Assembly: GCA_014379585.1 (NCBI GenBank)
Contig: JACMLN010000035.1
Location: forward strand, 1-42,287
Direction of reading: 5' to 3'
Source: Gloeobacterales cyanobacterium ES-bin-313
Lineage (GTDB): Bacteria > Cyanobacteriota > Cyanobacteriia > Gloeobacterales > Gloeobacteraceae
Length of the DNA stretch: 42,287 bases
In this document: piece by piece, positions 1 through 42,287 of the stretch
How the letters are laid out: each line of letters begins with the position of its first letter
Position numbering within the stretch: position 1 is the first letter of the stretch
Position numbers and translations under genes: made by a program
Notes under the pieces: model-generated
The model's database searches: none
Seen by the model: only the letters and a program-made list of their open reading frames with translations
Told to the model about the DNA's origin: nothing

Positions 1-212
1 ATGGAAATCAAATTGGCTGATTCCGCAAGTTATTTACTTTGACAGTTGCGGCGACGACACTTTTTGTTGTCTACTAACTAGATCACAGAATTTGGATGGT
101 ACTGAATCTCCTGCGTGTTAACGCTTTACAGGCAAGCGCGCCCTAAAAATTCTGGGTTTTGATCGCTAGGCGAAACAGGGTGCTGTATTCGAATGCCTAA
201 GAGGTGGAAGAG

Positions 213-776
213 ATGTCAAGTTTAGAGAAATGGATGGCTGCCGCGTCTGCCGTCTTGGTGAGCGGTACTTTACTAACGTTGGCAATGCCATCCGTGCAGG
301 CCATATCCCCGACGCCTCAACTGCCAACGTTGAAGCCTGCCGAAAACCTTGCCGTCGAGAGCAATAAGGCTAAGGTTCCGCACACCATCTCCCAAGTTCT
401 GATTCCTGCGACTGCGCCGATTCTTGCTGATCCGCCTAGGCTAGGAGGGCGAATCTTTCGTGCTGCACCGAAACCTGTTACTGAAGCTGAACCCCTGCGG
501 GTGGCTCAAAAACGCGTAGCGGCCTCAGAACCAGTTCTTCGAGTCGCCTACAAGCCGCTGCCAGAAATTGAAACCCTTCGAGTCGCTCACAAGCCTTTGC
601 CTGCACTAGAGTCTCTGCGCAGCACTTCAAAACCTTTTTCTGAGCAGGATTCATTGTTTGCGCTACGGGCAGCTCAAAAGCCTTTGTCCGAACCGGAACT
701 CCTCCGTGGTGCTCCAAAGCCTGTTTCTGGGTCGGAAATCCTTCGTAGTGCCCCACGCCCATTCCCCCAGACATAG
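213..776 (+). CDS. Secreted protein with eight degenerate Lys-Pro repeats
   Basis: I do not recognise this gene. The protein (187 aa from the ATG at 213) opens with a signal peptide: a short charged start, a hydrophobic stretch of about 20 residues, and a likely cleavage after VQA. A Pro-rich spacer follows, then about 105 residues made of eight repeats of roughly 13 residues of the form R-x-A-x-K-P-x-x-E-x-E-x-L, running to the C-terminus. No catalytic domain is visible. An in-frame GTG at 204 lies three codons upstream; the ATG is preferred because a purine-rich GAGGTGGAAG stretch sits just before it. The basic, proline-rich repeats suggest an extended periplasmic or cell-wall-associated polypeptide (inference). 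The gene stands alone, with the next genes on the opposite strand. That it is coding is fairly sure, from the signal peptide and the protein-level repeat; its function is unknown. Confidence 0.7.
   Translation: MSSLEKWMAAASAVLVSGTLLTLAMPSVQAISPTPQLPTLKPAENLAVESNKAKVPHTISQVLIPATAPILADPPRLGGRIFRAAPKPVTEAEPLRVAQKRVAASEPVLRVAYKPLPEIETLRVAHKPLPALESLRSTSKPFSEQDSLFALRAAQKPLSEPELLRGAPKPVSGSEILRSAPRPFPQT
459..773 (+). repeat. Eight in-frame degenerate tandem repeats of about 39-48 nt
   Basis: The 3' half of the secreted-protein gene encodes eight successive units beginning RAAPKP, RVAQKR, RVAYKP, RVAHKP, RSTSKP, RAAQKP, RGAPKP and RSAPRP. Most are 13-14 codons long and one is 16. The units have diverged in DNA yet keep the Arg, Lys-Pro, acidic and Leu positions, so selection appears to act on the protein pattern rather than on a recent DNA duplication. 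Confidence 0.75.
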
Positions 777-808
777 ATCCACGAAATCTTCATGAGTGAT
801 TTCAATGC

Positions 809-1003
809 TTAAATATATGCTAAGTTCGGGAAATCCTCCTGAAAAGCCGCCCGGACAGTAATAGATTTGCTTACTTCTTTGACGCTCGCAATTACCCTGA
901 ACTCATGGTAAAGATCCACGAATTGCTCACCGAACTCAGCCACATATTCCATAAATACTAAAGCTTCTCCGCCACTAGCCATACCAAAGTCACTACTTTC
1001 CAT
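809..1003 (-). CDS. Small hypothetical protein (doubtful)
   Basis: An open frame of 64 codons lies downstream of, and on the same strand as, the 2H phosphoesterase and the ORF at 1040-1243. The sequence has a protein-like composition (MEYVAEFGEQFVDLYHEF, then alternating hydrophobic and charged residues), but no motif that I recognise. The ribosome site is weak: only GATGAG at about 12 nt before the ATG. It may be the last gene of the minus-strand accessory run, or a chance frame. Confidence 0.35.
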   Translation of the reverse strand: MESSDFGMASGGEALVFMEYVAEFGEQFVDLYHEFRVIASVKEVSKSITVRAAFQEDFPNLAYI

Positions 1004-1039
1004 AGATATTGCTCATCGCACTATTTCAAAACCTTGATT

Positions 1040-1243
1040 TCACTTTTGCACCCTAACCTGACCGTCTCTACCAACTGGACAAGCTCGTTGCCCCTTGAGA
1101 GTTTGCTGAACTTTTAGGATTTCCTGAGCAGGAATATCTTTGAATCTCCTCACTTTTTTCTCTGCTACTGCTAACGAGCCTACTTCATATTTATAAACAT
1201 CTTCAGCAAGCTTGCGAGTGTAGCTCGTATCTTTCCAGCACAT
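1040..1243 (-). CDS. Small basic hypothetical protein overlapping the 2H gene (doubtful)
   Basis: About 67 codons open in a different frame, starting inside the last 41 bases of the 2H phosphoesterase gene; another ATG at 1255 would add four residues. The product is basic and helix-like in the middle (AEKKVRRFKDIPAQEILKVQ). No family is recognised. The 5' overlap and the 36-base gap to the next small ORF are compatible with an operon, but the overlap also makes a chance frame likely. Confidence 0.35.
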   Translation of the reverse strand: MCWKDTSYTRKLAEDVYKYEVGSLAVAEKKVRRFKDIPAQEILKVQQTLKGQRACPVGRDGQVRVQK

Positions 1244-1706
1244 GCCAAGGTTCACCCATCTCTTGCTCGATTAGATAAATAGTCGGAAAAGTGATCTCGA
1301 TAATTTCAGGCAACTGTGATGTACCGCTCACTAAATTACCTGCCGATTTTGGGTTTCTCGGATGTGCCAGTGTGATGTGAGGCTTCTGATTTCTAATGCC
1401 TTTCGAATCAAGAACATACTCTCGTAGGCGTTGAAACTCATACTCGCCTTCTATGCAATTTAATAGTAGACCATGTCCAGAAAAGATCTCTGGCTTACCG
1501 AAACTCAAAGTTAATGGTTTGAATGGAATCTTGTTGAGGCGATCTTTCAATTTCGAAAGTTCAGGGAGTTCATCCTCTCTGCATAAAGTGATATGTGCAG
1601 GGATCAAACTGCTTTGAATTGGATCAACAACTTTTCGTACAGCTTCAATGTCTTGAGCTGCATAAGTAGGAACATACATGCTTAATTGCTTACGAATTTT
1701 GGGCAT
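1203..1706 (-). CDS. 2H phosphoesterase / 2'-5' RNA ligase family protein
   Basis: This 167-residue protein carries two H-x-T motifs, HIT at about residues 38-40 and HIT at about 110-112, each followed by Leu. They are spaced as in the 2H phosphoesterase superfamily (LigT/ThpR, cyclic phosphodiesterases), where the two His-Thr pairs form the active site. Such enzymes act on 2'-5' or cyclic 2',3' phosphodiesters in RNA, tRNA fragments or ADP-ribose 1'',2''-cyclic phosphate; the substrate here cannot be read from sequence. Length fits a single-domain member. It lies 21 bases downstream of an 82-aa gene and the HNH gene, on the same strand. The DNA looks more AT-rich than the core genes to the right, hinting at transfer. 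Family call is firm; role is open. Confidence 0.8.
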   Translation of the reverse strand: MPKIRKQLSMYVPTYAAQDIEAVRKVVDPIQSSLIPAHITLCREDELPELSKLKDRLNKIPFKPLTLSFGKPEIFSGHGLLLNCIEGEYEFQRLREYVLDSKGIRNQKPHITLAHPRNPKSAGNLVSGTSQLPEIIEITFPTIYLIEQEMGEPWHVLERYELHSQAC

Positions 1707-1727
1707 TCATCTCACCGCCATACATTA

Positions 1728-1976
1728 CTAAGAATCTAGGGGATGTCGCAGTCCTCGACTCACTGCAACTTTCAATGCTTGTGCTTTGCGCACCAATCCG
1801 CGCCGATAGATTTGCATAAGTTGATCTAGCTGAAGAGTGGTAGTTTCGTTAAGTAGACCTTCACGGCCATCATCTAGAAGTTTACTAAGTGCTAGTTGCT
1901 GATCTGGCGACATTTGGATGTCGGCCAAGTCAAGGACTTGCTGATCAGATAAAGACTCAATCGATAAAGCGCTCAT
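1728..1976 (-). CDS. Conserved small helical protein of the HNH cluster
   Basis: An 82-residue, mostly helical protein that is acidic in the N-terminal half (LSDQQVLDLADIQMSPDQQL) and basic near the end (RRGLVRKAQALKVAVSRGL). From memory it matches a small cyanobacterial family of unknown function, often found next to HNH endonuclease genes. It has no membrane segment or catalytic motif. It sits 34 bases after the HNH gene and just before the 2H gene, all on the minus strand. A DNA- or protein-binding accessory role is inference only. Confidence 0.65.
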   Translation of the reverse strand: MSALSIESLSDQQVLDLADIQMSPDQQLALSKLLDDGREGLLNETTTLQLDQLMQIYRRGLVRKAQALKVAVSRGLRHPLDS

Positions 1977-2010
1977 AGTCGCGGCACCTTGCAGGTTCTA
2001 GTTTTTATTT

Positions 2011-2421
2011 TCATGGGTAAAGTTTTTGCGAGATCAAGACTTGGCGGATTTGTAAGCGAGTTGGCTCATTGAACTTTAATAGAAAAACAGTTGTGCGCCC
2101 GCTAGGAGTTATCCCCAAAATATGATCATCTACGAGGGTAAAGTGGTCAGTCCAAGTTTGTAATCGCGGATTGAACAATGGAGTAATTTCTCCAGTAAAT
2201 GGGTCAATGCTAGTAAGGTCTGAACCTTTCCGCCGATTACAGGGCAAACAAGAAAGTACTAAATTTTCCGAGATTGTTTCTCCTCCGTGTTTTACGGCCA
2301 ACACGTGATCTATTTCATGAGTATAAGTAGAAAAATTTTGATGAATTCGACAATACTCATATTTTTCTTCAGCACGATGAACTACCTGTTGCCGTAAAGA
2401 GACAGGAATGTAGGAAGTCAT
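2011..2421 (-). CDS. HNH endonuclease with one zinc cysteine replaced
   Basis: The 136-residue protein has the cyanobacterial HNH layout. H-E-I-D-H at about residues 35-39 is the catalytic His-Asp-His core; EN-LVLSC-LPCN-RRKG follows, with Cys58 and Cys61 as the second zinc pair and Asn62 completing the motif. The conserved tail DPFTGEI-LFNPR-W-DHF is also present. In the relatives I remember, the N-terminal pair is CEYC; here it reads YEYC, so Tyr21 replaces the first cysteine and only Cys24 remains. The zinc site may therefore be weakened, though the catalytic core is intact. The gene starts inside the stop of the upstream gene (ATGA-type 4-base overlap at 2418-2421), so the two are translationally coupled. 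Likely a DNA endonuclease of unknown target. Confidence 0.8.
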   Translation of the reverse strand: MTSYIPVSLRQQVVHRAEEKYEYCRIHQNFSTYTHEIDHVLAVKHGGETISENLVLSCLPCNRRKGSDLTSIDPFTGEITPLFNPRLQTWTDHFTLVDDHILGITPSGRTTVFLLKFNEPTRLQIRQVLISQKLYP

Positions 2422-2831
2422 GGTGCGTCAGAAGCACCAGTAGCACTTTTTGTTGCAGTATAAGCTCTTACTTTCAATAACGTCATGAGTGCATCAAGTT
2501 GTTCATTCATGTTCAGTTCAGCTATCTCAGAAGAGGTAAGGCTCATACTTCGATTTTTGTCGAGCAGTTCCCGTAAGCGCATTTGAGAGCGTTCGGAAAC
2601 TTTAAAAGCGACAATTTGTTCAGAGGTAGGGCGAGTGACCAAGAAATCAAGAACTTCTGAATACATAGAAGGCAATTCAGCGAAATGAGCAACTGGCAAC
2701 CCTGCTGGGGAAGCGTGTTCATCGGGCAAGGTCATAGCAATTAGACGAGCAAAGAGTTCTGGAAGCTGATTTTGGAACGGCGCAAGCCGTTGCGCTAAAT
2801 CGTCCGAAATTTCGATGGTTAGTTGTGCCAT
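2418..2831 (-). CDS. HNH-partner hypothetical protein, antitoxin-like
   Basis: The product is 137 residues from the ATG at 2831; a TTG six bases upstream is possible. It begins with a short beta-strand (AQLTIEIS) and a helix (DDLAQRLAPFQNQLPELFARLIAMTL), resembling the start of ribbon-helix-helix antitoxins. A middle section contains LPSMYSEVLDFLVTRPTSEQ, and a helical tail follows. I recall this as a cyanobacterial family of unknown function encoded directly before HNH genes. The 4-base overlap with the HNH gene indicates coupled expression at a fixed ratio. That arrangement fits a regulator or inhibitor of the nuclease, but nothing in the sequence proves it. Confidence 0.65.
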   Translation of the reverse strand: MAQLTIEISDDLAQRLAPFQNQLPELFARLIAMTLPDEHASPAGLPVAHFAELPSMYSEVLDFLVTRPTSEQIVAFKVSERSQMRLRELLDKNRSMSLTSSEIAELNMNEQLDALMTLLKVRAYTATKSATGASDAP

Positions 2832-2889
2832 TTGCAACCTGGGTGTGAAGGGCTAATGCTTCATTTCTAAAGTATTTGTTTATGGAGTT

Positions 2890-4065
2890 CTAAGCAATAC
2901 TGCCTCGTTTGCGTGCTTCTTTGCGGGAGACGCGGATGCCTTTGAGGCCAGCGCGGGAGAGTTCGTTTTCGAGCATGGCAAAGAATCGTGCTCTGTCTCC
3001 GCCTTGGACGACGGCACGGTTGTGGGCTTCGGCTAAGACCACCGGATAGCCGTAGCCTTTGTCTACTTGGGAAAGGCAGATGCCAAGGACGCGGTCGCGG
3101 AGTTCGGGGTCGATGGCCACCCACTTGGGCATCTCGATGCGGGCGACTTCGGAGCCAACATTGAGGTAGCAGAAGTAAATGCGGTGGTCGCCGTAATGTT
3201 CGAGGATGCGGGAGGTGCTCGCCCACAGTCCAGAACGTTCACCCGGCTTCAAAATTGTTTCCCAAAGGCGGCGGTCGCTGAGGCTGTGCAAGAGGCCGCA
3301 GGGTGCGCCCCGACCTGAGTTGCCTGGGCAGTGTTTGTCGCAGTCAGGATCGGTGTGGGGACAGAGTTGGAGGCGCAGGAAGTTCATACCATCGGTGGAG
3401 CGGGAGGAACTGATGTAGCCCGCGATGGGGATGCGTTTTTCTCGGAGGCGTTGCCAACTTGTGAGGGCGGGTTCAAGCAAAGTTTTTTGAAATTTGGGAG
3501 CGACTTGTTCGAGTTGCCACTGAATTAAGGAGCCGTCTACGAGGGCAGCACTGGGCTTTTCGGCCACGGTGTTGTCGATGGCGAGGTCAGCGAGAACTTC
3601 GGTTTCAGCGCGGGAACGGCGCAGGGCAAGGCATTCTTCGGAACTGAGTCCCCAAGGGCCAAAGAGATCTTCTTCGCGGTAGTAGACTTCGGGCTGGCTA
3701 TCGAGGATCGGGCGCTGGCCTGTGCCGTAGTGGAGGACGACTTTGCCGACGTTGATCAAGAAACAGTAGGCGATCTCGTGGTGGCTGGGGGTGATCTGGG
3801 AGCCGTCTGTGGCAATGACGGTGTGTTCGCCGGAGACGGGTTCGATAGTGTAAACCTTGTCGAGGGGTTCGAGGGGTTCGCCGACCAGAAAAGTGACTTT
3901 GGAGCGGACTTCGGTGGAGCGCTGGACGACGGCTTGCTGGTTTGCCTGGACCGAGCCTAAAATCCGGGTGGCCTCCGTCAGTCGGCGGCTCGAAAGCTTC
4001 GACTCTTCGAACAGCTTGGTACTCACACCCCGCATCTGGCGTGAAACTTTGAGAAAATCCAGCAT
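2890..4065 (-). CDS. NurA domain-containing nuclease
   Basis: NurA proteins are 5'-3' exo/endonucleases that, in archaea and some bacteria, process DNA ends with the HerA translocase. The 391-residue product shows the three NurA acidic motifs in order: ATDGSQI in the N-terminal third, ALVDGSLIQW in the middle, and YLNVGSEVARIEMPKW near the C-terminus. The N-terminal 70 residues are helical. The start at 4065 (MLDFLKVSRQ) is preferred over an ATG 33 bases upstream because the extra residues look non-conserved. A Cys/His-rich insertion (CPHTDPDCDKHCPG) lies between the second and third motifs and might bind a metal. No herA is adjacent; the divergent neighbour is a GNAT-like gene 186 bases away. 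Family call is strong; in vivo role is inferred from the family. Confidence 0.82.
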   Translation of the reverse strand: MLDFLKVSRQMRGVSTKLFEESKLSSRRLTEATRILGSVQANQQAVVQRSTEVRSKVTFLVGEPLEPLDKVYTIEPVSGEHTVIATDGSQITPSHHEIAYCFLINVGKVVLHYGTGQRPILDSQPEVYYREEDLFGPWGLSSEECLALRRSRAETEVLADLAIDNTVAEKPSAALVDGSLIQWQLEQVAPKFQKTLLEPALTSWQRLREKRIPIAGYISSSRSTDGMNFLRLQLCPHTDPDCDKHCPGNSGRGAPCGLLHSLSDRRLWETILKPGERSGLWASTSRILEHYGDHRIYFCYLNVGSEVARIEMPKWVAIDPELRDRVLGICLSQVDKGYGYPVVLAEAHNRAVVQGGDRARFFAMLENELSRAGLKGIRVSRKEARKRGSIA

Positions 4066-4251
4066 GTGCGCCCCAGGTTTAGTGCATGTCATGGACAATT
4101 GTTATCAGCAACCTAGCGCATTGTGTACGCTTGTGCAAGGGGTTTGGGCAGATTTTTGTGTGCCTGGGCGATTTTCGGGTCGATTCAGCAGTTAGAAACC
4201 CAATTTTTGAAGCACTATTAAGTACCATGAAGCAGGATCAGGGGATTTTCT

Positions 4252-5415
4252 ATGCAGCTCACTTGCGAATGGATCGACTCGCTCAAAACCGTGACCCCAG
4301 AGAGTTGGAATCGTTTGGTGGGCGAGGGTTCGCCTTTTTTGGAGTGGGAGTGGCTGCGTACCCTTGAACTGTCGGGCTGTGTTTCCCCCAGCGAAGGTTG
4401 GCAACCCTGTCACTTGTTGGTGAAGCGGGGCAATGCTCTGGTGGCAGCAGCGCCGATGTATCTTAAAGGCCACAGCTACGGCGAATTTGTCTTCGATCAG
4501 GCGTGGGCAGATGCAGCAATGCGTATGGGATTGCGTTACTATCCGAAACTCTTGGGCGCAACGCCCCTCACTCCAGCCACAGGCTATCGATTCTTGATCG
4601 CTGAGGACGAAGATCCTGAACAACTCATGGGCAAGATGATGAACGCCATCGACGACTTTGCCCGCAAAAACAAGTTGGTGTGTACGAGCTTTTTGTATGT
4701 GACCCCAGAGGGACGCGAAGCGTTTCAAAATCAAGATTGTCTCGAACGGATTACCCATAACTATCAGTGGTCGAATGAGCAATATAAAACCTTCGACGAT
4801 TTTCTAGAACGCTTCAACGCCAACCAACGCCGCAATATCCGTCGAGAACGGGCTGCTCTTGAAAAGGAAAATATTCATTTTCGCACCTACCGAGGCACAG
4901 AAATTCCCGACGGCATGTACGACTTTATGTATGACCTTTACGACAGCACCTGCCGAAAATTTTATTGGAGTAGTAAGTATCTGAATCGTCAATTTTTTCA
5001 AATGATTTCGGAGTGCTTTCAAGATCGCACGGTCTTTATCGCGGGTCAACGGGAAGAGGAAATCCTCAGTCTCTCGTTCAACATTCGCAAGGGCGAGAAA
5101 ATGTATGGGCGCTACTGGGGCTGCGTCGAAGAAGTAAAATTTTTGCACTTTAGCACCTGCTACTACGAGCCTGTAGACACGGCTATACGTTTAGATATTC
5201 AGCGCTTCGATCCCGGTGCAGGCGGATCTTTTAAGATGCGCAGAGGCTTCGCCGCCACCCCCAACTACAGTTTCCATCGCATCTATCAACCGCGCTTTGC
5301 ACAGATCCTCGATGATCACTTAAAAATTGCGAATCGCTCTGAATATGAACGCATGGATGCCCTCAATCAGGACCTTCCGTTCAAAGAAACCCCGGAAATC
5401 GCCCTGGAAGTGTAA
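4252..5415 (+). CDS. FemAB/GNAT-like protein, peptidoglycan-recognition family (DUF482)
   Basis: The 387-residue protein matches the COG3146 / DUF482 family, whose members have a double GNAT fold related to FemAB aminoacyltransferases. Recognisable features are the opening W-x-x-L with SPFLEWEWL, the block WQPCHLLVKRG-LVAAAPMYLK-HSYGEFVFD-AWADA, and the C-terminal stretch with RYWGC, LHFSTCYYEPVDTAI and FDPGAGG-KMRRGF. The family's reaction is not settled; cell-wall or small-molecule acyl transfer is usually proposed. Start at 4252 follows a good AGGGG ribosome site. It stands alone between the divergent nurA-like gene and the pedR-like gene. Family call is firm; substrate unknown. Confidence 0.82.
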   Translation: MQLTCEWIDSLKTVTPESWNRLVGEGSPFLEWEWLRTLELSGCVSPSEGWQPCHLLVKRGNALVAAAPMYLKGHSYGEFVFDQAWADAAMRMGLRYYPKLLGATPLTPATGYRFLIAEDEDPEQLMGKMMNAIDDFARKNKLVCTSFLYVTPEGREAFQNQDCLERITHNYQWSNEQYKTFDDFLERFNANQRRNIRRERAALEKENIHFRTYRGTEIPDGMYDFMYDLYDSTCRKFYWSSKYLNRQFFQMISECFQDRTVFIAGQREEEILSLSFNIRKGEKMYGRYWGCVEEVKFLHFSTCYYEPVDTAIRLDIQRFDPGAGGSFKMRRGFAATPNYSFHRIYQPRFAQILDDHLKIANRSEYERMDALNQDLPFKETPEIALEV

Positions 5416-5503
5416 AGGAAACGGAATTGATTAAGTTTTGATCCTCAACTTTACAAAGATCCTTTAGAATTAAGTGACATGAATTTATACCTATTACAGT
5501 CTC

Positions 5504-5776
5504 ATGCAACAGACTCGTGAAACCACTAGCGTCCTTTCGGATCGCGAATTACAAGTCCTAGAACTTGTGGCTGCGGGTATGACCAACGAAGATATTGCCG
5601 ATACCCTTGAGATTAGTAAGCGCACTGTGGACAACCACGTCAGCAATGTTTTGAGAAAAACTGGTACGGAAAATCGTGTTGCCCTCGTTCTCTGGGCGCT
5701 GCAATGGGGGAAAATTTGTATCAACGAAGTCAATTGCTGCTCGATTCATGATCGTCCCCCCCTTGGTTCCCACTGA
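5504..5776 (+). CDS. pedR: Small LuxR-type redox regulator, PedR-like
   Basis: This 90-residue protein is essentially a lone LuxR-type helix-turn-helix: LSDRELQVLELVAAGMTNED at 11-30, then IADTLEISKRTVDNHVSNVL at 31-50. There is no receiver domain. It ends in WGKICINEVNCC, with cysteines at 72, 78 and 79. PedR of Synechocystis is a regulator of this size whose C-terminal cysteine senses photosynthetic electron transport through thioredoxin, switching genes between low and high light. The match in size, layout and Cys-bearing tail supports PedR, although the regulated genes here are unknown. The next gene starts inside its last codons (5748), so the two are probably co-transcribed. Confidence 0.75.
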   Translation: MQQTRETTSVLSDRELQVLELVAAGMTNEDIADTLEISKRTVDNHVSNVLRKTGTENRVALVLWALQWGKICINEVNCCSIHDRPPLGSH

Positions 5777-6095
5777 TTGGATCCGCGTTCAGTTTCCTGG
5801 GTGGCCCCTCGCCATTTACCGGGAGTTGGCAACCCACCTGAGGCAGCTTGGAATGCAAACAGAGGTGTTTTTGCGGACGACTCCAGACTTTAACTACTTA
5901 CTCGATCAAGTCGAAAGTCTCGGTTTTACAGTGCCAAAAGAACGGCAAGTGCGCGACCACACCGCCGGGATTCTCCAATACTATATCGACCGCTACTGGG
6001 AAGCGCCGATCTCCAAGGGGCAAAATCCTTCCATTTTAATTGGAACGGAAGTGATCCCCTGGAAGCGTGGTTTCGATTGGCAGGCGCTCTTTTAA
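5748..6095 (+). CDS. Small conserved cyanobacterial protein downstream of pedR
   Basis: The 115-residue soluble protein starts at the ATG at 5748, overlapping the last 29 bases of pedR in another frame; upstream in-frame starts would overlap most of pedR and are less likely. It reads as a compact alpha/beta protein: [40 protein letters not shown], then a C-terminal half ending FDWQALF. I recall similar hypothetical proteins in cyanobacteria but know no function. Its stop overlaps the stop of the converging GDP-fucose synthase gene by four bases. Coupling to pedR suggests a role in the same light or redox response (inference). Confidence 0.65.
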
Positions 6096-7042
6096 ACTGC
6101 TACAGGACGGTGGCTCTCGTACCAAGCAATGGTCTTGGCGAGTCCTTCGTCGAAATCAACTTTTGCCTGAAAGTCGAACAACTTTTGGGCAAGGGTCGTA
6201 TCTAAGCAGCGACGGGGTTGTCCATTGGGCTTATCGGTTTCCCATACGATTTCCCCTTTGAATTCCATCAAGGCACAGAGTTTCTCCACCAAATCCCGAA
6301 TCGAGATTTCTAAACCTGTACCGAGGTTGACTGGCTCACCGCCATCGAAATGTTGTGCCGCTTTGACGATGCCTGCAGCGGCATCATCCACGTACAAAAA
6401 CTCGCGGGTTGGGCTGCCATCACCCCAAACGGGAAGCTCGGTCTGCCCTGCCAGTTTTGCTAGGGCAATCTTGTGGATCAAAGCGGGAATGACGTGGGAA
6501 CTCTTCGGATCGAAGTTGTCCCAAGGGCCGTACAAATTCACAGGCAATAGATAGACACCGTTAAAACCGTACTGTTGTCGGTATGCCTGTAACTGAACGA
6601 GTAAGGCTTTTTTGGCAATACCGTAGGGGGCATTGGTCTCTTCGGGGTAGCCCTCCCAAAGATCTGCCTCTTTGAAGGGGACGGGCGTAAATTTTGGGTA
6701 AGCGCAGATCGTACCGACACAGACGAATTTGGCGACTCCAGCAAGATAACTCTCCTGGATGAGGTTTACGCCCATGGTCAGGTTGTCGTAGAAAAGTTCC
6801 GCTGGCTTTTCACGATTGAGGCCGATGCCACCGACTTTTGCGGCGAGGTGAATAATCAGGTCTACGCCCTGAACTGCTTTTTTGCAATCTTGACTCAACC
6901 GCAAATCGAGTTCGCTTGAACGTGGGCTCGTAATATTTTCAGAACGTGCTCCCTGATTGAGCAACGCATCGACAACATGGCGCCCCAAAAAACCGTTGCC
7001 GCCAGTTACAAGAATCTTCGCACTGGCCAGATCTGTAGTCAT
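6092..7042 (-). CDS. fcl: GDP-L-fucose synthase (short-chain dehydrogenase)
   Basis: The enzyme converts GDP-4-keto-6-deoxymannose to GDP-L-fucose by epimerisation and NADPH reduction, supplying fucose for surface polysaccharide. The 316-residue product has the NADP-binding GGNGFLG at 14-20 and [10 protein letters not shown]. The block [11 protein letters not shown] stands at the family's catalytic serine region, with Thr where I expect Ser-Ser. The YGIAKKALL Tyr-Lys pair, NLYGPWDNF and [11 protein letters not shown] follow. Length matches the family (about 310-320). The opposite-strand neighbour from 7156 on is a sugar phosphotransferase, so the region serves exopolysaccharide or LPS synthesis. 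GDP-mannose dehydratase, the usual preceding enzyme, is not in the window. Confidence 0.88.
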
Positions 7043-7155
7043 TCCACCAAAGTCTCACAGCGACAAATAACAGTCTACCCGTTTAAGCTCCCAAATAAGA
7101 AGGTTTACGGTGGTACCCCTGTGTCGTAGGATCGTCAAAGTATTGTGGCTGTTCA

Positions 7156-8577
7156 ATGGTTCATCGCACCGCTCCACTCAAAAGTGCCGAACGTCAATCC
7201 GCTTGGCAGAACTATAGACTGGACGCGTTTTTGATTAGCCTGACGATTCTCTGGGATAGCTGTTCGGTGGCACTCGCCTACGTGACTGCCTACCAATGGC
7301 GTGCTCTCGCTCCCAACACGCTCTTTAGTCTCGATTTTTACTGGCGGCTGGCGCAATTTAGTGGGGTGAGTACCCTGGCAGTCTTCGCCGTCTTGGGACT
7401 GTATCGTCTTCCGGGTTATCAGTCGCGCTTCGACGAAACAGTGAAAGCTTTCTTAGGGGTCACCGTTGCTTTTACTCTTGTGCTGGCAGGGGCATTCTTT
7501 TTTCGTGAAGCCTCATTTTCGCGGATTGTCGTGGCGTCTGCTTGGGTTACAGCCGCTTTCGCGATTGTTTTAGGCCGCCTTTTGCTTCAAGAACTAAATC
7601 GCACCCTCAGGCAGCGTGGCTTTGGACTGCGGCGAGTTTTGGTCGTCGGCACAGGACGTAGTGCCCTGGCTTTGGGAGAATTGCTCGCCAAAAATTCCCA
7701 ATGGGGTCTCCAACTTGCAGGCTACGTGACGGAAACGGATGCCCCCCAAGCCGTTGCCCAACTGAGTACTCTCGGTCAGTATTTGCAGGAAAATCCGGTC
7801 TCCGAAGTCTGGTTTGCCCTGCCGGATTGGCCTCGTCGCGAACTTTTAAGTCTGTTGCAGGTTGTCACAGCCACAGGTCACAGCCAAGTGCGCCTCGTAC
7901 CGGACATTCTCGAATTTGTGACTGCCCGAATGCGGGTGGACACTTTCGGTGGCACCGCCCTTCTCACTCTCCAGGAAACCCCTCTACGCCTCTGGTACAA
8001 CCGTTTTCTCAAGCGGATCTTGGATGTTGTGTTGGCGGGTGGAGGACTGATCGTCGCGATGCCTCTACTTGTTGTGCTCGCAGCACTGGTGAAATGCACG
8101 AGTGCTGGCCCAATTTTTTATTCCCAAGAGCGCATTGGGCGGGACGGCGAAGTGTTTGGGATTCATAAGTTTCGGACGATGCGCACCGACGCTGAAGCCC
8201 AAGGACCAGGTTGGACGACCAAAGATGATCCAAGGCGTACACCCGTGGGTGGATTTTTGCGGCGTAGCAGTCTCGATGAATTGCCACAACTATGGAATGT
8301 GCTCGTTGGCCAGATGAGTCTTGTCGGCCCTCGCCCCGAACGCCCTGTCTATGTGGAACGCTTTAGTCAGGATATTCCGAAGTATTTTGATCGGCATCTG
8401 GTCAAAACAGGCATCACCGGCTGGGCACAAATTCATGGTTTGCGCGGCGATACGTCGATTCCCGAACGTGTGCGCTACGACCTTTACTACATCGAGAATT
8501 GGTCGTTACTCCTCGACATTCGCATTGTTTTGGTGACGATTTGGCAGGTTGTTTTCACGACCGACGACGCTTACTAG
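7156..8577 (+). CDS. Polyprenyl-phosphate sugar phosphotransferase, WbaP/CpsE type
   Basis: This membrane enzyme starts a surface glycan by moving a sugar-1-phosphate onto undecaprenyl phosphate. The 473-residue protein has about four to five N-terminal membrane segments (residues about 25-150). A nucleotide-binding-like middle follows ([20 protein letters not shown]). The C-terminal bacterial sugar transferase domain starts at [20 protein letters not shown], with [38 protein letters not shown] and MSLVGPRPE. These are the catalytic-domain hallmarks. The start at 7156 is the first ATG in frame; a 113-base divergent promoter region separates it from fcl. A UDP-xylose synthase gene follows on the same strand, 45 bases on. 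The exact sugar (glucose, galactose or other) cannot be read from sequence. Confidence 0.88.
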
Positions 8578-8622
8578 CTTTGTGCTCTGGGATATGATGG
8601 CTGGGGATGACTCAGGATAGAT

Positions 8623-9555
8623 ATGCGCAATCTCGTGACTGGTGGTGCTGGATTTATCGGCTCACATCTTTGTGATCGGCTACTAGAGCGAGGGGATGAA
8701 GTCCTCTGTTTGGACAATTTTTATACCGGTGCCCGTACTAATGTCGCGCACCTGCGGGATCATCCCAACTTTGAGCTGATTCGCCACGATGTGATCGAAC
8801 CGATTTCTTTGGAAGTGGATCGGATCTTCCATTTGGCCTGTCCGGCATCGCCAGTTCATTACCAGGCCGATGCAATTCAGACGATCAAGACCAGTGTGCT
8901 CGGCACCATGAACATGCTCGATCTGGCAAAGCGCCTCAAAGCACGGATCTTGATTGCCTCTACCTCCGAAATTTACGGCGATCCCCTCGAACACCCCCAA
9001 ACAGAAGCCTACTGGGGCAACGTCAATCCGATCGGCATTCGCAGTTGCTACGACGAGTCGAAACGGATGGCCGAGACGCTCATGTTCGACTATCACCGCC
9101 AACATGGGGTCGATATTCGGGTGATGCGCATCTTCAATACCTACGGGCCGCGCATGAACGAGCACGATGGTCGCGTCGTCAGTAATTTTATCTGTCAAGC
9201 TCTGCGGGGTAAGCCTTTGACCGTCTACGGAGAAGGCCAGCAAACTCGAAGTTTTTGTTATGTGGATGACAATGTAGACGGCATGATGCGGTTGATGGAT
9301 GGGGAGCACATTGGCCCCATCAACATTGGTAATCCCAACGAATTTACGATTTTAGAGCTTGCCCAGAAAGTGCTCGAAATGGTGAACCCAGAATTGCCGA
9401 TTATCAATCTGCCTTTGCCTTCCGACGATCCGCGCCAACGTCAGCCAGATATTACCAAAGCTCGGACGCTCCTCGGTTGGGAACCGAAAGTCTTTTTGGA
9501 AGAAGGATTAGCGCGTACGATCGCCGATTTCCGTGCCCGTCTGCTTGGAAAGTAG
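8623..9555 (+). CDS. UDP-glucuronate decarboxylase (UDP-xylose synthase)
   Basis: It decarboxylates UDP-glucuronate to UDP-xylose, a donor for surface glycans. The 310-residue extended SDR protein shows NAD-binding GGAGFIG at 7-13, [35 protein letters not shown], catalytic Tyr143 and Lys147 in [11 protein letters not shown], and [18 protein letters not shown] and the SCYDE-K motif separate this group from UDP-glucose epimerases. Length matches the short bacterial form. It follows the sugar phosphotransferase by 45 bases and precedes the nucleotidyltransferase-fold gene by 6, so the three probably form one unit. Very confident call. Confidence 0.92.
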
Positions 9556-9561
9556 TCCAGC

Positions 9562-10455
9562 GTGGGTGCTTTTTGTGAAATACCTCTGATCGAGCGCACC
9601 TTCGCCACTTTGGATCTAATCGAAAGGCGTGGGTTTAGTGTTCGCCTTGAATGCCTTGCTGAGTGGATGCTCGGTGGCTCGGTGGATCCTGGATTGCTTG
9701 GGCATCTGGTGGCGAAGACCGAAGGACTTTTTTTGAGCGATGGCCTTGTTCATACCCAAAGTTTCGACTTAGCCAGCCTTGGGCGCACCCTGGAACGTCA
9801 ACGCCTTCACCCCGCCCATTGCCTGAAGTATTGGCCCGAAGTCGAGGAATTTGTCCAACGCCTGAAGAAACGCTGTCCCCAGATTCGCTGCATTGCTTTA
9901 GCTGGTTCGATGGCCGCAGGGGGATTTGTGGAGAGTGATGATGTGGATTTCAACCTCTTTGTTGAAGATGGCACGCGCTACACGACCTACTTGCAAGCCG
10001 CGCTTCTCGCCCTCGAATTTAGTATTCGCCACCGCCGTAGACCGACCGATGCCCATTCCCGACGTTGGCTCTTTCCAAAGCTGATGAGCATCAATGTGAT
10101 TTGGACAGACAGTGATATCCGTCCATTTGTGCGTCGAGATGGAGCCATGGCCCTTGAACTTTTTTTGAGTCGGCCTTTGATGGGAGAGAGCTATTTCAAC
10201 ACCATGCTCGGCTGCAATCCTTGGCTCGATGACTATTTTCCTCAAGTTGGCTCTGGTCAGTGGGCCTGCAACCGCCTACAACAACAACCCAAGCCGTTTC
10301 AACTTTTGCAGGAGCGCTTGAGCTACCAAGCTGCTTATCTCGGCTGGCGTTGGGTGATGTGGTGCCGCCGCCATAATCCAGAAGCCCTCGCCCGTGTCGC
10401 CCAAGTTCGCCGTTACCAAAGTCCCTACGCCCTCTTCGAAATGCTCCCAAAGTAA
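9562..10455 (+). CDS. Nucleotidyltransferase-fold protein
   Basis: The 297-residue protein starts with GTG, six bases after the UDP-xylose synthase gene. Its centre has a polymerase-beta-type nucleotidyltransferase core: CIALAGSMAAGGFVESDDVDF at about 115-135, giving the Gly-Ser and Asp-x-Asp metal site. A third acidic strand may be ISINVIWTD-like (residues about 178-190). The N-terminal 110 residues look like a winged-helix-type domain. The family includes aminoglycoside-type adenylyltransferases and many uncharacterised enzymes; substrate cannot be inferred. Placement in the glycan unit suggests sugar or lipid modification, or transcriptional read-through only. Fold call is good; function unknown. 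Confidence 0.7.
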   Translation: MGAFCEIPLIERTFATLDLIERRGFSVRLECLAEWMLGGSVDPGLLGHLVAKTEGLFLSDGLVHTQSFDLASLGRTLERQRLHPAHCLKYWPEVEEFVQRLKKRCPQIRCIALAGSMAAGGFVESDDVDFNLFVEDGTRYTTYLQAALLALEFSIRHRRRPTDAHSRRWLFPKLMSINVIWTDSDIRPFVRRDGAMALELFLSRPLMGESYFNTMLGCNPWLDDYFPQVGSGQWACNRLQQQPKPFQLLQERLSYQAAYLGWRWVMWCRRHNPEALARVAQVRRYQSPYALFEMLPK

Positions 10456-10539
10456 TCGTTCGCCATTGCGGGTTAGAGAGTAGACAGAACCATTCAGGAG
10501 AGTTCGGTATGATCATTAAGGTATTTGGAGAATGATCAG

Positions 10540-10971
10540 ATGCAAATGCGCCAAGTTGGACTGCTGCTGGGTGGATTGTTACTTGTTGGCTGCGCTGGTG
10601 GCTCAGCGGGCAAGATTGAGATCGCCCTGAAAGATCTTAAAGTGACAGACTGCCCAGAGGGCACCAAGGCCAACTCAAGTGTGAGCGTCAACGATGCGCC
10701 CAACATTCCATCTCGCTGCTATTTGATCGTCGGGACTGCCGAAAATCCTGGAACAATTCCAGCGCAAGATGTCGATGTCTTCGGAAAAATTATCGATGCA
10801 AATGGTACTCCGGCAATCACCCGCCGTCGGGTTGGCTCTGTCGCCTCAATTCCAGCAGGGCAAAGCCCCTTCCGCCTAGAAGTTTACTTGCCAGCAATTT
10901 CTAAGGCACCCTTTACGCTAGAAAGCATGAAAGCCGCAGGCTTTACCACAAAAGTTTTGGATAAGCGCTAG
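10540..10971 (+). CDS. Putative lipoprotein
   Basis: A 143-residue protein with a lipoprotein signal: hydrophobic GLLLGGLLLVGC ending in the lipobox Cys18. The mature part reads as a beta-sandwich-like domain, with IALKDLKVTDCPEG, a second Cys in SRCYLIVGTAENPG, and IPAQDVDVFGKIIDANG with SIPAGQSPFRLEVYL. It is similar in style to FxLYD or DUF3426 domains that bind at the envelope, but I cannot assign a family. The ATG at 10540 is chosen because GGAG ends 9 bases upstream. It lies at the end of the polysaccharide region, 84 bases after the nucleotidyltransferase gene, and converges with the small gene at 10979. Confidence 0.7.
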   Translation: MQMRQVGLLLGGLLLVGCAGGSAGKIEIALKDLKVTDCPEGTKANSSVSVNDAPNIPSRCYLIVGTAENPGTIPAQDVDVFGKIIDANGTPAITRRRVGSVASIPAGQSPFRLEVYLPAISKAPFTLESMKAAGFTTKVLDKR

Positions 10972-10984
10972 GCAAAGCCTAAGC
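10965..10984. terminator. Short hairpin between convergent genes
   Basis: TAGGC-AAA-GCCTA forms a perfect 5-bp stem with a 3-base loop, which GC on each side may lengthen with mismatches. It overlaps the stop codon of the lipoprotein gene and the end of the 63-aa gene. There is no U tract, so it is at best a weak or bidirectional terminator. Confidence 0.35.
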
Positions 10985-11170
10985 ACTCGCTGCCAAGCGA
11001 AACGACTGAGTCTCTAAAGCAAGGAGAACACGTCCATACTGATCGGACTCATCCAACTCGATGATCCACAACCCAGTACCATCGACTCCACAAATGCGTC
11101 CAGACTTGCCACGGTAGGCCTGATAGAGGATTTCAACTTGCTTGCCGAAAAAACTAAGGGTTTGAAACAC
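10979..11170 (-). CDS. Small SH3-like hypothetical protein
   Basis: The 63-residue product looks like one compact beta-barrel: GKQVEILYQAYRGKSGRICG, then GTGLWIIELDES and GRVLLALETQSFRLA, resembling KOW/SH3-like folds that bind RNA, protein or DNA. No named family is recognised. It converges with the lipoprotein gene (7-base gap) and diverges from the putative DNA-binding gene at 11335, so a promoter probably lies in 11171-11334. Confidence 0.55.
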   Translation of the reverse strand: MFQTLSFFGKQVEILYQAYRGKSGRICGVDGTGLWIIELDESDQYGRVLLALETQSFRLAASA

Positions 11171-11223
11171 GACTCTGCTCCTTTACGCCGACCTAACTTG
11201 GTGAAGACATTGCGCCCAACTGA

Positions 11224-11238
11224 ATACAGCCGCTGTAT
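11224..11238. promoter_or_regulatory. Perfect 15-base palindrome, candidate operator
   Basis: ATACAGC-C-GCTGTAT is an inverted repeat with perfect 7-base arms and one central base, in the divergent gap between the small gene (start 11170) and the 166-aa DNA-binding candidate (start 11335). It is followed by TATACT, a good -10-like element at 11247-11252, and GTATAC recurs at 11320-11325 close to the downstream start. The placement suits a dimeric regulator, possibly the downstream protein itself (inference). Confidence 0.45.
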
Positions 11239-11334
11239 ACATGTTTTATACTTTAATCTGCAAAAGTCAACTCTTTGGTATATTAGCTAGCAAAAGTCCA
11301 ATTTACCTCCGCATAAACGCGTATACTGACCTGT

Positions 11335-11835
11335 ATGCCGAAAGTCACGAGTGAGAAAAAGAAGGGTAAGACAGGTCGCCCAAAGAAATTTGGTCGTCCA
11401 ACTCGTGCTTTTTACTTAGTGCTTCCAGAGGACACTGTGGCGAAGCTGCGCCTTTTTGATAGCGACATGGCTACAGCGATCGTGAAATTTGTCGAAGGCA
11501 CACCCCTCAACACCCTGCCAGACGGTGTGGAAGCTACTTTGCTCACCAAAGACAAGACGCTGCTCTGGGTCGGTGAAGTTCCCAGCTTAAAAATCTGGCC
11601 AGGTGTTTTGCTGGCTCCCATCGAGCCAGGGCGTAATCTTTTGGTTTTCGAATCTGACTACGACTTCTGCACATTCGAATTAGAACTGCGAGATGCCTTA
11701 GCCGATGGCGCTATTCAACCGGAAGATCTGCCCATTCTCTCAAAACTGGCAGATACGCTCAGAAATTTGCGGCGCGATCACAAAATTGTCATTAGCCCCT
11801 GCTTGCCTAACCCTACGCAAAATGGTCCGGGCTGA
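11335..11835 (+). CDS. Putative DNA-binding protein with GRP-rich N-terminus
   Basis: The 166-residue protein opens with a basic tail holding two Gly-Arg-Pro motifs (TGRPKKFGRPTR), like an AT-hook that enters the minor groove. A strand-helix unit follows (AFYLVLPEDTVAKLRLFDSD, then MATAIVKFVEG) that resembles a ribbon-helix-helix domain. The C-terminal hundred residues form an unassigned domain with WVGEVPSLKIWPGVLLAPI-PGRNLLVFES. I recall related cyanobacterial regulators of unknown function. It follows the palindrome at 11224-11238 and precedes fur by 40 bases, with which it may share a transcript. DNA binding is inferred from the tail and the RHH-like part. Confidence 0.6.
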   Translation: MPKVTSEKKKGKTGRPKKFGRPTRAFYLVLPEDTVAKLRLFDSDMATAIVKFVEGTPLNTLPDGVEATLLTKDKTLLWVGEVPSLKIWPGVLLAPIEPGRNLLVFESDYDFCTFELELRDALADGAIQPEDLPILSKLADTLRNLRRDHKIVISPCLPNPTQNGPG

Positions 11836-11875
11836 GGTATATTGTCAATAAGCACGGCTATTTGAGAACAGAATT

Positions 11876-12340
11876 ATGGTCTCTGAAGTGTCTCCCTATA
11901 CGCCAACGGCTTTAAAAGCCGAACTCAATGCGAAGGGCTGGCGGATGACTCCCCAGCGCGAAATCATCCTCAAAGTTTTCCAGCAGTTGCCAGAGGGCAA
12001 CCACCTCAACGCTGAAGAACTCCACGAAACCCTCGAAAAGCAGGACAGCGGCATCAGCCTTTCAACGGTCTACCGCACCTTAAAGTTGATGGCCCGTATG
12101 GGTATCTTGCGGGAGCTTGAATTGGCTGAAGGCCACAAGCACTACGAGATCAACCAGCCCTATCCCCACCACCATCACCACCTCGTCTGCGTGAAGTGTT
12201 ATCAGACCATCGAATTCAAGAGCAACCCAATTTTGACTATCGGTGCAAAAGCAGCCCAAGAGCGGGGTTTCAAGCTACTTGACTGCCAATTAACGATTCA
12301 TGCGATTTGCCCTGAGTGCCAACGCTCGATTGTTCAATGA
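11876..12340 (+). CDS. fur: Ferric uptake regulator, FurA type
   Basis: Fur is a metal-dependent dimeric repressor of iron acquisition and stress genes. The 154-residue protein has the winged-helix segment GWRMTPQRE at 21-29 and the recognition helix region SLSTVYRTLKLMARMG at 61-76. The metal-binding HHHHH lies at 98-102, CVKC is at 105-108, and CPEC is at 145-148, with Cys137 as an additional cysteine. EGHKHYEINQPYP and LLDCQLTIHA match, from memory, cyanobacterial FurA rather than Zur or PerR. Cyanobacterial FurA also binds haem and uses its CxxC motifs for redox control. It lies 40 bases after the DNA-binding candidate. No Fur box was found by eye at its promoter. Strong call. Confidence 0.88.
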   Translation: MVSEVSPYTPTALKAELNAKGWRMTPQREIILKVFQQLPEGNHLNAEELHETLEKQDSGISLSTVYRTLKLMARMGILRELELAEGHKHYEINQPYPHHHHHLVCVKCYQTIEFKSNPILTIGAKAAQERGFKLLDCQLTIHAICPECQRSIVQ

Positions 12341-12494
12341 CTGAACACTTCTACCGAACACGATATTTTCTGATTTCATTTTGGCTAGACGTATGGCTAT
12401 TTGTGCGGGAAGTTTAGACAGAGCACTATAGAGAGCGTGATGACACGGTATGCTGCAGATGAAGCGCAACCGAATGGATAAAATGAAGCTTTCG

Positions 12495-12516
12495 ATGATC
12501 TCCCGATGATCTCCCG
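12495..12516 (+). repeat. 11-base tandem repeat duplicating the start codon; 4-codon leader ORF
   Basis: ATGATCTCCCG occurs twice back to back, at 12495-12505 and 12506-12516. The second copy begins the GH3 gene. The first gives a mini-ORF, Met-Ile-Ser-Arg-stop, whose TGA overlaps the ATG of the real gene (ATGA). Initiation at the first ATG would therefore end exactly on the second start. This could couple or lower translation, or simply be a slippage duplication. Confidence 0.6.
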
Positions 12517-14185
12517 ACGAACTTTTGCAGGCTTGACCCTGACAAGTCTTTTTGCTGGCACCCGCTCCGCCGCTGCGGCGAGTGAAACTTGGGTCAACCG
12601 CACCCTTGCCCAGCTCGATCTTGATGCCCGCATCGGTCAACTGATGATGCCGATGCTCGAAGATCAACAAGAAGGGCGGCTCTTAGTGGAGCGCTACAAA
12701 GTTGGTGGCTTTGTCACCTATCGTGAACCTGCCGAGGCTCTCGCCCTACGCTTGAACCGCCTCCAGCGTCTCAGCCAGGTCCCTCTGCTCTGCTCTGCGG
12801 ATTTTGAGCGCGGTGTCGGTGCTTATATGGATGGTGCAACCGAGTTGCCCGTAGCCATGGCCATTGGTGCGACAGGTCAAAGTGATCTTGCCTACGCGGC
12901 TGGCCAAGTCACTGCTCGCGAAGCCCGCGCCATTGGTGTGCATGTGGTTTTTGCCCCTGTCCTCGATGTCAACAACAATCCCAAAAATCCGATCATCAAT
13001 GTGCGTTCCTTCGGAGCCGATAGCGCGGAAGTAGGCCGGCTTGGAAATGCCCTTGTTCGTGGCTTGCAGTCCAGTGGTGCATTGGCAACGGTGAAACATT
13101 TTCCGGGGCACGGCAACATCGCTACAGACAGTCATCGGGATTTGGGTGTGCTGAGTGGCAGTCTTCAAGAACTCAATGCCACCGAACTTGTCCCTTTTCG
13201 AGCCGCCCTCGCCGAGACCCAAGGTGTGATGGTAGCGCATCTCTGGGTCAAAGCCTTCGACAGAAATCCGATGCCTGCCACCCTCTCCCAAAGAGTGATC
13301 GACGGCTTTTTGCGCAAACAACTGGGCTACAACGGCTTGATCTACACCGATTCCTTGGGAATGGGCGGCGTACTCAACTACGTCAATGGCAACTGGCCTG
13401 CAGCCCAGGTTCTTGCCCTACAGGCTGGCTGCGATGTCCTCGTTCTGCCAACTTCCAATGCAAAGAATGCTACTCATGCTATGGCCGTTGAGGGTGGCAT
13501 CAAAGCGATCAAAGTGGCAGTCCAACAGGGTCGCCTCAGCCCGCAACGCATCGAACAGTCTGTGCGCCGGATTCTCACTGCCAAAGCCTGGGCGGGACTC
13601 GACCGCCAATCCGCTGTTGATCTCAACGGTTTATCTATTTTAGGGAGCAAAGCCCATCGCGCTGTCGCCGACAAAATTGCCCGCAGTGCCCTCACCCTCG
13701 TCCAAGATCGCGAAAAGCTTCTTCCGCTCGCCGCATCAGCTCCAATTGGAATCATTTCTCTCACCAACCGAGAGGGGAATGGTGCTTTTGGACGAGCCAG
13801 CGGTGCCTTCGTCCCCGCCGCAAAACTGAACCACAAAGTCGAGGCTCTCAACTGGTCATTGACTCCTACCGACAGCGAAATCGCTGCGAGCCTTGACCTT
13901 GCCCGACGTTCACGCATCATCGTGATCGCAGCCACTCTCAAGGTTTTTGTTGGGGATAACAGCGCTGGCTTGTTGCCTGCCCATAGTGCTGTCCTCGCCC
14001 AAATTGCCGCTGCGAACCCGCGCATCGTCTTCATCTCTTTTGGCAGTCCCTATGCCCTCGCCAGTCTGCGCAATCTCTCTACGTTGATCTGCGCCTACGA
14101 CGAATCCAAAGTGATGCAAGAAGCAGCAGTTCAAGCGCTCTGGTCACCGGAACCTTGGGTGGGCAAGCTCCCTGTCACGATTTGA
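12506..14185 (+). CDS. Tat-exported glycoside hydrolase family 3 (beta-N-acetylhexosaminidase type)
   Basis: GH3 enzymes of the NagZ/BglX kind remove terminal beta-linked sugars; the NagZ group cuts N-acetylglucosamine from muropeptides. The 559-residue protein starts with SRRTFAGLTL, a twin-arginine signal, and cleavage after AAA-like residues (about 22-25) is likely. The TIM-barrel domain shows AMAIGATGQSDLAY, FAPVLDVN, VKHFPGHGNIATDSH at 196-210 (the His-Asp-His group typical of NagZ-like members) and LIYTDSLGMGG with the likely nucleophile Asp. A C-terminal alpha/beta domain follows (residues about 390-559). Export by Tat suggests periplasmic cell-wall recycling. tsaB starts on its stop codon (TGATG). 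Confidence 0.87.
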   Translation: MISRRTFAGLTLTSLFAGTRSAAAASETWVNRTLAQLDLDARIGQLMMPMLEDQQEGRLLVERYKVGGFVTYREPAEALALRLNRLQRLSQVPLLCSADFERGVGAYMDGATELPVAMAIGATGQSDLAYAAGQVTAREARAIGVHVVFAPVLDVNNNPKNPIINVRSFGADSAEVGRLGNALVRGLQSSGALATVKHFPGHGNIATDSHRDLGVLSGSLQELNATELVPFRAALAETQGVMVAHLWVKAFDRNPMPATLSQRVIDGFLRKQLGYNGLIYTDSLGMGGVLNYVNGNWPAAQVLALQAGCDVLVLPTSNAKNATHAMAVEGGIKAIKVAVQQGRLSPQRIEQSVRRILTAKAWAGLDRQSAVDLNGLSILGSKAHRAVADKIARSALTLVQDREKLLPLAASAPIGIISLTNREGNGAFGRASGAFVPAAKLNHKVEALNWSLTPTDSEIAASLDLARRSRIIVIAATLKVFVGDNSAGLLPAHSAVLAQIAAANPRIVFISFGSPYALASLRNLSTLICAYDESKVMQEAAVQALWSPEPWVGKLPVTI

Positions 14186-14799
14186 TGTTTGGCTTTGGAC
14201 TTCACACGTCTACAGATGTTTTGGGCCTCGGCCTCCAAGATGGGGATGCTCTGATCGTCGGGACTTGGCCTGAAGGTCGAAAACTGGCTGAAACCCTCCA
14301 TAGCCGCATCCAAGAAATCCTCGCAGGTCACCCCTGGAGCGAACTCGGTTGGGTCGCAGTTTGTCTTGGACCTGGCAGTTTCACCGGAACACGTATCGGC
14401 GTGATCACCGTCCGTACCATTGCCCAAGCCCTAAATATTCCGACTATCGGTATCTCAGCGTTGGCGGCCATCGCCGAAGCCAGTCAAATCGAGGGAGATA
14501 TCGCCGTTTCTCTCGATGCGCGGCGAGGAGATCGCTTCGCTGCCCTTTTTCGCCGTGATCCGGAAAACTTATTTGTATTGCGTACAGACATCTTAGTGGA
14601 AGCGCCCCAGTGGGCCGATTGGCTTGCCACACTCCCCGAAGCAACAACCCACATCGACGGCGACAGCATTTCTCCATTGCCCATTGCTGCCCTAATGACC
14701 CTTGCAAATCGCCAGTTTGAGCAGAACCAGACCCAACCCTGGCAGACCCTTGAACCTTTTTATGGACGACCAGCGCCCATTCATCCTGGAGCATTGTAA
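14185..14799 (+). CDS. tsaB: tRNA threonylcarbamoyladenosine biosynthesis protein TsaB
   Basis: TsaB is the non-catalytic partner of TsaD in making t6A37 of ANN-decoding tRNAs. The 204-residue protein has the ASKHA-type start (HTSTDVLGLGLQDG) and the defining CLGPGSFTGTRIGVIT motif, then ALNIPTIGISALAAIA and SLDARRGDRFAALF. The ATG at 14185 overlaps the stop of the GH3 gene by one base; a start 30 bases upstream would extend into the GH3 frame and lacks family support. Its end converges on map across a 20-base gap with a perfect hairpin. Confidence 0.88.
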   Translation: MFGFGLHTSTDVLGLGLQDGDALIVGTWPEGRKLAETLHSRIQEILAGHPWSELGWVAVCLGPGSFTGTRIGVITVRTIAQALNIPTIGISALAAIAEASQIEGDIAVSLDARRGDRFAALFRRDPENLFVLRTDILVEAPQWADWLATLPEATTHIDGDSISPLPIAALMTLANRQFEQNQTQPWQTLEPFYGRPAPIHPGAL

Positions 14800-14804
14800 A
14801 CAGC

Positions 14805-14821
14805 AGAGCCGCAACGGCTCT
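14805..14821. terminator. Perfect hairpin between tsaB and map
   Basis: AGAGCCG-CAA-CGGCTCT forms a perfect 7-bp stem with a 3-base loop, placed between two convergent stop codons and touching the stop of map. No U tract follows on either strand. Likely a bidirectional, U-less terminator or an RNA 3'-end stabiliser. Confidence 0.5.
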
Positions 14822-15605
14822 AAGGCAATGTCAGAATATCGACCCCATCGTCGGTCACAGCAACGGTATGTTCGAACTGGGCACTAAAGGAACCATCTTT
14901 GGTGACAGCAGTCCAACCATCGCTAAGTGTCGTTGCTTCCCAAGTGCCAACGTTGATCATCGGCTCAATGGTGAAGACCATCCCTGTTTTGAGGCGCAGT
15001 CCTCGACCCCGAATCCCATAGTGCGGAATCGAGGGTTCTGTATGAAAAATCTTACCGACACCGTGACCGACAAAATCTCGCACGACACTAAAGCCCTGCC
15101 CTTCCGCATATTCCTGAATTGCGGCACCGATATCACCGACTTTGTTGCCCGACTTCACTTCGGCAATGCCGAGCATCATCGATTTGTAGGTCGTCTCGAC
15201 AAGATGGCGAGCCACATCGGAAACCTTACCGACACAGAAGGTCTTGCTCGTGTCGCCGTGGTAGCCGTCCAAGATCGGGGTGACATCGATATTGATAATG
15301 TCTCCTTCTTTGAGGACTTGTTTTTTATTCGGAATACCGTGGCAGATCACCTGATTCACGCTGGTGCAGATGTGTTTGGGAAAGGGATTCTTGGGGCTGC
15401 CATAGTTCATCGGTGCACTAATGGCACCCCGCGCTTTCGTCCATTCAGCGCAGAGGCGGTCTAATTCTTCGGTGGTCACGCCTGGCTTCACAAACGGTTC
15501 AATATAGTCCAACAACTGCGCTGCGAGACGACCTGCTGCGCGCATTTTCTCAATTTCTTTATTGGATTTAATCTCAACCGGTTTAGGAATTCTCAGCAGA
15601 CCCAT
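14820..15605 (-). CDS. map: Methionine aminopeptidase, type I
   Basis: The enzyme removes the initiator Met from nascent proteins. The 261-residue product (start ATG 15605; an ATG at 15644 would add 13 residues) has the pita-bread metal ligands in order: DVTPILDGYHGDTSKTF with two Asp, GHGVG with His, FTIEPMI with Glu, and FEHTVAVT with Glu. SVNQVICHGIPN supplies the substrate-side His. The spacing YGSPKNPFPKHICTS is typical of type I. It lacks the N-terminal zinc-finger extension seen in some paralogues. Downstream it converges on tsaB; upstream lies the phosphohexomutase gene on the same strand, 51 bases away. Confidence 0.9.
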   Translation of the reverse strand: MGLLRIPKPVEIKSNKEIEKMRAAGRLAAQLLDYIEPFVKPGVTTEELDRLCAEWTKARGAISAPMNYGSPKNPFPKHICTSVNQVICHGIPNKKQVLKEGDIINIDVTPILDGYHGDTSKTFCVGKVSDVARHLVETTYKSMMLGIAEVKSGNKVGDIGAAIQEYAEGQGFSVVRDFVGHGVGKIFHTEPSIPHYGIRGRGLRLKTGMVFTIEPMINVGTWEATTLSDGWTAVTKDGSFSAQFEHTVAVTDDGVDILTLP

Positions 15606-15656
15606 GACAAATTTCCGAGTGTAGCTTTTCCATTCTAAGGCCAAGTTCTATGGGCA

Positions 15657-17060
15657 TCATCCCAAAGCCCACTGCTGCGCCCATTGGAGCGTTTCTGTGA
15701 CTTTTGCTTGTGCATCCGCCTCACAATAGAGACGCAGGAGTGGTTCTGTGCCACTAAATCGAATCAACAGCCAACGACCATCGGGAAGACGAAATTTGTG
15801 CCCGTCGATAGCCGTATGTTCAATCACGGGTTGACCAGCGATTTCGGTAATCAGATCTGCTTCAAGAAGGCTCAAGAGCTTTTGTTTAAATGCCTCATCA
15901 GGAAGCTTCAGATCCTTGCGGTCGTAGTAGGACGTAAATTGCAATTCGGCCTGCAACTCGGCATAAAGTGTGCTTAGATCTTTGCCCGTTTGCGCGACGA
16001 TTTCGAGTAGATAGAGAGCACAGAGCAGACCATCCCGTTCGGGCATATGGTCGCTAAAACCGATACCTCCAGACTCCTCGCCGCCAAGCATTACTTTTTC
16101 GTGAAGCATGATGTCGGCAATGTACTTGAAACCGATCGCCGTTTCTTCAACTTCAAGGCCACGGGCACGGGCAACTTTGGCGATCAAGTCAGACCCGCTG
16201 ATTGTCTTCACCACTTTCCCTGTCAATCCTCGGCGGCGCGCCAAGTGATCCACCAGCAAAGGAATCAACACCTGACAGCTCAAATAGTTGCCTTGGCCGT
16301 CAGCAGCAGCGATCCGATCCGCATCGCCATCGAGTACCAAGCCAATGGCAGGCCGATCCCCTTGGTACTGCCGCAGCGCTTTAAACAGCGGGGCGAGATA
16401 GCGGGCAATTGGCTCTGGCGGGTTGCCTCCGAAAAGCGGATCCCTTTGGTCGCGCAGTTCTTCCACGCCCCCACCAAGCAGCGTTGTCAGCCCCCCAGCA
16501 CCGACGCCGTGCATAGCATCGAGAAAAATCGCCAAATTCGCTTCTTTCAAGGCTTTTAGATCGACTTTGGTGCGCAGTTGGTCAAGATAGGCTTCCCAAG
16601 GGTCGAACATCGTCACATCCGCAGTTTTGCCCGGTGGAGCCACGAAATCTTCGTCGAGTAGTTTTTCGACAATTGCTGTCAAGTCTTGCCCTACTGAACC
16701 AGCGAAGGCTCCTTTAATCTTGATCCCTGAATAGTTAGCGGGATTATGACTGGCGGTGACGACCAAGGCACCGTGGGCACCGAGCAGTTTTGCCGCCCAG
16801 CTATAAGCCGGAGTAGGCGCTGGTCGATCCGAGAGATACACCGGGATCCCAAGACTTTGGACGGCACTGGCTACGGTCTTTGCAAAGTCTTCAGACATAA
16901 AGCGGCGGTCGTAGCCAACGACAATGCCGTTGCCTGGAAACGTATCAGCGAGCATCTTGGCTGAAGCGAGGGCAACCCGATGGACATTCTCAAACGTAAA
17001 GCTGTCAGCAATAATTGCCCGCCAGCCATCTGTCCCGAACCGAATTGTCTGCTTGCCCAT
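15657..17060 (-). CDS. Phosphoglucomutase/phosphomannomutase family protein
   Basis: Alpha-D-phosphohexomutases interconvert sugar 1- and 6-phosphates, here probably feeding glycan or cell-wall precursors. The 467-residue protein begins IRFGTDGWRAIIAD and has the phosphoserine loop TASHNPANYSGIK, the metal loop DGDADR, the sugar-binding GGEESGG and the phosphate-binding RFSGTEPLLR, so all four active-site loops are present. The start at 17060 (MGKQTIRFGTDGW) is preferred to an ATG 66 bases upstream because family members begin close to the FGTDGW motif. Whether glucose, mannose or glucosamine phosphate is used cannot be told from sequence. Confidence 0.88.
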   Translation of the reverse strand: MGKQTIRFGTDGWRAIIADSFTFENVHRVALASAKMLADTFPGNGIVVGYDRRFMSEDFAKTVASAVQSLGIPVYLSDRPAPTPAYSWAAKLLGAHGALVVTASHNPANYSGIKIKGAFAGSVGQDLTAIVEKLLDEDFVAPPGKTADVTMFDPWEAYLDQLRTKVDLKALKEANLAIFLDAMHGVGAGGLTTLLGGGVEELRDQRDPLFGGNPPEPIARYLAPLFKALRQYQGDRPAIGLVLDGDADRIAAADGQGNYLSCQVLIPLLVDHLARRRGLTGKVVKTISGSDLIAKVARARGLEVEETAIGFKYIADIMLHEKVMLGGEESGGIGFSDHMPERDGLLCALYLLEIVAQTGKDLSTLYAELQAELQFTSYYDRKDLKLPDEAFKQKLLSLLEADLITEIAGQPVIEHTAIDGHKFRLPDGRWLLIRFSGTEPLLRLYCEADAQAKVTETLQWAQQWALG

Positions 17061-17221
17061 GCCAACGCTCCCAAACTGTCTCAGACGTATGGTAACGGAA
17101 AGTACAAAATCTTGTCTGTCAGCCACACTTCAGTAGCCTGGATGATCTTGCTCGATCTACGCTTCATCACAGCTCTCAGCACAAACCCAGAAAAGTATGC
17201 TCGACGGGTTAAAATACAAGC

Positions 17222-17845
17222 ATGGCAACCGATACTACGACAGTTTACGAAGGCCACTTTGGCACCTACACCATCACACCAGCGGATCGGCGTGGGGTCT
17301 TTGTCTACCGGCTTGCGATTCTGGGCGTTGGCCTAAGCTTTGCGGCAGGAACCTTCAGTGCTTTCTTGGGTCTCTCTCCAGTTTTAATCAGCGCCGCTTT
17401 CCTCGCTTTCTGTATCTGTTTGGGTGTGGCTTTGGCTACTATCCATATTTACATGCTGTTTCTTCACCGCGCCCTGTGGATCCTCTGGGGAATCGGAGTT
17501 GCTGCTAGCCTTGCCCTGGCTTTTCGCCCCATTCCATTGGCTCTAACAGCTTACACAGATCCGTGGGGCTTGATCGGCACAGGGTTTGTCTTCGCTGCCC
17601 TCACCGGGGTCTGCATCAAAGAATCTTTTTGTTTTGGTTGGTGGGAAACGGCAATTACCGCCATTGGCTTGCCTGTGTTGCTCCTTGGCCACTTATTTGG
17701 TCTGTGGAATCCACAGATTGAATTGGGTATTGCCAGTGCTTGCGCCCTTGCCTTACTCAGCGTTGGACTACGCAAGTGGTTCTATCCCGTGCCTGATGAT
17801 ATTGGCGATAAGAGCGTTCACGAACATGTGCGCTCAGAACATTAG
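17222..17845 (+). CDS. Integral membrane protein, DUF2301 family
   Basis: The 207-residue protein has about six membrane segments, roughly at residues 29-50, 54-75, 80-98, 110-128, 140-158 and 165-182. The N-terminus YEGHFGTYTITPADRRGVFVYR is soluble. The loop motif CIKESFCFGWWET between segments matches what I recall of DUF2301, a family of unknown function found mainly in cyanobacteria. The C-terminus is charged (VHEHVRSEH). It is monocistronic as far as can be seen, with a 264-base gap after it. Confidence 0.75.
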   Translation: MATDTTTVYEGHFGTYTITPADRRGVFVYRLAILGVGLSFAAGTFSAFLGLSPVLISAAFLAFCICLGVALATIHIYMLFLHRALWILWGIGVAASLALAFRPIPLALTAYTDPWGLIGTGFVFAALTGVCIKESFCFGWWETAITAIGLPVLLLGHLFGLWNPQIELGIASACALALLSVGLRKWFYPVPDDIGDKSVHEHVRSEH

Positions 17846-17931
17846 ATCATGGGCATGCCAATAAACCGCGCATGATTTCTATTTTGGTGCCGTTCGCCAT
17901 ATTTTCTGCAAGTAACAATACTCAGTTTTTT

Positions 17932-18078
17932 TCAAACCGCCTCAAAATCTGGAGCAGCTTCCCGTTCTAGCAGAGCGCGTTTGCGTTCAACCCCCCAGCG
18001 AAACCCGCTCTGGTCAAGAGAAACAATTTGTACTGACTTGGCATCTCTTTTTAGGGGAGGCCAAAAAAGTCCTAGATG
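17932..18078 (-). pseudogene. Possible gene remnant without a start codon
   Basis: In the gap between the DUF2301 gene and the response regulator, the minus strand is open for 48 codons and reads like true protein (LFWPPLKRD, then IVSLDQSGFRWGVERKRALL), ending in a TGA. The frame is closed upstream by a TAG, and no ATG, GTG or TTG lies between them. This suggests the 3' end of a gene that lost its front, or a chance frame. I do not recognise the family. Confidence 0.3.
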
Positions 18079-18112
18079 CTAGTATCACAGCAAGCATTGA
18101 TTAGGATAAGTG

Positions 18113-18829
18113 ATGTCAATTCGTGTCGTCGTCGTCGATGATCATCCCGATGTTCTCTTGGGAGCGGCTGCTTACCTTGGCAATTGCCCAGACATCCAGT
18201 TGGTCGGTCAAGCCCAGACCATTGCCGAAGCCCTCATCGTCATCCGCGACCACCAACCGCAAGTGGTTCTCGTGGATCTCGAACTACCCCGTGCCCCTGG
18301 AGAAGCGGCTGAGTATCTGGGAGGGTTGACGATTGCACGGGCAGTCCGCGCTGGCAATCTTCAAACTCGGATCATTGTGATGACGGGACATCAAGATCGT
18401 TCTGGCCTCGTCGCTGTGCAGCCTTTTGTCGAATCGAAACCACGGGTTGTCTTCGATTACTTATTGAAAACAGCCACACCCCAAGAACGGATCGAAGCAA
18501 TTCGCCGCACGGCCCAGGGCGTTGGGCGACCCTTGAAGTTCGATGTGCCAAAGCTCACACCGCGCGAAAAAATCGTCCTGCGCTACATGGCGCTTGGCCT
18601 CGAAAATGCTGAGATTGCCCAAAAGTTGGTCGTTGCCCCTTCGACAGTGGCTTCCCACGTCAAATCGTTGATGGCCAAGATCCTCACTGAACCAGGCATA
18701 GAAGACGGCCAGTTGCGCCGTACCCGCACCCTTTGCGTCCGTCGCGCCCTCGAATTTGGCATCCTACGCCCAGATCAGATCAATCGCAATCATCTCGGAC
18801 GGGATATCGCTGTCAAACCTGGAAGTTAA
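18113..18829 (+). CDS. NarL/LuxR-family response regulator
   Basis: The 238-residue protein has an N-terminal receiver domain: acidic pair at 9-10 in VVVVDDHPDV, the likely phosphorylation site Asp55 in VVLVDLELP, IIVMTGHQD with Thr, and Lys in YLLKTATP. A C-terminal LuxR-type helix-turn-helix follows: LTPREKIVLRYMALGLENAE, IAQKLVVAPSTVASHVKSLM. After it comes an unusual tail of about 50 residues with LRRTRTLCVRRALEFG. No histidine kinase gene is nearby, so it is an orphan regulator in this window. The adjacent ATG at 18110 gives one more Met. Target genes are unknown. Confidence 0.85.
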   Translation: MSIRVVVVDDHPDVLLGAAAYLGNCPDIQLVGQAQTIAEALIVIRDHQPQVVLVDLELPRAPGEAAEYLGGLTIARAVRAGNLQTRIIVMTGHQDRSGLVAVQPFVESKPRVVFDYLLKTATPQERIEAIRRTAQGVGRPLKFDVPKLTPREKIVLRYMALGLENAEIAQKLVVAPSTVASHVKSLMAKILTEPGIEDGQLRRTRTLCVRRALEFGILRPDQINRNHLGRDIAVKPGS

Positions 18830-18840
18830 ATGGTGTCCGC

Positions 18841-18865
18841 CAGCAGAAGTCTCTCACTTCTGCTG
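18841..18865. terminator. Strong hairpin between convergent genes
   Basis: CAGCAGAAGT-CTCTC-ACTTCTGCTG is a perfect 10-bp stem with a 5-base loop. It lies 11 bases after the response-regulator stop and 30 bases before the stop of the opposing 126-aa gene. It has no U run on either strand. It is the strongest hairpin I saw in the window and is probably a shared transcription end. Confidence 0.55.
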
Positions 18866-18895
18866 CTGGTAACAGATTGCCTTCAGAGTTCGGAA

Positions 18896-19276
18896 TTAGA
18901 GCGTCTTCAACAAAGAGAGACAGCGCTCAATGGCAATGAGATTGTTTTGCAGACGCCGCAGATAGAAGAACGCCATTGCATGAAGTGCCACAGGTAACGT
19001 ACCAAGCCAGCCCCAACTCGAAACACAGACCATCCAGACAATACCTAGCACCAACCAAAAAGCGATGGCCTTCACACATTTGCGCTGGGTGTCTTGATTC
19101 CCTCGACGGCGCGCGCGCAACTGTTCGAGGCACATCTGAACTTCGGTGCGGCTCAAAGAGCGAGCCATTGAATAGACAAACCGTGTCTGTACGTCAATAC
19201 TGCGTTCTGGTGGCTTTCCCCCTTGAACCTCGCGAGAAATAGCACGGTAACGATTGGTCAGGCTCATCAGCAACAT
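18896..19276 (-). CDS. Small membrane protein of unknown function
   Basis: The 126-residue protein (a start at 19267 would remove three residues) has a soluble basic N-terminal 65 residues with RFVYSMARSLSRTEVQMCLEQ. Two close membrane segments follow, at about residues 70-88 (AFWLVLGIVWMVCVSSWGWL) and 90-105. The C-terminus (RRLQNNLIAIERCLSLLKTL) could form a helix. No family recognised. It converges on the response regulator across the 18841 hairpin. Confidence 0.6.
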   Translation of the reverse strand: MLLMSLTNRYRAISREVQGGKPPERSIDVQTRFVYSMARSLSRTEVQMCLEQLRARRRGNQDTQRKCVKAIAFWLVLGIVWMVCVSSWGWLGTLPVALHAMAFFYLRRLQNNLIAIERCLSLLKTL

Positions 19277-19427
19277 CGGACAGCTCCCCGAAGGTCATAT
19301 ATTGGTAGAGTTCCCAAACCTTTAAGAGAACATGCTTTTCTCTTCGGTATTTTGGCAAATTTTGGGTAGTCATCCGTAAGTTGTTGCGCTTCAGTACTAT
19401 GCTGGGCGAATCAGATTGGGAAAGACC

Positions 19428-19805
19428 ATGGGTCGCATATTTCTTTTTGCTGCCACCTTGTTAGGTGGCCTCGGAGTTGCTTTCGGCGCTTTCGGTGCCC
19501 ATGCTCTGCGCAGTCAACTTGATCCCAACGCTCTGGCGATTTTTGAAACCGCCGTGCGCTACCAGATGTATCACGCTTTAGCATTGGCGCTCGTCGCTCT
19601 CTGCTTGGATCGTCCTCACCCACCCCCGACCCTTGCGATTGCAGGCTACAGTTTCATGATTGGGACAGGGCTATTCTCTGGAAGCCTCTATGCCTTGAGC
19701 CTGACAGGCATCAAAGCTTTAGGAGCGATCACTCCCTTAGGCGGAGTTGCTTACTTGGTGGGGTGGATCTGTTTTGCCCTTGCTGCTTGGAGCTTAAAAT
19801 CCTGA
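19428..19805 (+). CDS. DUF423 membrane protein
   Basis: The 125-residue protein has four membrane segments and the DUF423 (YgdD) signatures: the opening GGLGVAFGAFGAHAL-RSQL, AVRYQMYHALALALVAL, GTGLFSGSLYALSLTG and ITPLGGVAYLVGW. The family has no firm function. The ATG at 19428 is chosen over a TTG 12 bases upstream. The stop overlaps the start of the amidotransferase gene (TGATG), so the two are co-translated. Confidence 0.85.
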   Translation: MGRIFLFAATLLGGLGVAFGAFGAHALRSQLDPNALAIFETAVRYQMYHALALALVALCLDRPHPPPTLAIAGYSFMIGTGLFSGSLYALSLTGIKALGAITPLGGVAYLVGWICFALAAWSLKS

Positions 19806-20593
19806 TGTGCCGCCTACTTGCCTACCTCGGTTCACCAATCACCGTCGATCGCTTCATCGAAAAGCCAGAACACTCTTTGATTGCTCAGAGCTATCAGCCC
19901 CGCGAGATGACGGCGGGCTTACTCAACGCTGATGGCTTCGGTCTTGGTTGGTACCATCCAGAGCGCGAAGATTTGCCCTATATCTATCGCAATACCCACC
20001 CGATTTGGAGTGATACGAACCTGGGGCACCTGACACGCTATATCGAGTCGGGCTGTGTGTTGGCCAGCGTGCGTTCAGCGACACCTGGACTACCCGTGGA
20101 TCTAAGCAACTGTCAGCCCTTTCGCCATGGCCAGATTCTTGGGCTGCACAACGGTTTTATCGATAACTTTCGCCACACCCTTTACCGCCAAATGCGCAGT
20201 GCCCTCACAGATCCGTATTACAGCCTGATTCAGGGCGTAACGGATTCAGAGCACCTGTTCGCTTACACCCTCAACCAGCAAGCAGAGCAGGGCAGTTCGT
20301 TATCAGAAGCGTTGGCACTTTCATTGCGCAATGTCATGGACTGGGCACTAGCATCAGGGGTAGGCGCTGCTTTGAACTTGATCTTCAGCGATGGTAAAAC
20401 CCTTGTTGCTTCGCGCTGTGGAACCCGTAGACCGATGCCTTCTCTTTACTGGCTCCAAGATGATCCACAGTTTCCAGAAGCAGTTTTCATCGCTTCGGAA
20501 CCGATTTTTGCCAGTGAGGGTTGGAGGTCATTCCCAGAGCAGAGTATCCTCAGTGTGGGGCAGAATCGAGAAATTCAGTTATTTCAGATTTAA
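19805..20593 (+). CDS. Class II glutamine amidotransferase, EgtC-like
   Basis: Class II (Ntn) amidotransferases use an N-terminal Cys as nucleophile. The 262-residue protein begins M-CRLLAYLG, so Cys2 is exposed once Met is removed. It also has GLLNADGFGLGWY, VLASVRSATPG, NCQPFRHG and LGLHNGFIDNF, the glutamine-binding loop. EgtC hydrolyses gamma-glutamyl-hercynylcysteine sulfoxide in ergothioneine synthesis; related cyanobacterial members may act on other gamma-glutamyl compounds. No egtB, egtD or egtA is in the window, so the EgtC label marks the family only. The start is fixed by Cys2 and the 1-base overlap with the DUF423 gene. Confidence 0.8.
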   Translation: MCRLLAYLGSPITVDRFIEKPEHSLIAQSYQPREMTAGLLNADGFGLGWYHPEREDLPYIYRNTHPIWSDTNLGHLTRYIESGCVLASVRSATPGLPVDLSNCQPFRHGQILGLHNGFIDNFRHTLYRQMRSALTDPYYSLIQGVTDSEHLFAYTLNQQAEQGSSLSEALALSLRNVMDWALASGVGAALNLIFSDGKTLVASRCGTRRPMPSLYWLQDDPQFPEAVFIASEPIFASEGWRSFPEQSILSVGQNREIQLFQI

Positions 20594-20640
20594 TCCTTGA
20601 GATGATCCCTGCAACGGGCGTACAATCTGTTGCTACCCTT

Positions 20641-20726
20641 GGGCGAGTGGCGGAATGGTAGACGCACCGGACTTAAAATCCGTTGGGGTGAGTAACCCCG
20701 TACGAGTTCGACTCTCGTCTCGCCCA
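20641..20726 (+). tRNA. tRNA-Leu (anticodon UAA), intronless
   Basis: Acceptor arms GGGCGAG (20641-20647) and CTCGCCC (20719-20725) pair fully, with discriminator A at 20726. The anticodon arm reads CCGGA-CTTAAAA-TCCGT with anticodon UAA, and the T arm ACGAG-TTCGACT-CTCGT pairs fully. A long variable arm (TTGGGGTGAGTAACCCC) identifies a class II leucine tRNA. CCA is not encoded. There is no group I intron in the anticodon, although many cyanobacteria have one there. It lies upstream of a small gene pair and a decayed copy of its own 3' part. Confidence 0.95.
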
Positions 20727-20783
20727 TTGACTTTCAGCTCTCCGCAGCGTGTCAAGATAGCGACATGAAAAAATGGAGCCAGA

Positions 20784-20978
20784 ATGGAGAAACCGCAGTC
20801 AAGGCCGACACCAGGGCAGGCGCTTACTTGCTATCACCTCTGTCGGATGCTGACAAGTTACTATCGGCCTGTCGCGCTGGTAGCAAATGATCCAAGAATT
20901 GATCGGTTGTACATCTTGGCTGGCGAAGAACTTGAGGTTTTGATTTTCCCGAATGGTGACTGGAGGATGATTCGATGA
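20784..20978 (+). CDS. DUF6888-type small protein
   Basis: The 64-residue protein matches, from memory, the small cyanobacterial family DUF6888: TPGQALTCYHLCRMLTSYYR, PVALVANDPRIDRLYILAGE, ELEVLIFPNGDWRMI. No enzymatic motif is visible. GGAG ends six bases before the ATG. Its TGA overlaps the ATG of the next gene (ATGA at 20975-20978), giving a coupled pair. Such pairs (DUF6888 with DUF6887) are frequent in cyanobacteria and their function is unknown. A toxin-antitoxin-like or mobile accessory role is inference. Confidence 0.7.
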   Translation: MEKPQSRPTPGQALTCYHLCRMLTSYYRPVALVANDPRIDRLYILAGEELEVLIFPNGDWRMIR

Positions 20979-21157
20979 GTGAACAGACCTTTAGCCAGAT
21001 GAGCGATCAAGAACTCAAGGCGTACGTTCTTGCCCACCGCTCGGATGCTGAAGCACTGCATATCTATCTATCCCGCCTTGATGAGCGTCCCGGTGAAGTT
21101 CATAAGTTTGGGGATTACTCAGCCCTCGAAAACTTATTGAAAGATCAGTCCCCCTAG
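20975..21157 (+). CDS. DUF6887-type small protein
   Basis: The 60-residue acidic protein resembles what I remember of DUF6887: FSQMSDQELKAYVLAHRSD, then EALHIYLSRLDERPG and a short C-terminal helix (DYSALENLLKDQ). It overlaps the DUF6888 gene by four bases and ends about 95 bases before a decayed tRNA-Leu fragment. Both small genes thus lie between an intact tRNA gene and its partial copy. Function unknown. Confidence 0.7.
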   Translation: MSEQTFSQMSDQELKAYVLAHRSDAEALHIYLSRLDERPGEVHKFGDYSALENLLKDQSP

Positions 21158-21252
21158 AGGATTTCCTGCGGGGCACCTCCCCAAACAATCTAGAAAAGGG
21201 ATTTTGGGCATTTCTAGCCACGCTTATAGCCACGAATATCCGTAAATTGCCT

Positions 21253-21330
21253 GTAGAGCGGATTTGGAACGGACTTAGAACCCTTGGGGTGATTCAACAC
21301 ATACAAGTTCGATTCTCATCTCGCCATTGA
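21253..21330 (+). pseudogene. Decayed 3' part of tRNA-Leu(UAA)
   Basis: This stretch follows the intact tRNA-Leu from within its D arm to its end and just beyond. Shared runs in the same order include GTAGA, GGACTTA, TTGGGGTGA, AGTTCGA, TCTCGCC and CATTGA. Mutations break the T stem (ACAAG against CTCAT) and the variable arm (the CCCC partner is lost), and one C is missing from the acceptor end. The 5' acceptor arm is absent. It is therefore not a working tRNA. It marks a past duplication, or integration at the tRNA gene, with the DUF6888/DUF6887 pair inside. Confidence 0.75.
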
Positions 21331-21333
21331 ACT

Positions 21334-21558
21334 TTAATCATCGGACACATCCTTAATCACCATCACTTCTGTCGCTTTGATCAGCATGGTGACAGGATCG
21401 CCAACGGCAAGTTTGAGATTTTCGGCTGAACGACGGGTGATCACGGCGTCGACGACTTGATCCCCGACCTGGACTGTGACTTCAGCAAGAATATCGCCGA
21501 AGTTCAGCGCAATGATGCGTCCCGGCAGTTGGTTGCGTCCACTAATCTGTTTGGGCAT
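21334..21558 (-). CDS. Molbindin / TOBE-domain protein
   Basis: The 74-residue protein is a single TOBE (Mop) domain: ISGRNQLPGRIIALNFGDI, then EVTVQVGDQVVDAVITRRSA, LKLAVGDPVTMLIKATEVMV. The SGRNQL-G start and the K-A-TEVM end are the molybdate-binding hallmarks. Such small proteins oligomerise and store or sense molybdate. The ATG at 21558 is preferred to that at 21567 because AAAGGATGG lies at proper spacing before it. No molybdate transport gene is adjacent. It ends three bases beyond the tRNA remnant. Confidence 0.8.
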   Translation of the reverse strand: MPKQISGRNQLPGRIIALNFGDILAEVTVQVGDQVVDAVITRRSAENLKLAVGDPVTMLIKATEVMVIKDVSDD

Positions 21559-21710
21559 CTTCGCCATCCTTTAAGCTATCTACAGCCTACCAAGAAGGAT
21601 TAGATAACGAGAAAAGTAACTAAGGAACTGCGGGGAAACCAGCCAAACGGGTAGCTTTTGCCTGTGCAAGCGGCGATGGTAGAATCCTGATCAATAGTAG
21701 GGTTTCGCCT

Positions 21711-21938
21711 ATGGATCCAGTTGAACTGCCACCCCAAAACTTTGAAAATGCCCCGGAACCAACTCCCGAAGAAATCACGTTGTGGGGGGAAATAAAAAAA
21801 GGCGTAGAGTGGGTCGTGTTTGTCGGGAAGATGCTGAAGCGCATGGGTGGGCCAGTGATAATCTTCCGATCCATCTCGTTCGTATTGATCAAGTTGCTGC
21901 GCCGCACTTTGTTGCAGTGGGGATGGCTAAAATCTTAG
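21711..21938 (+). CDS. Small hypothetical protein, possibly membrane-attached
   Basis: A 75-residue protein: an acidic proline-containing N-terminus (PPQNFENAPEPTPEEITLWG), then a basic amphipathic to hydrophobic region (VVFVGKMLKRMGGPVIIFRS, FVLIKLLRRTLLQWGWLK). It might lie along a membrane. No family recognised. It ends 15 bases before the hydroxylase gene and probably shares its transcript. Confidence 0.55.
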   Translation: MDPVELPPQNFENAPEPTPEEITLWGEIKKGVEWVVFVGKMLKRMGGPVIIFRSISFVLIKLLRRTLLQWGWLKS

Positions 21939-21953
21939 GCTGGGGGAGGAAAT

Positions 21954-22499
21954 ATGTATTATGAGCCGGATCGCTTCGCATTCGTTGCCGACCTCGAAGC
22001 CCAGTGGCAAGTGGTTCACCGAGAGTTGAGCCAGCTAACCCACAAAGATTTTATTGCTTGGCCAGAAAAATACCTCTACGGCAAAGGCTGGGATATTTTT
22101 GGTCTTTATGCCTTCGGATTTCGCATCGAAGACAATTGCAAAATCTGCCCTGAAACCACGAAACTCGTAGAGAAAATTCCAGATCTCGTCACCGCTGGCT
22201 TTTCATCCTTGGCTCCTGGCACCCATATCAAACCCCATACGGGCTATCCTGAGGGACTATTGCGCTGTCACTTGGGTCTTTTTGTCCCAGAGGGCTGTGC
22301 GTTGCGGGTTGGGTCAGAAACACGTTCATGGCAGCCGGGACAATGCCTCGTCTTCGATGACACCAGCGAGCATGAAGCTTGGAACAAGAGCGACCAAACC
22401 CGGATCGTTTTGCTCCTGGATTTCAACGCGCCCTCTGGCGTACTTCCGGAGCCAGAAAAGCCCAAGAAAAAGGGTCTGTTCGATTTTCTTAAAAAGTAG
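21954..22499 (+). CDS. Aspartyl/asparaginyl beta-hydroxylase family protein
   Basis: This family is Fe(II)/2-oxoglutarate dependent (cupin fold). The 181-residue protein shows FSSLAPGTHIKPHTGYPEG, CHLGLFVPEGCALRVG, and LVFDDTSEHEAWNKSDQTRI-LLLDF. The two His in PHTG and EHEAWN are the expected iron ligands, and the Arg of DQTRI binds 2-oxoglutarate. Target unknown; bacterial members often act on lipids, peptides or proteins. Start at 21954 follows GGGGGAGG closely. The C-terminus is lysine-rich (KPKKKG). It is followed six bases later by the DUF815 ATPase gene. Confidence 0.83.
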   Translation: MYYEPDRFAFVADLEAQWQVVHRELSQLTHKDFIAWPEKYLYGKGWDIFGLYAFGFRIEDNCKICPETTKLVEKIPDLVTAGFSSLAPGTHIKPHTGYPEGLLRCHLGLFVPEGCALRVGSETRSWQPGQCLVFDDTSEHEAWNKSDQTRIVLLLDFNAPSGVLPEPEKPKKKGLFDFLKK

Positions 22500-22505
22500 G
22501 TAAGT

Positions 22506-23789
22506 ATGGCCAAATCAGCAGCGACACCTGTGCAGATGCTGCGCTTCCAGGCCGCCTCTCTACTCGTCTACCAAAATGTTCTCGCCGACGAAGTTGGTGC
22601 TGCCTTTCTTGACCTCTTGGACACAGTTGATCTTCGTGGTAAGGAGGACAAGATTGCCTGCCTACAAGCCTACGGTCGGCTGTTTCATGCCCTTGCGAAA
22701 GTCGGAAGAAGTTGGCAATCACACCTCATTCACAGAATTCTAGAGGCTGAAAATCCATTTACTCTTCAGGCTCAATCACCAATGGCATTACCTGAAGGGC
22801 TGGCTGCTGCTGCCCGTCACGATCTAGAATGCCTGCAACATCTTTATCAATGTAGCGCTGTTCAGATCGCAAGTTTACTGAAAGCAATTGTGGCGAAGTT
22901 TTCGCTTCCACTCTTGCCAGAAGGTCTTGCTCGACCGCCCTATTCTTGTTTGGAAACGGCTAATCACTGGCCGGAGTGCTTATCCGATTTGGTCACGTAT
23001 TATCAGAAAAACGGGGTTGGCCTGTTTGCCCGCTTTCGTGCCCTGCGGTGGCAAGCTGGGCAAATTGTTGGTATTGCTTCCCCTGATAGCATCGATCTCG
23101 ATTACTTAGTCGGCTACGAAACGCAAAAACAACTCTTGCTCAAAAATACTGAATTTTTATTAGCGGGTTATTCAGCACTACATGTATTACTGTATGGCAG
23201 CCGTGGCTCTGGAAAATCTTCCCTCGTCAAAGCATTGATGAGCAGGTACGGCGATCAGGGTTTGCGTCTGATCGAAGTGACGAAAGCGGATTTAGAACAT
23301 CTACCAACGATTGTTGAAACCTTGCGTTCCCTACCTCAGAAGTTTATTCTTTTTGTCGATGATCTCTCCTTTGAAGAAGACGAAAACAGTTACAAAGCAC
23401 TCAAAGTTGTTCTCGAAGGCAACCTCACCGGACGACCGCAAAATGTCGTCATCTATGCAACTTCGAATCGCAAACATCTGATCCGAGAATTTTTTGGCGA
23501 CCGCCCCGATCCAAGCAATCTCGATGAAGTCCATGCCTGGGATACTGTTCAGGAAAAACTGTCTCTTAGTGACCGTTTCGGTTTGACCTTGACGTTCATC
23601 CCAGCGGATCAAAAAACCTATTTGCGCATCGTTCATCACCTCGCCCAGCAATCCGGAATTTGCATAGCCCCGGAAGATTTAGAACGTCGTGCCCTTCAGT
23701 GGGTTGCCCATCACAATGGCCGTTCTGGTCGGACTGCGCGCCAATTTATCGATTTCTTGCAAGCCGAAATAGCGCTTCCCAAGCAGTAA
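22506..23789 (+). CDS. DUF815 AAA-type ATPase
   Basis: The 427-residue protein has an N-terminal helical half (1-200) and a C-terminal AAA-like ATPase matching DUF815. Visible are IDLDYLVGYETQKQLLLKNT, Walker A GSRGSGKS at 231-238, Walker B FILFVDDLSFEE, VVIYATSNRKHLIREFF as the sensor 1 region, and LSDRFGLTLTF with the Arg. DUF815 proteins are common in bacteria and their role is not established. It overlaps no gene; upstream are the hydroxylase and the 75-aa protein on the same strand. Confidence 0.83.
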   Translation: MAKSAATPVQMLRFQAASLLVYQNVLADEVGAAFLDLLDTVDLRGKEDKIACLQAYGRLFHALAKVGRSWQSHLIHRILEAENPFTLQAQSPMALPEGLAAAARHDLECLQHLYQCSAVQIASLLKAIVAKFSLPLLPEGLARPPYSCLETANHWPECLSDLVTYYQKNGVGLFARFRALRWQAGQIVGIASPDSIDLDYLVGYETQKQLLLKNTEFLLAGYSALHVLLYGSRGSGKSSLVKALMSRYGDQGLRLIEVTKADLEHLPTIVETLRSLPQKFILFVDDLSFEEDENSYKALKVVLEGNLTGRPQNVVIYATSNRKHLIREFFGDRPDPSNLDEVHAWDTVQEKLSLSDRFGLTLTFIPADQKTYLRIVHHLAQQSGICIAPEDLERRALQWVAHHNGRSGRTARQFIDFLQAEIALPKQ

Positions 23790-23819
23790 GATCACTCAGG
23801 ACAGATCGGAAGGTTTTGG

Positions 23820-25682
23820 ATGAAGCGTTGGTGGATCGGGGCGATGGTTTTTGTGGCTGGGTTGATTCCGACCCTGGTTCGCGCCGAAACACCTAAGGTG
23901 GTCGAGTGCGATCTGTTTGTTGCTGGCGGTGGCTTGGGGGGTGTGGCAGCGGCTTTAGAAGCTTTGCAGATGAAGAAAAAAGTCTGCATGAGCGAGATCA
24001 CCGACTGGGTGGGAGGGCAAGCGACACAGCAGGGGGTCTCTGCCCTCGATGAACGACCTTTGCAGCGATCCTCGCCAGACTTATTTCCGAAAGGCTACAG
24101 CAATTTCCGCAAGGCAGTGCGTGAAAAATATGGTGGTGAAACGAACCCAGGTCGCTGTTGGGTGAGTGAACTCTGCTTTTCTCCTCGCATTGGTGCTCAG
24201 GTGCTTTCGGAAACCCTAGAGCCTTACCGACGCTCCGGGCAGTTGGTCTTGCTGCACAACACAGTCGTCAAAGATATAAATATTTCTGGCAATCAAATCC
24301 AGGAAGTCACGACAATTACCCACAGCGCTAGAAAGGGAGCAGAATCTGCCAACAGCCGCCCCCTTTCCTACTTTTTACTCGACTGGTACGACCCCAATCC
24401 GAGCGAAGCATTTTTGAAGACGACGACCCGCTTCATCGCGCCTGAAAGTCGCCGTGGTCGCACCCTCCCCTGGATGGTGATCGATGCGACGGAGACCGGG
24501 GAACTTCTGCCTTTAGCGGGGATTCCTTATCGGCTTGGCACCGACCCTCAAACCCGCTACGAGCCAAGTGCTAGCCCGAACGGGGTAGATCCCTACTGCA
24601 CCCAGGGATTTACCTATCCTTTTGTGATGGAGCAAGTCGAAAATGCTCCTGAAACCCCCGATAAGCCGAGCTTTTACGATTCACCTTTTCATGGGGGCTA
24701 TTACAGTTACGAAAAGCCCAGCTTCGACTTCGCTAAGATCTTCACTTACCGTCGGATCAAGGGCAAAGTCGAGGGTTTGACAGCGCAAAGCCTCAGCCCA
24801 GGAGATCAAACCCTTCAGAATTGGACGTGGGGCAACGATTGGCGACTCTCAACCTCCTCCACCAATCTTGTGCTGACGCAGGAACAGCTGGAAACGTCGG
24901 GTCAACTGCTCAAAAGTGAATGGAAGGGTGGTTTACGGCCTCAAGCACTTCGAGATGCCGAAGATCATGCCCTCGGCTATTTCTACTGGCTTGTCGCTGG
25001 ACGTACCGACAGCAGATTACAAAAACTAGATCCGGTCTATCAAAAACCTCTCTATCCAAACTATGCCTTTCTGCGCGGCGCTGAGAGCCCCATGGGCACC
25101 GAACACGGTCTTTCGCGCTATCCCTACATCCGCGAGGCACGTCGCATTATTGGCCGGCCTTCCATGAGCTACCCCAACGGTTTTGCGATCTACGAGATGG
25201 ATATTTCCCGTGCCCGCCAAGACGAACTGCTCAATAAAGATAAGCCCTACTTGTTTTTTGACAGCGTTGGGGTGGGCCAATATCCCATCGACTTTCATCC
25301 TTGCCTCAAAGAAAATTTTGAGGGTTCGACCTCCGAAGCGAGGGAAGCACCCGCGGCGAGTTTTCCCTACCAGGTGCCACTGCGGGCACTGATTCCCCAA
25401 AAAATTGACAACTTACTCGTAAGTTCCAAAAATATTGCCACGACCCACATCACCAATGGTGCTTATCGGGTACATCCCGTTGAGTGGTCGATCGGCGCTG
25501 CCGCTGGGACAACCTCCGCTTTCGCCCTCGACGAAGATGCTATTCCGGCCAATTTTGTCACCCAGACTCCCCAAGCAGATCACTTGCTCTACGCACTGAA
25601 AGCGCTGCTAAAGCGCCAAGGCAATCCCTACGCCTTCGAGAATGCAACCATTTTTGAAACGAAGTGGGCGGATCACAAATAG
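23820..25682 (+). CDS. Exported FAD-dependent oxidoreductase
   Basis: The 620-residue protein has a signal peptide (MKRWWIGAMVFVAGLIPTLV, cleavage after RA-like residues near 22). An FAD-binding Rossmann motif follows at once (DLFVAGGGLGGVAAALEALQ, GGGLGG at 36-41). SEITDWVGGQATQQGVSALD continues the pattern seen in FAD_oxidored family members, and near the C-terminus comes NIATTHITNGAYRVHPVEWSIGAAAG. The substrate is unknown. The signal has no twin-arginine, although folded FAD proteins usually travel by Tat. It is followed by a good rho-independent terminator at 25829. Confidence 0.82.
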   Translation: MKRWWIGAMVFVAGLIPTLVRAETPKVVECDLFVAGGGLGGVAAALEALQMKKKVCMSEITDWVGGQATQQGVSALDERPLQRSSPDLFPKGYSNFRKAVREKYGGETNPGRCWVSELCFSPRIGAQVLSETLEPYRRSGQLVLLHNTVVKDINISGNQIQEVTTITHSARKGAESANSRPLSYFLLDWYDPNPSEAFLKTTTRFIAPESRRGRTLPWMVIDATETGELLPLAGIPYRLGTDPQTRYEPSASPNGVDPYCTQGFTYPFVMEQVENAPETPDKPSFYDSPFHGGYYSYEKPSFDFAKIFTYRRIKGKVEGLTAQSLSPGDQTLQNWTWGNDWRLSTSSTNLVLTQEQLETSGQLLKSEWKGGLRPQALRDAEDHALGYFYWLVAGRTDSRLQKLDPVYQKPLYPNYAFLRGAESPMGTEHGLSRYPYIREARRIIGRPSMSYPNGFAIYEMDISRARQDELLNKDKPYLFFDSVGVGQYPIDFHPCLKENFEGSTSEAREAPAASFPYQVPLRALIPQKIDNLLVSSKNIATTHITNGAYRVHPVEWSIGAAAGTTSAFALDEDAIPANFVTQTPQADHLLYALKALLKRQGNPYAFENATIFETKWADHK

Positions 25683-25828
25683 TCAATGCTGGATTTACGC
25701 AGTCCAAACGTATGCGCTTCCAAAAAAATAGTTGAAAAATGATCTAGATCTCGCGCTTTGCCTGCATATTTCTGCGACTTCAGAACTATTCCTTTTTGTA
25801 TACGGTAACCCCCTTCCTTTTTTTGCCA

Positions 25829-25856
25829 CCCGCTGCCCTGCAAGCAGCGGGTTTTT
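25829..25856 (+). terminator. Rho-independent terminator after the FAD oxidoreductase gene
   Basis: CCCGCTGC (25829-25836), loop CCTGCAA, GCAGCGGG (25844-25851), then TTTTT: a perfect 8-bp GC-rich stem with a U run. This is the best classical terminator in the window. It also separates the oxidoreductase from folC, which begins 40 bases further on, so folC needs its own promoter or leader. Confidence 0.85.
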
Positions 25857-25895
25857 GCACTACTATCGAAAACGTCCTTCAACGCTGCAAAATCT

Positions 25896-27134
25896 TTGGG
25901 CTATCAAGATAATCTGGATCGTCTACAGCGCTTCGGTGTTCATCTTGGTCTAGAGCGCATCCAGGCTCTGTTGACCGAATTGGGCAACCCAGAACAAAGT
26001 TTTCCAGTCATCCACGTCGCCGGCACCAACGGCAAAGGCTCCGTCTGTGCCTACCTCAGCCATATGCTTCAATCCGCAGGCTATCGCGTGGGTCGCTACA
26101 CCTCGCCGCACCTGATCGACTGGCGTGAGCGGATCTGGATCGATGGTGCGCTGATTCCCTCTGAGGATTTCCAAGCGTGTTTACAGCGCATCGACGAGGC
26201 TGCGAATCGTCTCAGTGCAGAGCTTGGAAAAGTCACGCAATTTGAAGTTCTGACAGCCGCTGCTTTTATTTACTTTGCGCAGCAAAAGATCGATGTCGGT
26301 GTGATCGAAGTTGGCTTGGGCGGCAGATTAGATGCAACGAACGTCTTCAAGCAGCCGCTAGTAAGCGTGATCACAGGCATCAGCTACGACCACCAAGAAC
26401 AGCTGGGAAGCACCCTGACAGAAATTGCCCGCGAGAAAGCCGGGATTTTGCGCTCTGGAACCCCCCTCGTCAGCGCGCCTTTGGGTTTGGAGGCCCGTCA
26501 AGCCGTGGCGGAAATGGCAAAACGTTTGGGGGTGGCTGTCACCATTGCCTATCCGGCTCGGCGGCTAGGAGGCGATTTAGCTCAGTGGGAGGCAATCACC
26601 TACCAGTTGCCCCTGGCTGGGGATGTGCAGTTGCAAAATAGTGCCACAGCGTTGCAGGTTTGTCGCCTCCTCCAACATCAAGGCTGGAAAATCACTGACC
26701 AAGACTTGACCAAAGGTATTGCGCTAACCACCTGGGCAGGGCGTTGTCAGTGGATCGAACCTGATTTGTTGATCGACGGTGCCCACAATCCTCAAGCTGC
26801 ACAGTATTTGCGTCAATACTTAGATCAAGGTTTTGCTGAACAACCCATTGTTTGGATCATTGGCATTCTAAAATCCAAGGATGCAAAGACGATTCTTTCC
26901 GCCCTCATTCGACCTATGGATCAAGTCTTCACGGTACCTGTCCCCGATGCTGTCTGTTTTGGGAGCGAGGAACTTGCTGATCTTGCGCAGACGCTCGGTG
27001 CCCATGCAACTCCACAGGAAAGCTGGCAAGTTGCTTTGCAAAATTCACCGAAGGCTGCGATAAAAGTCCTCTGTGGTTCGCTCTATTTGGTCGGCGATTT
27101 TCTCAGCGCAAGAACCGCAGAATTGCCTCGTTGA
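25896..27134 (+). CDS. folC: Bifunctional folylpolyglutamate/dihydrofolate synthase
   Basis: FolC adds glutamate to dihydropteroate and to folates in an ATP-dependent reaction. The 412-residue protein shows LGLERIQALL, the P-loop HVAGTNGKGSVCAYLS, RYTSPHLIDWRERI, EVGLGGRLDATN, SYDHQEQLGSTLTEIAREKA and LIDGAHNPQAA. The only in-frame start near the expected N-terminus is TTG at 25896; no ATG is available upstream before the terminator. Its last 32 bases overlap the end of the converging alpha/beta hydrolase gene. Confidence 0.88.
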   Translation: MGYQDNLDRLQRFGVHLGLERIQALLTELGNPEQSFPVIHVAGTNGKGSVCAYLSHMLQSAGYRVGRYTSPHLIDWRERIWIDGALIPSEDFQACLQRIDEAANRLSAELGKVTQFEVLTAAAFIYFAQQKIDVGVIEVGLGGRLDATNVFKQPLVSVITGISYDHQEQLGSTLTEIAREKAGILRSGTPLVSAPLGLEARQAVAEMAKRLGVAVTIAYPARRLGGDLAQWEAITYQLPLAGDVQLQNSATALQVCRLLQHQGWKITDQDLTKGIALTTWAGRCQWIEPDLLIDGAHNPQAAQYLRQYLDQGFAEQPIVWIIGILKSKDAKTILSALIRPMDQVFTVPVPDAVCFGSEELADLAQTLGAHATPQESWQVALQNSPKAAIKVLCGSLYLVGDFLSARTAELPR

Positions 27135-27945
27135 CTTCTTTGGGGTAATGCTCTTGGGGATAGTGACCCCCTTTAGGAATGATTTCTAGATCAATTTGGC
27201 TGTGGGCATCAGCAAATATTTTGCCCATACTCTCGCCCAAGTAGCGATCTTTAGCCCCCCAAACCACCAACACATCGAAGGGTGCACCTGGTTTCTTCCA
27301 GGGGGCAAATCCCGTGGCAATCTCCGCAGTGGCAGCGGCAAGTTGGAGATTGCGCACCGAAAGCATCAGCGCCCTGCCTGCGTCGCCACTGCTGCTGTAG
27401 GGAGCACGGTAAATGGCGAGGTCAACATTCTCGATCTGCCAGCCCCCGTACTCCAAGGCATTGTCCACAGAGAGGGGATTTTGGGTGAGCATGTCACCGA
27501 GCAAAGGCCAGCCCAACTGCTTCAGCCGTCCCGGTAATTTGGCTGCCGTCGAGAGCGGCGCATTCAAGATCACGAGTTTTTTGATCCGTTTTGGGAAGCG
27601 CAGCGCGTACTGAACCCCCACGGAGCCTAAAAACCCCTGAACTACCAAGATGCACCGATCAATGCTCAGACCATCCAAAAAGCCACCCAACGCTTTTAAA
27701 AATGCTTCTGGGCTGTAGGTAAATTCAGATTTATCGGGCTTGCTAGATTCCCCAAAGCCGATCCAATCGGGAGCAATCACCCGGAAGCCAGCCTGGGCGA
27801 GATCAGGAATCACTTCTCGCCAAGCGTAGCTGTGGGCAGGCATTCCGTGCAAAAGCACAATCGGAATGCCTGCCAACGCACCATTGGCCTCCAGGTAGAA
27901 CCAGCGGAGGCCACCTACCTCGATTGACTGTTCGGCAATCAGCAA
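27103..27945 (-). CDS. Alpha/beta hydrolase-fold protein lacking the usual nucleophile
   Basis: The 280-residue protein has the fold's landmarks: LLHGMPAHSYAWREVIPDLA, APDWIGFGESSKPD, and the final catalytic-type His in PKGGHYPQEHYP. At the nucleophile elbow it reads LVVQGFLGSVG, so Gly104 sits where Ser, Asp or Cys is expected (compare VVQDWGG in haloalkane dehalogenases). I recall cyanobacterial and plastid relatives with the same QGF/QGY sequence, so this is probably a family trait rather than a mutation. Catalysis, if any, is non-canonical. The gene follows the secreted-protein gene at 27948 on the same strand by two bases and overlaps folC at its 3' end. Confidence 0.82.
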   Translation of the reverse strand: MLIAEQSIEVGGLRWFYLEANGALAGIPIVLLHGMPAHSYAWREVIPDLAQAGFRVIAPDWIGFGESSKPDKSEFTYSPEAFLKALGGFLDGLSIDRCILVVQGFLGSVGVQYALRFPKRIKKLVILNAPLSTAAKLPGRLKQLGWPLLGDMLTQNPLSVDNALEYGGWQIENVDLAIYRAPYSSSGDAGRALMLSVRNLQLAAATAEIATGFAPWKKPGAPFDVLVVWGAKDRYLGESMGKIFADAHSQIDLEIIPKGGHYPQEHYPKEVNEAILRFLR

Positions 27946-27947
27946 TG

Positions 27948-28763
27948 TCAGTGAACTCGTAGGGGTTCGATGAGGGTCAGCGTCATCGGTTTGTCTGGGG
28001 TGACAATCACCACAGGCTGGGTCGCACTGGCGGCACCTACCCCTGCGCCCAAGGCACCAGAAGCAATCACAGGGATCAGACCCAATCCACCCGTGAAGAT
28101 CGAGATGAGGGCACCCCCTGCTACACCGATCAGCGCCCCATTGCCTGCCTCAGCACCAACATCGCGCTTTGGGTCTTGTTGGGTAGGCAGCATATCGGTC
28201 TGGGCTTTGACCGTGTAGATGCGATCCCCAATCGAGACTTTCTCCGCCACAAACCGGGAGCCTTCCGGAAAAGACGAACGATCGCGGGGTTCGCGACGGG
28301 CTGTAGCGGGCTCTTCGTCGGGAGCCTTAAAAACAGGTTGGAAATTGCCCCAAACCGTACTTCCCTTGGGAATGACGACATCGCCTTCGTTGTCCCGCAC
28401 ATCGTTGCTAATTTGCAAAGTCATCGCCACCGAGTCGGAGGGGCTATAGATGACTTCTCGAAGCACAGCCGCTGCTAGACGGGTGCCCTTGGGCAGGTCA
28501 TATTGGATGGCATTCAAGTCAAAGCGGGGTACGGGACGCAAAACCGGTGAAGGACTGGGGATCGGTTGTGGGCTGCTCCTGTCTCCACTGGGAGGAGCAA
28601 CAGGCAGAGGGCGAACCGAAGGAGGTGGAATCAGGCGGGTTCCACTAGCTGGTGGGTTAAATTGATTTTTTTGGGGCTTGGTGAAGTCAAACTCCTTGGC
28701 TGCGGCAACCATAGGAGGTAGACAGACGCTAACCCCCAACATGAAGGCGATGATTCGACGCAT
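27948..28763 (-). CDS. Secreted protein with proline-rich and glycine-rich segments
   Basis: The 271-residue protein has a signal peptide (MRRIIAFMLGVSVCLPPMVA, cut after AAA-like residues), then a proline-rich linker (about 30-80). A beta-rich domain follows: YDLPKGTRLAAAVLREVIYS, GDVVIPKGSTVWGNF, FVAEKVSIGDRIYTVKA. A hydrophobic Gly-rich stretch comes next (ALIGVAGGALISIFTGGLGL) and a C-terminal MTLTLIEPLRV. The domain pattern recalls TrbI/VirB10-like beta barrels, which is only a fold-level impression. Two bases separate it from the hydrolase gene, suggesting an operon. Envelope location is likely. Confidence 0.65.
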   Translation of the reverse strand: MRRIIAFMLGVSVCLPPMVAAAKEFDFTKPQKNQFNPPASGTRLIPPPSVRPLPVAPPSGDRSSPQPIPSPSPVLRPVPRFDLNAIQYDLPKGTRLAAAVLREVIYSPSDSVAMTLQISNDVRDNEGDVVIPKGSTVWGNFQPVFKAPDEEPATARREPRDRSSFPEGSRFVAEKVSIGDRIYTVKAQTDMLPTQQDPKRDVGAEAGNGALIGVAGGALISIFTGGLGLIPVIASGALGAGVGAASATQPVVIVTPDKPMTLTLIEPLRVH

Positions 28764-28817
28764 GGGTGCATCTCCGCAAGTAATGGCATAAAAATATCAG
28801 AAAATCTAGATATAGTG

Positions 28818-28832
28818 TGTAACTTCCTTACA
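28818..28832. promoter_or_regulatory. TGTAA-N5-TTACA inverted repeat upstream of glnB
   Basis: Perfect 5-base arms lie about 135 bases before the glnB start, in the divergent gap with the secreted-protein gene. It resembles an NtcA box (GTA-N8-TAC), but the spacing between GTA and TAC is seven, not eight, so a canonical site is not met. CTAGATAT repeats directly at 28806-28813 and 28853-28860, on either side. glnB is NtcA-controlled in several cyanobacteria, which makes the site worth testing. Confidence 0.35.
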
Positions 28833-28885
28833 AATAGGGTGTTTCACTACCCCTAGATATTTGCAGATTTTCAAGAAAAGCATAG

Positions 28886-29305
<420 letters not shown>

Positions 29306-29306
29306 T

Positions 29307-30353
29307 CTAATCCCCCAATCCAAGCAGTTTCTCGAAGCGCACGAAATCAAAGTTGCGCTCGAGAAGCTTTTGGATACGTTTGACTTTAATCGGTTCTCGA
29401 AAGCGCACCTGTCCGAAGATGCGCTCGATAATCTCGACCGTGGCCAGGGTATCGTGGTTGACCGAGAGGATCGGCACTTCGAGTTGTTCGGCGCGGGCAA
29501 GGGTGCCCGCAGTCGGTGGCAGGTGGCCCGTTAAGATCAAGCAGGTTGTCGAAGTTTCGAGAGCCGCCAACTGGATATCTGTGCGGTCGCCCCCCGTGAT
29601 CACGGCTTTGTTTTCGGATTTGCGGAAGTATTTTAGGGCGGCATTGACGCTCATTGCGCCGATATTGAACGATTCGACCATCAAATCGAGGCGCTCTGGG
29701 CAGCAGAGTACCTCTGCGCCAAGGGCGTGGGCTAATGCTTCGACACTTAGACTGCGCAAAATTCGGTCGGCTGGCAACACACCAAACACCCCGATACCCT
29801 GACTTTCGATAAAAGGCACCAGCACCGCGCGTATATCTTCGAGGTGATCTTCAGGAACATCGTTGAGTATGGCCCCGAGCAGACGGTTGCCGAGTTGCTG
29901 ACGCAAAGCGAGCAGATTGTCGATGACCAAATCGGTGTGGTAACGACAGACCACTAAGACGCGGGCGGGCAAATGTTCTGCCAAGGCTTGCAGGGTGAGG
30001 CCGTAGAGTGCGCCTTCTTGGGGCGTCCCCGCTGCTTCGATTAAGCACACCCCCCCCGCTTGGCTGGCTCCGTAGTTGGGCAGTCGTTCCACATAGTTGA
30101 CCGTATCTTCGCCGTTGAGGCGACGACGGACTGAGCCACGATCCAAAAAAGCGAGGGGTGGCAAGATGGGTACCGCCGCGCCCAATTGGCTTTGGACAAA
30201 AAGGCAGTCTTCGTCTTCGCCACCGACTTGAAGGTTGCCAAGCGGCTTGGCATAGCGCACTTCTATATTTTTCGCGCGCAGGTGAAGGGCGAGGCCCAGG
30301 GCAATGGCAGACTTGCCACTAAAAGCTTCTGTCGATCCGATCAGCAGGTTCAC
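29307..30353 (-). CDS. DRTGG-domain, BioD-like P-loop protein (phosphotransacetylase family)
   Basis: The 348-residue protein has an N-terminal dethiobiotin synthetase-like P-loop domain (LIGSTEAFSGKSAIALGLAL, then VCLIEAAGTPQEGALYGL). The C-terminal half is DRTGG-like (LMVESFNIGAMSVNAALKYF, KAVITGGDRTDIQLAALETS, LTGHLPPTAGTL). This is the layout of the cyanobacterial proteins related to the N-terminal region of Pta. A ligand-sensing or regulatory role is usual for DRTGG domains; it has no visible acetyltransferase core. It converges with glnB (one base between stops) and follows the bifunctional nuclease gene on the same strand by 18 bases. Confidence 0.8.
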   Translation of the reverse strand: MNLLIGSTEAFSGKSAIALGLALHLRAKNIEVRYAKPLGNLQVGGEDEDCLFVQSQLGAAVPILPPLAFLDRGSVRRRLNGEDTVNYVERLPNYGASQAGGVCLIEAAGTPQEGALYGLTLQALAEHLPARVLVVCRYHTDLVIDNLLALRQQLGNRLLGAILNDVPEDHLEDIRAVLVPFIESQGIGVFGVLPADRILRSLSVEALAHALGAEVLCCPERLDLMVESFNIGAMSVNAALKYFRKSENKAVITGGDRTDIQLAALETSTTCLILTGHLPPTAGTLARAEQLEVPILSVNHDTLATVEIIERIFGQVRFREPIKVKRIQKLLERNFDFVRFEKLLGLGD

Positions 30354-30371
30354 AAAGCAGTTCTCAGTAGT

Positions 30372-30857
30372 TTAACTATCATTGGCGAAATCGCTCGGAT
30401 TAAGGGTTGCCAAAAAGCTTCGGAAGGCTTCGCGCTCCGCTTCATCCGCTTCATGATCCACAGGAATAGATGCCTCAGCGAGCACTTCTTCCATGGCCCA
30501 AATTGGGGTGTCGGTGCGCAGAGCGAGGGCAATTGCATCGCTAGGCCGCGAATCGATGTCTTTGCGCAGTTCGCCACGTCGCAGAGTAATCAGCGCGTAA
30601 AAGGTATTGTTTTGAAGGGCGTGTATGACAATTTTTTCGACGACCATGTCGCCCTCTTTGCAGATGATCGCCAACAGATCGTGGGTCATCGGGCGGGGTG
30701 GGCGTTGGCCTTCAAGAGCCTGGAGAATCGCATTGGCTTCCGACTTGCCTATCCAGATGGGTAAAGCACGTCGATCATGCAAATCTCGCAGAATGACAAT
30801 GGGTAGACGGCTTGCTGCATCGAGTGCAATCGCCGCTACCTTCATCTCTACTGCCAT
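30372..30857 (-). CDS. Bifunctional nuclease family protein (DUF151)
   Basis: The 161-residue protein matches the BFN/DUF151 family: VILRDLHDRRALPIWIGKSE, ANAILQALEGQRPPRPMTHD, VIHALQNNTFYALITLRRG, DSRPSDAIALALRTDTPIWA. In plants related proteins have RNase and DNase activity; bacterial roles are unclear. The C-terminal 30 residues are acidic. The start at 30857 (MAVEMKVAAI) is favoured; the ATG at 30884 adds nine residues. Next on the strand is the DRTGG gene. Confidence 0.85.
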   Translation of the reverse strand: MAVEMKVAAIALDAASRLPIVILRDLHDRRALPIWIGKSEANAILQALEGQRPPRPMTHDLLAIICKEGDMVVEKIVIHALQNNTFYALITLRRGELRKDIDSRPSDAIALALRTDTPIWAMEEVLAEASIPVDHEADEAEREAFRSFLATLNPSDFANDS

Positions 30858-31130
30858 GAACAACCTCTCTACGCTTCGAATCATCGAATCGTGGCACTGA
30901 TCCTATTCGATCAGACTGCCCATTTGACAAGCGACTTCTTCTTTGCTCTCCCTCAGGTAAAAATCCAGTCATTGCTTTGCCCCGGAGCCAAGTGGGAGAG
31001 AGCAACTACGCTATGCTATGCTTTGCCTGGTATTTCTGGCCTGCTAGCGTGGCGCAAACGGAAGAGGATTCCATCGTTGCGTTGAGGCTGGCACCCAAAA
31101 ACTATGGACTGCGTACGCATGGTTGCAAGA

Positions 31131-33092
31131 ATGAGAAAGTCAGGGTTTGTGCTGCTTGTAAGCGCTCTAGTGCTCAGTAACGTTCAGGGAAGTTTTGCAC
31201 AGGCTCCGACGGTGCCCCCCGAAAAATCACCAGCCACGACACCACCAGTTTTACCACCGCCGGCGAGCACAGATGCTGCTCCCCCAAAAAACACGGACAC
31301 CCCGCCAGGGACAAGCCCAGATGCTCCTGCTGCTGACCCAACCAAACCGCCAGAACCTCAGGTTCTCGTCGCAGAAGTGCGGGTCAAATCATCGAAAGGC
31401 GACACACTCGCCGAAAAACTTGAAGAAAAGGTCTACAGTGCGATTCGTACCAGGCCAGGTCAGACGACGACGCGCTCTTTGTTGCAGCAAGACATCAATG
31501 CCGTCTTTGCCACTGGCTATTTCTCCGATGTCAAAGCGACCCCTGAGGATACTGCCATCGGTGTGCGGGTCACTTTCGATGTGGCTCCAAACCCTGTCCT
31601 AGAGGGGGTGAGCACCGAAGGAACGACTATTTTGCCCGAACAAGTGGTCACCGATACGTTCAAGGGTCAAGTCGGTCAAACCCTCAACTTTGGTCAATTG
31701 CAGAAAGGAGTCAAATCCCTCGAAGAATGGTACGCAGAGCGTGGCTTCGTCCTCGCCAAGGTGTCCGATGTGCAGTCGAGTCCCAATGGCAAGGTCAAAT
31801 TGATCGTCACCGAAGGGGTGATCGAGGATATCCGCGTGAAGGGCAATACGCGGACACGGGATTTCATCGTCACCCGCGAACTGAGTCTGAAGCCGGGAAC
31901 CGTCTTTAACCGAACGATTATTCAGCGGGATTTGCAGCGAGTTTTTGGCCTTGGTATTTTCAAAGATGCTTCTTTGGATTTATCACCCGGTCAGCAAGAC
32001 CCCCAAAAAGTGATCGTCAGCATCAAGATTGAAGAGAAAAATACAGGATCGATCGCGGCTGGTGCAGGGATTAACTCTGCCTACGGTTTCTTCGGTACGC
32101 TTTCATTGCAAGAACAGAACTTTGGCGGCAACAACCAAAAAGTGGGCTTTGATGTCCAGGGTGGCGGCCAGATCCTGCTGTTTAACTTAGGGTTCACAGA
32201 CCCCTGGATCGCTGGAGATCCAGATCACACTTCGGTGAGCGTGAACCTCTTCAACCGTCAAGCTTTTAGCTACGTCTTTAATGGCGGAAATGTCGGTGTC
32301 GGTGAAACAGGAACCATCGGCCAAACCCCTCGCGAAAATCGTCTCGGACTCGGTGTCGTCTTTGGCCGTCCCCTAGACAATGGCTGGCGGGCTTCGGCGG
32401 GTGTCCGCACTGAATCGGTTCAACTGCGGGACTTTCTGGGAAGAGCGTATGCGCTTGATACCCAGGGCAACCCACTCACCATCAGCGGCAATACCTCAGA
32501 CAACCTATTCTTCTTACAGGCAGCGGCGATCCGTGACACCCGCGACAACCCCAGTGCGCCGCGTACTGGTTCATCCATACGCCTAAGTACAGACCAGTCA
32601 CTGCCCTTCCCGTTTTTAGGGACTGTGTTCTTTAACCGACCGACAGTGGCCTACAGCCAATTCATCCCCGTGGATATCTTGCCCTGGGGCAAAGGCAAAC
32701 AGGTTTTTGCCTTTAATTCGACCATCGGTTCTGTGTTTGGCGATCTGCCTCCCTACGAAGCCTTTAACTTGGGAGGTGGCAACTCAGTGCGGGGCTACCT
32801 CGAAGGCAGTCTGGCGACGGGGCGTTCCTTCATGATCAACTCGGCAGAACTGCGGTTTCCCGTGTTTGATCCCGTCGGTGCAGCTATCTTTGCGGACTAC
32901 GGGACAGATCTCAACTCAGGATCAGCCGTACTTGGTGCGCCAGGGGTGATCCGTGGGCGACCGGGCGCTGGCCTTGGCATCGGAGCAGGTGTGCGCGTGC
33001 AATCCCCCCTCGGTGCATTGCGTATCGACTACGCCTTCAACAGCATCGGTACACCGAGCCAGGTGCACTTTGGTTTGGGAGAGAAATTTTAG
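31131..33092 (+). CDS. bamA: Omp85/BamA-type outer membrane assembly protein
   Basis: BamA folds beta-barrel proteins into the outer membrane. The protein (653 residues from 31131; an ATG at 31104 adds nine) has a signal peptide (MRKSGFVLLVSALVLSNVQG), then a Pro/Thr/Ala-rich linker of about 60 residues. POTRA domains follow, as in cyanobacterial Omp85: VAEVRVKSSKGDTLAEKLEE, FDVAPNPVLEGVSTEGTTIL, VIEDIRVKGNTRTRDFIVTR. The C-terminal barrel has NFGGNNQKVGFDVQG, GGNSVRGYLEG and the closing HFGLGEKF with terminal Phe. It heads the lipid A cluster. The long disordered linker ahead of the POTRAs is a notable feature. Confidence 0.9.
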   Translation: MRKSGFVLLVSALVLSNVQGSFAQAPTVPPEKSPATTPPVLPPPASTDAAPPKNTDTPPGTSPDAPAADPTKPPEPQVLVAEVRVKSSKGDTLAEKLEEKVYSAIRTRPGQTTTRSLLQQDINAVFATGYFSDVKATPEDTAIGVRVTFDVAPNPVLEGVSTEGTTILPEQVVTDTFKGQVGQTLNFGQLQKGVKSLEEWYAERGFVLAKVSDVQSSPNGKVKLIVTEGVIEDIRVKGNTRTRDFIVTRELSLKPGTVFNRTIIQRDLQRVFGLGIFKDASLDLSPGQQDPQKVIVSIKIEEKNTGSIAAGAGINSAYGFFGTLSLQEQNFGGNNQKVGFDVQGGGQILLFNLGFTDPWIAGDPDHTSVSVNLFNRQAFSYVFNGGNVGVGETGTIGQTPRENRLGLGVVFGRPLDNGWRASAGVRTESVQLRDFLGRAYALDTQGNPLTISGNTSDNLFFLQAAAIRDTRDNPSAPRTGSSIRLSTDQSLPFPFLGTVFFNRPTVAYSQFIPVDILPWGKGKQVFAFNSTIGSVFGDLPPYEAFNLGGGNSVRGYLEGSLATGRSFMINSAELRFPVFDPVGAAIFADYGTDLNSGSAVLGAPGVIRGRPGAGLGIGAGVRVQSPLGALRIDYAFNSIGTPSQVHFGLGEKF

Positions 33093-33198
33093 ATGGGCTT
33101 GACTTTCCGGGGCGCGACCCTGATGCAGAGGGTTCAATGTCTTCTTCTTGGGGTTGGTGCGCGAGTGCTTCACGTTGCCTATCCGAAGAACTAATAGA

Positions 33199-34062
33199 AT
33201 GCAACATACTCTGCCATCGACGATCAGCTACTCAGGGACGACTTTGCACCGTGGGTTACACACGACTGTTCATGTTCACCCTGCACCAGCGCATACAGGC
33301 CGCATTTTCGTGCGCACTGACTTGCCAGGATCGCCCGAAGTGCCAGCGCGCTTCGAATATGTCCAGCCCACCGCTCTGTCTACAGCCCTAGTCGCCCATG
33401 GGGTAGAAGTGCAAACCCCTGAGCACCTTCTCTCAGCCCTCTACGCCCTCGGCATCGACAACTGCCGTATTGAGATCGATGGGCCGGAAGTCCCCATTCT
33501 CGATGGTTCTGCTGTGGGCTATGTTAGCAAGGCTCACTTTGGCGGAAATCTTACAGAGCAGTCGGCTCAACGTCCCTACTACAAAATCGCGTCAGCGATC
33601 ACGGTCTACGACCGGGACAGTTGGGTGTCAGCGATCCCCTCCACTGAGCCTGGATTGCGACTCAGTTACGCCATCGACTTTCCCCATCCTCTGATCGGCA
33701 AACAATGGCACAGTTTTGTCTGTACCCCTGAGACCTTTGCCCAAGAGATTGCTCCGGCACGCACTTTTACCCTGCAAGCTTACGTAGATGCGATGCGTGC
33801 CAAAGGCTTGATCCAGGGGGGAAGTTTAGCATGTGCCTTGGTGCTGGGGGATGAAGGCTGGTTGGAGCCACCGACTTGGGAAAACGAGCCGGTACGCCAT
33901 AAGCTGCTCGATCTCGTCGGGGATCTAAGTTTGTCCGGTTTGGTTCTTGAAGGACATATCGTTGCCTACAAAGCAGGGCATACTCTCCATGGTCAATTGG
34001 CCGAAAAATTGTATTCTGAGTACGAGAAACACCATGGTCTTAGCGCCTCAAATCCCGTCTGA
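33199..34062 (+). CDS. lpxC: UDP-3-O-acyl-N-acetylglucosamine deacetylase
   Basis: LpxC carries out the committed, zinc-dependent step of lipid A synthesis. The 287-residue protein has [17 protein letters not shown] with the first zinc His, [29 protein letters not shown] with the His and Asp ligands, and the C-terminal [13 protein letters not shown] with the general-acid-type His. The start at 33199 ([13 protein letters not shown]) is chosen because the family starts just before TLxxxxSYSG-GLH; a start at 33148 would add 17 residues. It is 106 bases after bamA and its end overlaps the likely fabZ start. Confidence 0.92.
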
Positions 34063-34525
34063 CACGTCATCCAAAGTGCCAGAGAACATGTCACCAAAAG
34101 TGCTAGAAAACACCGAAATCCAGAAAATCTTGGCACACCGCTACCCCTTCTTGTTGGTAGATCGGATCATTGATTACGAGCCAGGCGTCCGGGCAGTCGG
34201 CATCAAAAATGTGACGATCAACGAACCCCACTTCCAAGGCCACTTCCCCACCCGTCCCCTGATGCCCGGTGCTTTGATCATCGAAGCGATGGCTCAAGTC
34301 GGTGGAATTGTCTGCGGTCAGCTACCAGTTGCCCTCGGCAAAATCCCCCTCCTCGTCGGTGTCAACAAAGCACGCTTTCGCCGCCAAGTCATTCCTGGCG
34401 ACCAAGTCGTGATTACCGCTGATCAGTTGCGAGTCAAAAAGCACTTTGGCATCATGCAAACCAAAGCAGAAGTGATGGGCGAAATGGTTGCTGAAGCTGA
34501 AATCATGTTTTCGCTAGTCCAATAA
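34034..34525 (+). CDS. fabZ: 3-hydroxyacyl-ACP dehydratase FabZ
   Basis: FabZ dehydrates beta-hydroxyacyl-ACP in fatty acid synthesis, competing with LpxA for the same substrate. The 163-residue product has [20 protein letters not shown], then [20 protein letters not shown] with catalytic His and Glu, and AKIPLLVG-type [13 protein letters not shown]. Starts at 34034 (overlapping lpxC by 29 bases) and 34088 (no overlap, ten residues before the conserved core) are both possible; neither has a strong ribosome site. Position between lpxC and lpxA is the classical arrangement. Confidence 0.92.
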
Positions 34526-34553
34526 CTTCCGACATGCCACAATCGTCTCAATC

Positions 34554-35408
34554 ATGAATCAAACTGCTGTACCCACTGCCTTGAGACACCCTACTGCTGT
34601 CATTCACCCGAGGGCTGACGTTCATCCCACGGCGTCCATCGGTGCCTATGCGGTGGTTGGGGAACATGTACGGATTGGGGCGGAGACAATTGTCGGCCCC
34701 CACGTCGTGATTGAGGGCTGGACGGAGATTGGGGTAGGCAACGAAATTTATAGCGGTGCCTCGATTGGAGCCGCCCCCCAAGATCTCAAGTACGGCGGGG
34801 AGCCAAGCCGCGTCGTGATCGGCAACTACAATGTCATCCGCGAATATGTGACGATCAACCGCGCCACGGTCACTGATGGCGAGGATGCCACGATCCTTGG
34901 GGACAATAACTTGCTGATGGCCTACGTCCACATCGGTCACAACTGTGTCCTAGGGGATCGGGTGATCATTACCAACACGGTCTCGTTGGCGGGGCACGTC
35001 CACATCGAGTCCAAAGCCAGAATTGGCGGCATGGTTGGAGTGCACCAGTTCGTCCATATTGGACGGCTCGCCATGGTCGGTGGTATGGCTCGCGTCGATC
35101 GCGATATTCCGCCCTACACGCTCGTCGAAGGCCACCCAGCGCGGGTACGTGGGTTTAACTGGATCGGCCTAGAGCGCTCAGGCATTTCTGAGAGCGAAGA
35201 TCCGACGAGTTTTAAATTGCTCAAACAAGCTTATCGCCTCCTGTACCGCTCGGGTGGACGGCCTCTAGAGCAAAGCCTCAAAGAATTGCAAAACCTTGAA
35301 AGCAATCCTCATGTCGAGCATCTGTATCACTTCTTAAGTGCTTCCGTGGGGGACAAAAAGCGCCGTGGCCCGACTCCCCCCGTCCGCAAGCGCGCAGCCC
35401 ACGACTGA
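34554..35408 (+). CDS. lpxA: Acyl-ACP--UDP-N-acetylglucosamine O-acyltransferase
   Basis: LpxA is the first enzyme of lipid A synthesis, a left-handed beta-helix. The 284-residue protein shows hexapeptide-type repeats from about residue 15 to 190 (VHPTASIGAYAVVGEHVRIG, VGPHVVIEGWTEIG). It also has NVIREYVTINRATVTDGEDA, HIGHNCVLGDRVIITNTVSL with the catalytic-type His, GHVHIESKARIGGMVGVHQF, and ASVGD-like C-terminal helices. The extra C-terminal basic tail (KKRRGPTPPVRKRAAHD) is unusual. Its TGA overlaps the ATG of lpxB by one base (TGATG). Confidence 0.93.
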   Translation: MNQTAVPTALRHPTAVIHPRADVHPTASIGAYAVVGEHVRIGAETIVGPHVVIEGWTEIGVGNEIYSGASIGAAPQDLKYGGEPSRVVIGNYNVIREYVTINRATVTDGEDATILGDNNLLMAYVHIGHNCVLGDRVIITNTVSLAGHVHIESKARIGGMVGVHQFVHIGRLAMVGGMARVDRDIPPYTLVEGHPARVRGFNWIGLERSGISESEDPTSFKLLKQAYRLLYRSGGRPLEQSLKELQNLESNPHVEHLYHFLSASVGDKKRRGPTPPVRKRAAHD

Positions 35409-36565
35409 TGCGTATCTTTGTCAGCACAGGAGAGGTTTCCGGGGATCTCCACGCTAGCCATTTGATCAAAGCACTGCTCGATAAAGATCCAACCCTCGAA
35501 ATCCAGGGGCTAGGTGGCCAACGCATGGCCAGTCTGGGCATTCCGCTCCTCGCTGATACCACCACACTCAGTTCCATCGGCCTCGTCGAAGCGATTCCGT
35601 TTATCGTCCCCACCCTGCGCATTCAAGCAAAACTCAAAAGCTTTCTAAAAAACTTTCGCCCTGACTTGGTGATCTTGATCGACTACATCGGCTCCAATGT
35701 CAAAGTGGGCAAAATTGCCCGCCAACTCGGCATCCCGGTGGTCTACTACATTGCGCCCCAAGAGTGGGTGTGGAGCACTTTTCAAAAAGATACCAGTGCA
35801 ATCGTCGCTTTCACCGACTTGATTTTGGCGATCTTTCCCGAAGAAGCCCGCTACTACCAAAAATTTGGGGCGAAAGTGGAGTGGATCGGTCATCCTTTGA
35901 CCGATATTGTCCACGCCAAAATGAGCCGTTCTGCTTTTCGTGCCCACATGGAAACCCCAGAATCGGCTCCTGTCGTTGTTTTGGCTCCTGCTTCGCGCAA
36001 CCAAGAACTGCGCTATTTAATGCCTGTGCTCTTTGAAACTGCCCGCAATATCAAAGCCCAAATCCCAAATGTCCAATTTTGGCTGGCGCTTTCTACTGCC
36101 AAGTTCAAATCAGCCGTCGAGACAGCCGCCCAAGCCTACGGTCTCCAGGCAAAATTCATTCCCAAAAGCCAGACCTACGATGCCCTCGCTGCCGCTGATC
36201 TCCTCCTTACCAAGTCCGGAACGATCAACCTTGAAGCCGCCCTGCTCGGCCTCCCCCAAGTCGTCGCCTACCGCGTCGATCCCAAAACTTTTTTGATCGG
36301 CAAACTGCTCAAATTCAAAATTCCGTTCATGTCCCCGGTCAACCTCGTCGAGATGCGCAAGATCGTGCCGGAGTTCTTGCAAGATGAGGCCAGTGCCGAG
36401 AATTTGACCCAAGTCAGCCTTGAACTGCTACAAAATCCCGAAGTCGCCGCCAAAATGCGCTTCGAATACACCCAGATACGCAAAGGTCTTGGGGAGGAAG
36501 GCGCGATCTCGCGAGGGGCTGAAGCGATCTTGTCAGTCTTGAATGTACTCCCCGCCAGACGTTAA
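35408..36565 (+). CDS. lpxB: Lipid-A-disaccharide synthase
   Basis: LpxB joins UDP-2,3-diacylglucosamine to lipid X (GT19). The 385-residue protein starts MRIFVSTGEVSGDLHASHLI, with QGLGGQRMASLGI, VILIDYIGSNVKVGKIARQL, VVYYIAPQEWVWS, LTDIVHAKMSRS, PASRNQELRYLMPV, LLTKSGTINLEAALLG and PQVVAYRVDPKTF. All family motifs appear in order. lpxD and lpxH are not in this cluster. The last 33 bases overlap the end of the converging DUF4346 gene. Confidence 0.93.
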   Translation: MRIFVSTGEVSGDLHASHLIKALLDKDPTLEIQGLGGQRMASLGIPLLADTTTLSSIGLVEAIPFIVPTLRIQAKLKSFLKNFRPDLVILIDYIGSNVKVGKIARQLGIPVVYYIAPQEWVWSTFQKDTSAIVAFTDLILAIFPEEARYYQKFGAKVEWIGHPLTDIVHAKMSRSAFRAHMETPESAPVVVLAPASRNQELRYLMPVLFETARNIKAQIPNVQFWLALSTAKFKSAVETAAQAYGLQAKFIPKSQTYDALAAADLLLTKSGTINLEAALLGLPQVVAYRVDPKTFLIGKLLKFKIPFMSPVNLVEMRKIVPEFLQDEASAENLTQVSLELLQNPEVAAKMRFEYTQIRKGLGEEGAISRGAEAILSVLNVLPARR

Positions 36566-36949
36566 AGCCTGTTGCGCCCGCATCAATTCGCGTCCTAGGT
36601 AGGCTGCATGGCTCATTTGGGTGGCAACTGGTTGTCCTGGAGATTCGAGAAGTTGCACGCACATCTGTTTGGCTGTGTAGGCCGTGTAGGTGCCCAACAG
36701 GGGGGTTGAAACAGGCCCGCAGGCAGAAAGGGGCTTGCCAGTCTCTGGATCGACGGCCAGACCTTGATCGTTGACCGTCATGCCAAAGTGTCTGACCACC
36801 AGTAATCCCTGTTCACGATCCAGGGAGATCAAAAAGTAACCTGCTGGATCTAGATAGATATGGCGGTTGGAGAGCTTGTCATCGATCTCTTGAATCTGCC
36901 GAGAAATTTGCTGAATCATTGGTGCTATCAACTTTTGAGCCACTTCCAT
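36533..36949 (-). CDS. DUF4346-domain protein
   Basis: The protein (138 residues from the ATG at 36949) matches the small cyanobacterial DUF4346 family: DDKLSNRHIYLDPAGYFLIS, LDREQGLLVVRHFGMT, GLAVDPETGKPLSACG, YTAYTAKQMCVQLL, ATQMSHAAYLGRELMRAQQA. The function is unknown; the domain also occurs with methyltransferase or pteridine proteins. A longer frame extends upstream to 37096, but its extra residues show no family resemblance and would overlap the rubredoxin leader. It converges with and overlaps lpxB. Confidence 0.78.
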   Translation of the reverse strand: MEVAQKLIAPMIQQISRQIQEIDDKLSNRHIYLDPAGYFLISLDREQGLLVVRHFGMTVNDQGLAVDPETGKPLSACGPVSTPLLGTYTAYTAKQMCVQLLESPGQPVATQMSHAAYLGRELMRAQQALTSGGEYIQD

Positions 36950-37068
36950 CCTATGCACGGCAATCAAGCGCGTCAAACCCGCGCCGAGTCCGGTACAATA
37001 CGCTATCCTGCTAATATGAGGAAAGTTAAGATTTCCTTCACAATTCCATCTAGCCATCCGGTTTTGCC

Positions 37069-37404
37069 ATGACCACGCGGGTTTCAGATCCGACAAAACT
37101 TAACCGCTACGAGTGCCGCACCTGCGGCTACATCTACGAGCCTACTGACGGTGATCCTTACCGCAAGATCCAGATCGGGACTGCCTTTGAAGATATTCCC
37201 GATGAATGGGGTTGCCCCGTTTGCCAGTCGGGGAAAGGTCGATTCAAGAGCATTGGCCCTAAAGTCGGTACCTACGCAGGGCTTGAAGAAAATGCAGGCT
37301 TCGGGTGGGGCGTGAACATCCTCAACCCGCAAATTAAAAATCTGCTGATTTTTGGGGCGCTGTTTGCAGGCTTTTTGTTGCTCATGTCAGTTTACTTTTT
37401 ATAG
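37069..37404 (+). CDS. rubA: Membrane-anchored rubredoxin RubA
   Basis: RubA is a one-iron electron carrier needed for photosystem assembly in oxygenic phototrophs. The 111-residue protein has the rubredoxin domain with CRTCGYIYEP (Cys16, Cys19) and GCPVCQSGKGRF (Cys49, Cys52), a linker, and one C-terminal membrane segment (LLIFGALFAGFLLLMSVYF, about 91-109). It begins the rubA-ycf48-psbEFLJ gene order known from cyanobacteria. Strong call. Confidence 0.92.
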   Translation: MTTRVSDPTKLNRYECRTCGYIYEPTDGDPYRKIQIGTAFEDIPDEWGCPVCQSGKGRFKSIGPKVGTYAGLEENAGFGWGVNILNPQIKNLLIFGALFAGFLLLMSVYFL

Positions 37405-37416
37405 GCTAACGACCCG

Positions 37417-38385
37417 ATGAAAACTTTGTGGCGGGCGCTTTCGCGCGGGGCGGGTTTGATTTGTCTGTTGCTCTTAGCAGGTTGTGGTCCGCCAACGATT
37501 GAAAAGTCCCAGTGGACTGCATTCGAGACCAAACTGAGCCGTGTTGACCTCACAGATGTCAATTTTGGTTCAGAAGCCGACGGCTGGATCGTGGGCAGCC
37601 GCTCAACTTTGTTGCACACCCTCGATGGTGGCAATACCTGGAAGCAAGAAGTGCTCAAGTTGGAAAGTAAATTTCGCTTTGTTTCCGCCAGCTTCTCAGG
37701 ACAAGAAGGCTGGGTGGTCGGCGAGCCGAGTATCCTGCTCCACACCACCGACGATGGCAAATCCTGGTTTCGGATTCCTTTGGATCGCCGCCTGCCTGGA
37801 AATCCGCTGAAGATCTATGCCCTTGGGCCTCAGACGGCTGAGATCATCCTGGACGCAGGAATTGTGATCAAGACCGTCGATGGCGGCAAAAACTTCAAAG
37901 TGCTGACCCCTGGCTCCGCAGGGGGCATCCGCAGTGCCTTCCGCCAAAGCGATGGCTCCTACTGGGTCGTTTCGGCGCGAGGTGGTTCTTACCTGCACTG
38001 GACACCTGGAGATCCACAGTTCACGAACTTCCAACGCACCAGTCCCCGCCGCCTTCAGACCATGGGCTTCGGTGGTGACAAAGGCTGGATGATCAACCAA
38101 GGGGGTGAAATGCAATTCTCTTCCGACAGCGGCAAGACTTGGACACCCTACTTGTTCCCGACCCGCAACGGCATCGGCTTGATCGATGCTGGTTTCGATA
38201 GCAAAGGCAAACTTTGGAGTGTCGGTGGCAATGGTACTCTTCTCGCCACCGAAGACCTCGGCAAAACCTGGAAAGCCAACCCAGATGTAGGCCAAAAGTC
38301 TACACTGCTGCGGGTGGCCTTCTTTGGGGAGAAGGGCTTCGCCATTGGTCAAAATGGCAGTCTGCTGCGTTACACACCTCAATAA
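37417..38385 (+). CDS. ycf48: Photosystem II assembly factor Ycf48 (HCF136)
   Basis: Ycf48 binds early D1-containing PSII assembly intermediates. The 322-residue protein has a lipoprotein signal ([10 protein letters not shown], Cys23). The mature part is a seven-bladed propeller with repeated W-x-VG and T-x-DGG-x-xW elements ([60 protein letters not shown]). It follows rubA by 12 bases and precedes psbE, the standard cyanobacterial order. Confidence 0.93.
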
Positions 38386-38431
38386 AGAAAAACCTTGTTG
38401 TCTTGCGTAATGTTCCGTATCATTGTGTTCA

Positions 38432-38448
38432 TATAATGCCATGGGAGG
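38432..38448 (+). promoter_or_regulatory. Candidate -10 and ribosome site before psbE
   Basis: TATAAT at 38432-38437 is a perfect -10 box, but no convincing -35 lies at the normal distance. GGGAGG at 38443-38448 is a strong ribosome site, 10 bases before the psbE ATG. A start point about 7 bases after the box would make a very short leader beginning within the ribosome site, so the main promoter could lie further upstream, in or before ycf48. Confidence 0.35.
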
Positions 38449-38458
38449 CTCTTACCCT

Positions 38459-38719
38459 ATGTCCTCAGCACCGCGCAGTACCGGAGAACGCCCGTTCTCA
38501 GATATCATTACCAGCACCCGCTACTGGATCATCCACATTCCCGCTCTGACCATTCTGTTTGCGAGTGGCTTCTTGTTCGTAAAGACCGGCCTTGCCTACG
38601 ACGCCTTCGGCACCCCGCGTCCCGACGAGTACTACACCCAAGATGGCAACAAGCGACCCATCGTCACCAATCGCTTCGAAGCCAAGCAACAGTTAACCGA
38701 AAGCACAAACAAGAAGTAG
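38459..38719 (+). CDS. psbE: Cytochrome b559 alpha subunit
   Basis: PsbE pairs with PsbF to hold the haem of cytochrome b559 in photosystem II. The 86-residue protein has [20 protein letters not shown], with the haem-ligand His26 at the stromal/cytoplasmic end of one membrane segment. [20 protein letters not shown] and [10 protein letters not shown] follow in the lumenal part. The start is the ATG at 38459, after GGGAGG; starts further upstream extend into unrelated sequence. First gene of psbEFLJ. Confidence 0.96.
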
Positions 38720-38738
38720 TTTCTCAGGAAAATTCGTC

Positions 38739-38885
38739 ATGGCTACAACAACCAACAAAGCTGGGACACCTCAGCCCGTTTCCTACCCAGTGTTTACTGT
38801 CCGCTGGCTGGCAGTACATGCCCTTGCTGTTCCTGCTATTTTCTTTATTGGCGCGCTTGCTGCAATGCAGTTCATTCAGCGCTAA
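38739..38885 (+). CDS. psbF: Cytochrome b559 beta subunit
   Basis: The 48-residue protein supplies the second haem His (His27 in [14 protein letters not shown]) and a single membrane helix ([18 protein letters not shown]). It has a somewhat extended N-terminus ([17 protein letters not shown]). 19 bases after psbE; AGGAA precedes the ATG. Sequence certain. Confidence 0.96.
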
Positions 38886-38912
38886 GATACCAACTGTCGT
38901 CGGAGCCTGATT

Positions 38913-39026
38913 GTGAGCAAAGATCCAAAGAATCCAGGGGTTGAACTCAACCGTACCTCTCTCTACATGGGTTTGGTACTTGTCTTGGTGATCATTTTGT
39001 TGTTCTCTAGTTACATCATCAACTAG
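38913..39026 (+). CDS. psbL: Photosystem II protein L
   Basis: The 37-residue protein begins with [23 protein letters not shown], then [17 protein letters not shown]. The motif [11 protein letters not shown] and the end FSSY-xxN identify PsbL, a single-helix subunit at the PSII dimer interface needed for the acceptor side. It is slightly shorter and differs at the N-terminus from typical 38-39 residue forms. GGAG at 38902-38905 is the ribosome site. Confidence 0.94.
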
Positions 39027-39050
39027 CCTTTCAAGGAGTGCTGGATCGCC

Positions 39051-39161
39051 ATGCCTGATAGAATTCCTTTGTGGATGGTAGGAGTCATTGCTGGTCTCGG
39101 GGCAATTGCTGTCCTCGGCCTATTCTTCTACGGTTCCTACGCGGGTGTTGGTTCAGCCTAA
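39051..39161 (+). CDS. psbJ: Photosystem II protein J
   Basis: The 36-residue single-helix protein reads [20 protein letters not shown] and ends [14 protein letters not shown], the PsbJ signature. PsbJ tunes electron flow between QA and QB and aids assembly. AAGGAG sits 11 bases before the ATG. Last gene of the psbEFLJ set. Confidence 0.95.
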
Positions 39162-39486
39162 GCTGACAAACACCGCCGCCTGGGTGTGGAGTTTGTCTTC
39201 ACGCCTGTTTTTAATATAAACGCTTACACATGCCATCATTGAGCCGTTCATAGGACGAGCGAAAAGATGGCAAAGGGCGAAAAAGTTTTGGATGGCTGCT
39301 ACAGAATAGTCACGGCACGAGGTACAGGCGGATTAAACGTATCTGGCAGGGGACACGCGCAGGCGGGGAGTGCTGAGAAAGCCTTCGTGCGCTCGGTAAG
39401 CAAAGGTGTGTGGCACTGTGCGGAATAGTTTTTCCCAACTAGGGAGAAGCTAACATATTGAAACACTCCCTTGATGTGAGGTTGAT
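39162..39486 (+). other. 325-base region after psbJ: no assured gene, possible RNA structure
   Basis: Just after psbJ, GACAAAC (39165-39171) pairs with GTTTGTC (39191-39197) and inner ACACC can pair with GGTGT; a T run follows about 10 bases later, so this may be a terminator. Further on, GCGCAGGC and GCC-TTCG-TGCGC (about 39358-39394) can form an 8-bp bulged stem. TTCCC-AACTA-GGGAG lies at about 39432-39446. No known RNA family was recognised (tmRNA, RNase P, SRP RNA, TPP and cobalamin elements were considered). A 53-codon frame lies inside. Confidence 0.4.
39267..39428 (+). CDS. Possible 53-residue small protein (doubtful)
   Basis: An ATG at 39267 opens a frame of 53 codons (MAKGEKVLDGCYRIVTARGT, then SGRGHAQAGSAEKAF), ending in TAG. 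AGGA lies 11 bases upstream. It is basic, Gly/Ala-rich and has no recognised family. A frame of this size could occur by chance, and the same DNA may fold as RNA. Confidence 0.22.
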   Translation: MAKGEKVLDGCYRIVTARGTGGLNVSGRGHAQAGSAEKAFVRSVSKGVWHCAE

Positions 39487-39855
39487 ATGGCGGAAAATAA
39501 TGATTTTTTAGATCGGCGCTTCGAACAGCAGGCCAATTTAATGGTCGATTTGCGGGTTGCTCAGATTATGACGGACAAGCAGATTAATGAACTGTCTAAG
39601 TCCATTGCAGAATTTCGCGCCAATGCTAACGAAGTGTTCGGGCCTATCCTCTTGAACCATGAAGAGCGTATGAAAAAATACGACGAGCAGATGGAAAAGC
39701 AGCAGCAGCAAATAGACAAGCATGACGAGCGCATGGAGGCAATGCAACAAAGCATCGATGCCCATACCAAAAATATCGAAGACCTCTACCGCTCCCAAGG
39801 GCATCTCCTGCGCCGTCTCTTTGGGGAAGACCTCGGTACTAATGCGCCAGCTTGA
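39487..39855 (+). CDS. Coiled-coil protein of unknown function
   Basis: The 122-residue hydrophilic protein is almost wholly helical, with a coiled-coil core of about residues 25-105 (EQMEKQQQQIDKHDERMEAM, QQSIDAHTKNIEDLY), and ends in LLRRLFGEDLG. GAGG precedes the ATG closely. It has no membrane segment or signal. No family is recognised. The downstream genes are on the other strand. Confidence 0.6.
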   Translation: MAENNDFLDRRFEQQANLMVDLRVAQIMTDKQINELSKSIAEFRANANEVFGPILLNHEERMKKYDEQMEKQQQQIDKHDERMEAMQQSIDAHTKNIEDLYRSQGHLLRRLFGEDLGTNAPA

Positions 39856-39933
39856 AGAGAAAACACTGGGTTTCCAGGTGCATTCCATCGCGCATCAAAG
39901 ACCTCCTCATGAAGATCTTTGGAAATCAATCAT

Positions 39934-41028
39934 TTAGTGCAAGGTTGAGAAATCTCTATAAATTTCCAGATTGCGCAGTGCCAATCCTTGATGAAATAAC
40001 GATGTTGGGAAAGCTGTTTCTACGGGTGAAACACCAGGTTTACTGAGCTGTCCTTTGAGGATACTTTGGGCGATCATTCCTGTTCCCATTCCGCAGGCTT
40101 TGGCAGTGTTGGGGTGACTAAACTGGGAAATTGCAGTCGTGGATTTTCCTGCTTTTTTACCTAAGACTTCGACTTTGAGCACAATGCCAACGCCACTGAA
40201 CAGATCGCTAATCTTTGTCATTATGTAGCTCACCCGTGCAAGCGTTTCGATGAAAACTGGGTTTTTGAGCCAGCCTTTCGAGATCCGACGCGCAGTCAGC
40301 GAAGTCAACTGATTATAAATTTCTGGCAGGACACCAAACTTTGTTGTCACTGAGTTGACAGGAAAACTTTTGGTTAGTGTATAAGCTTCTGGAACATCGA
40401 ACCAATGGACATGTGTTTTTCGGTGATCAAATTGAATGTGTTCTGCTTCACTGTAGGGCTGAACCATACGCCATTGACCCTGCTGCCAAACTTCGAAGGG
40501 GTTCTGCAGTCCCAAAAATGTGGTGCGCATTACAGTTAAACCAGCACCCCCTGACCCATCAACGAGATAGCTTAACCGAATGGATTCCACTTGATCAAAA
40601 TACTCTACGCTTTCGCGAACTAGGCTATTCGAAATTCCTGGAAAGACTCCAGTGTTGATAATTGCTGTAATTCCTGAGCGCTCGGCCTCATGGCTGAGGG
40701 AGAGTGCTTCAATGGTGAAATGGCGATCATCGCTCACATCGAGATAATCCACTTTTTTCGCAATACAGGTTTTCAAGACAGCCTGATCGCGAAGCGCGAA
40801 AGGGCCAGCGCAGTGAATTACGAGATCTGCATTAGCAATCGCAATCTCCAAAGATTTTAGGTTAGAAATTTCCAGAATCTCAAAGCGACTGCGCTCATCT
40901 AAGTTTCTTCGCGGAGAAATCGATGAACGTCCTGTGATCGTCATTTCTGCGTCAGTGAACTTCAGAAGATCCTCGGCGATACTGCTGCCGATCCGACCTG
41001 TCCCACCGATGATCAAGACACGCTTCAT
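39934..41028 (-). CDS. Saccharopine dehydrogenase-like NAD(P)-binding protein
   Basis: The 364-residue protein opens with a Rossmann motif (VLIIGGTGRIGSSIAEDLLK), then VIHCAGPFALRDQAVLKTCI and VDYLDVSDDRHFTIEALSLS, matching the saccharopine dehydrogenase NADP-binding family. The second half has INTGVFPGISNSLVRESVEY and VDGSGGAGLTVMRTTFLGLQ. Related proteins include reductases of unknown substrate in cyanobacteria and plants. The DNA appears AT-richer than neighbours. It follows the NDUFA9-like gene on the same strand by three bases, so the two reductases form an operon. Confidence 0.8.
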   Translation of the reverse strand: MKRVLIIGGTGRIGSSIAEDLLKFTDAEMTITGRSSISPRRNLDERSRFEILEISNLKSLEIAIANADLVIHCAGPFALRDQAVLKTCIAKKVDYLDVSDDRHFTIEALSLSHEAERSGITAIINTGVFPGISNSLVRESVEYFDQVESIRLSYLVDGSGGAGLTVMRTTFLGLQNPFEVWQQGQWRMVQPYSEAEHIQFDHRKTHVHWFDVPEAYTLTKSFPVNSVTTKFGVLPEIYNQLTSLTARRISKGWLKNPVFIETLARVSYIMTKISDLFSGVGIVLKVEVLGKKAGKSTTAISQFSHPNTAKACGMGTGMIAQSILKGQLSKPGVSPVETAFPTSLFHQGLALRNLEIYRDFSTLH

Positions 41029-41031
41029 TAC

Positions 41032-41922
41032 TCAAAGATATTGTTTAATGCCTTCAGCCAGAGTCACAGGCACGAGTGAAAAATCTTTCGAGAAAGGCTT
41101 TTCATTTGTGATGTTATCCTCCTGGAGCATGGTCAGTTGATCGCTCGTTAATGGCAATAGCTGGGGGGCAATGGCGGTACCAAAAGCAATTGCTGGTTTC
41201 ACCAAAGCCAACGGAATATTGATGAAAGGCTTGCGCATCTTTAATTGGTTGGCAATGATTTCCAGAATTTCTCGAAACGTTAACTGCTCAGAACCACCGA
41301 GTTCAATTGTTTGTTGGTTGAAGACACCGAGTGGGATACTCTGAGCGATCACTTCAGCCAAGTCTTTCACCCAGAGCGGTTGCAGCTTATTTAAACCTGT
41401 CCCGATCACCGGGATAAAAGGCGGCGCTTTGACAAGGTCGTTGGCGAGCAGATTGATGAAATCATCCCCCGGCCCAAACACTACAGAAGGCCGCAGAATC
41501 GTCCACTCCAGACCACAACGGCGCACCATTTCCTCCGCAACCCATTTAGTTTGGTGATAACGGGCAGATGCACCACTGCGGGCACCGATGGCGGAGATGT
41601 AGAGAAATTTCTTGACTCCCGCTGACTTGGCAGCAGCGAGGAGATTGCGAGTGCCTACGGTATGTATGTTTTCAAAAGTCACTTTCGGGGGCAATTCGCG
41701 AATAATACCGACGAGGTGAACAACCTGTTCGATCCCTTCGCAAGCTTTCGCTAAAGATGGAGCATCACCGATATCACCGATGGCAAGTTCAACGCCGAGG
41801 GAACGCAATGCCTGGGTATCCGCTTGAGGGCGCACCAGAGCACGTACAGCAAAACCTTTCTCCCGCAAAGCTTTCGCTGTGTGGGAACCAATAAAGCCTG
41901 TCGCACCAGTCAGAAGAATCAT
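41032..41922 (-). CDS. NDUFA9-like NAD(P)H-binding protein (atypical SDR)
   Basis: The 296-residue protein has the NAD(P)-binding start ILLTGATGFIGSHTAKALRE, DIGDAPSLAKACEGIEQVVH, VHLVGIIRELPP, VKKFLYISAIGARSGASARY, HQTKWVAEEMVR and TILRPSVVFGPGDDF. The tyrosine and lysine of the SDR triad appear as Y-HQT-K. Cyanobacterial members of this group are often called complex I NDUFA9-like. Role probably redox or lipid metabolism; not proven. Downstream in the operon is the saccharopine dehydrogenase-like gene; upstream is rluE, 19 bases away. Confidence 0.8.
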   Translation of the reverse strand: MILLTGATGFIGSHTAKALREKGFAVRALVRPQADTQALRSLGVELAIGDIGDAPSLAKACEGIEQVVHLVGIIRELPPKVTFENIHTVGTRNLLAAAKSAGVKKFLYISAIGARSGASARYHQTKWVAEEMVRRCGLEWTILRPSVVFGPGDDFINLLANDLVKAPPFIPVIGTGLNKLQPLWVKDLAEVIAQSIPLGVFNQQTIELGGSEQLTFREILEIIANQLKMRKPFINIPLALVKPAIAFGTAIAPQLLPLTSDQLTMLQEDNITNEKPFSKDFSLVPVTLAEGIKQYL

Positions 41923-41941
41923 CCTTCCAGGATAGGCTGCT

Positions 41942-42287
41942 TCAAGACTTTATGAGTGCGAGTTCTGCCTTTGCCAATTCTCGCCACGTGCCTGGTTCTA
42001 AGTCACCCAACCAAAACTGCCCAATGGCAACACGGACAAGCCGTAGGGTCGGAAAGCCAACGGCTGCGGTCATTCTTCGGACTTGGCGGTTTCGGCCTTC
42101 CGTCAAAGTGATCTGTAGCCAACTCGTTGGAATCGCTTTACGAAAGCGGATTGGCACAGAACGCTCTGGTAAATCGGCGGCTTCGATCTTTTCGATCAGG
42201 GCAGGGCGAGTACGTTGTCCCTGAATCATCACGCCATCTCGAAGACTTTGCAATGCTGGTTCATCGGGAATACCTTCGACTTGAACC
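41942..42287 (-). CDS. rluE: rRNA pseudouridine synthase, RluE type (5' end outside the window)
   Basis: Only the C-terminal part (about 114 residues) lies in the window. The frame stays open to the right edge and the encoded [19 protein letters not shown] joins the part starting [14 protein letters not shown]. The RsuA/RluB/RluE core [20 protein letters not shown], then [20 protein letters not shown], together with the IPTSWL sequence, favours RluE (23S rRNA pseudouridine 2457). The catalytic Asp region lies beyond the window, so completeness is unknown. Confidence 0.83.

Follow-up and report, generated by a model that had tools for sequence, protein, structure and literature searches.

The gene pair DUF6888/DUF6887, which lies beside tRNA-Leu(UAA) in the genome of Gloeobacterales cyanobacterium ES-bin-313 (Gloeobacteraceae), is a widespread cyanobacterial cassette of toxin-antitoxin-like character and a more interesting object than the probable tRNA scar that adjoins it. 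Comparison of its loci shows, at the level of DNA similarity, a self-contained unit of about 390 bp that spreads among cyanobacteria independently of tRNAs. To judge from sequence, the pair most likely functions as a toxin-antitoxin-like module of type II, in which DUF6888 would be the toxin, and it is a candidate new compact cyanobacterial family of this kind; a search of the literature by family name returned no paper naming DUF6888 or DUF6887. The truncated copy of tRNA-Leu downstream of the pair is most likely an old integration scar, which is an ordinary kind of arrangement, and the position of the pair beside this tRNA is probably incidental. To the two readings taken jointly, an integration scar at tRNA-Leu and a separate mobile toxin-antitoxin-like cassette, we give about an even chance of being right.

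The window, i.e. the whole stretch of 42,287 nucleotides that was analysed, is contig C37 of a draft genome of 4.26 Mb in 198 contigs. On the forward strand the gene order is egtC, tRNA-Leu(UAA), DUF6888, DUF6887 and a worn copy of the tRNA, followed by a Mop/TOBE gene on the reverse strand. The left flanking gene egtC (19805..20593) encodes the glutamine amidotransferase of ergothioneine biosynthesis (NCBIfam TIGR03442, 321 bits). The intact tRNA-Leu(UAA), which has no intron, spans 20641..20727 with a start at 20640 in one call (ARAGORN; Rfam RF00005, 59.1 bits), and ARAGORN and Rfam agree in finding one intact tRNA-Leu(UAA). DUF6888 (20784..20978, 64 amino acids) and DUF6887 (20975..21157, 60 amino acids), the predicted toxin-like and antitoxin-like members, are direct members of the Pfam families PF21828 and PF21826, for which Pfam gives no function, and score well above the gathering cut-offs (79.4 bits against 27 and 62.1 bits against 24.2). 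An ATGA overlap joins the end of DUF6888 to the start of DUF6887, and the DUF6888 copy of the window has an ordinary ATG start. The cassette as projected from copies at other loci (blastn, 80+ loci) occupies approximately 20785..21175 on the same strand. The decayed tRNA-Leu 3' copy (21270..21335, forward strand, blastn) comprises the anticodon stem, the T arm, the 3' strand of the acceptor and about 8 nt past the end. Its end is abutted by the stop codon of the right flanking gene (21334..21567, reverse strand), encoding a small molybdenum-pterin-binding (Mop/TOBE) protein (Pfam PF03459; NCBIfam TIGR00638). The sequence-only reading had described an intact tRNA-Leu(UAA), two overlapping small ORFs and a mutated tRNA copy in the same orientation, and this layout was confirmed by ARAGORN, Rfam, Pfam and blastn. 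Promoter and terminator scans at the locus gave nothing better than shuffles.

In a phylum search of 146 genomes, 32 carried DUF6888 and 34 carried DUF6887, a single genome having as many as 11 copies; the set contains 71 intact pairs, and each protein has about 60 amino acids. The pair has been seen only in cyanobacteria, the survey beyond the phylum consisting of 14 control genomes; it is absent from phage records, and among plasmids four cyanobacterial records carry DUF6888 and one was found with DUF6887. When loci are compared by blastn, DNA similarity ends in many combinations at about -20 and +370 relative to the start of the DUF6888 domain, the limits by which the cassette extent of approximately 390 bp was defined. 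Examples of similarity limited in this way are L095/L097, L100/L116, L122/L128, L137/L140 and L154/L161, and between different families L100 and L104 are 85% identical to L116 over 380 bp only. No third conserved partner gene was found: the 119 neighbours matched 147 Pfam families, which were mixed and in many cases housekeeping, and PADLOC matches among the neighbours were dispersed, no family having more than 4 members. Similarity confined to the unit and the lack of a recurrent neighbour together indicate a free-standing, laterally moving cassette. At the loci L096, L115, L148 and L165 long flanks are 82-96% alike and the versions of the pair differ; these sites are in different genomes and look as if the cassette had been swapped in place. 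At three loci DUF6887 carries C-terminal extensions of 110-160 amino acids with no Pfam match (L112 5282-5953, L115 5369-5911 and L148 5491-6036).

Support for a toxin-antitoxin-like function comes from four results: one-sided decay of the pair, translational coupling, purifying selection on both genes and the difference in start codons described below. Every one of the 73 intact DUF6888 genes is adjoined by DUF6887 (71 intact, 2 shortened) and none stands alone, whereas 25 of the 96 intact DUF6887 genes are without an intact DUF6888, the partner being broken in 12 cases and undetected in 13. The one-sidedness has a Fisher P of 2.7e-5, which is indicative only, since copies that share a genome or a common descent do not count as independent. 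It is exemplified by the second pair of the source genome (L056 8254-8572; contig C96, approximately 16253-16571), in which DUF6887 is open and DUF6888 is damaged, lacking the N-terminal helix region. The two genes overlap in 71 of 75 pairs, by exactly 4 nt in 40, and both are under purifying selection, with dN/dS in the pairs with estimable dS of approximately 0.03-0.17 for DUF6888 and 0.05-0.25 for DUF6887; DUF6888 is the more conserved of the two proteins. Because DUF6887 starts inside the stop codon of DUF6888, both proteins would be translated from one message. We infer that DUF6888 would be the harmful partner, restrained through direct binding by the co-translated helical DUF6887. The earlier suggestion that the pair is possibly toxin-antitoxin-like gains from the one-sided decay, the coupling, the patchy multi-copy distribution and the mobility of the cassette.

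The pair is a conserved operon of two small-protein genes with patchy distribution and mobility, as expected of type II toxin-antitoxin modules. With those of the HicAB paradigm (PMC2701414) it shares two small, co-directed and overlapping genes in patchy, multi-copy and mobile occurrence, and the tolerance of one partner alone but not of the other. It differs from them in that no RNase or other toxin fold and no HTH/RHH domain is recognised, and in that it occurs on few plasmids, is absent from phage records and is seen in cyanobacteria only. The DUF6887 genes that stand alone may serve other purposes, or may have partners too diverged for detection. Two of them (L210 373-618; L212 oriented 1115-1519) lie downstream of ORFs which by eye look like HepT-type and PIN-type toxins, and an exchange of partner is possible at these loci.

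AlphaFold2 predicts DUF6888 with high confidence as a helix that precedes a sheet of four strands and packs on it (pLDDT 92, pTM 0.77), and the model of DUF6887 is all-helical (pLDDT 82, pTM 0.54). Foldseek returned no match with E below 0.48 for the former and no useful match for the latter, none being at E <0.001, and searching the sequences of the PDB with profiles gave weak, unconvincing matches only; one of these, to an S100-A4 construct (E 0.0076), was dismissed as it spans one short helix. Neither a toxin fold nor a catalytic motif or DNA-binding domain was recognised in either protein, and Pfam, NCBIfam and PADLOC gave no matches for the pair other than the DUFs themselves. Matches of the DUF6888 model to solved structures are middling, the best being MbtI (Z 6.5), followed by the C-terminal domain of phage T4 MotA (Z 5.7) and the N-terminal domain of RnlA (Z 4.8). 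The predicted folds reveal no function, and another kind of regulator is a serious rival to the toxin-antitoxin reading. The pair may be a two-protein unit outside the toxin-antitoxin class, e.g. a DUF6888 regulator that binds DNA or RNA polymerase together with DUF6887 as its helical cofactor. This would suit the resemblance to the double-wing domain of MotA (over 57 of the 64 residues, with an rmsd of 1.8 A), the higher conservation of DUF6888 and the fact that no toxin family is recognised. However, according to the tool's own warning a Z below 8 may reflect merely a common arrangement, the N-terminal domain of the RnlA toxin and MbtI score similarly to MotA, and one-sided decay and free mobility suit an addiction-type pair better. 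We regard the regulator as having a substantial, though minority, share of the probability, and continue to prefer a toxin-antitoxin-like module.

DUF6887 starts with ATG in 74 of 76 genes. Of 70 N-terminally complete DUF6888 genes, 31 have ATG, 14 have TTG or GTG and 25 have no canonical start, i.e. no ATG, GTG or TTG within the nine codons before the conserved domain start (L095 5880, L097 6158, L112 6122, L126 6219, L134 6207, L152 8148 and others). In many of these 25 an in-frame stop a few codons upstream rules out a canonical choice. ATT is found within the last three codons in 18 of the 25, against 2.2 expected (P 2e-14, a value which overstates the number of independent events because many copies are related by descent), ATT, ATC or ATA is found in 22, and in most a Shine-Dalgarno-like GGAG/GAGG/AGGA lies 5-10 nt upstream. 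The apparent ATT start occurs in several diverged subgroups of DUF6888. AUU is a very rare start codon. By proteogenomics, ATT and ATA starts have been seen in other genes of Nostoc PCC 7120 (PMC8557916). Non-canonical starts gated by IF3 are described for infC of E. coli (ATT) and for sigR-rsrA of Streptomyces, in which the GTC start of sigR, by way of IF3, holds the sigma factor at a lower level than its inhibitor (PMC5472188). By analogy with such IF3-repressed starts, an AUU start would hold translation of DUF6888 below that of the AUG-started DUF6887. In sigR-rsrA, too, it is the leading gene of a coupled pair that has the non-canonical start and whose product stays below its inhibitor; different from both known cases is the recurrence of ATT, ATC or ATA in many diverged copies of one small cyanobacterial family, and the window's own DUF6888 has ATG, IF3 control being proposed here by analogy. 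A tentative proposal, which we consider more doubtful than probable, is that the pair represents a toxin-antitoxin family of cyanobacteria not described before, whose toxin genes in many cases begin with AUU, AUC or AUA, so that the fidelity of translation initiation (IF3) keeps the toxin below the antitoxin. If real, the AUU start would be an unusual built-in means of fixing the ratio of two coupled proteins, and gene callers restricted to ATG, GTG and TTG would miss or mis-start many DUF6888 genes. On the Nostoc sp. C052 plasmid pC052_H, whose gene table is known to be incomplete, DUF6888 (L228 1501-1668) is absent from the table and the neighbouring DUF6887 is listed; an AUU start as the cause of this omission was dropped, since the copy has ATG.

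The worn tRNA copy is 80.9% identical to the intact tRNA over 68 columns (21270-21335; E 3e-10 by blastn against the whole window), the next-best match in the window having an E of 1.9. Its similarity starts in the anticodon stem, on the 5' strand (tRNA base 28), and not, as had been claimed from the letters alone, at the D arm: an extension of the copy to the D arm was rejected, as the sequence 5' of the copy shows no likeness to the tRNA 5' half beyond that of shuffled DNA (P 0.67). At the other end the likeness extends about 8 nt past the tRNA 3' end, and farther on copy and original are not significantly similar (P 0.11). One base is missing from the copy in the CCC that precedes the discriminator. 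The trailer TTGAATTTCAGC lies beside tRNA-Leu in the relative G007, and the conserved trailer also adjoins the intact tRNA in the window, which is compatible with an integration scar and a simple duplication alike.

Tyrosine integrases acting at the anticodon-loop sub-site leave a fragment from the anticodon stem to the 3' end of the tRNA downstream and in the same orientation. The corrected boundary favours the island reading, because a fragment of this extent, position and orientation is the product of integration at that sub-site. In the Islander survey an anticodon-centred site is used by 2083 of 3919 islands, a 3' fragment is present in 3760 of 3919, and some displaced fragments show a small deletion at 3 bp 5' of the discriminator (PMC4383910), with which the base missing from the CCC run agrees in a suggestive but weak manner. 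Like the fragments of these islands, the copy lies downstream in the same orientation, reaches the 3' end and starts in the anticodon arm at a known crossover sub-site. Different from them is the lack of an integrase, only DUF6888 and DUF6887 being present between tRNA and fragment, the distance of about 0.6 kb from tRNA to fragment in place of 2-200 kb, and the identity of the fragment of 81%; with no integrase and so short an interval the locus fails two of the Islander filters. The observation of the sequence-only reading that no integrase is present was borne out: none was found among the scanned ORFs of the window, and a genome-wide search for Phage_integrase (PF00589) had no match on this contig. 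Approximately five well-scoring tyrosine integrases are present in the genome, all on other contigs.

The geometry of the fragment, which runs from the anticodon stem to the 3' end and lies downstream of the tRNA with its orientation kept, makes an old integration scar the most likely origin. A tyrosine integrase would have inserted an element at the anticodon loop of tRNA-Leu(UAA), displacing the 3' end, and the element would later have been lost or eroded, leaving the tRNA fragment. The scar is somewhat likelier than a decayed tandem duplication, in which the tRNA-Leu region would have doubled without any integrase, the second copy would have lost its 5' half and the pair would have been inserted independently. 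A duplication would suit the lack of an integrase on the contig, a repeat which runs about 8 nt into the trailer, a similar trailer being found by tRNA-Leu in G007, and a pair that lands alone at many non-tRNA sites. Against it, the likeness to the tRNA breaks off abruptly where the anticodon stem begins on its 5' side, the preceding sequence being at chance level, and a whole-gene copy at 81% overall identity should keep a trace of the 5' half unless it was deleted exactly there. We regard such a duplication as possible but rather unlikely. Improbable, in our view, is a miniature non-autonomous island, with tRNA, pair and repeat as one element, the integrase supplied in trans and the pair as cargo. 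The pair is bracketed exactly by tRNA and fragment, the tyrosine integrases on other contigs could act in trans, and the second pair of the genome, on contig C96, is likewise adjacent to the 3' end of a tRNA, in this case tRNA-Arg(CCG). However, the bracketed unit has no second copy in the source genome or in 38 relatives, and no displaced tRNA-Arg fragment was detected beside the C96 pair (best score 21; shuffled mean 17.9, maximum 28). The tRNA segment tested occurs in none of the viral contigs searched by exact match. Among 83 pair loci, inspected with flanks of approximately 6 kb as far as the contigs reached, there is no enrichment of tRNAs: only 3 have a tRNA within 1 kb, about 1-2 being expected, and these are the pair of the window, the C96 pair and one beside tRNA-Pro. 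Outside the source genome about one tRNA-near pair is expected from the tRNA density in the same flanks and one was seen. A repeated association of the pair with tRNA 3' ends, put forward as a check on the island, did not appear; two of the three cases belong to the source genome. Of the original alternative, a miniature island or integration scar, the scar stands as probable, its geometry being fitting; the part in which the pair is cargo of a tRNA-targeted island is not supported, since the pair has no link to tRNAs and the mobile unit, about 390 bp long, carries no tRNA repeat.

In the nearest relative, G002, egtC and egtD are followed by tRNA-Leu(UAA), which is accompanied by neither the pair nor the repeat; the TOBE gene lies on a different contig, and the right flank differs from that of the window. 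The left flank is accordingly conserved in part and the right flank is not. The egtD-like gene of G002 (L053 3914-4933) separates egtC from tRNA-Leu; in the window the latter two are direct neighbours, egtC first, and the 42 kb contain no egtD. Among egtC relatives, 17 loci were found and 16 scanned, and none had a tRNA-Leu within the stretch of flank retrieved. An empty counterpart of the G004 pair locus was also considered and was dropped, since the neighbours of the pair there belong to multicopy families and no clear orthologous site could be assigned. The tRNA-Leu(UAA) gene is uninterrupted in the genome of the window and in Gloeobacterales relatives, and in many other cyanobacteria the tRNA-Leu matches end at tRNA base 36-45. 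Ends at these bases would fit the presence, in those genes, of the known group I intron of the anticodon loop.
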